Part shown: one piece after another, positions 1 through 32,293 of the stretch
Layout of the letters: every line of letters begins with the position of its first letter
How positions within the stretch are numbered: position 1 is the stretch's first letter
Source: a virus
IMG/VR virus record: IMGVR_UViG_3300032293_001670
Span: 1-32,293 of that record
Strand: one strand, 5' to 3'
DNA length: 32,293 nt
Position numbers and translations under genes: made by a program
The notes under the pieces: generated by a model
The model's input: the letters and a program-made list of their open reading frames with translations, nothing else
The model's database searches: none
What the model was told of the DNA's origin: nothing

Positions 1-2589
1 AATAAAACACCAACACAACCTCAACCGCCACTTACTGATCCATCATTAACTGCTGAACAAATAAGTCAAGCTATAGCATCACAATCTTTTTTAGAGCTTG
101 CTTTAAAAAGTATACAATTAAAAACATTAAATAGTGCAATAGGAAAAAATGCTATTAGTCTTGATGTTAATAATACATACGAACTTAAATTATTTGAAGC
201 TCAAAATTTAGGATTTTTACAACAAATATTTAGTAACGGTATATTTTCTGAGATTATTAAAGAATTAGCTGATGAAAAAAAATTAACAGAAGCAAATAGT
301 ATTTTAAATAAAGCTTTACAAAACTATTTAGCAAATGAAAATCCAAGCACGCAAGATAGATTAATAGTACAAGCAATTTATGGATTTGCTTGTGCAATAA
401 TGAAAAATAAAATATCTACTACAGAAGATTTAAATTTATTACAACCTGTATTTTATAAAGATGTATTAAGAGCATATGTAGTGCCTTATAAAATGAGTCA
501 AGAAATAATTAAAGGAACACAGACAAACCATCCTGTTTATATACCTTTTGGATTATTATTGATGTTATTAAATCACTCGTGTTCTATATATGATTCTAAA
601 AAAGATTTTTCGGATCAAAGACCATTAGTTTATGTAGATTTTAATCCAAATCATAACTTTTGTCTTTCAAATAAAAAACAATTATCTACTAATCCTTGGA
701 AAGTATTAATAGCTGCTGAAGGCGATGCTCAAGATTATTTAGAATTATTTGATGAAAAAGTAATACAAGATAAACTTTATATAAAACCAACAAAAGATAA
801 TAAACAACCACAACCTATATTTAAATCCGTATCAGGAGATGATACAATATCAGGATTTATTCTACCTTTTAGATATGAAAGAAATCTTTCCGCAACTAAT
901 TCATCAGCATATAGAGGAAAGATTATGAATATTCTTTTAAATATAGATTATATTACAAATTTAGTAAAAGAATTTAGCACTAAAGATGAAACTAATAATG
1001 TTTACTTAAAACCATTTTTAGATACTATATTAGACGATATAAATAAGTACACAGGAAACTTTAATATTTTTAGATTGAGTTTTAACGATACTGCAAATAC
1101 TTATCAAATTGTAGATGATCAATTAGTGCCACCACCTAAAGAAGAAACTATATCTCCTAAGCCCCAAAGCAATGCAGCAGCAAGTTTAACTTTACCTTTA
1201 TTTGGTAAAAATACTATTGCAAAATCTTTAGAAATCAAAACTGATGTTAGTACTAAATTATCTAATTTAATTGCTATATCTGCTAATTCAACTGTAGATT
1301 CAAAATCTACATTATCAAGAAATGGAGATAATGTAGGATACATAAATTCTTTTTATGTAGATAGATATATTCCAAATAGAACTGAAATATCAGGTAGTAA
1401 TACATCAAAAGATTTAGACACATTAATAACAGCAGCGTCTCAATTTAATAGTACAATAGTAGATTATTATAGTAGTGATACTCCTTCTCAAGACAATGTA
1501 TCTCAAGCTACTAACTATTATATAGAAAAAATGGCTAAAGTAAAAAATAAAGATTTTCCAACTAGAGCCTCTGCCATGATTCCTTTGTCAGTAAATTTTA
1601 CAACTGACGGGATAAGCGGATTAAATATGGGGCAAGCATTTACTTTGCCTCCCACTTTAATGCCATATACATATAATATTAGAGGAGTTGAAACACAAGG
1701 TTTAGGAAAAGATTATACTAATAAAGTAGGATTTTTAGTAGTTGGATTAAATCATAGCATATCCGATAATGTATGGAATACATCAGTTAAAGCTAATATG
1801 ACTTTCTTAAAAGATATTGCAGAATATAGTTCAAGTGTTTCAGAAGCTAAAAAAGAAGAGCGACCAGTAGTTAAAGCAGCTAGTTTTGATGCTACTGGTT
1901 TAACAGGAGACCCTGAACTTTATTGGTTTGCAAATTTATTACATAATCAAGGAAGTTGCGGTGCTCCATCAATTTTAAAAGCCGCGTCTTTGCAAGTTCC
2001 TATAATGGATCCTGGTGCAGATCCTAATTACAAAGGAGTAAGATATGGTTGCGATAGACCAGGTAAAAGTAGTATTCAATATAATATGTTTGGAAAATCT
2101 GATCCAAATTATGCAGGAGCAAAAAGTAGTGGAAATGTTGGAGGTAATTTTAGATCAGTAGTTGAAGCCTCTGGTGGATCATTAAGTCCTTTGTACACAG
2201 CGGCAAACTTTTTATTATATAAAAAATATCAATTTCAAGAAAAATATAATTCTGCTAATTCTACAAGCAATGCCACAACTCATGCCACGGTTATTCAATA
2301 TATAGAAAGCGCAGCTACTAAATATGGAGTGCCTGCTGATTTTTTAAAATATGTAGCCTATTCAGAATCAGGATTTAAACCAACGTCAGGAAATGCTACA
2401 TATAAAGGTATATTCGCATTAAGTGAAAAAGAGTTTAGAAAATATGTTCCTAATGGAGATATATTTAATGCTAAAGATAATATAGAAGCTGGAGCTCAAA
2501 TACTTAAAAAAAGGCTTGTTGAAGCTGCTAACTTAAGAGGTTGGTATTATGCAGGTATGACAGCAAATCCATACACGTATAAAGTTTAA
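1..2589 (+). CDS. Baseplate/tail protein with C-terminal lytic transglycosylase-like domain (5' end outside window)
   Basis: The frame is open from the first base and there is no stop before 2589, so the gene begins upstream of the window and the ATG at 400 is internal; at least 862 residues are encoded. The last ~104 codons look like a lysozyme/SLT (soluble lytic transglycosylase) domain: a likely catalytic Glu in SESGF (codon at 2365-2367), then a YKGIFALSEKEF block standing for the usual G-x-x-Q-x-x segment, and NIEAGAQILKKRL, the typical Ni-aGa-yL helix. The middle (about codons 535-602; GLNMGQAFTLPP, GFLVVGLNHSISDNVW) has the pattern of phage baseplate-hub and tail-tip proteins. I infer a virion-associated tail protein that opens peptidoglycan during DNA entry. 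Hub assignment is by pattern only; the lysozyme-type domain is the firmer part. Confidence 0.75.
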   Translation, partial: NKTPTQPQPPLTDPSLTAEQISQAIASQSFLELALKSIQLKTLNSAIGKNAISLDVNNTYELKLFEAQNLGFLQQIFSNGIFSEIIKELADEKKLTEANSILNKALQNYLANENPSTQDRLIVQAIYGFACAIMKNKISTTEDLNLLQPVFYKDVLRAYVVPYKMSQEIIKGTQTNHPVYIPFGLLLMLLNHSCSIYDSKKDFSDQRPLVYVDFNPNHNFCLSNKKQLSTNPWKVLIAAEGDAQDYLELFDEKVIQDKLYIKPTKDNKQPQPIFKSVSGDDTISGFILPFRYERNLSATNSSAYRGKIMNILLNIDYITNLVKEFSTKDETNNVYLKPFLDTILDDINKYTGNFNIFRLSFNDTANTYQIVDDQLVPPPKEETISPKPQSNAAASLTLPLFGKNTIAKSLEIKTDVSTKLSNLIAISANSTVDSKSTLSRNGDNVGYINSFYVDRYIPNRTEISGSNTSKDLDTLITAASQFNSTIVDYYSSDTPSQDNVSQATNYYIEKMAKVKNKDFPTRASAMIPLSVNFTTDGISGLNMGQAFTLPPTLMPYTYNIRGVETQGLGKDYTNKVGFLVVGLNHSISDNVWNTSVKANMTFLKDIAEYSSSVSEAKKEERPVVKAASFDATGLTGDPELYWFANLLHNQGSCGAPSILKAASLQVPIMDPGADPNYKGVRYGCDRPGKSSIQYNMFGKSDPNYAGAKSSGNVGGNFRSVVEASGGSLSPLYTAANFLLYKKYQFQEKYNSANSTSNATTHATVIQYIESAATKYGVPADFLKYVAYSESGFKPTSGNATYKGIFALSEKEFRKYVPNGDIFNAKDNIEAGAQILKKRLVEAANLRGWYYAGMTANPYTYKV

Positions 2590-2600
2590 TTTTGTAAACT

Positions 2601-3236
2601 ATGTTAAGATATTATCCATCATTTAAAGTAATAACTAATTTAAATTCTAAACCATCGGAGTTTTCAACACCAGATGGATTAGGTTATACTGGAAAATATT
2701 ATCTTACTTATGATGGAAGAGCTTTTTCTGGAATTTCTCCTAGCTTAGGTCCGGGTATTCCTTTAAAAAGAAACTTTGTAACTGAAGAATCTTCTAGAGC
2801 ATTAATTTCTTTAGGATTGTCTACTAAACAAAAGCAAGAGTTAACGCAAAGAGATAGTGCTAGAGCTAGTAGAGTTAAAGGAAAACCTAACTCTTACTTT
2901 CCTCAACCAAATGAAAGTGATTATACAAAAGGATACGTAATTAGATATTTTACTAAAAAAGAAAATGATAACGGATATATAATAGAAATATCTGATGAAG
3001 AATATAATTCTATAGTAAATGGAACAGCTGATTATGATATTAGATTATATCAAGTAACTAAAATACTTTGGAAATTAACAGGTCCTTTAAGAAATACTAG
3101 AAAGTCGCAGTATAATGTTATCCCAGGTATTATAGATACAAATCAAAGACTTATAGAATCTGCAAATAAAAATTTTTTAGGTATAGTGGAATTTATTGGT
3201 GGTGAATATAGTAAATTTGCAAGACCTACTATGTAA
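2601..3236 (+). CDS. Probable virion structural protein
   Basis: A 211-residue protein starting 11 bases after the baseplate/lysozyme gene and in the same operon. The N-terminal third contains GLGYTGKYYLTYDGRAFSG (about residues 26-44), resembling the short Y-x-G-x-Y-h-x-x-x-D-G-x-x-x-(T/S)-G element that recurs in tail and baseplate proteins of large phages. There is no signal peptide or membrane segment. The remainder, including a C-terminal GIVEFIGGEYSKFARPTM, matches nothing I recognise. Position next to a tail lysozyme suggests a virion or assembly role; the precise function is unknown. Confidence 0.55.
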   Translation: MLRYYPSFKVITNLNSKPSEFSTPDGLGYTGKYYLTYDGRAFSGISPSLGPGIPLKRNFVTEESSRALISLGLSTKQKQELTQRDSARASRVKGKPNSYFPQPNESDYTKGYVIRYFTKKENDNGYIIEISDEEYNSIVNGTADYDIRLYQVTKILWKLTGPLRNTRKSQYNVIPGIIDTNQRLIESANKNFLGIVEFIGGEYSKFARPTM

Positions 3237-3249
3237 ATAGATTATTTTA

Positions 3250-3270
3250 TATACAAATAGTTTTTGTATA
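3250..3270. repeat. 8-bp AT-rich palindrome upstream of the second polymerase gene
   Basis: TATACAAA (3250-3257) and TTTGTATA (3263-3270) form a perfect 8-bp inverted repeat around a 5-base spacer, 20 bases before the ATG at 3291 and 13 bases after the stop of the structural gene. It lies at the junction of late virion genes and replication genes. It could be an operator for a dimeric regulator or a weak RNA hairpin; no T-tract follows directly. Confidence 0.35.
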
Positions 3271-3290
3271 TTAGTAGTTAATAATAGGTT

Positions 3291-4586
3291 ATGTATTTCA
3301 TTATTGAAGATAAAGAACAGTTGAGTCGTCTAGAAATGTCTGATCAGGCATTTATTCAAGTAGTTACTTCAAACGATTATTACCACCCAAAGTTAGCTAG
3401 AGTAAGTTTAATTTATTATAATAATTCTAGTAAGGGATATATTTTTGTAATTAACCATTGTGAAGGATTTAGTTTAGATCTTAAATTAGTTCAAGAATTC
3501 TTACAAAAGCATAATAAGATTTATCTTCTTGATAAGAAAATGCACTCTTATTTTTTAGATCTACCTAATTCTATTGATGTACAATTTATTTGTTTAGACA
3601 AAAATAATGAATATAGTTCTTTTGAGTGCAATACACCAGTCCATAGGGATTTTTATATTAAGCATCCTATTTTACCTACTATAAACGAAATCATTCCTAT
3701 TTCTAAACACTATGAGAAATGCGAATGTTTGTATCAAATGGTAAAAGACTACTTTGAACTTGAGATGGATATAGAACTTCAAGACAAATTAGTCGATGCA
3801 TATAAAACGGTTGAGCAAGCTGGAATAAAAGTTGATCTTAGTTGTCTAAATAAAAAGTACCAATTCCAGCACAAAGAATATTCTCTTTTAGGAGACATAA
3901 TCTATTCTTACTATAATCTTTATAATTTAACAGCTAGACCGACTAACTCTTTCAATAGTGTCAACTTTCTAGCCATACCTAAAGATAAAGACTTTAGAGA
4001 GTGTTTTGTACCTAAAAATGACTATTTGGTAGAATTTGACTTTGATGCATATCATTTAAGATTAATATCTGGCCTTATAGGATTTGAACCTCCTAAAGAG
4101 TCTATGCATAACTACCTGGGACGCGCGTATTTCAATACCACCGAGCTCACAGATGAACAGTATAAAGAATCAAAGGCCATTACATTCAAACAGCTTTATG
4201 GTGGTATAGAACAACAATACCAACATATAGAGTTCTTTAAGGCATTAGATCAATTTATAGAACAAGAGTGGAAGAAATACAATGCCCACAAAGCCTTGAT
4301 TTTGCCTACCGGTAGAATATTAAAAAAGCTACCAGGAATGAACAAATTAAAATTGTTTAACTATATTGTCCAGAACTTAGAGACAAAAGAAAATATATAT
4401 AAGATATTAGAGGTAAATAAGCTTCTTAGCAAAAAGAAGACAAAATTGATATTAATTACCTATGATTCTTTTTTGTTTGATTTTTCTCAAGAAGATGGTA
4501 AATCTCTGCTAAAAAAGATTAAACAAATCCTAGAAGGAAATGACATGTTAGTCAAACATAAGTATGGAGTAAACTATGCTTTCTAA
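3291..4586 (+). CDS. Divergent second family A DNA polymerase-like protein
   Basis: A 431-residue protein whose C-terminal 220 residues carry the order of motifs of DNA polymerase I. ARPTNSFNSVNFLAIP (215-230) corresponds to the T-G-R-x-S...LQNIP block. EFDFDAYHLRLIS is motif A, with catalytic Asp250. KAITFKQLYGG is motif B/O-helix, with Lys295, Phe299 and Tyr303 matching E. coli K758, F762 and Y766. ITYDSFLFDF is motif C, with Asp392 but Tyr-Asp-Ser instead of His-Asp-Glu. The Glu of motif A (E. coli E710) is His here. The first ~150 residues may be a degenerate 3'-5' exonuclease fold; neither D-x-E nor H-N-x-x-F-D is present, so no proofreading is expected. It is distinct from the full polymerase at 12239. 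Both metal-binding Asp survive, so activity is possible. Start context is AGGTTATG. Confidence 0.65.
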   Translation: MYFIIEDKEQLSRLEMSDQAFIQVVTSNDYYHPKLARVSLIYYNNSSKGYIFVINHCEGFSLDLKLVQEFLQKHNKIYLLDKKMHSYFLDLPNSIDVQFICLDKNNEYSSFECNTPVHRDFYIKHPILPTINEIIPISKHYEKCECLYQMVKDYFELEMDIELQDKLVDAYKTVEQAGIKVDLSCLNKKYQFQHKEYSLLGDIIYSYYNLYNLTARPTNSFNSVNFLAIPKDKDFRECFVPKNDYLVEFDFDAYHLRLISGLIGFEPPKESMHNYLGRAYFNTTELTDEQYKESKAITFKQLYGGIEQQYQHIEFFKALDQFIEQEWKKYNAHKALILPTGRILKKLPGMNKLKLFNYIVQNLETKENIYKILEVNKLLSKKKTKLILITYDSFLFDFSQEDGKSLLKKIKQILEGNDMLVKHKYGVNYAF

Positions 4587-4622
4587 TATATTATCAATAT
4601 TTATTAACAGTAAATTAAGGTT

Positions 4623-5051
4623 ATGAGAAATGAGGAATTTTTGGAAATAACATCGGAATCAATTATGAATAAACTTTTTTGTACTTTCTCTCCAAAGGAG
4701 TCTTTAGAAGACACTTTAAGGGACATAAATAGAGAGTACACAATTCTATATAAAAAAATCTTTGTTTTGGCTTCCCCTGACTCAGAAGAATATATGTGTA
4801 CATATAATATTGAGATAGAAGGAGGGCAAACTAGAATTTTACCTAATACAATTCTACTTCATAGAAAGAAAGAGTCTAATACTTTATACACTATAAACGC
4901 CTTGAATACTTTAATCAAGACTTTAAATAATGGTGTTCTAGATTCTACTTTTCCTATTAACTGGCCTGACTACAAGAACTCTATCTTGTTAACTCAAGGA
5001 GAAGACCTGAAAAGGTTGAATACTACTATCCATAAGATAGTTGCTATATAA
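4623..5051 (+). CDS. Hypothetical protein between second polymerase and SSB
   Basis: A 142-residue soluble protein without signal peptide, transmembrane segment or cysteine cluster. The C-terminal half (ILPNTILLHRKKESNTLYTI, then a helical stretch and PINWPDY) looks compact and well ordered, and the reading frame is well separated by gaps of 36 and 62 bases. I do not recognise the family. Location between a polymerase-like gene and the single-stranded DNA-binding protein gene suggests a replication or late-transcription accessory role, as in T4-like phages where small regulators sit beside gene 32, but nothing in the sequence proves it. It starts with AAGGTTATG. Confidence 0.5.
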   Translation: MRNEEFLEITSESIMNKLFCTFSPKESLEDTLRDINREYTILYKKIFVLASPDSEEYMCTYNIEIEGGQTRILPNTILLHRKKESNTLYTINALNTLIKTLNNGVLDSTFPINWPDYKNSILLTQGEDLKRLNTTIHKIVAI

Positions 5052-5113
5052 CTAGAAAGATTAATTTTTCTACCTAGCCTTTTTGTCTTACATTTATCGA
5101 AATTAGTTATATT

Positions 5114-5920
5114 ATGGATATATCAGTTATCAAATCAAGATTGTCGGCTCTACAAAATCCACGTGGAGGACAAAAGAAGGACCTAAGCCAAACTATTTGG
5201 AGGCCTGCCGTGGGTAAACACTCAGTACGTATCGTACCTTCTGTGTTTAATAAACAAAATCCATTTAAAGAAGTCTACATGCATTATGGTATTAACAATC
5301 GTACCATGATCAGTTTGTCTAACTTTAATGAAAAAGATCCTATTGTTGAATTTGCTCAAGGACTTCGCAAGTCAAGTGAACGTGACAATTGGCAACTAGC
5401 TAAAAAGCTTGAACCAAAAATGCGTGTATTTGCTCCTGTAATTGTCCGTGGTGAAGAAGACAAAGGTGTTCGTCTTTGGGAATTTGGTAAGCAAGTTTAC
5501 ATGGATTTGCTTTCTATCGCAGAAGATGAAGATGTAGGAGATTATTCTGATCCAATTACTGGTCGTGACATTACAGTTGAAACTGCTGGTAAAGAAACAA
5601 CAGGCTTGATGTACAATACATCTACTGTTAGGGTTAGAACAAAATCAACTCCACTTTCTGATGATGCAGATAAAGTAAAACTGTGGCTCGAAACACAACC
5701 AGATCCATTGGCTCAATTTAAAAGATATTCTTATGATGAGATGAAAGAAGCACTTCTTAAGCATCTTAATCCAGAAGAAGAATTGAAAGAACAAGCTGAT
5801 GCTGTAGAAGCTAAACCACAAGGTGATCTTCCATGGGAAAAGCCAGCGCAAGGTCAGTATACGTTAAATACGACTAAGCCAAATGTAGATTCGGCAATTG
5901 ATGATCTTTTCGATATCTAA
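5114..5920 (+). CDS. Single-stranded DNA-binding protein, T4 gp32-like
   Basis: A 268-residue protein with the gp32 layout. There is a short basic N-terminal segment for cooperative self-interaction, then an OB-fold core (VGKHSVRIVPSVFN near 33-46; RLWEFGKQVYMDLLSIAEDE near 120-139, the most diagnostic block). An acidic, disordered tail ends in SAIDDLFDI and would contact helicase, recombinase and other partners. T4 gp32 binds zinc through one His and three Cys; this protein has no cysteine at all, so the zinc site is lost. It would coat ssDNA at forks and recombination intermediates. The gene ends in a strong intrinsic terminator, separating it from uvsX. Confidence 0.85.
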   Translation: MDISVIKSRLSALQNPRGGQKKDLSQTIWRPAVGKHSVRIVPSVFNKQNPFKEVYMHYGINNRTMISLSNFNEKDPIVEFAQGLRKSSERDNWQLAKKLEPKMRVFAPVIVRGEEDKGVRLWEFGKQVYMDLLSIAEDEDVGDYSDPITGRDITVETAGKETTGLMYNTSTVRVRTKSTPLSDDADKVKLWLETQPDPLAQFKRYSYDEMKEALLKHLNPEEELKEQADAVEAKPQGDLPWEKPAQGQYTLNTTKPNVDSAIDDLFDI

Positions 5921-5926
5921 TCAAAT

Positions 5927-5951
5927 CCCCCAACTTCGGTTGGGGTTTTTT
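5927..5951 (+). terminator. Rho-independent terminator with UUCG loop after the SSB gene
   Basis: CCCCAAC (5928-5934), loop TTCG (5935-5938), GTTGGGG (5939-5945) and six T residues (5946-5951). The stem is perfect, GC-rich in an AT-rich genome, closed by a stable UUCG tetraloop, and starts 7 bases after the SSB stop codon. It would end or attenuate the SSB transcript before the recombinase operon, whose first ATG is 15 bases downstream. Confidence 0.9.
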
Positions 5952-5966
5952 AACTAAAAGTTTTGT

Positions 5967-7028
5967 ATGGCAAAATCAGTTACAGGCGCTGTGTCTAGCG
6001 CAATTAAAGACATTTCAAGTTTAGAGAAATTTAAGAAAGGAAAAAACCTTTCAACTAGCGTAGTATTTAAAGAGCAAAGATGGATTCCACTTTCTCAAGC
6101 ATTTCAAGAAACACTACAAATCCCAGGTATTCCAGTTGGTCATATTACTCTTTTAAGAGGACATTCTGATACAGGTAAAACTACGGCACTTCTTGAAGCA
6201 GCAGTTAGTGCACAAAAAATGGGTATTCTTCCTGTATTCATTATCACAGAAATGAAGTGGGATTGGAGTCATGCTAAAGAAATGGGATTTGAATATGAAG
6301 AAGTAGCAGATCCAAATACTGGTGAAGTTATTGATTATAAAGGTTTTTTCTTGTATATTGATCGAGAAAAGCTAGAGTCTATTGAAGATGTATCAGCATT
6401 TATTGCAGATATTCTTGATGAGCAAAAAAGAGGAACTTTACCTCATGACATTTGTTTCTTCTGGGATTCTGTAGGATCTATTCCTTGTAGAATGAGTGTT
6501 GAAAAATCAACAAACAATAATGAGTGGAATGCAGGAGCAATGTCTCAACAATTTGGTAATTTTATTAATCAAAGAATTGTATTATCTCGTAAAGCATCGC
6601 AACCATATACTAATACACTTGTAGCGATTAATAAAGTTTGGGTAGCAAAACCTGATTCACCAATGGGACAACCTACGCTTAATAATAAAGGTGGTAACAC
6701 AATGTATTTTGACTCATCACTAGTAGTTACATTTGGTAACATTGCTAGAGCTGGTACAAATAAAATTAAAGCTACAAAGAATGGTAAGGAAGTAGAATTT
6801 GCTAAGAGAACTAGAATTAGCTGCGATAAAAATCATGTTACTGGAGTAACCGCAGTTAACAAAGTTATCATGACAGTTCACGGATTTATCAAAGATGATA
6901 AAAAGGAGCTTGATGAGTACAAGAAAAAGTATTCTGATCAATGGACAAAAGTTCTTGGATCAAGTACATTTGATGTTGTAGAAGAAGAAACAGCGCTATC
7001 TCCTGACATTTTTGATACAGAAGATTAA
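5967..7028 (+). CDS. uvsX: UvsX/RecA-like recombinase
   Basis: A 353-residue RecA-fold ATPase. Walker A is GHSDTGKT (65-72), a conserved Glu follows strand 2 in FIITEMKWDW (91-100), and the Walker B strand is DICFFWDSVGS (161-171). A later NKVWVAKPDSP / NNKGGNTMYF stretch corresponds to the L2 and ATP-cap region of phage UvsX proteins. It would form filaments on ssDNA and drive strand invasion in recombination-dependent replication and repair. It is the first gene of a coupled operon: its stop overlaps the next start as TAATG at 7028. Family placement is UvsX-like rather than bacterial RecA because of phage context and the divergent Walker A. Confidence 0.85.
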   Translation: MAKSVTGAVSSAIKDISSLEKFKKGKNLSTSVVFKEQRWIPLSQAFQETLQIPGIPVGHITLLRGHSDTGKTTALLEAAVSAQKMGILPVFIITEMKWDWSHAKEMGFEYEEVADPNTGEVIDYKGFFLYIDREKLESIEDVSAFIADILDEQKRGTLPHDICFFWDSVGSIPCRMSVEKSTNNNEWNAGAMSQQFGNFINQRIVLSRKASQPYTNTLVAINKVWVAKPDSPMGQPTLNNKGGNTMYFDSSLVVTFGNIARAGTNKIKATKNGKEVEFAKRTRISCDKNHVTGVTAVNKVIMTVHGFIKDDKKELDEYKKKYSDQWTKVLGSSTFDVVEEETALSPDIFDTED

Positions 7029-8038
7029 TGAATAAAGAATATCAAAAAATATTCGACTCTCTTAAATCAGAGAAAGCCGAAGCATCACTCAATAGTAGAG
7101 TTCTACTTATTGATGGATTGAATACTTTTCTAAGAGCATTTACTGCAATTGGTTGGGTTAATAAAGATCTATCTCATATAGGAGGTTTAACCGGTTTTTT
7201 ACGTTCTTTAGGGTATGTAATTAAATTGGTTAGACCAACTAGAGTGATTGTTGTGTTTGATGGACAAGGATCATCTACTAATAAAAGATATATCTATCCA
7301 GAATATAAAGCAAATAGAGGTCTTAATAGAGTTACTAATTGGGATTCATTTGATTCACAACAAGACGAATCAGAAGCTATTACACATCAAATTGTTAGAC
7401 TAATATATTATTTAAAGACACTTCCTGTTGATCTTATATCTATCGATAAAATTGAAGCAGATGATGTAATAGGATATATAACAGGCAAATTAGATGGTGA
7501 AGTAACTATTATGTCTAGTGATAAAGATTATCTACAATTAGTATCAGATAAAATAACAATCTATTCTCCTACAAAAAAAAGGTTCTATGATGAAGATCTT
7601 GTTTTAACAGAATTTGGAGTTACTCCTAAAAACTTTTTAACACAAAAGATACTTTTAGGAGATTCTGGAGATAATGTTCCTGGAGTAAAAGGTTTAGGAT
7701 CTAAGACAATGTTAAAACATTTTCCTGAACTAGGATCAGATAAACAAATCACTCTAGATGATGTATTACAAAAATGTGAAGGTAAGCATAAAATACTAGA
7801 ATCTATTAAGAACTATGAATTTCAACTTAGAATAAATAAAAAGTTGATGGACTTAAAAGATCCTAATATTCCTGAAGAAGCAATAGAAGAAATAAATAGT
7901 GTTTTACTAGATCCAAAAAAGATATATGATTCACAGGAATTCTTAAATTTGTATCATGAAGATCAATTAGGCAATTCAATACCTAATGTTCAGTCATGGT
8001 TGTTTAATCATTTTCACGATCTACAAAAATATAAATAA
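7028..8038 (+). CDS. 5'-3' exonuclease / RNase H (FEN family)
   Basis: A 336-residue protein with all the acidic motifs of the T4 RNase H/T5 FEN/Pol I 5'-nuclease family: LLIDGLNTF (Asp29), VVFDG (Asp78), EADD (143-146), SSDKDYLQL (Asp165, Asp167) and GDSGDNVPG (Asp212, Asp215), the last followed by a helix-hairpin-helix VKGLGSKTM that grips duplex DNA. These residues bind the two metal ions. The expected role is removal of RNA primers and flaps from Okazaki fragments, complementing the polymerase at 12239, which has no 5'-nuclease domain. The start overlaps the uvsX stop by one base and the helicase gene follows after 3 bases, so translation is probably coupled. Confidence 0.87.
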   Translation: MNKEYQKIFDSLKSEKAEASLNSRVLLIDGLNTFLRAFTAIGWVNKDLSHIGGLTGFLRSLGYVIKLVRPTRVIVVFDGQGSSTNKRYIYPEYKANRGLNRVTNWDSFDSQQDESEAITHQIVRLIYYLKTLPVDLISIDKIEADDVIGYITGKLDGEVTIMSSDKDYLQLVSDKITIYSPTKKRFYDEDLVLTEFGVTPKNFLTQKILLGDSGDNVPGVKGLGSKTMLKHFPELGSDKQITLDDVLQKCEGKHKILESIKNYEFQLRINKKLMDLKDPNIPEEAIEEINSVLLDPKKIYDSQEFLNLYHEDQLGNSIPNVQSWLFNHFHDLQKYK

Positions 8039-8041
8039 GTT

Positions 8042-9427
8042 ATGTCGTCATTAAATCAGTTACAGCAGTACGGTATTAGTTTTCAAATCAAGGTATTATC
8101 AAGTTTATTAAAGCATAAAGAGTTTCTACAAAATATATACGATATACTTGATACAGAAATGTTCGATAATCCAGCACACAAATGGATTGTCGGTGAGATA
8201 TTAAGATACTACTACAAATATAATACAACTCCATCAACTGACGCTCTACAAGTTGAAGTAAGAAAGATTGAGAATGAAGTACTCAAGATTAGTGTAGTAG
8301 AGCAATTAAAAGAAGCATTAAAAAGCTCTAATGAAGATAGAGATTATGTAGAACAAGAGTTTAGTAGCTTCTGTAAAAATCAGCAAATTAAAAAAGCTAT
8401 TTTAAGTTCAGTATCTTTACTTGAAAAAGGCCAATATGATGATATCAAGTATATGATAGATCAGGCTTTAAAAGCAGGACAAGAGAAGTCTATAGGACAC
8501 GAATATGAAAAAGATATTGAAACAAGATATCGTGAAGAAGAAAGAGCCCCAATGCCAACATTCTGGCCACACATTAACGAGTTGCTAATGGGAGGTTTAG
8601 GTGTGGGTGATCTAGGTATTATATTTGGTAATCCTGGTGGAGGTAAGTCATGGATGCTTGTTAATATAGGGGCTGAAGCAGTAAAGAGAGGATATACTGT
8701 TTGTCACTATACATTAGAGCTATCAGAGTATTATGTAGGTAAACGTTATGATGCATTGTTTACAGGTATTGATGTACAAAGCGTACAAAAGAATAGACAG
8801 ACTATTGAAGATACTGTTAGCAAAATTAAAGGTAAGCTTATCATTAAAGAATTCCCTATGGGAAAAGCTACTACACATACAATTGAATCACATATTCAAA
8901 AATGTAGAGATCTAGGATATCCTCCAGATTTGGTTATTATTGACTACGTTGACTTGCTAAAAAGCAAAACTAAGTCAATAGATCCTAAAGACGCAATTGA
9001 TGACGTATACACTGCTACAAAAGGTATGGCAAGAGAGCTTAAAGTACCTATCTGGACAGTATCCCAGGTTAATCGTGCTGGTGCTAAAGATGATGTGATT
9101 GAAGGAGATAAGGCAGCAGGATCATATAATAAAATGATGATTGCAGACTTTGCCATGTCTCTATCTAGAAAAAGACAAGACAAAGTAAATGGAACAGGTC
9201 GTATTCATATTATGAAAAACCGATATGGTATGGATGGTATGACTTATGCAGCCAAGATAAGTACTAATAATGGGTATATAGAGATTAATCCGGATAGTAT
9301 GGATGACGATGAATTAACATTTGAAACATCTACCCCAATATCAGGATCTAATAAGTCTTTTAACTCAGGTTTAGATAAAGATGAGAAGGCTTATTTAGCA
9401 GGTAAATTTTTTGAGCTAGGATTATAA
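8042..9427 (+). CDS. Replicative DNA helicase, DnaB/gp41-like
   Basis: A 461-residue protein with an N-terminal helical domain (to ~150) and a RecA-like C-terminal motor. Walker A is GNPGGGKS (196-203), followed by the Glu-containing YTLELSEYYVGKR. Walker B is PDLVIIDYVDLL (295-306), then motif H3 IWTVSQVNRAGA and an arginine-finger region near MKNRYGMDG. This is the DnaB/T4 gp41 hexameric 5'-3' helicase layout. No zinc-binding primase domain is fused, so primase must be elsewhere. The stop of the exonuclease gene and the ATG are separated by only GTT, giving the recurring GTTATG start. It is the third gene of the uvsX-exonuclease-helicase operon. Confidence 0.88.
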   Translation: MSSLNQLQQYGISFQIKVLSSLLKHKEFLQNIYDILDTEMFDNPAHKWIVGEILRYYYKYNTTPSTDALQVEVRKIENEVLKISVVEQLKEALKSSNEDRDYVEQEFSSFCKNQQIKKAILSSVSLLEKGQYDDIKYMIDQALKAGQEKSIGHEYEKDIETRYREEERAPMPTFWPHINELLMGGLGVGDLGIIFGNPGGGKSWMLVNIGAEAVKRGYTVCHYTLELSEYYVGKRYDALFTGIDVQSVQKNRQTIEDTVSKIKGKLIIKEFPMGKATTHTIESHIQKCRDLGYPPDLVIIDYVDLLKSKTKSIDPKDAIDDVYTATKGMARELKVPIWTVSQVNRAGAKDDVIEGDKAAGSYNKMMIADFAMSLSRKRQDKVNGTGRIHIMKNRYGMDGMTYAAKISTNNGYIEINPDSMDDDELTFETSTPISGSNKSFNSGLDKDEKAYLAGKFFELGL

Positions 9428-9470
9428 ATTAACCCAAAAAGGTTATATTTATTAAAGAAAATAGACTACT

Positions 9471-9692
9471 ATGAATTTTTTGATCGATTTATTTAGAAAA
9501 GCAATTAAAGGAGACAATTTTAGACCTACAGCATCTCCTATTAAGTATAATGACCAAATTGCGCAGCTTAATTCGGTTAATCCTAACCAAGCTAGCAAAT
9601 TGAATACTAATACGATCAATAAGATTCAGAAAACTAAGCCTACACCTACTCAAAGTACATCAGGCAATTCAGTACTTCCAGGAACTAAGTAA
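9471..9692 (+). CDS. Small hypothetical protein
   Basis: A 73-residue protein with an amphipathic N-terminus (MNFLIDLFRKAIKGDNF), then a low-complexity tail rich in Asn, Thr, Gln and Pro with several Lys, likely disordered. No domain is recognised. It is preceded by ATATTTAT at 9445-9452, a motif shared with several gene starts in the window, and lies 43 bases after the helicase gene. It could be a small virion or helicase-associated protein; no function can be assigned. Confidence 0.45.
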   Translation: MNFLIDLFRKAIKGDNFRPTASPIKYNDQIAQLNSVNPNQASKLNTNTINKIQKTKPTPTQSTSGNSVLPGTK

Positions 9693-9732
9693 TTAGTTCA
9701 AAAACCACAGCAGATCTTAAATTAATTAGGTT

Positions 9733-9765
9733 ATGACTAGACTAGAAGAAAAGAAAATCTTCTAG
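9733..9765 (+). promoter_or_regulatory. RNR leader: 10-codon mini-ORF coinciding with an 8-bp hairpin
   Basis: In the 115-base gap before the ribonucleotide reductase gene, AGGTTATG opens a 10-codon frame (MTRLEEKKIF) ending in TAG at 9763-9765. The same DNA forms a perfect hairpin: CTAGAAGA (9742-9749), an 8-base A-rich loop, TCTTCTAG (9758-9765). The start context matches that of real genes in this window. A T6 run follows about 10 bases later, so a weak terminator or attenuator is possible. The element is far too small for a cobalamin riboswitch. Confidence 0.35.
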
Positions 9766-9807
9766 AGGCTAAACTATTTTTTAAACTTTTATAAAACAAA
9801 AACTAAA

Positions 9808-11658
9808 ATGGACATCACGCAGCAAATTCTATCAGAAATTACGGTATACAATAAGTACGCAAAATATCTACCAGAATTTAAAAGACGTGAAACGTGGAAT
9901 GAAATAGTTACAAGAAATAAGGAAATGCACCAACAAAAGTTTCCTTCTTTATTTAATGAAATCGAAGACGTTTATAAACTCGTATATGATAAAAAGATTC
10001 TTCCGTCAATGCGTTCAATGCAATTTGCAGGAAAACCCATTGAAATTAATAATGCTCGTATATTTAACTGCTCTTTTGCTCCTATTGATGACTGGCGTGT
10101 ATTTTCAGAAGTAATGTTTCTTCTTTTAGGAGGTTGCGGTGTAGGATATTCAGTTCAACATCATCACATAGATCAACTTCCTGAGATTATTAAGCCAATT
10201 AAAGAAAAACGTTTCTTAGTTGGAGACTCTATTGAGGGTTGGGCTGATGCAATTAAAATATTGATGAAGTCGTATCTTGTAGGTGGACCTAGACCTAAAT
10301 TTGATTTTCGTGACGTTAGACCTAAAGGCGCAATGTTAATTACAGCAGGAGGTAAAGCTCCTGGTCCTGAACCTTTAAAAGAGTGTTTATTCCAAATACA
10401 AAAAATTCTCGATCGTAAAGAAACTGGTGATAAATTAAAGCCAATTGAATGCCATGATATTATTTGCTATATTGCAGATGCAGTATTATCTGGTGGTATT
10501 CGTCGTGCGGCTTTGATTAGCTTATTCTCTTTCAATGATGAAGAAATGCTTACATCTAAGTTTGGTAACTGGTGGGAACAAAACCCCCAAAGAGGGAGAG
10601 CTAACAACTCAGCAGTTATACTTCGTGATCGAATTCAAAAAGAAGAGTTCATGGATCTTTGGAAAAAGATTGAATTGTCTAATGCAGGTGAGCCTGGATT
10701 TTTCTTAACTAACGACAAAGATTGGGGAACTAATCCATGTGCCGAGATTGCACTTAGACCATTCCAATTCTGTAACCTGTGTGAAGTTAATGTATCCAAT
10801 CTTGAGTCTCAAGAAGATCTAAATAAAAGAGCTAAAGCTGCAGCATTTATCGGTACTCTTCAAGCTTCATATACAGACTTTCATTATCTCCGTGATATTT
10901 GGAAAAAAACAACAGAAAAAGATGCGTTAATTGGCATTGGCATGACAGGTATTGCGTCAGGTGCCGTGTTAAAATTAAACATGAAAGAAGCTGCTCAAAT
11001 AGTAAAAGAAGAAAACGAAAGACTTGCAAAAGTTATTGGAGTTAATAAAGCTGCAAGATGTACAACAGTTAAGCCTTCAGGAACAACATCAATGGTTCTT
11101 GGTACTTCATCGGGAGTACATGCTTGGCATGATAATTTCTATATTCGTAGAATGAGACTTGGTAAAAATGAAGCTCTTTATACATACCTTTCTATTTATC
11201 ATCCTGAATTAGTAGAAGACGAATACTTCAAGCCACAATCACAAGCTGTAGTATCTGTTCCGCAAAAATCTCCTGAAGGAGCAATTACAAGATCTGAATC
11301 TGCAGTTGATCTACTTCATAGACTTGAAAAACTACATAAAGAGTGGATTAAACCAGGACATAGAACAGGACGCAATACTCACAATGTATCAGTAACTATT
11401 TCTCTTAAACCAGAAGAGTGGCCGGAAGTTGGTGAATGGGCATGGGCAAATAGAAATAACTATACTGCATTATCATGTCTACCTTATGACAATGGTTCTT
11501 ATGTTCAAGCTCCTTTTGAAACTATCACTAAAGAAAAATTTAATGAGATTGTTGGTAAACTTCATGAAGTAGATCTTAGTAAAGTAGTTGAAGTTGAAGA
11601 TAATACTGATCAAAAAGGTGAATTAGCCTGCGCAGGAGGTGCTTGTGAAATCATCTAA
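9808..11658 (+). CDS. nrdJ: Class II (adenosylcobalamin-dependent) ribonucleotide reductase
   Basis: A 616-residue monomeric-type class II RNR. The active-site loop NPCAEI supplies the thiyl-radical Cys311 and Glu313. Cys88 (in FNCSF) and Cys322 form the internal redox pair; the 11-residue spacing from Cys311 equals that of C408/C419 in the Lactobacillus leichmannii enzyme. The C-terminal CAGGAC (Cys608, Cys613) is the swinging pair reduced by thioredoxin. It is shorter than the ~739-residue Lactobacillus enzyme, and no N-terminal ATP-cone is evident. It makes deoxynucleotides without oxygen or a NrdB subunit, but needs host B12 cofactor. No class I genes are in the window. The thioredoxin at 27786 may reduce it. 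Its 3' end contains the ribosome-binding site and start of the next gene. Confidence 0.88.
   Translation: MDITQQILSEITVYNKYAKYLPEFKRRETWNEIVTRNKEMHQQKFPSLFNEIEDVYKLVYDKKILPSMRSMQFAGKPIEINNARIFNCSFAPIDDWRVFSEVMFLLLGGCGVGYSVQHHHIDQLPEIIKPIKEKRFLVGDSIEGWADAIKILMKSYLVGGPRPKFDFRDVRPKGAMLITAGGKAPGPEPLKECLFQIQKILDRKETGDKLKPIECHDIICYIADAVLSGGIRRAALISLFSFNDEEMLTSKFGNWWEQNPQRGRANNSAVILRDRIQKEEFMDLWKKIELSNAGEPGFFLTNDKDWGTNPCAEIALRPFQFCNLCEVNVSNLESQEDLNKRAKAAAFIGTLQASYTDFHYLRDIWKKTTEKDALIGIGMTGIASGAVLKLNMKEAAQIVKEENERLAKVIGVNKAARCTTVKPSGTTSMVLGTSSGVHAWHDNFYIRRMRLGKNEALYTYLSIYHPELVEDEYFKPQSQAVVSVPQKSPEGAITRSESAVDLLHRLEKLHKEWIKPGHRTGRNTHNVSVTISLKPEEWPEVGEWAWANRNNYTALSCLPYDNGSYVQAPFETITKEKFNEIVGKLHEVDLSKVVEVEDNTDQKGELACAGGACEII
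11634..11640 (+). promoter_or_regulatory. Shine-Dalgarno sequence inside the RNR 3' end
   Basis: AGGAGGT, a full anti-SD match, sits 4 bases before the GTG at 11645 and decides that start over the GTG at 11639. It is unusual here, because most genes in the window have no SD. It also encodes part of the RNR redox tail, so partial coincidence cannot be excluded. Confidence 0.45.
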
Positions 11659-11851
11659 AGAATTTATAGAAGGAATTCACTATTATTTAGAAAATGGAAG
11701 GGTGGTTTTTACCACTCTTTTCCATTTACAACGTGGATCATGTTGTGGTTCAAAGTGTAGGCATTGTCCATATGATCCAGAGTATATAAAGGGTACTACA
11801 AAGAAAAAAGATAAAAATTCGGAAGAAAATTTTATATTTGATAAAACATAG
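11645..11851 (+). CDS. Small cysteine-rich DUF5522-like protein
   Basis: A 68-residue protein (from GTG 11645) with FHLQRGSCCGSKCRHCPY in the middle. The same cysteine-dense core, preceded by an EGIHYYLENGRVVFT-type strand pair, characterises the DUF5522 family, common in Bacteroidota chromosomes, where it is a stand-alone small protein of unknown role. Four Cys plus His could bind zinc or an iron-sulfur cluster. The gene overlaps the last 14 bases of the RNR gene, suggesting translational coupling and perhaps a redox role linked to nucleotide reduction; that role is inference. A GTG at 11639 is an alternative start. Confidence 0.7.
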   Translation: MKSSKEFIEGIHYYLENGRVVFTTLFHLQRGSCCGSKCRHCPYDPEYIKGTTKKKDKNSEENFIFDKT

Positions 11852-11853
11852 AT

Positions 11854-12057
11854 ATGACGGTTACGATAACTTCAGAATACTTATATTTAACTGTTACTTT
11901 AATTTTAATGCTTATTCAAGTAATTCAGTGGAGAAAAATGGCTAAACTCAAAAAAGAATTAGAAGATGTTTGGTCACAAATTGGTATATTAGCTATGTCT
12001 GCTGGAGGCATGTTAGATAAAATAAAAAAAGATCTAGATGGAAAACAAGACAAATGA
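11854..12057 (+). CDS. Small membrane protein with cytoplasmic coiled-coil tail
   Basis: A 67-residue protein with one hydrophobic segment at about residues 8-24 (YLYLTVTLILMLIQVIQW), followed by basic residues and a charged helical tail (KMAKLKKELEDVWSQIG). By the positive-inside rule the tail should be cytoplasmic. No family is recognised. The gene begins 2 bases after the DUF5522-like gene and overlaps the following gene by 20 bases, so it belongs to the RNR-polymerase operon. Confidence 0.55.
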   Translation: MTVTITSEYLYLTVTLILMLIQVIQWRKMAKLKKELEDVWSQIGILAMSAGGMLDKIKKDLDGKQDK

Positions 12058-12232
12058 AGAATCAAAAGGCTTAGGCGATACTATTGCTAAAGTTACTCAC
12101 GCTCTTAAACTAGACATATTAGCAGAGAAAGTTGCTAATGCTATGGGTGAAGAAGACTGCGGATGTAATAGACGTAGAGAAAAGCTAAATGAATTGTTTC
12201 CTTATAAAAAGAAAGACGAAAACCAACAATAA
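12038..12232 (+). CDS. Small conserved phage protein with GLGD and CGC motifs
   Basis: A 64-residue protein built from GLGDTIAKVTHAL (about 11-23), a linker helix, and CGCNRRREKLNELFPY. I recognise this layout (GLGDT...C-G-C/C-G-G-C-x-x-R...LN-x-x-x-P) as a recurrent small protein of unknown function in large phages. The CxC next to arginines may bind a metal or nucleic acid. It overlaps the upstream membrane protein by 20 bases and lies 6 bases before the DNA polymerase gene. Confidence 0.6.
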   Translation: MENKTNEESKGLGDTIAKVTHALKLDILAEKVANAMGEEDCGCNRRREKLNELFPYKKKDENQQ

Positions 12233-12238
12233 ATAGTT

Positions 12239-14542
12239 ATGAATAAAAGTTATGTTACAGTTGATTCGATAGATAAACTTAAAGATCTTATCGAACATAT
12301 AAAGTCGTGTGAAATAATCGCATTCGATACTGAGACCAATAGTCTTAATCCTCGTAAAGGTAAGATCATTGGTTTTTCTGTCTCTGGTGAAGTTGGTAAA
12401 GGATACTACATGCCAACTATGATATTCAAAGATGATGAGCTTCAAGATGCTATCATTGAAGGTAAATTAGCACATGATCTTGCAAAAAAAACAATCTCTC
12501 TACTTATTGGTAAAAAACTAATCATGCATAACGCATCATTTGACGTTAAATTCGTTAAGTGTTTTTATGATGTAGATTTATTATCAAGTCTTTATGTAGA
12601 TACTATGCTTCTTGTTCATACAGTAAAAGAAGAAGGCGCAGGCTTCATGGGAGGTTCTGCATTTGGTCTTAAAGACATTGCTAAGATGATTCAAAAAGAT
12701 ATTGGTCTAGATGTAGAAAAAGCTGCAAATGAAGAGCAAGTTGCTCTTAAAGAATCAATAAAAAGAAATGGCGGTCAGATAACACGAGAGAACTATGAGA
12801 TATGGAAAGCAGACCTTGAACTACTTTCAGAATATGCATCAGCAGATACTGACTTAACTCTTAGAGTTTATAATCATTTTATCAAAACACTTAAAGATGA
12901 GAACCTTGAAAAGTTCTTCTTTGAAGATGAAGTAATGCCTCTTTACAAAGAGGTTACTATTCCTATGGAACAAGTTGGTATCAAACTTGACATGGAACTT
13001 ATAAAGTCTAGCCGTACTAAAATTACAGAAAAGCTAAAAGAGTATGCTGATTCAGTAACAAAAGAACTACTTAAGAATCCAGATGTTAGAGCATGGGTAG
13101 TATATAAAGCTCAAGATGCATATCCACCAAATAATAAAGGTACATTTGCTCAAGAGCTAGTTAAAGAAATGAAGTTTGATTTAGAACAATCTGCTAAGAC
13201 TGGTAAATATACCGTAACTAAGTCTGCATTAATGAGACTTCCTGAATGTTCTGCTAAACATTTTCTACTTCATGGTGATGCCGCTGTATTAGATCGTGAT
13301 GTTAGCATGAAGATTAGTATGAAGTTATGGAGAGAAGATAATGATGGAGCGTATTTCAATATCCAGTCTAAAGATCAACTCGGTGAAATTGCTTTTGGTG
13401 TATTAGGTATTAAACCTTTATCTACTACAAAAACAGGTAAACCCCAATTTGATGATGATACTGTTCAATCAATAGCAGGCAAATACGAGTGGGCAAAAAA
13501 CTTACGTATCTATAATAGACTACTTAAAATCAAGAGTACTTATATGGATCGTTTCTTAGATGCTCAAGAAGATGGTAGATACTACTTTTATTATAAACAA
13601 CATGGTACAGTATCAGGACGTTATGGTTCTGATGCACAACAGCTTCCTAGACCTAAAGAAGAAGGTGATGATGAACCAATTGTAATTGAGTATAATAACT
13701 TGATTCGAGCATTCTTTATTCACGATAAAGGAAATATATTTGTAGACTGCGACTATGAATCACTCGAACCTCACACATTTGCTCACGTATCTGGTGATGA
13801 AGGACTAAAAGATATTTTTAGAAATAACTGGGACTTCTATTCTACTATTGCAATCAAAACAGAAAAGCTAAATCAATATTCACCAGATAAAAAAGCTCCT
13901 AACTTCCTTCGTAAGCTCGAACCTAAGTTGAGAAATAAAGCAAAGGCTTATGCTCTAGGTATTCCTTATGGTATGGGAGCTTATGCACTTGGCATGACTC
14001 TTAGTATTCCTACTAAAGAAGCTAAGAAGCTTGTTGATGGTTACTTAAACGGGTTTCCTGAACTTAAGAATTGGATGGAAAGATCTAAAAAACAAGCTAA
14101 GGAAAAAGGATATGTTAGTACTCAAGTTGGTCGTATTCGACATCTTCCTAAAGTAAAAGCTATCTACGATAAGATTGGTGATGACTTACTTGATTGGAAC
14201 ATCAAGAAAGAAATGGAAAGGCAATACGGTGTAGATCAAATTAAAAATCTTAGTAGAGACTATATTAATGGACTAAATAACTCTTGTAACGTACAGATCC
14301 AAGGTCTTGCTGCATCAATAGTTAACCGTGCAGCATTGGCTATCAATAGAAAGTTCATAGAACTAGGTATACGCGGCTGGGTATGCGCCCAAATCCATGA
14401 CCAGTTAGTTATCGAGGTAGAACAAGCCAGATCAGAAGAAGCGTCCAGGATTGTCCAGGATTTGATGGAGAACACTACTAAACTTAGTATTAACTTAAAA
14501 GCTCCTCCAGCATTGGCCCACAATCTTCGTGATGGACACTAA
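12239..14542 (+). CDS. polA: DNA polymerase I (family A) with 3'-5' exonuclease
   Basis: A 767-residue replicative polymerase. The proofreading domain has ExoI FDTET (Asp30, Glu32), ExoII HNASFD (Asp102) and ExoIII YASAD (Asp203). In the polymerase domain, motif A is DCDYESLEP (Asp505). Motif B is RNKAKAYALGIPYG (Arg565, Lys569, Tyr577; E. coli R754, K758, Y766). Motif C is IHDQLVIEV (His720, Asp721, with Gln instead of Glu). The position equal to E. coli F762 is Leu573. There is no 5'-nuclease domain; that activity is supplied by the gene at 7028. There is an insertion of mixed charge between the exonuclease and thumb. It is probably the main fork polymerase. Start context is TAGTTATG, 6 bases after the preceding gene. 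Confidence 0.9.
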   Translation: MNKSYVTVDSIDKLKDLIEHIKSCEIIAFDTETNSLNPRKGKIIGFSVSGEVGKGYYMPTMIFKDDELQDAIIEGKLAHDLAKKTISLLIGKKLIMHNASFDVKFVKCFYDVDLLSSLYVDTMLLVHTVKEEGAGFMGGSAFGLKDIAKMIQKDIGLDVEKAANEEQVALKESIKRNGGQITRENYEIWKADLELLSEYASADTDLTLRVYNHFIKTLKDENLEKFFFEDEVMPLYKEVTIPMEQVGIKLDMELIKSSRTKITEKLKEYADSVTKELLKNPDVRAWVVYKAQDAYPPNNKGTFAQELVKEMKFDLEQSAKTGKYTVTKSALMRLPECSAKHFLLHGDAAVLDRDVSMKISMKLWREDNDGAYFNIQSKDQLGEIAFGVLGIKPLSTTKTGKPQFDDDTVQSIAGKYEWAKNLRIYNRLLKIKSTYMDRFLDAQEDGRYYFYYKQHGTVSGRYGSDAQQLPRPKEEGDDEPIVIEYNNLIRAFFIHDKGNIFVDCDYESLEPHTFAHVSGDEGLKDIFRNNWDFYSTIAIKTEKLNQYSPDKKAPNFLRKLEPKLRNKAKAYALGIPYGMGAYALGMTLSIPTKEAKKLVDGYLNGFPELKNWMERSKKQAKEKGYVSTQVGRIRHLPKVKAIYDKIGDDLLDWNIKKEMERQYGVDQIKNLSRDYINGLNNSCNVQIQGLAASIVNRAALAINRKFIELGIRGWVCAQIHDQLVIEVEQARSEEASRIVQDLMENTTKLSINLKAPPALAHNLRDGH

Positions 14543-14554
14543 ATATTTATTATT

Positions 14555-14875
14555 ATGAAAAAAACACTTATAATTTTATTCTTAGTATCTTTATCAAGTT
14601 GTTTTATAACTGAACCAACAGGTTACATAGACTATAGACAAAGAAGAATGTATGATTGGGATCCAATCTACGTAGTACCAGGATATATAGATCCTTTCTT
14701 TTATAGAAGAGAACCTCCGATTATAATTTATAGAGATAGGCCTATTCCTAGACAACCTCAACAACCTAGGAGAAATACATTCGGACCAACTGCCCCACCA
14801 TCTGCTCCAAGAAGTCCTAAAACTGCACCAATAAGAGAGTTTCCTAGAAAAAAGATAATTGACTTTAAAGATTAA
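14555..14875 (+). CDS. Small proline-rich lipoprotein
   Basis: A 106-residue protein with a short basic N-terminus, a hydrophobic core and a lipobox LSSC (cleavage before Cys16). The mature part begins with a Tyr/Arg-rich stretch (YIDYRQRRMYDWDP) and ends with a Pro/Arg/Gln-rich region, likely extended. Bacteroidota lipoproteins are often placed on the outer membrane. Starting 12 bases after the polymerase gene, it is probably expressed early or middle. A surface role such as blocking superinfecting phages is possible but unproven; a spanin-type role is less likely because the lysis genes are 13 kb away. Confidence 0.6.
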   Translation: MKKTLIILFLVSLSSCFITEPTGYIDYRQRRMYDWDPIYVVPGYIDPFFYRREPPIIIYRDRPIPRQPQQPRRNTFGPTAPPSAPRSPKTAPIREFPRKKIIDFKD

Positions 14876-14889
14876 TTTTTCCACTATTT

Positions 14890-14897
14890 TATATTTG
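14890..14897 (+). promoter_or_regulatory. Candidate Bacteroidota-type -7 element upstream of hsp20
   Basis: TATATTTG fits the TAnnTTTG consensus of Bacteroidota promoters and lies in the 116-base gap between the lipoprotein and hsp20 genes. No convincing -33 TTTG is found at the usual spacing; a TTG at 14859 is too far. The same octamer also occurs inside genes, so the call is tentative. Confidence 0.3.
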
Positions 14898-14920
14898 TAT
14901 ATATTTATAATAAATGGCAC

Positions 14921-14932
14921 TGTAGGTAGGCC
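14921..14932 (+). repeat. Left arm of 12-bp inverted repeat flanking hsp20
   Basis: TGTAGGTAGGCC is the perfect reverse complement of 15437-15448. The arm has 7 G/C of 12 in a strongly AT-rich gap. It lies 60 bases before the hsp20 ATG. Confidence 0.7.
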
Positions 14933-14991
14933 AAGGTTATAAAATAAACAATTATTAACCGTTCACCGTAAGGGAACACAAAACAAAAAAC

Positions 14992-15423
14992 ATGGGAACA
15001 TTTAGACCATTTGAGCTCGACCCATTTGATTTATTATGGCGAGACTTATTCGAAAACAATTCACGATTCTCTGCAATTACGCAGAAAGTAACACATCCAG
15101 TAGACATTTACGAAACACCTAGTGGCATTAAATTTGAAGTAGCCGCTGTAGGTCTTGATTCAAAAGATATCGATATTCAAATCGATAATGATCAACTTCG
15201 TATTAAGTACGAAAAGCCTCAAGTAGAAAGTGAAGAGGCAGTCATTTATAAAGGTATCAAACGTTCTAGCTTTGATTTAACTTGGAAAATTAGTACTAAG
15301 TTTGATCTTTCTAAACTAGAAGCGCAGTTAGATAAAGGTCTTCTTACTTTGGATATTCCAACTGCTGAAGGTAAAGCAATAAGAAAGATTGAGATCTCAA
15401 CCCCAAAAAAACAACTAAAATAA
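14992..15423 (+). CDS. Small heat-shock protein, Hsp20/alpha-crystallin family
   Basis: A 143-residue protein with a short hydrophobic N-terminal arm (RPFELDPFDLLWRDLF), an alpha-crystallin beta-sandwich from about residue 35 (HPVDIYETPSGIKFEVAAVG) to about 126, and the diagnostic LDKGLLTLDIP block standing for A-x-x-x-n-G-v-L. The C-terminal I-x-I anchor is represented by IEIS. It is an ATP-independent holdase that would keep phage or host proteins from aggregating. It heads a chaperone island with GroES and GroEL. The gene is bracketed by a 12-bp inverted repeat, and its 70-base leader after the left arm has no SD. Confidence 0.85.
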   Translation: MGTFRPFELDPFDLLWRDLFENNSRFSAITQKVTHPVDIYETPSGIKFEVAAVGLDSKDIDIQIDNDQLRIKYEKPQVESEEAVIYKGIKRSSFDLTWKISTKFDLSKLEAQLDKGLLTLDIPTAEGKAIRKIEISTPKKQLK

Positions 15424-15436
15424 GTTACAAATAAAA

Positions 15437-15448
15437 GGCCTACCTACA
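15437..15448 (+). repeat. Right arm of 12-bp inverted repeat flanking hsp20
   Basis: GGCCTACCTACA is the perfect reverse complement of 14921-14932. It lies 13 bases after the hsp20 stop and 7 bases before the next ATG. In an mRNA the two arms could pair and close the hsp20 message into a loop. Confidence 0.7.
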
Positions 15449-15455
15449 ACCAGTT

Positions 15456-15650
15456 ATGTTTCAATTACACAGAAATTTCATTAACATTAATGGAGACTTG
15501 TTTGAAATCAAAAGAACTCTAAAAGAAGAGTTTATGCAAGGTAAAAATCTTGATGATTTTAAAACATGGTTTGGAGTAGACGCAGTCTTTAAAAAAGATG
15601 CCTTACTCTATTTTTGTATTAAAGTAGATGAATTAGAAATATTAAATTAG
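15456..15650 (+). CDS. Small hypothetical protein in chaperone island
   Basis: A 64-residue soluble protein with an N-terminal strand pair (MFQLHRNFININGDLFEIKR), a central helix, and a C-terminal strand (ALLYFCIKVDELEIL). No family is recognised. It starts with GTTATG directly after the right arm of the hsp20 inverted repeat and ends 4 bases before the GroES-like gene, so it is co-expressed with chaperones. Its presence could reflect a chaperone partner or simply operon packing. Confidence 0.5.
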   Translation: MFQLHRNFININGDLFEIKRTLKEEFMQGKNLDDFKTWFGVDAVFKKDALLYFCIKVDELEILN

Positions 15651-15654
15651 CAAT

Positions 15655-15945
15655 ATGAATAAAATAACCCCACTAAATGGCTATATAGTATTAAAGCCAA
15701 TCGAAAGCGAAGAAGAAACATTTGGTAATATTATCATTCCTGATCTTGGTAAAGAAAGACCTGAGATGGGAAAAGTAGTAGCAACATCCAATGTTTATAA
15801 TTACAACACAGACAAACTAGTTATCTCGACTCTTGAAGAAGGAGAGACTGTATTAATCCCTAAACTTGGTTCACAAAGAATCGTATTTGAAGGACAAGAC
15901 TATTTCATTTGTAAAGAATCAGATATTTTAGGAGTTATTGAATAA
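15655..15945 (+). CDS. groES: Co-chaperonin GroES (Cpn10)
   Basis: A 96-residue protein of normal Cpn10 length. Strand LNGYIVLKPIESEEE leads into the mobile loop TFGNIIIPDLGKERPEMG, whose III tripeptide replaces the usual I-V-L that docks to GroEL. VVATSNVYNYN follows, then GETVLIPKLGS, and the ending DYFICKESDILGVIE is the typical l-i-x-r-e-x-D-I-L-g-v close. It caps the phage GroEL encoded 13 bases downstream, and perhaps the host GroEL too, as T4 gp31 does. Confidence 0.85.
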   Translation: MNKITPLNGYIVLKPIESEEETFGNIIIPDLGKERPEMGKVVATSNVYNYNTDKLVISTLEEGETVLIPKLGSQRIVFEGQDYFICKESDILGVIE

Positions 15946-15958
15946 AATAAAAAAGACT

Positions 15959-17590
15959 ATGAGTACAACAAAAAACGTTTTTGGAACAGAGCTTAAAGAA
16001 AAGTTACTTTCCGGTATAGAAAAGTTAAATCAATCAGTATCATCAACATTAGGTCCTGGTGGTCGCACAGTATTAATTCGTGAACAAAATGGTGAAGTTA
16101 AAGTTACAAAAGATGGTGTAACAGTAGCTAAAGCATTTCATAAACTTGAAGATGATATTGAAGATCTTGGTGCACAACTTGTTAAGCAAGTTAGTATTAA
16201 ATCTGCAAATGAAGCAGGTGATGGTACAACAACATCTACACTTCTTGCTACTGAAATGATTAAACAAGGTCTTAAAGAAATTCGTCAAGGCGTTAACGCT
16301 GTTGAGATTAAGAATGAGATTGACAATATCGTTAATGAAGTAGTAAAAGAAATTAAAGAATTAGCAACAGAAATTTCTTCAGAAGAGCAAATTAAACAAG
16401 TTGCAACTATCTCAGGTAATAATGATCCTGAAGTTGGTAACTTAATTGCTGAAGCACTTGATAAAGTAGGTCGTGAAGGTGTAGTAACTATTGAAGAATC
16501 TAAAACTGGTGAAACTACATTAGAGATTGTTGAAGGTATGCAATTTGATCGTGGTTACAAATCACCTTACTTTGTAACTAACAATGTAACAATGCAATCT
16601 GTGCTTGATAATCCATATATTCTTTTATATGATGGACGTATTTCAACTGCACAAGAGTTGTTACAAGTATTGACTAAAGCAAATTCAGAGAATAGACCTT
16701 TATTAATTATCGCTGAAGATATTGGTGATGAAGCTCTTGCTACATTAATTGTAAATAAAATGCGTGGTATTGTACAAGTTTGCGCAGTTAAAGCACCAGA
16801 CTTTGGTGAGCGTAAAACATTAATCTTAGAAGATATTGCTATCTTGACAGGTGGACAAGTTATTTCTAAAGATAAAGGTTTGAAGCTTGATAAATTATCT
16901 ACACAGCAACTCGCTCAATATCTTGGTACAACAAGACTTGTAACTGTATCTAAAGAAGAGACTACTATTATTGATGGTAAAGGTAATGAGAGAGCGATTG
17001 AAGTTAGAGCAGAAGAAATAAAAGAGCAAATTGAAAAAGCTACATCGTTCTACGAGAAAGAGAAGTTGCAAGAAAGACTTGGTAAGTTGATTGGTGGTGT
17101 TGCAATTATTTCTGTAGGTGGTAATAGTGATATTGAGATTAGAGAAAAGAAAGATCGTGTAGAAGATGCATTATTTGCAACTAAAGCAGCTCTTGCTGAC
17201 GGTATCGTACCTGGTGGTGGTGCAACACTTTATAGAGTAGCACTTAATCATAGAGCAGAAAGCAATAGCAATGTAGCAATCGCTAGAGATATTGTTTGCA
17301 ATGCTTTACAAGCACCATTTATTAAGATTTTATCTAATGCTGGTGTAGAAGACTGGTGGAATTATATTCCAAGCGAATTAGTAAAAAATAAAATTTATGA
17401 TGCAAAGAATCATAAAATGGTAGATGCGTTTGAATCAGGCATCATTGATCCAGCTAAAGTTGTTATTACAGCACTTAAGAATGCAACATCAGTAGCAGGA
17501 ACTATTTTGACAACTGAATCTGTTGTATTTGAAAAGAAAGAAAAAAATGACAAGTCAGATCCTATGATGGACATGACTATGGGAATGTAA
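15959..17590 (+). CDS. groEL: Chaperonin GroEL (Cpn60)
   Basis: A 543-residue full-length chaperonin. Equatorial ATP site: TLGPGGRTV near 28-36, GDGTTT near 84-89 with the catalytic Asp, DRVEDAL with the hydrolytic Asp, and [10 protein letters not shown]. Apical domain: [23 protein letters not shown] and helix residues for GroES and substrate binding. It ends in a Met-rich [10 protein letters not shown] tail, like the GGM repeats of bacterial GroEL. The ATG at 15959 is chosen because GroEL proteins begin close to this point; an in-frame TTG at 15938 would overlap groES. A complete phage-encoded GroEL/ES pair suggests that phage proteins, probably capsid subunits, need a dedicated folding chamber. 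Confidence 0.9.
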
Positions 17591-17610
17591 TATTTAAAAA
17601 ACAATAAGTT

Positions 17611-18540
17611 ATGAAAGCAGCCGTAGTAGGTATGCTCAATAATGTTGGTAGTAGCCAAAGCCATCACGGCGGCGGCTATTATCATGTTATGTTGAACATA
17701 CTAAAATCAGAACACCCAGGAGATTTAGATGTTAATCCAGATCCTTCAACATGGAATGAATATGAAAGACTCTACATTCTAGAAGGAGTTAACTATCAAG
17801 AGAACGTATTCAATTTTATTGGAGGACCACAACCTGAACATAGAGCTAAGCTTGAAGCTATGGCTAATTATAAAGGTTTAGCTATTGCAGTTAATGTTCC
17901 TATTGATCTTAATGTGTTCAATAAAAGATTTAATATTGATCATCAGTTTACTGCAATCAACTGTATTGACTTTGCTAGACTACATGCAAATAATACAAAG
18001 AAGTTAGTAAGAGGTGATTCTCATTCGCTTAGTGCATGGAGACCTGGTTTTGGTCTTGATAGAACAGACGGTAAAACTTTGTTTGGATTCTTAAAAGATG
18101 CTGACTCTTTAATTGAAGAGTGGAATCAAAAATATGACGAAGTAGTTATTTACTTTGGTAATATTGATATTCGTTTTCACTTAATGAGGCAAGATAATCC
18201 TGCTGAAGCAGTAGGAAGTCTTATTAGGCGTTATGTAGAGTTTGCTAAGAAACTAAATAATGCAACTCTAGTTAATTTGTTACCAGTTGAGCATGAAAGT
18301 CGTAAATTACCTGGTACAGGTTTGTATCTCAAACAACCTTATTTTGGTACAAGACAAGAAAGAGCAAGGTTAGTAGATACAGCAAATAGGATCATGAATA
18401 ATTCAGGACTTAAAACACTTCAATGGCCAAATGAATGGATTGATGAAGATGGAATAAAAATGTTTGAATACATGGAACCTAAGCAATCAGTACACTTAAA
18501 GCCTAAATATTATATGTTCGCAAACGAATTTGTAAAATAA
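17611..18540 (+). CDS. SGNH/GDSL-like protein in a putative base-modification operon
   Basis: A 309-residue protein. The C-terminal part has an SGNH-hydrolase-like block order: GDSHS (135-139, block I, nucleophile Ser137), YFGNIDIRFH (181-190, similar to block III G-x-N-D), and SVHLKPKYY (293-301, similar to block V with catalytic His). The N-terminal ~130 residues (VGMLNNVGSSQSHHGGGYYH) form an unrecognised region ending in AIAVNVPIDL. There is no signal peptide, so it acts in the cytoplasm, on a nucleotide, DNA adduct or acyl substrate. Its stop overlaps the next start as TAATG at 18540, and a PLP-enzyme gene follows, so all three probably serve one pathway. The hydrolase activity itself is inferred from motifs only. 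Confidence 0.5.
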   Translation: MKAAVVGMLNNVGSSQSHHGGGYYHVMLNILKSEHPGDLDVNPDPSTWNEYERLYILEGVNYQENVFNFIGGPQPEHRAKLEAMANYKGLAIAVNVPIDLNVFNKRFNIDHQFTAINCIDFARLHANNTKKLVRGDSHSLSAWRPGFGLDRTDGKTLFGFLKDADSLIEEWNQKYDEVVIYFGNIDIRFHLMRQDNPAEAVGSLIRRYVEFAKKLNNATLVNLLPVEHESRKLPGTGLYLKQPYFGTRQERARLVDTANRIMNNSGLKTLQWPNEWIDEDGIKMFEYMEPKQSVHLKPKYYMFANEFVK

Positions 18541-19583
18541 TGCAAAAATTTATTATCAACGAAAAGTTACTTGACGCATTAGATGAATACGATAAACGTA
18601 GTTTATTAATGCAACAACATGGTAGTCTTAAGCTTCCTTATGATGGAGACTTACTTGCAGATGTTAATGACGATTTAATTTATCATGTGCCTATTTATGA
18701 TACTGCGCATCGTAGATTTGCAGCATTCTGCGCTTTTACTGAAGCCGTATGGTATAAAGAAAAAGACTTAAGAGGAATGGGTAATCACTTTACACATCAT
18801 GATATAAAAGATGAGTTTGATTGGTTTATGCTATTCTATTTATTTAGACTAAGTGGTTCTGGTATTAATTACGTACCTAGATATAAAACAGATCATATCA
18901 AGGACATCCTGGGTACGCATGGTTTCGGTAATTTCTGGATTGTAGATTCTATATTAAAAGAAAGATATACATGGCCAGAATGGAAAGAAGACCTTAGAAA
19001 CCGCATCACGCCTTTTACAGATAATAAAGGATACTTACTTCCACAATTCACTTTTGAAGGCGAGACTAGAGGACACTTAAGACGTTTTATTCTTGAACAC
19101 TCAGAAGGTTTAGTTAGACATATTTATGAAGCTGTTACTACTAAAAGATTAGATATCTATCAAGTAACAGATATTGGTAATGAATATCTTAATAGTGTTG
19201 GATTTAAAAAACAAAACTTCGTATTAACTGCATTTGCTGCTGACTTAGGTGAATATTTTCCTAATATGGTAAATCCTAAAGGTTGGGTATATGCAGGAAC
19301 AAATGCTATCCGTTGCATCAAAGCTATTTTTCCTAAAGTTAGTCCTAAAGTAAAAGAGTTTGAGTATATTAATGAAGTACTACAATTCCTATCTAATAGA
19401 TATAATTTGAATCCAATTGATTGTGAAGATAGTAGAGCTTGTGACGTAGTTCGTTATTTCCAAGAATATCAATCTGAAGATCATATTATTAAAAATAACG
19501 GTCGTAGGATGTATAATAATTCTATTCTTAAACAAACATGGGGTCATGATAAGTATTATGACTTTGCAACCAAACTAAAATAG
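18540..19583 (+). CDS. Putative DNA-base hypermodification enzyme (aGPT-PPlase / hmU kinase helical domain-like)
   Basis: A 347-residue, apparently all-alpha protein. Blocks FYLFRLSGSGINY (114-126), THGFGNFW, a GFKKQNFVLTAFAADLGEYF segment followed by GWVYAGTNAIRCIKAIFP, and IDCEDSRACDVVRYFQEY resemble the helical helix-hairpin-helix-like superfamily. That family includes alpha-glutamyl/putrescinyl-thymine pyrophosphorylases and the helical domain of 5-hydroxymethyl-dU DNA kinases, which replace a hydroxymethyl group on a base in phage DNA with larger moieties. I rely on pattern memory, not a search. Position between an SGNH-like gene (1-base overlap) and a PLP-enzyme gene (2-base gap), near TS paralogues, supports the idea. 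Confidence 0.45.
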   Translation: MQKFIINEKLLDALDEYDKRSLLMQQHGSLKLPYDGDLLADVNDDLIYHVPIYDTAHRRFAAFCAFTEAVWYKEKDLRGMGNHFTHHDIKDEFDWFMLFYLFRLSGSGINYVPRYKTDHIKDILGTHGFGNFWIVDSILKERYTWPEWKEDLRNRITPFTDNKGYLLPQFTFEGETRGHLRRFILEHSEGLVRHIYEAVTTKRLDIYQVTDIGNEYLNSVGFKKQNFVLTAFAADLGEYFPNMVNPKGWVYAGTNAIRCIKAIFPKVSPKVKEFEYINEVLQFLSNRYNLNPIDCEDSRACDVVRYFQEYQSEDHIIKNNGRRMYNNSILKQTWGHDKYYDFATKLK

Positions 19584-19585
19584 TT

Positions 19586-20470
19586 ATGTTCATAAATAAA
19601 GCAACTGATCAATCAAATTTAGACATGGCAGATGGTAGAGATTTAAATTACTATCTTGAAATGACTAAAGATTATAAGCCCGATTTTGACTTTTCAATAA
19701 AACAAATAGATGGTTACAATGTAATTGATGATGGAGAGTTTCAATATGGAAGTAAAGCAAAGATGGGTGACTTCATGATCAGTCAAGTAAAAGAAGATAC
19801 ATTAGTTTATGTTGCACCAAGAACAGGCTACGCTCCATATTCACTTACATATCTTGCAAAGAAGTACAATAAAAAACTTGTACTACTTATGCCAGCATCT
19901 AAAGAAGCTTCTGAACATCAACTACGAGTTATTGAAGATGGTGCGACTCCAATATTCTTAAAGACTCCTGCAATGCCAACTATAAATGGTTGGGCAAAAG
20001 AGTTCGCACAAAAAATTGGCGCAAAGTATTTACCGTTTGGTCTTAAGCATGAACAAGTTGTAGCCGGTGGAGTTAAGATATTTCATGAAGCATTTAAAGA
20101 TAAAAACATAGATGAACTATGGACAGTATTTTCAACAGGAGTTTTATCTAGAACGCTTCAGATTGCACTTCCAGATACTAAATTTAATGCAGTAGCAGTT
20201 GCAAGAAATGTGCAACCAGGTGAATTAGGTAGAGCTAAATTTTATGCGTATCATAAAGAGTTCCTTAAAGATTGTGACATCGATACTCCATTTGATTGTA
20301 TCAAAACCTATGATGCAAAAGGTTGGGATTATATGAAACGTTATGGTCACTCTGGAAATTGGTTTTGGAATGTTGCTAGAAATATGCCTAAGCCTACAAT
20401 TAAACCAAGTGATGTAGACTCTCAAAGAGAGTGGGGTGATAAGTCTGATATTATTAAGTACTTAGGATAA
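19586..20470 (+). CDS. PLP-dependent fold type II enzyme-like protein
   Basis: A 294-residue protein resembling the tryptophan-synthase-beta/ACC-deaminase superfamily. DGEFQYGSKAKMGDF (49-63) parallels the G-G-N-K-x-R-K-L signature, making Lys57 the likely Schiff-base lysine. APRTGYAPYSLTYLAKKYNK then KLVLLMPASKE and a DGATPIFL strand follow the usual cofactor-domain order. VFSTGVLSRTL may be the phosphate-binding loop. In known phage thymidine-hypermodification pathways PLP enzymes process an amino acid attached to the base; the operon context suggests something similar here. A free amino acid substrate is the alternative. It starts as TAGTTATG, the G coming from the preceding stop codon. 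Confidence 0.55.
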   Translation: MFINKATDQSNLDMADGRDLNYYLEMTKDYKPDFDFSIKQIDGYNVIDDGEFQYGSKAKMGDFMISQVKEDTLVYVAPRTGYAPYSLTYLAKKYNKKLVLLMPASKEASEHQLRVIEDGATPIFLKTPAMPTINGWAKEFAQKIGAKYLPFGLKHEQVVAGGVKIFHEAFKDKNIDELWTVFSTGVLSRTLQIALPDTKFNAVAVARNVQPGELGRAKFYAYHKEFLKDCDIDTPFDCIKTYDAKGWDYMKRYGHSGNWFWNVARNMPKPTIKPSDVDSQREWGDKSDIIKYLG

Positions 20471-20509
20471 TAGTTTTACCATTTATTAATTCTGTTTTAT
20501 ATTTATTCC

Positions 20510-20815
20510 ATGAATATACTAGAACAAGCAAACGAGATTATCTACAAGAGATCTGAAGAGAAAGCCCGTCAATATGGGCCAATGCAAGAAGGTATGCAAG
20601 AAGCAGCTAAAATTGCATCGTTATTAAGTCGTAAAGAACTAACTGCAGTTGATATGTATAACGCAATGATTGCATTAAAGTTATCAAGACAAGCTTACAA
20701 CCACAAAGAAGACAATTTATTAGATTGTGTTGCGTATATTGCTTCACTAAATGATTATCAAAACAATGTTCAAAATGAAGATACAAAAGTTACGAAACGT
20801 AAAGACCCCAAATAG
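20510..20815 (+). CDS. DUF6378-like small phage protein
   Basis: A 101-residue helical protein. EKARQYGPMQEGMQEAAKIA, then LTAVDMYNAMIALKLSRQAY and HKEDNLLDCVAYIASL, match the layout I associate with DUF6378 (QYG...A-x-i...alKlaR...h-x-D-n-x-x-D-x-x-gY), found in many phages. The acidic and His residues near the end suggest a metal-dependent nucleotide-handling helix bundle similar in style to MazG/all-alpha NTP pyrophosphatases, but no activity is established. Preceded by ATATTTAT at 20499-20506. It overlaps the dUTPase gene by 41 bases. Confidence 0.6.
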   Translation: MNILEQANEIIYKRSEEKARQYGPMQEGMQEAAKIASLLSRKELTAVDMYNAMIALKLSRQAYNHKEDNLLDCVAYIASLNDYQNNVQNEDTKVTKRKDPK

Positions 20816-21203
20816 AGGCACAGAGGCATCAGCAGGAATTGATTTTTATGTACCTGAGGATTTTGAAACTACAATACTAAAGCCAGGTGAATCAGTATTG
20901 ATCCCATCAGGTGTTAGAGTACAAGTTCCTAGAGGCTATGCTCTAGTAGCATTTAATAAATCAGGTGTAGCTGTTAAGCAAGGACTATCAGTAGGTGCTT
21001 GCGTAGTAGATGAAGACTATGAAGGAGAAGTTCATCTCCACATGATTAATACATCTGATAAAGATCAAACTATTGTTACAGGACAAAAATTAGTCCAGTT
21101 CGTTTTAATTCCAGTTGGTTACCTAGATATATTAGAAGTTGATGAATTACCAAACAGAAATACACAAAGAGGCTCAGGTGGATTCGGTTCTACAGGACTT
21201 TAA
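20775..21203 (+). CDS. dut: dUTPase (deoxyuridine 5'-triphosphate nucleotidohydrolase)
   Basis: A trimeric-type dUTPase with all five motifs in order: ASAGIDFYVP (I), NKSGVAVKQGLSV (II), VVDEDYEGEVHLHMIN (III, catalytic Asp), GQKLVQFVLIP (IV) and RGSGGFGSTG (V, the C-terminal P-loop-like arm). It converts dUTP to dUMP, keeping uracil out of DNA and feeding thymidylate synthase. The ATG at 20775 gives the usual start close to the first strand (MKIQKLR); ATGs at 20751 and 20766 are alternatives. Motif II has Asn where Arg is usual. It overlaps the genes on both sides, 41 bases upstream and 62 downstream. Confidence 0.88.
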   Translation: MKIQKLRNVKTPNRGTEASAGIDFYVPEDFETTILKPGESVLIPSGVRVQVPRGYALVAFNKSGVAVKQGLSVGACVVDEDYEGEVHLHMINTSDKDQTIVTGQKLVQFVLIPVGYLDILEVDELPNRNTQRGSGGFGSTGL

Positions 21204-21606
21204 GCAAAAAATACTAAACAGAGTATTTATTAACATAGCTAAGGAAACTTCTACTCTGTCACACTGCGTTCGATCAAAAGTCGGCGCAGTTTTAGTTAAA
21301 GATGGCAATATAATATCATTTGGATATAATGGCACTCCTGCAGGTATGGACAACACTTGTGAGAAAGATGGTGTCACTCTGCCCCATGTTATCCACGCAG
21401 AAGTGAATGCCGTCCTAAAAGCCGCAAAATGTGGCAACTCTGTAGATGGTTCCACTTTGTACTTAACACTTAGTCCTTGTTTAGACTGCTCTAAACTTAT
21501 TTTGCAATCAGGAATAAAAAAAGTTATATATTTGAATGTATATCGAAATACTCAAGGCATAGACTTTTTATCACAATTTATACAAGTAGAACAATATGGA
21601 CAATAA
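21142..21606 (+). CDS. dCMP deaminase
   Basis: A zinc-dependent deaminase with HAEVNA (zinc His85 and proton-shuttle Glu87, counting from ATG 21142) and SPCLDC (Cys113, Cys116). CVRSKVGAVLVKDGNIISFGYNGTP is the typical N-terminal strand region of dCMP/dCTP deaminases. It converts dCMP to dUMP for thymidylate synthesis. The first ATG gives a 62-base overlap with the dUTPase gene; GTG at 21178 (MDSVLQDF...) would shorten it and is also plausible. The start of the following TS-like gene overlaps the last 11 bases. Confidence 0.87.
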   Translation: MNYQTEIHKEAQVDSVLQDFKQKILNRVFINIAKETSTLSHCVRSKVGAVLVKDGNIISFGYNGTPAGMDNTCEKDGVTLPHVIHAEVNAVLKAAKCGNSVDGSTLYLTLSPCLDCSKLILQSGIKKVIYLNVYRNTQGIDFLSQFIQVEQYGQ

Positions 21607-22243
21607 AATTTATTCGACCCCTACTAGTGCATTTGAAAACTTATTTCATTATATTGTAGATACAGGTGAAGACTTTGCTAATACTAAAGCTAAGTTCAAT
21701 GTTTCTTTTACAATCGATAATCCAGCAGATAAAGTAATTACAACTCCTAGACGTAAGTTTAACCAAGATTATGCAGAATATGAATGGGAATGGTATGTTA
21801 AAGGAGATAGAGATGCTAAACAAATCGCAGAACGCGCTAAGATATGGAATCAAATGATGATACCATATACTACAGAAGTAAACTCTAACTACGGGTACTT
21901 CTGGAATTATAATGAACAACTTAACAAAGTTATTAGCGAACTAAAAAGAAATAAAGAAACACGTCGAGCAATTGTTGTACATTACATTCTACACGAAATA
22001 GATAGATACAAATATGATACACCTTGTAATGACGTACTTAATTTCTATATCAAAAACGATAAACTACATCTTACAGTCTTTGCTAGATCCATTGATCTTG
22101 TGTTTGGTTTCTGTAACGACCAATACACATTTGCTAAACTAATGGAGTTAGTTTCAGAAAAGACAGGCTATCCAGTAGGTCAAATGCATTGGTTTATCAC
22201 AAATCTACATGTTTATCCTAGGCATTACGACATGTTCAACTAA
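21596..22243 (+). CDS. Thymidylate synthase-family protein, probable dCMP hydroxymethylase
   Basis: A 215-residue member of the TS family, shorter than ThyA (264 in E. coli) and T4 gp42 (246). It keeps catalytic Cys144 (DTPCNDVLNF), the phosphate-binding Arg pair (TRRAIVV, 123-124), RSIDLVFGF and the C-terminal LHVYPRHYD. In ThyA the base-recognising Asn lies in G-L-P-F-N; here the block reads G-F-C-N-D, putting Asp175 at the Asn position in an ungapped comparison. T4 dCMP hydroxymethylase has Asp at the same place, so dCMP is the likely substrate and 5-hydroxymethyl-dCMP a likely product. Asn174 next door leaves room for dUMP. A separate true ThyA lies at 23881. Confidence 0.65.
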   Translation: MDNKIYSTPTSAFENLFHYIVDTGEDFANTKAKFNVSFTIDNPADKVITTPRRKFNQDYAEYEWEWYVKGDRDAKQIAERAKIWNQMMIPYTTEVNSNYGYFWNYNEQLNKVISELKRNKETRRAIVVHYILHEIDRYKYDTPCNDVLNFYIKNDKLHLTVFARSIDLVFGFCNDQYTFAKLMELVSEKTGYPVGQMHWFITNLHVYPRHYDMFN

Positions 22244-22260
22244 ATAAAAAAATAAAGGTT

Positions 22261-22755
22261 ATGATATTTGAAACTAAAATGGCTAGAGAGCATATTGAAG
22301 AAAGACTTTCTCAATTGTCAAGAAAAACTTACAATCAATTTGTTTGGTGGAGACGCTATCAACAAAGGCAAACTCTGCATCCTTATCGTACTCTTTATGA
22401 GAAAATAGTTAATGGTGATTATGAAACATCTGATTATTACTATCAAGCAGAACATGAGAATTATTTACTTGAAGACGCAACTCAACACCTAAAGACTTAT
22501 GAAGAAAAGTTAGATAAGATCAGTTTATTTAGAGCCAGATACAAAAAGCTTCATGAAGACTTCTTAAAAGAAGAAACAGAAATAGTTAAAAACATGAAGA
22601 AAGACTTTAAGAAAGAATTTAGAGTATCTGAAGAAGAGCTAGATTCTATCATGGAATCTTTTAATGGTACAACATTAGAGCTCTATGAATACATGAAAGA
22701 GTTAAAGGGGGCGGTTACTCAAAACCTTAAACCCATGCCAAAAATTGCTTTATAA
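22261..22755 (+). CDS. Hypothetical coiled-coil protein
   Basis: A 164-residue, highly charged protein. Aromatic-rich N-terminal segment (YNQFVWWRRYQQRQ, YETSDYYYQAEHENY), then long helical stretches with heptad-like spacing (LKTYEEKLDKISLFRARYKKL onwards). No enzyme motifs, cysteines or membrane segment. It starts AAGGTTATG and is followed by AT-rich DNA with a 12-base A5TAT5 palindrome. Function unknown; DNA or RNA binding or a structural role are equally open. Confidence 0.5.
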   Translation: MIFETKMAREHIEERLSQLSRKTYNQFVWWRRYQQRQTLHPYRTLYEKIVNGDYETSDYYYQAEHENYLLEDATQHLKTYEEKLDKISLFRARYKKLHEDFLKEETEIVKNMKKDFKKEFRVSEEELDSIMESFNGTTLELYEYMKELKGAVTQNLKPMPKIAL

Positions 22756-22806
22756 AAATATTTTTTTCTTTAATTTTATTGTTATATATTTATCAAAAGA
22801 AAGGTT

Positions 22807-23382
22807 ATGGAAGTCAAAGCAAAAAATTCCTTTTTTCAAAGTCTGAAGAGGTTAACGTGGGAGTCTAGTCTTATTTATAGGACTTACAATACCATAGTGA
22901 AACAACTTCCTGAGTTCTTTAAGAACATATGGAGGTTTCGCCGTGAGTTGTGGTCTCACAGATGGTGGGATCATAGCTTTACTTTAATGATTTTGAGAAA
23001 GTCTGTAGAAATACAGGCTAATGGAATGGAAACAAAAGGTTATGAAATTAAAGAGTCTAGTGATAAGAAGATCATTAAAATGAAAAGACTTTGTCAAATC
23101 ATTGATAACATAGTTGATTCAAACTATATCATGATGGCAGAAGAAATTCACGGACAAATTAATTATAAACCACTCAGATTTATAGAAACAGGAAATGAAG
23201 ACTTTTATATGCTAGCAGATGACGATACTCCAGAAGAGAAAGATCATCAAAGAAAAGTATATAAAGAAGCGCATAGGCTAGAGCAAAAAGAGTGGAAAGA
23301 GTTTTGCGAGATCATCCATGGAAAGAAGTATAAGGAGTACAAAGATTGGGATGGATCGGATCTTAGAACCTGGTGGGACTAA
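22807..23382 (+). CDS. Conserved phage protein of unknown function with C-terminal WWD
   Basis: A 191-residue protein. RFRRELWSHRWWDHSFTLMI (43-62) followed by KSVEIQANGME, and a final RTWWD, fit a protein type I recognise in many large phages: an N-terminal (R/W)-x-x-x-D-W/WWD-h-x-x-h-x-x-h-h-x-x-K helix, a variable middle and a terminal WWD. Its role is not known. There is no signal peptide; the first half is amphipathic and may associate with membrane or a partner. It starts AAAGGTTATG after an ATATTTAT motif at 22786-22793, suggesting its own promoter. Confidence 0.55.
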   Translation: MEVKAKNSFFQSLKRLTWESSLIYRTYNTIVKQLPEFFKNIWRFRRELWSHRWWDHSFTLMILRKSVEIQANGMETKGYEIKESSDKKIIKMKRLCQIIDNIVDSNYIMMAEEIHGQINYKPLRFIETGNEDFYMLADDDTPEEKDHQRKVYKEAHRLEQKEWKEFCEIIHGKKYKEYKDWDGSDLRTWWD

Positions 23383-23394
23383 AAAAAATATACT

Positions 23395-23586
23395 ATGTTT
23401 ATAATTTATGCAATCGCTTTCGCTCTACTAGCAGCACTTGTATGGCTGTGGGTAGGAGGTATTGACTATATGAAGAAAAACCACCCTGATTATAAAGGAG
23501 AAGACTTTTTAGATGAAAGAGAAGCTGTAAACAGAGTAGCAGGTAGGGAGATGGCCGATGAAAACATCTACGACGAAATATACTAA
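23395..23586 (+). CDS. Small conserved phage membrane protein
   Basis: A 63-residue protein with one N-terminal membrane span (IIYAIAFALLAALVWLWV) and a cytoplasmic-type tail containing GIDYMKKNHPDYKGEDFLDE. The M-K-x-N-H-P-D-Y-K-G-E-D-F-L-D element is very similar to a small protein I associate with T4-like and other large phages. Function unknown; a possible membrane regulator. The gene overlaps the next by 29 bases. Confidence 0.6.
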   Translation: MFIIYAIAFALLAALVWLWVGGIDYMKKNHPDYKGEDFLDEREAVNRVAGREMADENIYDEIY

Positions 23587-23881
23587 ACAATTAAATATGG
23601 TAAAGGTTTTAACTACGGCTGTCATAGTAGCTATGGCAATGCTATTTATTCAAGTTTATTTTACATCATCTTCACAAAAGCAACTAAAAGAAGTTCAATC
23701 AATTTGTGATAGTTTACAAACTAGAGTACTACAAGCAGAAAATTTTGCTGATAGTATTAAAAGCGAATTATTCGTATATGAAACTCAATTAAATCGTTAT
23801 TATATTGCTCTTGAGATGTTAGAAAATGAAAACTATGCCGCAGCATCTGAATTTAATAAACGCTTATCAATGACTGAATAA
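23558..23881 (+). CDS. Small single-span membrane protein with coiled coil
   Basis: A 107-residue protein with a membrane segment (about residues 17-36, VLTTAVIVAMAMLFIQVYF) followed by a charged coiled coil (QKQLKEVQSICDSLQTRVLQ) extending to the C-terminus. No family is recognised. It overlaps the upstream small membrane protein gene by 29 bases and the thymidylate synthase gene by one base (TAATG at 23881). It may work with the preceding membrane protein; no direct evidence. Confidence 0.5.
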   Translation: MKTSTTKYTKQLNMVKVLTTAVIVAMAMLFIQVYFTSSSQKQLKEVQSICDSLQTRVLQAENFADSIKSELFVYETQLNRYYIALEMLENENYAAASEFNKRLSMTE

Positions 23882-24924
23882 TGAATAATATTGATCGTCA
23901 ATATAAAGAAATATTAGAACATATTCTACATTTTGGTGTAGATAAAAAAGATCGTACAGGTACAGGAACTAAATCAATCTTTGGTTGGCAAATTAGGCAC
24001 AATATGAAAGAAGGCTTTCCATTGTTGACTACAAAGAAGATGGCGTGGAAAACTATGGTGACTGAGTTATTATGGTTTTTAAGAGGCGATACTAATATCA
24101 AATTCTTATTAGATTACGATTGCCATATTTGGGATGGTGATGCATATAAAAATTACGCAAACAAATTTGCAGGATATGAAGATGTTCCATCAAAAGAATG
24201 GTTTATTAATGAAATAAAAAACAATAAAGAATTTTCTGAAAAATATGGTGATTTAGGTCCAATCTATGGTGCGCAATGGAGAAATTGGTTGAATATTCCA
24301 AATGAAATTAATAAAGGTGGTATAGATCAAATACAAAACTTAATTAACGAACTCAAAAAAAATCCTGATAGTAGACGACTAATGGTTAGTGCATGGAATG
24401 TAAGTGAGTTAAATCAAATGGTACTTCCACCTTGCCATTATGGATTTCAAATATATACTAGAGAATTAAGTATAAAAGAAAGAGTTGCAGAATACGAAAA
24501 AAGAGGATACATAAAAAATATTGATCCATTAGATTATGCTCCTTCAAGAGCCATATCTCTGATGTGGAACCAAAGAAGCATAGATACATTTCTTGGTTTA
24601 CCATTTAATATTGCGTCTTACGCACTACTACTTGAAATTATTGCTAAAGAAGTAAATATGGTACCTGAAGATTTGATTGGTAATTTAGGCGACGTTCATT
24701 TATACAATAATCATATTGAACAAGCTAAAGAACAAATAACTAGAACTCCTTATGAATTACCTAAAGTACAAATTACTGAAAGAAATTGGTACATGCATGA
24801 AGCAGTTAAAGAACATCTTGGAGAAAAAACATTTAGTGAAAAGATACTTAGTTATAGACCAGATTGTTTTGAGTTGATAGATTATCAATCACATCCAAAA
24901 ATTAAAGCTCCATTATCAAATTGA
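23881..24924 (+). CDS. thyA: Thymidylate synthase (ThyA family)
   Basis: A 347-residue TS with DRTGTGTKSIFG near the start (folate/phosphate loop), Arg165-Arg166 (phosphate from the partner subunit), catalytic Cys185 in LPPCHYGFQIY, QRSIDTFLGLPFNIASYALL with the dUMP-recognising Asn243, and GDVHLYNNHIEQ. It makes dTMP from dUMP using methylene-tetrahydrofolate. It is longer than E. coli ThyA (264) because of insertions, including one near 190-225 just after the active-site strand. Asn243 contrasts with Asp175 in the TS-family gene at 21596, so the two paralogues probably use different bases. A dUMP hydroxymethylase activity cannot be excluded by sequence alone. Confidence 0.88.
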   Translation: MNNIDRQYKEILEHILHFGVDKKDRTGTGTKSIFGWQIRHNMKEGFPLLTTKKMAWKTMVTELLWFLRGDTNIKFLLDYDCHIWDGDAYKNYANKFAGYEDVPSKEWFINEIKNNKEFSEKYGDLGPIYGAQWRNWLNIPNEINKGGIDQIQNLINELKKNPDSRRLMVSAWNVSELNQMVLPPCHYGFQIYTRELSIKERVAEYEKRGYIKNIDPLDYAPSRAISLMWNQRSIDTFLGLPFNIASYALLLEIIAKEVNMVPEDLIGNLGDVHLYNNHIEQAKEQITRTPYELPKVQITERNWYMHEAVKEHLGEKTFSEKILSYRPDCFELIDYQSHPKIKAPLSN

Positions 24925-24944
24925 AAAAAATATATACATCACAA

Positions 24945-25241
24945 ATGGATGGTGACATAATGAATAAAGAATTTTGGATGAATCCACCCAACCTAAATAA
25001 AAAAGATTTAACTCCTGGACACTATCTTGAATTGATAGATCGCTTGCATGTTATTATGTGCAATATACAAGAGCACTGTATAGAACATCCAGTAGCAGAA
25101 AAACATAAAGATCTTCAATTTAAATTAGAGTATGCACTAGGACAATTATGGGATGCTTACCAAGAAGTAGGTAAATTAGATCATGAAAATAATTATCCAA
25201 CTTGTGTTAATGTAGCTATGACTGATGGGATTGATGGATAA
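24945..25241 (+). CDS. Hypothetical protein overlapping the tail-fibre gene tail to tail
   Basis: A protein of about 98 residues (ATG 24945; ATG 24960 is equally possible, and a TTG at 24921 would overlap the thyA stop). The core is helical (PGHYLELIDRLHVIMCNIQE, then KDLQFKLEYALGQLWDAYQEV), with two Cys and two His in CNIQEHCIEH. No family is recognised. Its last 49 bases lie on the opposite strand of the tail-fibre gene's end, so transcription converges here. Confidence 0.5.
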   Translation: MDGDIMNKEFWMNPPNLNKKDLTPGHYLELIDRLHVIMCNIQEHCIEHPVAEKHKDLQFKLEYALGQLWDAYQEVGKLDHENNYPTCVNVAMTDGIDG

Positions 25242-26629
25242 TTTCCTGAAGCCGGATCATAGGCTAAAATCATATTTGTATCAGCAGCTTGCCATATTAT
25301 TTCTAGATAATCTCCAGCATTCATAGTATCAACATAATTCCATGCTGCAATAAATCTACCACTACCACCTGCTTGCTTTAATACATCAAGACTTGTATTA
25401 GAACGAGGTACATTAGATCCATTCTTTTTAAACCAAATATACACAATATCTACTCCATTATCAGTCTTTTCTAATTGAGCAGAAAATTGTAGATTATATA
25501 CTCCTTTATTAGCAACAGTAATTCTACTTCCACTTACTATAGAAACACCATTAGAATGTTCTGTAGTTTCTAATTGCATAGAACGAGATACATTACCAAC
25601 TGGATTTGATTGTGACCCAGTAGAACAAAATGCTCCATAAAATCCAAAATTACCATTTGATCCTGAAGTCCAAAATCCTCCAGAAACTGCAAGAGTAGAT
25701 AAAGGAACAGCAGTACTTCTATTTGATGAGTTACCTAACCAAACATAATTTTGTTGTAAAGAAGCAGATAATGCTCCACTTACAAACAAACCACTCGCAT
25801 CTATTTGAGCAGTTAAAACTCGCGTAGTATTACCTAATGGTGAATTAAAAAATCTAAAAGCAGTACCAAAACTTGAAGTTGTAAAATTTTCAAGTGCAAT
25901 TACATCAATTGATGTTGGTGCAGTTGTTAAACTAGCAGACATTGTAAATCCATATTCAGGACCAGTCCATCCAATAGAACTAATTCTACTAAGTGTATCA
26001 TTAGATTGTACGGGTAAAGGACTTGCTACCGTTCCTCTTGCTTTTCTACCTACATATGCTGCGAATGCTGTGGTTCCAAATGCGTCACTTGTAATTCTAG
26101 AGCTTACACCATCGTTACTTGTTAAATGTAGTAATCCTCCGGCGTTGGTTATTGGTTGGTAAGAACCAGATGTGTTTCCTATAATACTTAATGCACCAAT
26201 ATCTCCAGCAGGAATATTTGGCACTTTTATTTGAATTCTTGCAGTTTCAGATATTTCAAATGGTATAATCGAACCACTTTTTAATTGAAAACCTGCAGCT
26301 TCAATTGTTACATTACCGTCTGCATTTGATATATTTGCTCTTCTACCACCAGGAATATCACTTTCAATATTAATTGAACCAGATTGTAAATAGATCTCTC
26401 TAAATGGTTGAGTTAAAGATCCTAAGTTTGCTCCTTGAGGAGTTGTAGGAACTATATCTCCAGAAAAAGTACCTCCACTTGCTGTAAGAGGTAAATTAAA
26501 AGTAAATATACCTCTTCCTAAGTCTCCAGCAGTTATTTTTTCTGTAGTGCCTCCTTGTACGATGGGTAAAATATCACTTTGAGAAGCAACTGAGGCTGAT
26601 GGGAGTCCTGATATCGGTAAATCTGGCAT
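25193..26629 (-). CDS. Tail fibre / receptor-binding protein with C1q/TNF-like tip
   Basis: A 478-residue protein encoded against all its neighbours. The N-terminus (LPISGLPSASVASQSDILPI, then VQGGTTEKITAGDL) is the widespread phage fibre/structural entry motif. The middle is a Ser/Thr/Gly-rich beta-structured shaft with repeats of tail-fibre style (GANLGSLTQPFREIYLQSGS). The last ~140 residues (KGVYNLQFSAQLEK, YIWFKKNGSNVPRS, NAGDYLEIIWQA, then PSIPSVIATLTQVG) follow the C1q/TNF-like jelly-roll pattern used for receptor binding. It probably forms a trimer on the virion and determines host range. The companion gene at 26634 lies 4 bases upstream on the same strand. Confidence 0.75.
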   Translation of the reverse strand: MPDLPISGLPSASVASQSDILPIVQGGTTEKITAGDLGRGIFTFNLPLTASGGTFSGDIVPTTPQGANLGSLTQPFREIYLQSGSINIESDIPGGRRANISNADGNVTIEAAGFQLKSGSIIPFEISETARIQIKVPNIPAGDIGALSIIGNTSGSYQPITNAGGLLHLTSNDGVSSRITSDAFGTTAFAAYVGRKARGTVASPLPVQSNDTLSRISSIGWTGPEYGFTMSASLTTAPTSIDVIALENFTTSSFGTAFRFFNSPLGNTTRVLTAQIDASGLFVSGALSASLQQNYVWLGNSSNRSTAVPLSTLAVSGGFWTSGSNGNFGFYGAFCSTGSQSNPVGNVSRSMQLETTEHSNGVSIVSGSRITVANKGVYNLQFSAQLEKTDNGVDIVYIWFKKNGSNVPRSNTSLDVLKQAGGSGRFIAAWNYVDTMNAGDYLEIIWQAADTNMILAYDPASGNYPSIPSVIATLTQVG

Positions 26630-26633
26630 TATT

Positions 26634-26888
26634 TTATATTTCTGTTGTTATATATATTTTTGATCCGTCTTCTTGTAAAAGATAAAATAAATCTTCTTGT
26701 TGAAGAAATCCTTCAGTTATTATTTCATTTTGTTTACTGAAATTATTACTACCACCACCACAAGCTCTTATCTGTTCAATGTCACAAAGATGTTGCCTAT
26801 AAGCACTAACTTGTTCATTTAGAGATAATTTTCTAATGCTATTTAGTTTTACAAAGTGTAGCCAAGGTATTTCTTCTACTAAGATCAT
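26634..26888 (-). CDS. Small hypothetical protein upstream of the tail fibre gene
   Basis: An 84-residue protein, 4 bases before the fibre gene on the minus strand. It begins MILVEEIPWLHFVKLNSIRK, contains a helical QVSAYRQHLCDIEQIRACGGGSNNF segment with two Cys, and ends in beta-rich sequence (DLFYLLQEDGSKIYITTEI). No domain is recognised. Being the only co-directional neighbour of the fibre, it may be a connector or assembly factor. On the minus strand ATATTTAT (26902-26895) precedes its ATG. Confidence 0.55.
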   Translation of the reverse strand: MILVEEIPWLHFVKLNSIRKLSLNEQVSAYRQHLCDIEQIRACGGGSNNFSKQNEIITEGFLQQEDLFYLLQEDGSKIYITTEI

Positions 26889-26957
26889 ATATAAATAAAT
26901 ATCAACTTAATATACTATTACTATAAAGATTTTTATTATACGATAATAAAATTTGTT

Positions 26958-26965
26958 TATATTTG
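26958..26965 (+). promoter_or_regulatory. Candidate -7 element in the divergent promoter region
   Basis: TATATTTG fits TAnnTTTG and lies 4 bases before the ATG at 26970, in the 81-base AT-rich gap between divergent genes, where a plus-strand promoter is required. If used, the mRNA would be leaderless or nearly so. No clear -33 TTTG at standard spacing. Confidence 0.35.
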
Positions 26966-26969
26966 TTGT

Positions 26970-27170
26970 ATGACATACGAACAAAGACGCGACTTACTAC
27001 TTAAAACAATGAGAAAGCAAACAGATCATTGGCTTAAAGAAGATCAATACGCAGACTGGGAAAAAAAGAATAAACCTAAACAAACTTATACTTTTAAGCC
27101 TAAAAGGTATATTAGGACAAAAGATATTTATAATAAAGAATGTTTAGAACATTATTATCCGCAGCGTTAG
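26970..27170 (+). CDS. Small basic hypothetical protein
   Basis: A 66-residue protein, very rich in Lys, Arg, Tyr and Trp (LLLKTMRKQTDHWLKEDQYA, then a KKNKPKQTYTFKPKRYIR stretch). No membrane segment or recognised fold; the composition suits nucleic-acid binding. It is the first plus-strand gene after the inverted tail-fibre block, and its 3' end overlaps the secreted nuclease gene by 31 bases, so the two are probably co-translated. Confidence 0.45.
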   Translation: MTYEQRRDLLLKTMRKQTDHWLKEDQYADWEKKNKPKQTYTFKPKRYIRTKDIYNKECLEHYYPQR

Positions 27171-27784
27171 TTCTTTTTCTTAGTGTTTCATTAAAAGCAC
27201 AAGATACAGTAAGATTAGTTCATAAACAGTACACTAGTGTATTTTCAAAATCATTAAAGTATCCAGTGTTAGTTGAGTGGTGGGTAACAAAAGAAAAGGT
27301 ATCATGTTTTAAATTAATACCAAGACAAGATAGGTTTGCACCAGATCCTCTTCTTTTCGCGTATACTGACTTAGCTAGTGATTACGTTGGATCGGGATAT
27401 GATCGCGGCCACATGGCTCCAGCAGCCGATAATCAATGTTCAGGACAAGATGCTATGATAGAATCATTTTATTTTTCTAACATGGCTCCACAATATGGGC
27501 AATTAAACAGAGGAGATTGGAAAACTTTAGAAATGAAAACTAGAGAATTAGCCAAGTCTTTAGACTCAGTTAAAGTATGGACAGGATCAGTAGGTGAGAA
27601 AAGAAAAATAGGAAAAGTATCTGTTCCTGATAAATGTTGGAAAGTTATTTATATAAAGAGTAAAAATGAATGGCAAGCTTATATATTTGAAAATGATCAG
27701 TCTAAAGCTGATGGAATAGAAAATAATAAAGTAGACATAAAAGAAGTAGAAAAATTAACTAACTTTAAATTTAAAATAGATTAA
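27140..27784 (+). CDS. Secreted DNA/RNA non-specific endonuclease (DRGH, Serratia-nuclease family)
   Basis: A 214-residue protein with a Sec signal peptide (FRTLLSAALVLFLSVSLKAQ; cleavage near 20). The beta-beta-alpha-metal core shows GYDRGHMAPAADN, with catalytic His91, then FYFSNMAPQ and LNRGDW, where Asn123 should hold Mg2+. These are the marks of the NUC1/Serratia nuclease family, which cuts DNA and RNA without sequence preference. The signal peptide places it in the periplasm or outside. Possible roles are destruction of incoming competitor DNA, release of nucleotides, or loosening of extracellular DNA at lysis. The nuclease identity is well supported; the purpose is inference. Confidence 0.85.
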   Translation: MFRTLLSAALVLFLSVSLKAQDTVRLVHKQYTSVFSKSLKYPVLVEWWVTKEKVSCFKLIPRQDRFAPDPLLFAYTDLASDYVGSGYDRGHMAPAADNQCSGQDAMIESFYFSNMAPQYGQLNRGDWKTLEMKTRELAKSLDSVKVWTGSVGEKRKIGKVSVPDKCWKVIYIKSKNEWQAYIFENDQSKADGIENNKVDIKEVEKLTNFKFKID

Positions 27785-27785
27785 T

Positions 27786-28043
27786 ATGCAAGTTTTGTAT
27801 TTTACCGCCCCTTGGTGTGGACCATGTAAGATGTTTAAACCAGTTGTAGAAATGGTATCTGGAGAATTAGGAATTAACATAAATTATATTAATGTTGATT
27901 ATGATGCATCATATGCAGAAAGGTATTCTGTAACTTCTGTACCAACTTTAATCATATTAGATGGACAAGGTCAAGTAGCGTACAGAAACTCAGGAGTTAT
28001 GCCAAAAGATCAACTTTCTAGAGTTTTGACTCAATTTAGATGA
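27786..28043 (+). CDS. Thioredoxin
   Basis: An 85-residue thioredoxin with the classical WCGPC site (10-14), the INYINVDYD strand and the cis-Pro loop SVPTLIIL, ending in a short helix. It is shorter than E. coli Trx (108) because the first strand and helix are missing, as in many phage thioredoxins. No signal peptide, so it is cytoplasmic; it could reduce the C-terminal Cys pair of the class II RNR. It lies one base after the nuclease gene's stop. Confidence 0.85.
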   Translation: MQVLYFTAPWCGPCKMFKPVVEMVSGELGININYINVDYDASYAERYSVTSVPTLIILDGQGQVAYRNSGVMPKDQLSRVLTQFR

Positions 28044-28057
28044 TATTTATAAATGTT

Positions 28058-28201
28058 ATGAAAAACCGAATAATAGAGTTTGCTTTAAAAAGTATAATTG
28101 TAATTCAATTATCTGCCTTAGCACTAGGTGGAACTTTAGCAATCTTAGAATTTTTAGGAAGAAAAGATTTAGTAAATAAAATAGTTAACGCGCTTTCTTA
28201 A
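28058..28201 (+). CDS. Small membrane peptide (47 aa)
   Basis: An ATG in GTTATG context opens a 47-codon frame ending in TAA at 28199-28201: a basic start (MKNRIIEFALKS), a hydrophobic segment (IIVIQLSALALGGTLAILEF), then a basic tail. ATATTTAT lies at 28043-28050. It sits between thioredoxin and endolysin genes and fills an otherwise 200-base gap. A holin-like or lysis-regulator role is possible from position and topology only. Confidence 0.45.
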   Translation: MKNRIIEFALKSIIVIQLSALALGGTLAILEFLGRKDLVNKIVNALS

Positions 28202-28250
28202 TTGTTTTGAAGCCAGGTTGTAAATAAATTAAGTAAATTATTTATAAACT

Positions 28251-28850
28251 ATGGATATAAACAAGTTAAAGGGTCACATCCCTGATGCTGTTATTACACA
28301 GCTACCGGACACAATTGCTAAATTTGAATTAAATACCCCACTCCGTCTAGCGCATTTTCTTGCTCAAGCAGGCCACGAATCAGGTGGATTTAAAGCAGTT
28401 AACGAAAATTTAAACTACGGAGCAAAAGGTCTATTAGGTATATTTAAGAAGTACTTTCCAACAGAAGAAAAAGCTAAATTGTACGAGCGTAAGCCAGAAA
28501 AAATTGCTAACCTAGTTTACGGAGCTAGAATGGGTAATGGCCCTGAGGCTTCTGGAGAAGGTTGGAAATTTCGTGGTCGTGGCTATATTCAATTAACTGG
28601 AAAAGATAACTACAAAGCATTTGATGCAGTAGTTACAGAATCAATTATAGACAATCCAGATTTAGTTGCTACTAAATATCCTTTATTGTCTGCTGCATGG
28701 TTTTTCCACAAAAATGGTCTTCATAAAATTGCAGATCAAGGTGCTACAGATGCTGTAGTTACTTCAGTTACTAAAAGAGTAAATGGTGGTACCATAGGTC
28801 TTCCTGACAGAATCAAGCATTTCAAAGAGTACTATAACTTATTGAAGTAG
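28251..28850 (+). CDS. Endolysin, glycoside hydrolase family 19 (chitinase-like)
   Basis: A 199-residue protein consisting of one GH19 lysozyme-type catalytic domain. HFLAQAGHESGGF carries the likely acid catalyst Glu43; EGWKFRGRGYIQLTGKDNY (103-121) is the diagnostic substrate-cleft block; VTKRVNGG (173-180) closes it. In phages this family cleaves the peptidoglycan glycan strand at lysis. No signal peptide, so release depends on a holin; a two-span holin candidate follows 47 bases downstream. It is separate from the virion-borne lysozyme domain at the left end of the window. Confidence 0.87.
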   Translation: MDINKLKGHIPDAVITQLPDTIAKFELNTPLRLAHFLAQAGHESGGFKAVNENLNYGAKGLLGIFKKYFPTEEKAKLYERKPEKIANLVYGARMGNGPEASGEGWKFRGRGYIQLTGKDNYKAFDAVVTESIIDNPDLVATKYPLLSAAWFFHKNGLHKIADQGATDAVVTSVTKRVNGGTIGLPDRIKHFKEYYNLLK

Positions 28851-28897
28851 TTCAGTTTCATAATGGTTGTACATTTATAATTTTAAACGTATAACAA

Positions 28898-29176
28898 GTG
28901 AGATCAAAACAATCTTTTTTTGTCAAGTTGTTTAAAGACAACAATGACATTAATGAAAAGTCTGTAGTAGGCTTTTTAGCTTTCATAATGATGGTGGCAT
29001 TTGCATTAGCAGATATTGTAACTGGTTATTTAGGTAAGCCATTAGTAATCAACGATTTTATATTTGATGCATTCATGTGGTTAGTATTAGGATGCTTTGG
29101 TATAGCTTCAATTGATAAGTTCGTGAATAAAAAAGCTGGCGCTAAAGAAGAAGAGTCAGTAGAGGAGGTGTTATAA
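28898..29176 (+). CDS. Putative holin (two membrane spans)
   Basis: A 92-residue protein beginning with GTG. A basic N-terminus (RSKQSFFVKLFKDNND) is followed by membrane segments at about 23-46 (VVGFLAFIMMVAFALADIVT) and 53-72 (FIFDAFMWLVLGCFGIASID), then a Lys-rich and acidic tail. Size, two spans and position directly after the endolysin fit a class II-type holin. No in-frame ATG gives the whole first helix, which is why the GTG is chosen. Its last codons contain the SD of the next gene, and its stop overlaps that start. Confidence 0.55.
   Translation: MRSKQSFFVKLFKDNNDINEKSVVGFLAFIMMVAFALADIVTGYLGKPLVINDFIFDAFMWLVLGCFGIASIDKFVNKKAGAKEEESVEEVL
29163..29169 (+). promoter_or_regulatory. Shine-Dalgarno sequence inside the holin-like gene
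   Basis: AGGAGGT with a 6-base spacer before the ATG at 29176; it decides the start of a 41-codon gene. Full SD sequences are otherwise rare at starts in this window. Confidence 0.5.
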
Positions 29177-29301
29177 TGGCAAAGAAATCACCGAAACCAA
29201 GACCAATGAAGTCAAGAAGGAATGGACTTAAAGATCGTAAATTAATTGATGAAAATATAAAGGTTATAAAAAATATAGAAAACCATTTAAAAAACAATTA
29301 A
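29176..29301 (+). CDS. Small basic peptide (41 aa)
   Basis: A 41-codon frame with a full SD (29163-29169), starting inside the stop of the holin-like gene (TAATG) and ending inside the start of the next gene (TAATG at 29299-29303). The N-terminal half is strongly basic (MAKKSPKPRPMKSRRNGLKD), the rest helical. No family recognised. The one-base overlaps at both ends and the SD argue that it is translated. Confidence 0.5.
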   Translation: MAKKSPKPRPMKSRRNGLKDRKLIDENIKVIKNIENHLKNN

Positions 29302-29561
29302 TGAAAAACTTTATCCCTAAGTTATTACCTCTTGTACAAAAATTAAAAGGTAAAAAAAAGCAGGTTATTATTTTATCTGTAGTAGCTATTGCTGCTGTAA
29401 TATTTGCAGTTCAGAAAGGCTACATTAGTGAAGATGCAGTAAAGTTTGATCTTATTATTGATCAAATATCTGCAGCATTTCCTGATAGCATAGAAGTAGT
29501 TGACACAGTTGTTAATCAAATAGACACTACAGTAAATGTTGTTGATAGTTTAGCTCACTAA
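29301..29561 (+). CDS. Small single-span membrane protein in lysis region
   Basis: An 86-residue protein with a basic N-terminus (KNFIPKLLPLVQKLKGKKKQ), one membrane span (VIILSVVAIAAVIFAV, about 22-38) and a ~48-residue acidic tail (FDLIIDQISAAFPDSIEVVD onwards). By charge, the N-terminus is inside and the tail periplasmic, the topology of an inner-membrane spanin subunit, but the tail is short and no matching outer lipoprotein follows directly. Function unresolved. Starts in a one-base overlap with the preceding peptide gene. Confidence 0.5.
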   Translation: MKNFIPKLLPLVQKLKGKKKQVIILSVVAIAAVIFAVQKGYISEDAVKFDLIIDQISAAFPDSIEVVDTVVNQIDTTVNVVDSLAH

Positions 29562-29573
29562 ACCATTTAACGA

Positions 29574-30053
29574 TTGAAGAACTTTTTATTGGGACTGTGC
29601 TTACTTTTGAGCGCAGTCTCTTTTTCTCAAGACACTAAGATTTATGTTGGAGACGTATCTAACAATATTAAGATAGGTGCTTTAGCAGGAAATAAAAATT
29701 TAGTTTTAGGAGTAAAAAATATAGCAGAAGAAGCTATAATGGATAAAGGTTATTCTATAGTAGGAAAAAATGATTCTACTTATAAAATTAGTTTTGAAGT
29801 TGTTTATTTTGATGTTTTGCAAACTAGTGCTGGTGTTAGTGTGTTTCATAAAAATGACAACGAGACCATTATTAGGATTAAAGGAGTTTTAACCAAAAAC
29901 GGAAAGAAAGTTAAGGAATACTTAGCAACAGGTAAATCTTCTGAAATTTCTACTTCTACGATGATAATAGATGAAGGAGGCGGTTTTAATCAAGCGTCAG
30001 CTCGTTCTGCCCTCAAGAAAACTATTATAAACGTAATTGAAACCGTACTATGA
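29574..30053 (+). CDS. Exported protein of unknown function
   Basis: A 159-residue protein that must start at TTG 29574 to include a full signal peptide (KNFLLGLCLLLSAVSFSQ; cleavage near 19, typical Bacteroidota S-x-S-Q ending). The mature domain is alpha/beta (TKIYVGDVSNNIKIGALAGN, ILTKNGK-type hairpins, a final SARSALKKTIINVIETVL helix). A pattern of strand-helix then GYSIVGKNDSTYKISFEVVY resembles small periplasmic outer-membrane-associated folds, but I cannot name a family. It overlaps the following T9SS-tail gene by 4 bases, so the two exported proteins are probably made together. Confidence 0.55.
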   Translation: MKNFLLGLCLLLSAVSFSQDTKIYVGDVSNNIKIGALAGNKNLVLGVKNIAEEAIMDKGYSIVGKNDSTYKISFEVVYFDVLQTSAGVSVFHKNDNETIIRIKGVLTKNGKKVKEYLATGKSSEISTSTMIIDEGGGFNQASARSALKKTIINVIETVL

Positions 30054-31945
30054 AAAAACTATTAACGCTGCTCGCAGTATTAATTAGTTATGCTTCTTTT
30101 GCTCAACAACCTTCAATTGGACACTTCCAACAGTTAGCAACAGTTAAAAGAGGTGATACTCTTGATGTTGCTTGGTATTATCAACCTGTTGCTAGTAGAG
30201 ATGTTCGCACATTCCAGGTTGACTTTCAATATAAGAAAAGATTGTTAACTCACGTTGCAACTACTGTTGATGTAGCATTTGCTACTCAAACTCCTTATAT
30301 TGATTATAAGCAATTTGATAATTCTAAATACTCAGGCTATACTGCAGGTAATTATACCTACACTTCTGATACTGCTTGGACTGTAGCTCGTAATTATTTA
30401 ATTTTAGCTAGTGGTAATCAAATTGGATCTCAAGCCTACATTATACACAACAAGTATAAAATTAACTCAGTAGAAGCAAACTTTGCTTCTGATTCTATTA
30501 CAATTAACTGGGCTAGATTGTTTACTCAAGACGGTAATACAATAGGAGATAATGTAGCTAATCTTACTAATAAGAGTATGTCCGTATTCTTAAAAGGTAA
30601 CTTAACTATCTCAGGTAAAATATGGATTGCTGCTAATATGACTTCTAAACCAACAATATTAGCAATTGATCCAACTACAGGTATAGTAGCATCAAGTGTA
30701 GCTCCTGATCCTCAAGGTAATTACACATTAGATAATATTGAACAAAATACAAGATATAAAATACAAGCGTTATTCCCAGCTAATGATCTAACAACAATTA
30801 GAGATAATGCGGTAACAATATCTGATGGTGCTAAAGTATATGATGAATTTGTTAATACAGATGTAAATCAAGTATATACAAGACAATACTTAAAATCAGG
30901 ATTGAGTTACTTACAAGCTGATATCAATAAAAGTGCTGGATTAGATGGTGGTGATGCTTATGGTATTTATGCTTCTGTAGCTGGTTTAAAACCAATTGAT
31001 ACCGCAGGACTAATTAAATTGTTTACTGCTACTGAATATGATAATTTAGTATTAGGTGAAAATCAATGGTCATCTTGGCCTGCATTCTTAGATAGATTAA
31101 ATTTTGTTTATGATAGTATAGGCACAACTAATCTTGTAGTTAACCTTAAGTATGCAATTAAAGGCGATGTAAATAGAAGCCATTCATCACCTGTATTTGA
31201 TGCTAATAATCAAGAAGTAGTAGCATTTAATACTATAGGTAATTTAAATGTTAATATACCTAATACATTTGCTAATGTAGGTGAGCCATTATATGTTCCA
31301 ATGAATGTTAGTACAAACGGACTTCAAAATGCAGCACTTCAGTTTGAAATGACTTATGATAGAACTAAAGTAAAATTTGAAGAGATTGTATCTAATATTC
31401 AAGGTCCATGGTTACAATATGTAAATCATGATGCACAAACAGGAACTATTCGTTTTGGTGGTATGAATAACCAAAATACAGGATATATAACTGGTAATTA
31501 CATGCCATTTAAACTTAAGTTCTCTCCTATAGGTAACAATGATATTACTAGCTATATTAAAATTCGTAAGTTAATGGATGCTGCTGATCAAAATGGAGAT
31601 AGATTTAATATCGTACTTCAATCAGATGTAGTAGCATTATCTAATAGAAGAATTCCTGGATATTATAATGGAAGTAATGAAGAGGTAGTTACATCAATCC
31701 GTCCTAATCCAAACAATGGTATGTTTGAATTAGTAATTACTTTCCCTAGAAATAACATGAATATGAATGCTATGATATTTGATGTAACTGGACGCCCAGT
31801 TAAAGACTTAGGTAAACTATCAAGCAATGAATATGCATTAACAGCAAATTATAAAATAGATGCTACCAATTTAAGACAAGGTAACTACTATTTATCAATG
31901 ACAGATCAAAAGAAAATCATTACTAAACCCTTTTTAATACTTTAA
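30050..31945 (+). CDS. Exported multidomain protein with type IX secretion C-terminal sorting domain
   Basis: A 631-residue protein. Signal peptide 1-19 (LLTLLAVLISYASFAQ). About 183-260 resembles a carboxypeptidase-regulatory/Cna-B-like beta-sandwich (LTISGKIWIA...GNYTLDNI). Two dockerin-like half-sites follow: DINKSAGLDGGDAYGIY (291-307) and KGDVNRSHS (371-379). About 400-510 is cohesin-like (GEPLYVPMNVSTNGLQNAAL, FEMTYDRTKVKFEEI). The last ~86 residues have the T9SS type A sorting-domain pattern: TSIRPNPNNGMFELVI, AMIFDVTGRPV, NLRQGNYYLSM, then IITKPFLIL. In Bacteroidota such a domain directs export through the outer membrane and usually attachment to the cell surface. A phage gene with this tail implies use of the host machinery. 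Adhesion or receptor masking are possible roles. Confidence 0.75.
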   Translation: MKKLLTLLAVLISYASFAQQPSIGHFQQLATVKRGDTLDVAWYYQPVASRDVRTFQVDFQYKKRLLTHVATTVDVAFATQTPYIDYKQFDNSKYSGYTAGNYTYTSDTAWTVARNYLILASGNQIGSQAYIIHNKYKINSVEANFASDSITINWARLFTQDGNTIGDNVANLTNKSMSVFLKGNLTISGKIWIAANMTSKPTILAIDPTTGIVASSVAPDPQGNYTLDNIEQNTRYKIQALFPANDLTTIRDNAVTISDGAKVYDEFVNTDVNQVYTRQYLKSGLSYLQADINKSAGLDGGDAYGIYASVAGLKPIDTAGLIKLFTATEYDNLVLGENQWSSWPAFLDRLNFVYDSIGTTNLVVNLKYAIKGDVNRSHSSPVFDANNQEVVAFNTIGNLNVNIPNTFANVGEPLYVPMNVSTNGLQNAALQFEMTYDRTKVKFEEIVSNIQGPWLQYVNHDAQTGTIRFGGMNNQNTGYITGNYMPFKLKFSPIGNNDITSYIKIRKLMDAADQNGDRFNIVLQSDVVALSNRRIPGYYNGSNEEVVTSIRPNPNNGMFELVITFPRNNMNMNAMIFDVTGRPVKDLGKLSSNEYALTANYKIDATNLRQGNYYLSMTDQKKIITKPFLIL

Positions 31946-31947
31946 TT

Positions 31948-32271
31948 ATGTCAGAAGAACTAGAACAACAAGATGGTACCTGGTCAGGTCTTAAGAAAAC
32001 TATCGTAGGTACATTAGGAACTGTAGTAGCTGGTGGCGGCGTATGGCTTAGCACCATACTATTTGGTGGAGATAAAGAAGAAGCAGTAGCAACTCCTGCA
32101 CCTGCTCAACCTTCTATTATTATCAATAATACTCAACAGCAACAACAAGCTACTTCAGGTGGTACAACTATTATTAAAGAAAGAGTAGTTGAAAAACCAG
32201 TTGAAAAGAAAGAAGCTCCTAAAAAGAAAAAAGAAGGCGACGAATTTAAAGAACAACCTGCACAATGGTAA
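31948..32271 (+). CDS. Small conserved phage membrane protein with charged tail
   Basis: A 107-residue protein. WSGLKKTIVGTLGTVVAGGG (12-31) leads into one Gly-rich membrane span ending VWLSTILFGGDKEE; this segment resembles a small phage protein I have seen repeatedly beside tail and lysis genes. A Pro/Ala linker, a Gln-rich stretch, then a Lys/Glu-rich tail (KKEAPKKKKEGDEFKEQPAQ) look disordered. Function unknown. It begins 2 bases after the T9SS-tail gene, so that gene lies within an ordinary phage operon. Confidence 0.6.
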   Translation: MSEELEQQDGTWSGLKKTIVGTLGTVVAGGGVWLSTILFGGDKEEAVATPAPAQPSIIINNTQQQQQATSGGTTIIKERVVEKPVEKKEAPKKKKEGDEFKEQPAQW

Positions 32272-32293
32272 ACAAATTATTACTTTTAGTGAT
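32265..32293 (+). CDS. Start of a further gene, cut by window end
   Basis: ATG at 32265 overlaps the preceding stop region by 7 bases and opens MVNKLLLLV, still open at the window edge. The basic-then-hydrophobic start looks like a signal peptide or membrane anchor. Only nine codons are visible. Confidence 0.35.

Follow-up and report, generated by a model that had tools for sequence, protein, structure and literature searches.

A divergent family A polymerase of the divPolA1 type, predicted to lack a thumb, at the head of a conserved phage replication block

The window, a 32,293-nt stretch of viral DNA (IMG/VR record IMGVR_UViG_3300032293_001670), encodes a 431-aa protein at 3291-4586 that belongs by homology, on the basis of profile and predicted fold, to the family A polymerase superfamily. 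It is almost certainly divPolA1. This family has already been published, and the protein is an additional member of it. Alignments and models show that divPolA1, which is carried by large tailed phages, derives from family A polymerases, has dispensed with proofreading and almost the entire thumb and has kept the two-metal active site. From gene context and anatomy, we infer with a probability of about 40% that it is a distributive accessory DNA polymerase of a recombination/lagging-strand module, which would make up a split Pol I together with the stand-alone nuclease FEN encoded nearby. The features of the window are listed in Table 1.

Table 1. Position and support of the divPolA1-type gene, its motifs and domains and the associated replication genes in the window.
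Feature	Position	Strand	Support or remark
divPolA1-type family A-like polymerase, 431 aa	3291..4586	+	ATG ORF; profile to Klenow; AF2 model; PDB fold match
Residues 1-160, putative vestigial 3'-5' exonuclease-fold domain	3291..3770	+	folded alone; Klenow match; without conserved catalytic acids
Place of thumb, residues 179-213, 35 aa	3825..3929	+	spacing, HMM alignment, model helix
Motif A, D250-F-D-A-Y-H255	4038..4055	+	His at Klenow E710 position
Motif B (O helix), Y291xxxK295xxxF299xxxY303-G304	4161..4202	+	Tyr at Klenow R754 position
Motif C, Y391-D392-S393	4461..4469	+	HDE in Klenow
Small conserved protein between polymerase and SSB genes	4623..5051	+	relatives in 64/86 loci
gp32-type single-strand DNA-binding protein (SSB)	5114..5920	+	PF08804 E 4.8e-10
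UvsX/RecA-type recombinase	5967..7028	+	phrog_97 E 8.9e-17
Stand-alone 5'-3' exonuclease (FEN)	7028..8038	+	PF02739 E 8.2e-31
DnaB-type replicative helicase	8042..9427	+	phrog_19 E 7.5e-78
Regular family A polymerase (PolA), 767 aa, full length, exonuclease domain present	12239..14542	+	PF00476 E 6.6e-64; PF01612 E 5.7e-14

As a single query, the protein matched no Pfam family, and a PDB sequence search with it alone returned nothing meaningful. A profile of 85 family members was related to Klenow structures with an E-value of 1.2e-4, and 42 of the 85 members matched PF00476 at E <= 0.1 (best 5e-11). The relative from immuto was found above the Pfam cut-off with 42.7 vs 34.3 bits and the relative from LR756508 below it with 26.8 bits (E 3.2e-6). 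The alignment for structure comprised 85 sequences and left out the annotated records L082, L084 and L085 as well as partial sequences. The AlphaFold2 model of the 431-aa protein had a mean pLDDT of 95.6 and a pTM of 0.91, and its best PDB matches by Foldseek were Pol I large fragments (E 2.6e-18). With VIA-align, 399 of 431 residues were aligned to the M. smegmatis structure (Z 27.5, rmsd 3.6) and 408 to the Bacillus large fragment (Z 27.4, rmsd 3.8). A palm/fingers fold, on which the preliminary description had made its assignment depend, is present in the model superposed on Pol I large fragments, and its claim of a second, divergent polymerase of family A that lacks proofreading is supported by profile, model and conservation. 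Like E. coli Pol I Klenow and the Bacillus large fragment, the protein has a palm, an O helix, the motif A and C Asp residues and an N-terminus of exonuclease fold. It differs from both in being thumbless, in its shorter fingers and in the replacement of E710 by His, of R754 by Tyr and of H881 by Tyr. Two canonical features of family A are thus missing, namely the RxxxK of motif B (YxxxK in 86/87 family members) and the thumb subdomain.

Residue numbers were verified on the E. coli Pol I sequence, in which DYSQIELR = 705-712, RRSAKAINFGLIYG = 754-767 and HDEL = 881-884. For conservation, 228 hits were reduced to 206 of 360-559 aa and then to 92 representatives with less than 85% mutual identity; 87 of these, with at least 395 aa, served for the counts of motif columns and spacings. 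D250, K295, Y303, H255 and Q361 were invariant in 92/92 representatives and D392 in all 91 whose sequence reaches it. Both catalytic Asp residues and K295/F299/Y303, which had been pointed out from the single sequence, are therefore present and conserved throughout the family, and the exchange of the motif A Glu for His as well as the YDS of motif C are borne out by the ORF translation. Position by position, D705 corresponded to D in 87/87 family members, K758 to K in 87/87, Y766 to Y in 87/87 and F762 to F in 85/87 (W in two). The E710 position was occupied by H in 87/87 and the R754 position by Y in 86/87 (Q in one). In motif C, Y was found at the H881 position and D at the D882 position in 87/87, followed at residue 393 by S (58/87) or A (29/87). 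The primer-terminus contact positions of Pol I were kept, with R at R668 (R216) in 87/87, Q at Q849 (Q361) in 87/87 and N at N845 (N357) in 86/87 (S in one), as expected for an enzyme that extends a paired end. Conventional phage PolAs served as controls, and all 140 distinct full-length sequences (72 of T7 type and 68 of co-resident type, from 160 loci) retained E710, R754 and H881; in their motif C Asp column, one T7-type sequence had K and one a gap. The dN/dS ratio ranged from 0.02 to 0.09 in four of seven pairs with computable dS, which was near saturation.

R754 of Pol I has a role in triphosphate binding. Pol I discriminates against ribonucleotides by means of E710 and F762, as stated in PMC7581432. 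Since the metal ligands and primer-terminus contacts are kept and the changes affect the sugar gate and a single phosphate ligand, the divPolA1 active site, as read from the alignment, is consistently altered and not decaying. A site so altered and yet strictly preserved suggests an enzyme with a specialised task and not a dead one. The substitutions Glu to His (87/87) and Arg to Tyr (86/87) are fixed, the metal-binding Asp residues are invariant and the gene is held in a core replication block despite differing regular polymerases, which makes it a clear target for asking if family A polymerases can function thumbless and which nucleotides they would then use.

The thumb is essentially absent, as indicated by sequence alignment, spacing and DSSP of the model. 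The region between G178 and T214 has 17-37 residues (median 27) in 87/87 family members. The thumb of Klenow has 121 residues, that of the co-resident PolA 211 and that of T7 gp5 195, a figure that includes the thioredoxin-binding insert. The HMM alignment skips from Klenow chain residue 232 to 330 at this point, and the model has a single short helix (183-189) in the region. The fingers are shortened as well, with a spacing from Y303 to Q361 of 56-63 residues vs 82 in Klenow. Pol I with a truncated thumb is described as active with reduced processivity and fidelity (Rice 2023, PMC10061031, citing Minnick 1996).

The N-terminal residues 1-160 were also modelled alone (pLDDT 94.5) and matched Klenow 331-517 with Z 13.8 and rmsd 2.9 over 152 of 160 residues. 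Among 70 sequences of this domain, only H32 and P136 were invariant, and of the acids only D96 reached at least 90%. The domain is called vestigial because the exonuclease fold is kept but none of the acids is invariant in the 70 sequences. The earlier statement that the N-terminus lacks exonuclease motifs thus holds for the residues but not for the fold.

The closest named relative, gp001 of the Flavobacterium phage immuto, is 35.3% identical over 99% of the protein (E 9e-69). Further carriers are Microcystis phage Mel-JY01 and LR756508, an unannotated 484-kb phage. A scan of viral contigs with the single protein confirmed 395 relatives, and two scans with family queries yielded at least 567 relatives each among the 600 stretches listed, with overlap between the sets. 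A scan with the LR756508 protein as sole query found no relative. Among bacterial and archaeal genome contigs, a relative was encoded in only 4 of 46 matched stretches, so that the family belongs essentially to viruses.

Yutin et al. (2024, PMC11348598) gave divPolA1 its name from 14 phages, immuto included. As characterised there, it has a truncated thumb, an inactivated exonuclease domain and retained catalytic residues in the palm, accompanies a regular DNA polymerase of family A, B or C and is followed by conserved replication genes; a replication role was suggested. Every defining feature that was tested was found in the protein, namely its occurrence in addition to a regular polymerase, the thumb, the exonuclease domain, the palm, the neighbours and the relationship to immuto. 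The main text of PMC11348598 contains none of the words 'arginine', 'histidine' and 'steric'; this refers to wording alone, and the His and Tyr changes are therefore not claimed as unreported. The protein is not described in the passages considered of PMC6302109, PMC7029224 and PMC7824862. Two family A polymerases in one phage had been called unusual, which is right for phages at large but not for this group, where the arrangement is ordinary and published as divPolA1 (PMC11348598). Thumb loss, the exchange of R754 for Y291 and the second polymerase as the rule in this phage group go beyond the preliminary description; the fixed His and Tyr substitutions and the thumb loss are the points worth testing.

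Gene order downstream was counted in 86 loci with more than 6 kb of downstream sequence, out of 227 loci bearing the gene. UvsX was encoded in 85/86, DnaB in 75/86 (7-kb limit) and SSB and FEN in 84/86 each, a count that does not represent 84 independent observations since the loci were fetched by similarity and include near-identical contigs. The order was constant, polymerase-(small ORF)-SSB-UvsX-FEN-DnaB, with divPolA1 at the head of the block. FEN is the nuclease that is present in Pol I as a fused part. A fusion of divPolA1 to FEN was not seen, and none of the 228 hits had an ORF of at least 480 aa. The small protein between the polymerase and SSB genes had no Pfam match and no convincing PHROG match; it is a candidate partner of divPolA1.

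As a control, SSB was used as bait and gave 79 new loci. The divPolA1 gene was found within the fetched flank in 8 of 30 loci with at least 5 kb upstream and in 2 of the 49 others. Whole records were searched for 14 of those 30 loci (12 of the 22 flank-negatives and two positives), and the gene was present in 13 of the 14, the exception being a 52.7-kb record. In SSB-bait records, the gene thus often lies farther upstream than the flank extends.

The regular polymerase differs between carriers. Among 16 records holding the divPolA1 gene, a full PolA was found in ten and PolB in four; PolC (PF07733) was found in one, LR756508, which also has PolB matches; neither PolA nor PolB was found in two short records (74-78 kb) of the 16. 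PolB was present in 6 of 7 further SSB-bait records. The divPolA1 gene stays, therefore, while the regular polymerase changes. In the reverse direction, 6 of 9 records picked by the regular PolA held the divPolA1 gene. The full polymerase that the preliminary description had placed at 12239 in the window was confirmed by its PF00476 match and exonuclease domain. A recent duplication of the phage's own PolA was considered as the origin of divPolA1 and rejected, as a family-vs-family profile comparison gave no match (probability 0.2, E 0.29; PolA alignment n=7). A DnaG-type primase was found in 5/5 records of at least 160 kb and in 6/16 records overall; its presence in the long records rules out that divPolA1 stands in for a missing primase. 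As separate observations, Leu occupies the Klenow F762 position in the regular PolA of the window and in 68/68 distinct full-length relatives, and LR756508 (L085, 484 kb) combines divPolA1 with a match to a PolC-type alpha subunit and with two open frames that match PolB.

In the proposed accessory role, divPolA1 would make short extensions, a few nucleotides long, of 3' ends at the sites where the phage SSB, UvsX and FEN nuclease act. A thumbless enzyme with retained terminus contacts is expected to add few nucleotides per binding, and the adjacency to FEN, SSB and UvsX suggests gap filling or the extension of recombination ends. FEN and divPolA1 would then correspond to Pol I split over two genes, with primer removal and gap filling, or the extension of recombination intermediates, as their task, and bulk synthesis would be left to the swappable regular polymerase. 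With the thumb lost, the motif B Arg replaced and the fingers shortened, the activity could also be very weak or of a different kind, and the adjacency to UvsX and SSB is compatible with several other roles.

One of these is a second, DnaG-independent way of making primers, in which a thumbless site with a His gate would start chains on SSB-coated template, possibly for restart at lesions or recombination bubbles. A precedent is known among family A, since the CcPol-MP/PolA-SSB primases share with divPolA1 the family A core, a reduced exonuclease domain and an SSB and helicase encoded alongside, and CcPol also has a shortened thumb, as described in the passages on these enzymes (PMC7581432; PMC10061031). 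The altered E710 and R754 positions, the thumb loss and the SSB and small protein encoded alongside divPolA1 fit this reading. In the window, the gp32-type SSB gene is located between the divPolA1 and helicase genes, where PolA-SSB primases have a small OB-fold partner encoded; divPolA1 resembles these primases and is at most a candidate member of their group. CcPol, however, keeps E710 and F762 (PMC7581432) whereas divPolA1 does not keep E710, and those elements use their enzyme instead of a DnaG or AEP primase, whereas divPolA1 phages also encode the DnaG type, without exception in the records of at least 160 kb. A primer-making role is unlikely.

A role in translesion synthesis or repair, in which the open, thumbless site would allow insertion opposite damage, is unlikely. 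The absence of proofreading and the UvsX neighbourhood would suit such a role, but nothing damage-specific was found and the strict co-conservation with the core replication block suggests a routine one. Similarly unlikely is a site that has been rebuilt at the sugar gate (Glu to His) and at the triphosphate-binding Arg (to Tyr) so as to carry out a new reaction, e.g. chain start or ribonucleotide use on template covered by SSB and UvsX. If this were true, the rebuilt site would provide a second, DnaG-independent start of synthesis in phages whose bulk polymerase is freely swapped between families. We regard it as improbable that divPolA1 has changed its substrate and acts as a nucleotidyl transferase or uses ribonucleotides: the sugar-gate and Arg exchanges, set against 140 of 140 unchanged controls, argue for it, but the positions contacting primer and template are kept. 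The loss of the motif B Arg and the position next to the SSB gene would also be in line with a catalytically dead scaffold or loader, e.g. a helicase loader acting at SSB. This is very improbable given that both catalytic Asp, the Lys and the Tyr are invariant over deep divergence, and the regulatory pseudo-polymerase considered in the preliminary description is unlikely for the same reason, the invariance of catalytic residues across the family. The modified-base polymerase offered there as a further option found no support. The 7-deazaguanine pathway marker QueC was present in only 5 of the 16 records holding the gene and was absent from G001 (162 kb), Mel-JY01 and LR756508, so that a polymerase specialised for 7-deazaguanine-modified phage DNA is extremely unlikely, even with QueC/D/E/F, FolE and DpdA present in immuto.

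The preferred accessory polymerase also has to be set apart from other reduced enzymes of the family. TV-Pol (Iyer et al. 2008, PMC2579912), which occurs in viruses and mobile elements, is likewise a family A polymerase reduced to a minimal core. In the description given there it has a two-helix thumb, an RxxxK motif and a D5-like helicase as partner and is never linked to a nuclease, whereas divPolA1 has neither the two-helix thumb nor RxxxK and is found in loci with FEN (84/86) and DnaB (75/86). Thus, divPolA1 is not a TV-Pol. The divPolA2 of barbaviruses is also an additional PolA that accompanies a regular polymerase and has no standard thumb, but it differs in an unrelated N-terminal domain and a variable neighbourhood and is set apart by the paper's own description (PMC11348598).

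Some further genes of the window were noted. GroES- and GroEL-like genes follow soon after the regular PolA (15655-17590, by eye), and immuto is arranged alike; chaperonins adjoin the regular polymerases of divPolA1 phages according to PMC11348598. A ribonucleotide reductase of 616 aa (9808-11658; phrog_367 E 5e-126) has a weak match to a B12-dependent insertion domain, unlike immuto, which is annotated with alpha and beta ribonucleotide reductase subunits. A nuclease-like ORF with a DRGHMAPA motif was seen by eye at 27140-27784, and an endonuclease G-like gene is annotated in immuto. Two thymidylate synthase-like ORFs (21596-22243 and 23881-24924, by eye) might reflect base modification or dTMP supply.

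Follow-up and report, generated by a model that had tools for sequence, protein, structure and literature searches.

A type IX secretion sorting domain on a phage cohesin protein and the conserved gene module around it

In a viral DNA of 32,293 nucleotides (IMG/VR record IMGVR_UViG_3300032293_001670, positions 1 to 32,293; hereafter the window, meaning the whole stretch analysed), one gene encodes a cohesin protein whose C-terminal domain is, by sequence profiles and modelled fold, a genuine sorting domain of the type IX secretion system (T9SS) on a phage gene. The domain make-up of this protein, its signal peptide pattern, the fold of its sorting domain, the conservation of the gene module to which it belongs and the phage origin of that module were computed. 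We propose, with about an even chance of being right, that the T9SS route would lead to a surface-displayed cohesin protein, to which a surface structure built by the phage would be anchored.

Results

Domain organization of the cohesin/T9SS protein

An earlier sequence-only reading of the window had reported an open reading frame at 30050-31945 of the plus strand, with a 4-base overlap upstream and a 2-base gap downstream. The frame is present and encodes 631 aa, and both junctions are correct (29574-30053 against 30050, and 31945 against 31948). The following features were assigned to it.

30050..31945, +: whole gene, cohesin and T9SS-sorting-domain protein of 631 aa, predicted to be exported (open reading frame, profiles, fold)
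30050..30106, +: Sec-type signal peptide, residues 1-19 (MKKLLTLLAVLISYASFAQ), cleavage site inferred (hydrophobic peak, conservation of the pattern)
30107..30589, +: N-terminal beta-sandwich region, residues ~20-180 (beta strands in the AlphaFold model; conserved in 23 relatives)
30590..30775, +: CarboxypepD_reg-like beta domain, residues ~181-242 (PF13620 in 12/20 relatives, best E 2.7e-4)
30899..31192, +: dockerin-like region ADINKSAGLDGGDAYGIYASVAGL ... GDVNRSHSS, residues ~284-381, common to the downstream lectin protein (phmmer)
31241..31648, +: cohesin domain, residues 398-533 (PF00963 above cut-off; fold)
31703..31942, +: T9SS type A sorting domain, residues 552-631, PNPNNG ... FDVTGRPV ... 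LRQGNYYL ... KKIITKPFLIL (PF18962, TIGR04183, PorU fold)

The Sec signal peptide claimed in the same reading appears as a Sec-like pattern with a hydrophobic peak at the N-terminus, where MKKLLTLLAVLISYASFAQ, followed by Q, is the hydrophobicity maximum of the protein (maximum KD 2.43 versus 1.63 elsewhere), and the succession of K/R, a hydrophobic stretch and A/S-Q recurs in 23/23 aligned relatives despite variable sequence. The AlphaFold2 model of the protein was built from an alignment of 20 relatives (mean pLDDT 66, pTM 0.35); because its quality is moderate, only single domains of it were used, and the fold comparisons drawn on here are those for residues 394-631. In this model, the cohesin domain (residues 398-533) resembles 6kge_A with Z 15.2 over 132 residues (rmsd 2.3), and PF00963 matches residues 400-495 with E 7.5e-6 and 26.6 bits against a cut-off of 24.1. 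The Dockerin profile matched none of the 20 relatives of the T9SS protein, and a PHROGs search with the protein gave no significant match.

For the C-terminal domain, read earlier as a T9SS type A domain, the profile search then suggested (TIGR04183/Por_Secre_tail) gave significant matches with both profiles, each above its curated cut-off: PF18962 (Por_Secre_tail) covers residues 552-628 (E 6.2e-8, 33.3 bits, cut-off 27) and TIGR04183 residues 552-630 of 631 (E 4.7e-6, 26.5 bits, cut-off 23). Residues 542-631 of the model superpose on the sorting domain of PorU from P. gingivalis (6za2_A, 1054-1156) with Z 10.1 and 22% identity (rmsd 2.5 A over 88 residues, where the block has a pLDDT of ~62-86); a Z of 10 is modest by itself for a small beta-sandwich, yet the predicted fold agrees with two independent profile libraries. 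The same tail, which had been proposed for a survey of other phages, was found in every related record examined: PF18962 matches exactly once per record in 25/25 related records, the cultured phage immuto included, and in 20/20 aligned relatives (best E 1.6e-10). The invariant residues of the fused domain (the NP of PNP, D29, G32, G62 and Y64, numbering in A8) fall at what we take to be the canonical T9SS motif positions. Comparison of the window with locus L004 gave a dN/dS of 0.09 for the body of the protein and 0.07 for the tag, that is, purifying selection in both; in most pairs more distant than this one, the tag drifts faster than the body. A tblastn search with the typical sorting domain of L128 found no further phages, tblastn being too weak for such short domains.

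A conserved gene module

A contig whose T9SS protein is 99% identical to that of the window (L003) runs past the window end and gives the module order, which is conserved across loci: YajG-like exported protein, cohesin/T9SS protein, one-TM protein, second small TM protein, 241-aa exported protein, 417-aa exported protein and 477-aa exported C-type-lectin protein. The cohesin domain and the module, most of which lies past the window end, were absent from the sequence-only reading. The module genes beside the T9SS gene in the window, and the genes that precede them, are as follows.

27140..27784, +: exported DNA/RNA endonuclease (Endonuclease_NS) with signal peptide (PF01223, E 2.9e-43; often adjoins the module)
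28251..28850, +: endolysin, GH19-type (PF00182, E 2.1e-7; often adjoins the module)
28898..29176, +: small hydrophobic, holin-like membrane protein near the module (sequence; position kept in several loci)
29574..30053, +: YajG-like exported protein, module gene (conserved; weak Lipoprotein_16 match, E 0.011)
31948..32271, +: small single-TM protein with the conserved C-terminus KKKEGDEFKExPxW, module gene (conservation across loci)

The YajG-like gene overlaps the T9SS gene by ATGA, which would couple their translation. Possible neighbours of the module are the exported nuclease, the endolysin, and a thioredoxin or TonB-dependent-receptor-like protein.

The 241-aa protein (L003:10554-11279) is predicted to have the CsgG fold, its model (pLDDT 73) matching 7brm_A with Z 11.6 and the top Foldseek matches being CsgG chains (E 3.5e-6). 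This identity came from the fold search only and was not shown by sequence profiles against the PDB, where none of the profiles built for the CsgG-like, barrel and YajG-like proteins produced an informative match. A lipobox cysteine is present in none of the 17 aligned CsgG-fold sequences, the signal region ending in ..SQ/AQ, and because the N-terminal lipidated cysteine is missing, the protein is classed simply as a CsgG-like fold. Relatives of the CsgG-fold gene were found on at least 504 viral contigs (of 600 candidate viral stretches), and the module, which is common to hundreds of aquatic viral relatives, is therefore very widespread. The only clearly cellular relative among the matches listed is a lipoprotein from an Ignavibacteriales MAG (35% identity, L129:10001-11304); this lipidated relative adjoins YajG-like and CsgG-like genes and may represent a cellular source of the module.

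The 417-aa protein has no profile match; its sequence suggests an outer-membrane barrel together with a long linker rich in Ser, Gly and Asn. The lectin protein contains a C-type lectin domain (PF00059, E 3e-6) and shares its end with the T9SS protein, namely, the dockerin-like segment and the GDxNxSHSS motif (phmmer 4.5e-12); Dockerin_1 scores 14.8 bits in it, below the cut-off of 22.9. Lectin-type genes (L005, L080 and L102, e.g., L102:4244 onward) vary widely in length and add-on domains, and the position ahead of the TM gene is at times taken by the lectin gene instead of the cohesin gene, which suggests that the lectin is a fast-changing payload. An exported TonB-dependent-receptor-like outer-membrane protein (Plug and OMP_b-brl_3) is encoded beside the module at L003:14044-15920, L006:2630-4882 and L102:10672-13155, and such a gene also adjoins the module in L115, L118, L120 and L122. 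PF14905 and Plug do match these proteins, PF00593, a model of the TonB-receptor barrel, has no match in 25 records, and no clear description of a phage TonB-dependent-receptor-like gene was found in the literature searched.

Elsewhere in the window, chaperone genes occupy 14992-17590, comprising Hsp20 (14992-15423), a GroES-like frame recognized from sequence (15655-15945) and a full-length GroEL (15938-17590). They are followed at 17611-20470 by three consecutive genes (309, 347 and 294 aa) that match no Pfam family; they appear metabolic and could be part of a base-modification pathway. A 70-aa DUF5522 protein (11639-11851; PF17653, E 1.4e-19) overlaps the end of a ribonucleotide-reductase-like gene, and a Pro-rich lipoprotein (14555-14875) and a one-TM coiled-coil-like protein (23558-23881) are possible spanin partners, encoded far apart.

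Fused and separate forms of the sorting domain

In distant relatives, the cohesin protein ends immediately ahead of where the sorting domain would begin, and its gene is followed by one for a lipoprotein of ~117-135 aa. This separate CTD-like gene has the cohesin (or lectin) gene directly on one side and the TM gene directly on the other. In a set of 79 unique CsgG-fold loci, drawn mostly from the loci nearest to the query rather than a census, 34 have the fused form, 34 the lipoprotein (3 without a clear lipobox) and the rest are unclassified. PNP is found near the end in 65/66 fused loci, and PF18962 is above cut-off in every record of the window clade. Most of the lipoproteins no longer contain PNP and do not reach the PF18962 cut-off; those of L095 and L126, with 26.1 and 24.4 bits (cut-off 27), are still recognizable. 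By hhalign, the fused domain matches the lipoprotein set including L095 and L126 with a probability of 91% (E 1e-6; controls gave <1%) and the diverged set A alone with 31% (E 5e-4). Its match to lipoprotein set B alone is not significant, nor is the link of the most diverged lipoproteins (A7) by itself, and sets A and B match each other with 94%, partly via the signal region.

The fused and lipoprotein forms are intermixed in the CsgG-fold tree, and L014 is 90% identical to L003 in the CsgG-fold protein and 57% in the T9SS protein, the corresponding values with L015 being 67% and 91%. From the mixed tree and these exchanges, the fused tag and the separate lipoprotein look like interchangeable ways of anchoring the cohesin protein. 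Stop-codon readthrough, considered for L095 where the cohesin and CTD frames are adjacent and in frame, was rejected because the second frame opens directly with a Met and a lipobox signal of its own, and also because the CTD frame is a different one elsewhere (e.g., L126 and L103). A rule confining the lipoprotein form to hosts that lack T9SS is not supported: L127 has the lipoprotein form and its MAG has SprA, with the caveat of MAG binning.

Phage origin and relatives

A scan of IMG/VR with the T9SS protein gave 35 loci, 34 of them (nearly) full length and 1 truncated, the full-length relatives being 52-99% identical. The view that the gene is not a host contaminant is borne out by these 35 viral loci with the same gene order and by immuto, a cultured Flavobacterium phage with a complete 160-kb genome (host Flavobacterium sp. 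LMO8), in which gp20-like and gp23-like capsid genes, terminase, tail sheath and tail tube are annotated. The immuto module lies at ~10.5-16.4 kb, far apart from the annotated head/tail block at ~97-150 kb, and its relative of the T9SS protein is split, gp014 being the front half and gp015 the cohesin and T9SS domain, with a signal peptide on each. In the genus of a Flavobacterium MAG, the CsgG-fold gene is present in 1/101 genomes, this one being the MAG that supplied the query, and in 0/100 others. In L128, the module adjoins tail-collar-like and endolysin genes. SprA exceeds its cut-off in 60/61 genomes from the genus to which Flavobacterium MAG G065 belongs, taken as a plausible host genus only, and also in the MAGs holding L127 and L128.

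Discussion

From the results described above, we infer that the protein passes through T9SS and comes to lie on the surface, which partners it interacts with and what purpose it serves. In the proposed mechanism, the phage product would move by Sec into the periplasm, and the type A sorting domain would then pass it to the host T9SS, by which it would be fixed outside the infected cell. Placed there, its cohesin and dockerin-like domains may form a scaffold anchoring other products of the lysis-adjacent operon, the chief partner being the exported C-type-lectin/dockerin-like protein, which the surface cohesin could hold by its dockerin-like end. The CsgG-fold protein and the predicted outer-membrane beta-barrel would add to the outer membrane a second route or platform, this one made by the phage. 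The infected cell would thus have its surface remodelled, the likeliest benefit being the blocking of receptors and superinfection. The fused protein is most likely a T9SS cargo because the motif is kept and the domain is above the curated cut-off in fused copies, because the separate copies largely lack the motif and fall below the cut-off, and because T9SS is near-universal in the plausible host genus. Loss of PNP in the lipoproteins and its retention in the fused copies are expected if selection for sorting is limited to the latter. In Cellulophaga, T9SS adhesins have been proposed as phage receptors (PMC13288928), so that a phage cargo occupying T9SS or masking the surface may plausibly block superinfection.

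The occurrence in many relatives of a separate lipoprotein and an untagged cohesin protein indicates that T9SS export of the cohesin protein is no general requirement of the module, and that the domain may also be an anchoring or docking part. Tentatively, a possible wider picture is that a large group of aquatic Bacteroidota phages has a self-contained surface-assembly system, by which a phage-made structure would coat infected cells, with the sorting domain as an interchangeable anchor. Its parts would be the CsgG-fold outer-membrane protein and its partner barrel, the lectin payload and the cohesin anchor, attached via the host T9SS or via a phage lipoprotein built from the same sorting domain; the export tag would have been turned into a lipoprotein by phages, or the reverse.

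The chief rival to T9SS export of the cohesin protein, doubtful in our judgment but a serious contender, holds that the domain, though descended from a T9SS tag, now has a structural or docking role in an envelope complex of the phage, which stays in the periplasm or outer membrane and does not pass through the host T9SS. It would account for the separate CTD-like lipoprotein in 34/79 unique CsgG loci versus 34 fused, for the lipoproteins of L095 and L126 that score 26.1 and 24.4 bits with PF18962 and contribute to the hhalign match (91%, E 1e-6), and for the recombination of module genes with each other (L014 versus L003, 90% versus 57%). However, the canonical motif is kept in fused copies (PNP in 65/66) with PF18962 above cut-off, most lipoproteins are without PNP and below cut-off, and the A7 link alone is not significant. 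Ranking next, and unlikely, is a lysis function. The module would then serve to disrupt the outer membrane at lysis as a late complex, either spanin-like or pore-forming, in which the CTD lipoprotein or fused protein is the partner in the outer membrane and the small TM protein that in the inner membrane. Spanins consist of an o-spanin lipoprotein and an i-spanin with one TM segment, and the lipoprotein of the module is directly followed by a one-TM protein in a like arrangement; in addition, endolysin and small hydrophobic, holin-like genes lie within or next to the module, and the predicted CsgG fold could form an outer-membrane pore. Such a system leaves no obvious role for a 631-aa cohesin/sorting-domain protein, a C-type lectin and a TonB-dependent-receptor-like protein, and the window has another spanin-like candidate at 23558-23881 (one TM and coiled-coil-like sequence).

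That the T9SS protein is a virion component, i.e., a fibre or decoration protein with Ig-like domains, seems quite improbable: the cohesin and Ig-like beta domains are adhesive and the window has a tail-associated gene (400-2589) and a fibre-like gene (25193-26629, minus strand), but the conserved Sec signal peptide is at odds with cytoplasmic virion assembly, and the immuto module is far from the annotated head/tail block. T9SS tags, TonB-dependent receptors and cohesins are common among bacterial genes; nevertheless, a host gene fragment or chimeric assembly is scarcely credible in view of a gene order that recurs in 35 viral loci and in the genome of cultured immuto, the latter practically refuting it, the presence of the CsgG-fold gene in 0/100 other genomes of the genus, and the position of the L128 module beside tail-collar-like and endolysin genes.

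The module context suggests that the phages rebuild the envelope of infected cells. If this is true, they borrow a host secretion machine found chiefly in Bacteroidota and add outer-membrane parts of their own, by a route to superinfection exclusion or cell aggregation undescribed for these phages in the literature searched. Since the cultured and annotated immuto has the same module, the idea of surface remodelling is directly testable, and the natural series of fused tag, lipoprotein with the motif and lipoprotein without it may point to the features needed for T9SS recognition.

The module is worth comparing with known systems. In 2020, T9SS type A sorting domains were reported on genes of Cryophage, whose authors proposed hijacking of the host T9SS, possibly for superinfection exclusion (PMC7468147, Nat Commun). 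The gene described here is likewise a phage gene with such a domain, whereas the Cryophage cargo is variable (endoglucanase, GH39 and PA14; PMC7468147) and here one cohesin/dockerin-like protein is conserved in a fixed module, with a lipoprotein alternative. T9SS sorting domains were also noted in 2019 on crAss-like contigs, one of them in a BACON-repeat frame (PMC6949934); these are gut contigs with the domains near head genes, and the accessible portion of that report describes no CsgG-fold, cohesin or lectin module. The same module is present in immuto (vB_FspM_immuto gp012-gp019, NC_055915), where gp017 is the CsgG-fold protein with 54% identity, the difference being that the T9SS protein is split (gp014 and gp015); its products are annotated only as cohesin-domain or hypothetical proteins. 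The CsgG curli secretion pore (4uv3 and 7brm) is alike in predicted fold (Z 11.6), but the module protein has neither a sequence-level match nor a lipobox, and no curli subunit was recognized nearby. Cellulosomal cohesin-dockerin scaffolds are alike in cohesin fold and profile, but no enzymes are recognized here and the dockerin-like regions are below cut-off. The open-access literature yielded no report of the module, of its CsgG-fold and barrel parts or of the tag/lipoprotein switch, which is weak evidence, and nothing on phage-encoded CsgG or on Flavobacterium phages with envelope modules. Altogether, T9SS-tagged phage proteins are already known (PMC6949934, PMC7468147), and what is new, as far as we have searched, is their context, namely, a conserved module and a switch between a fused tag and a lipoprotein.
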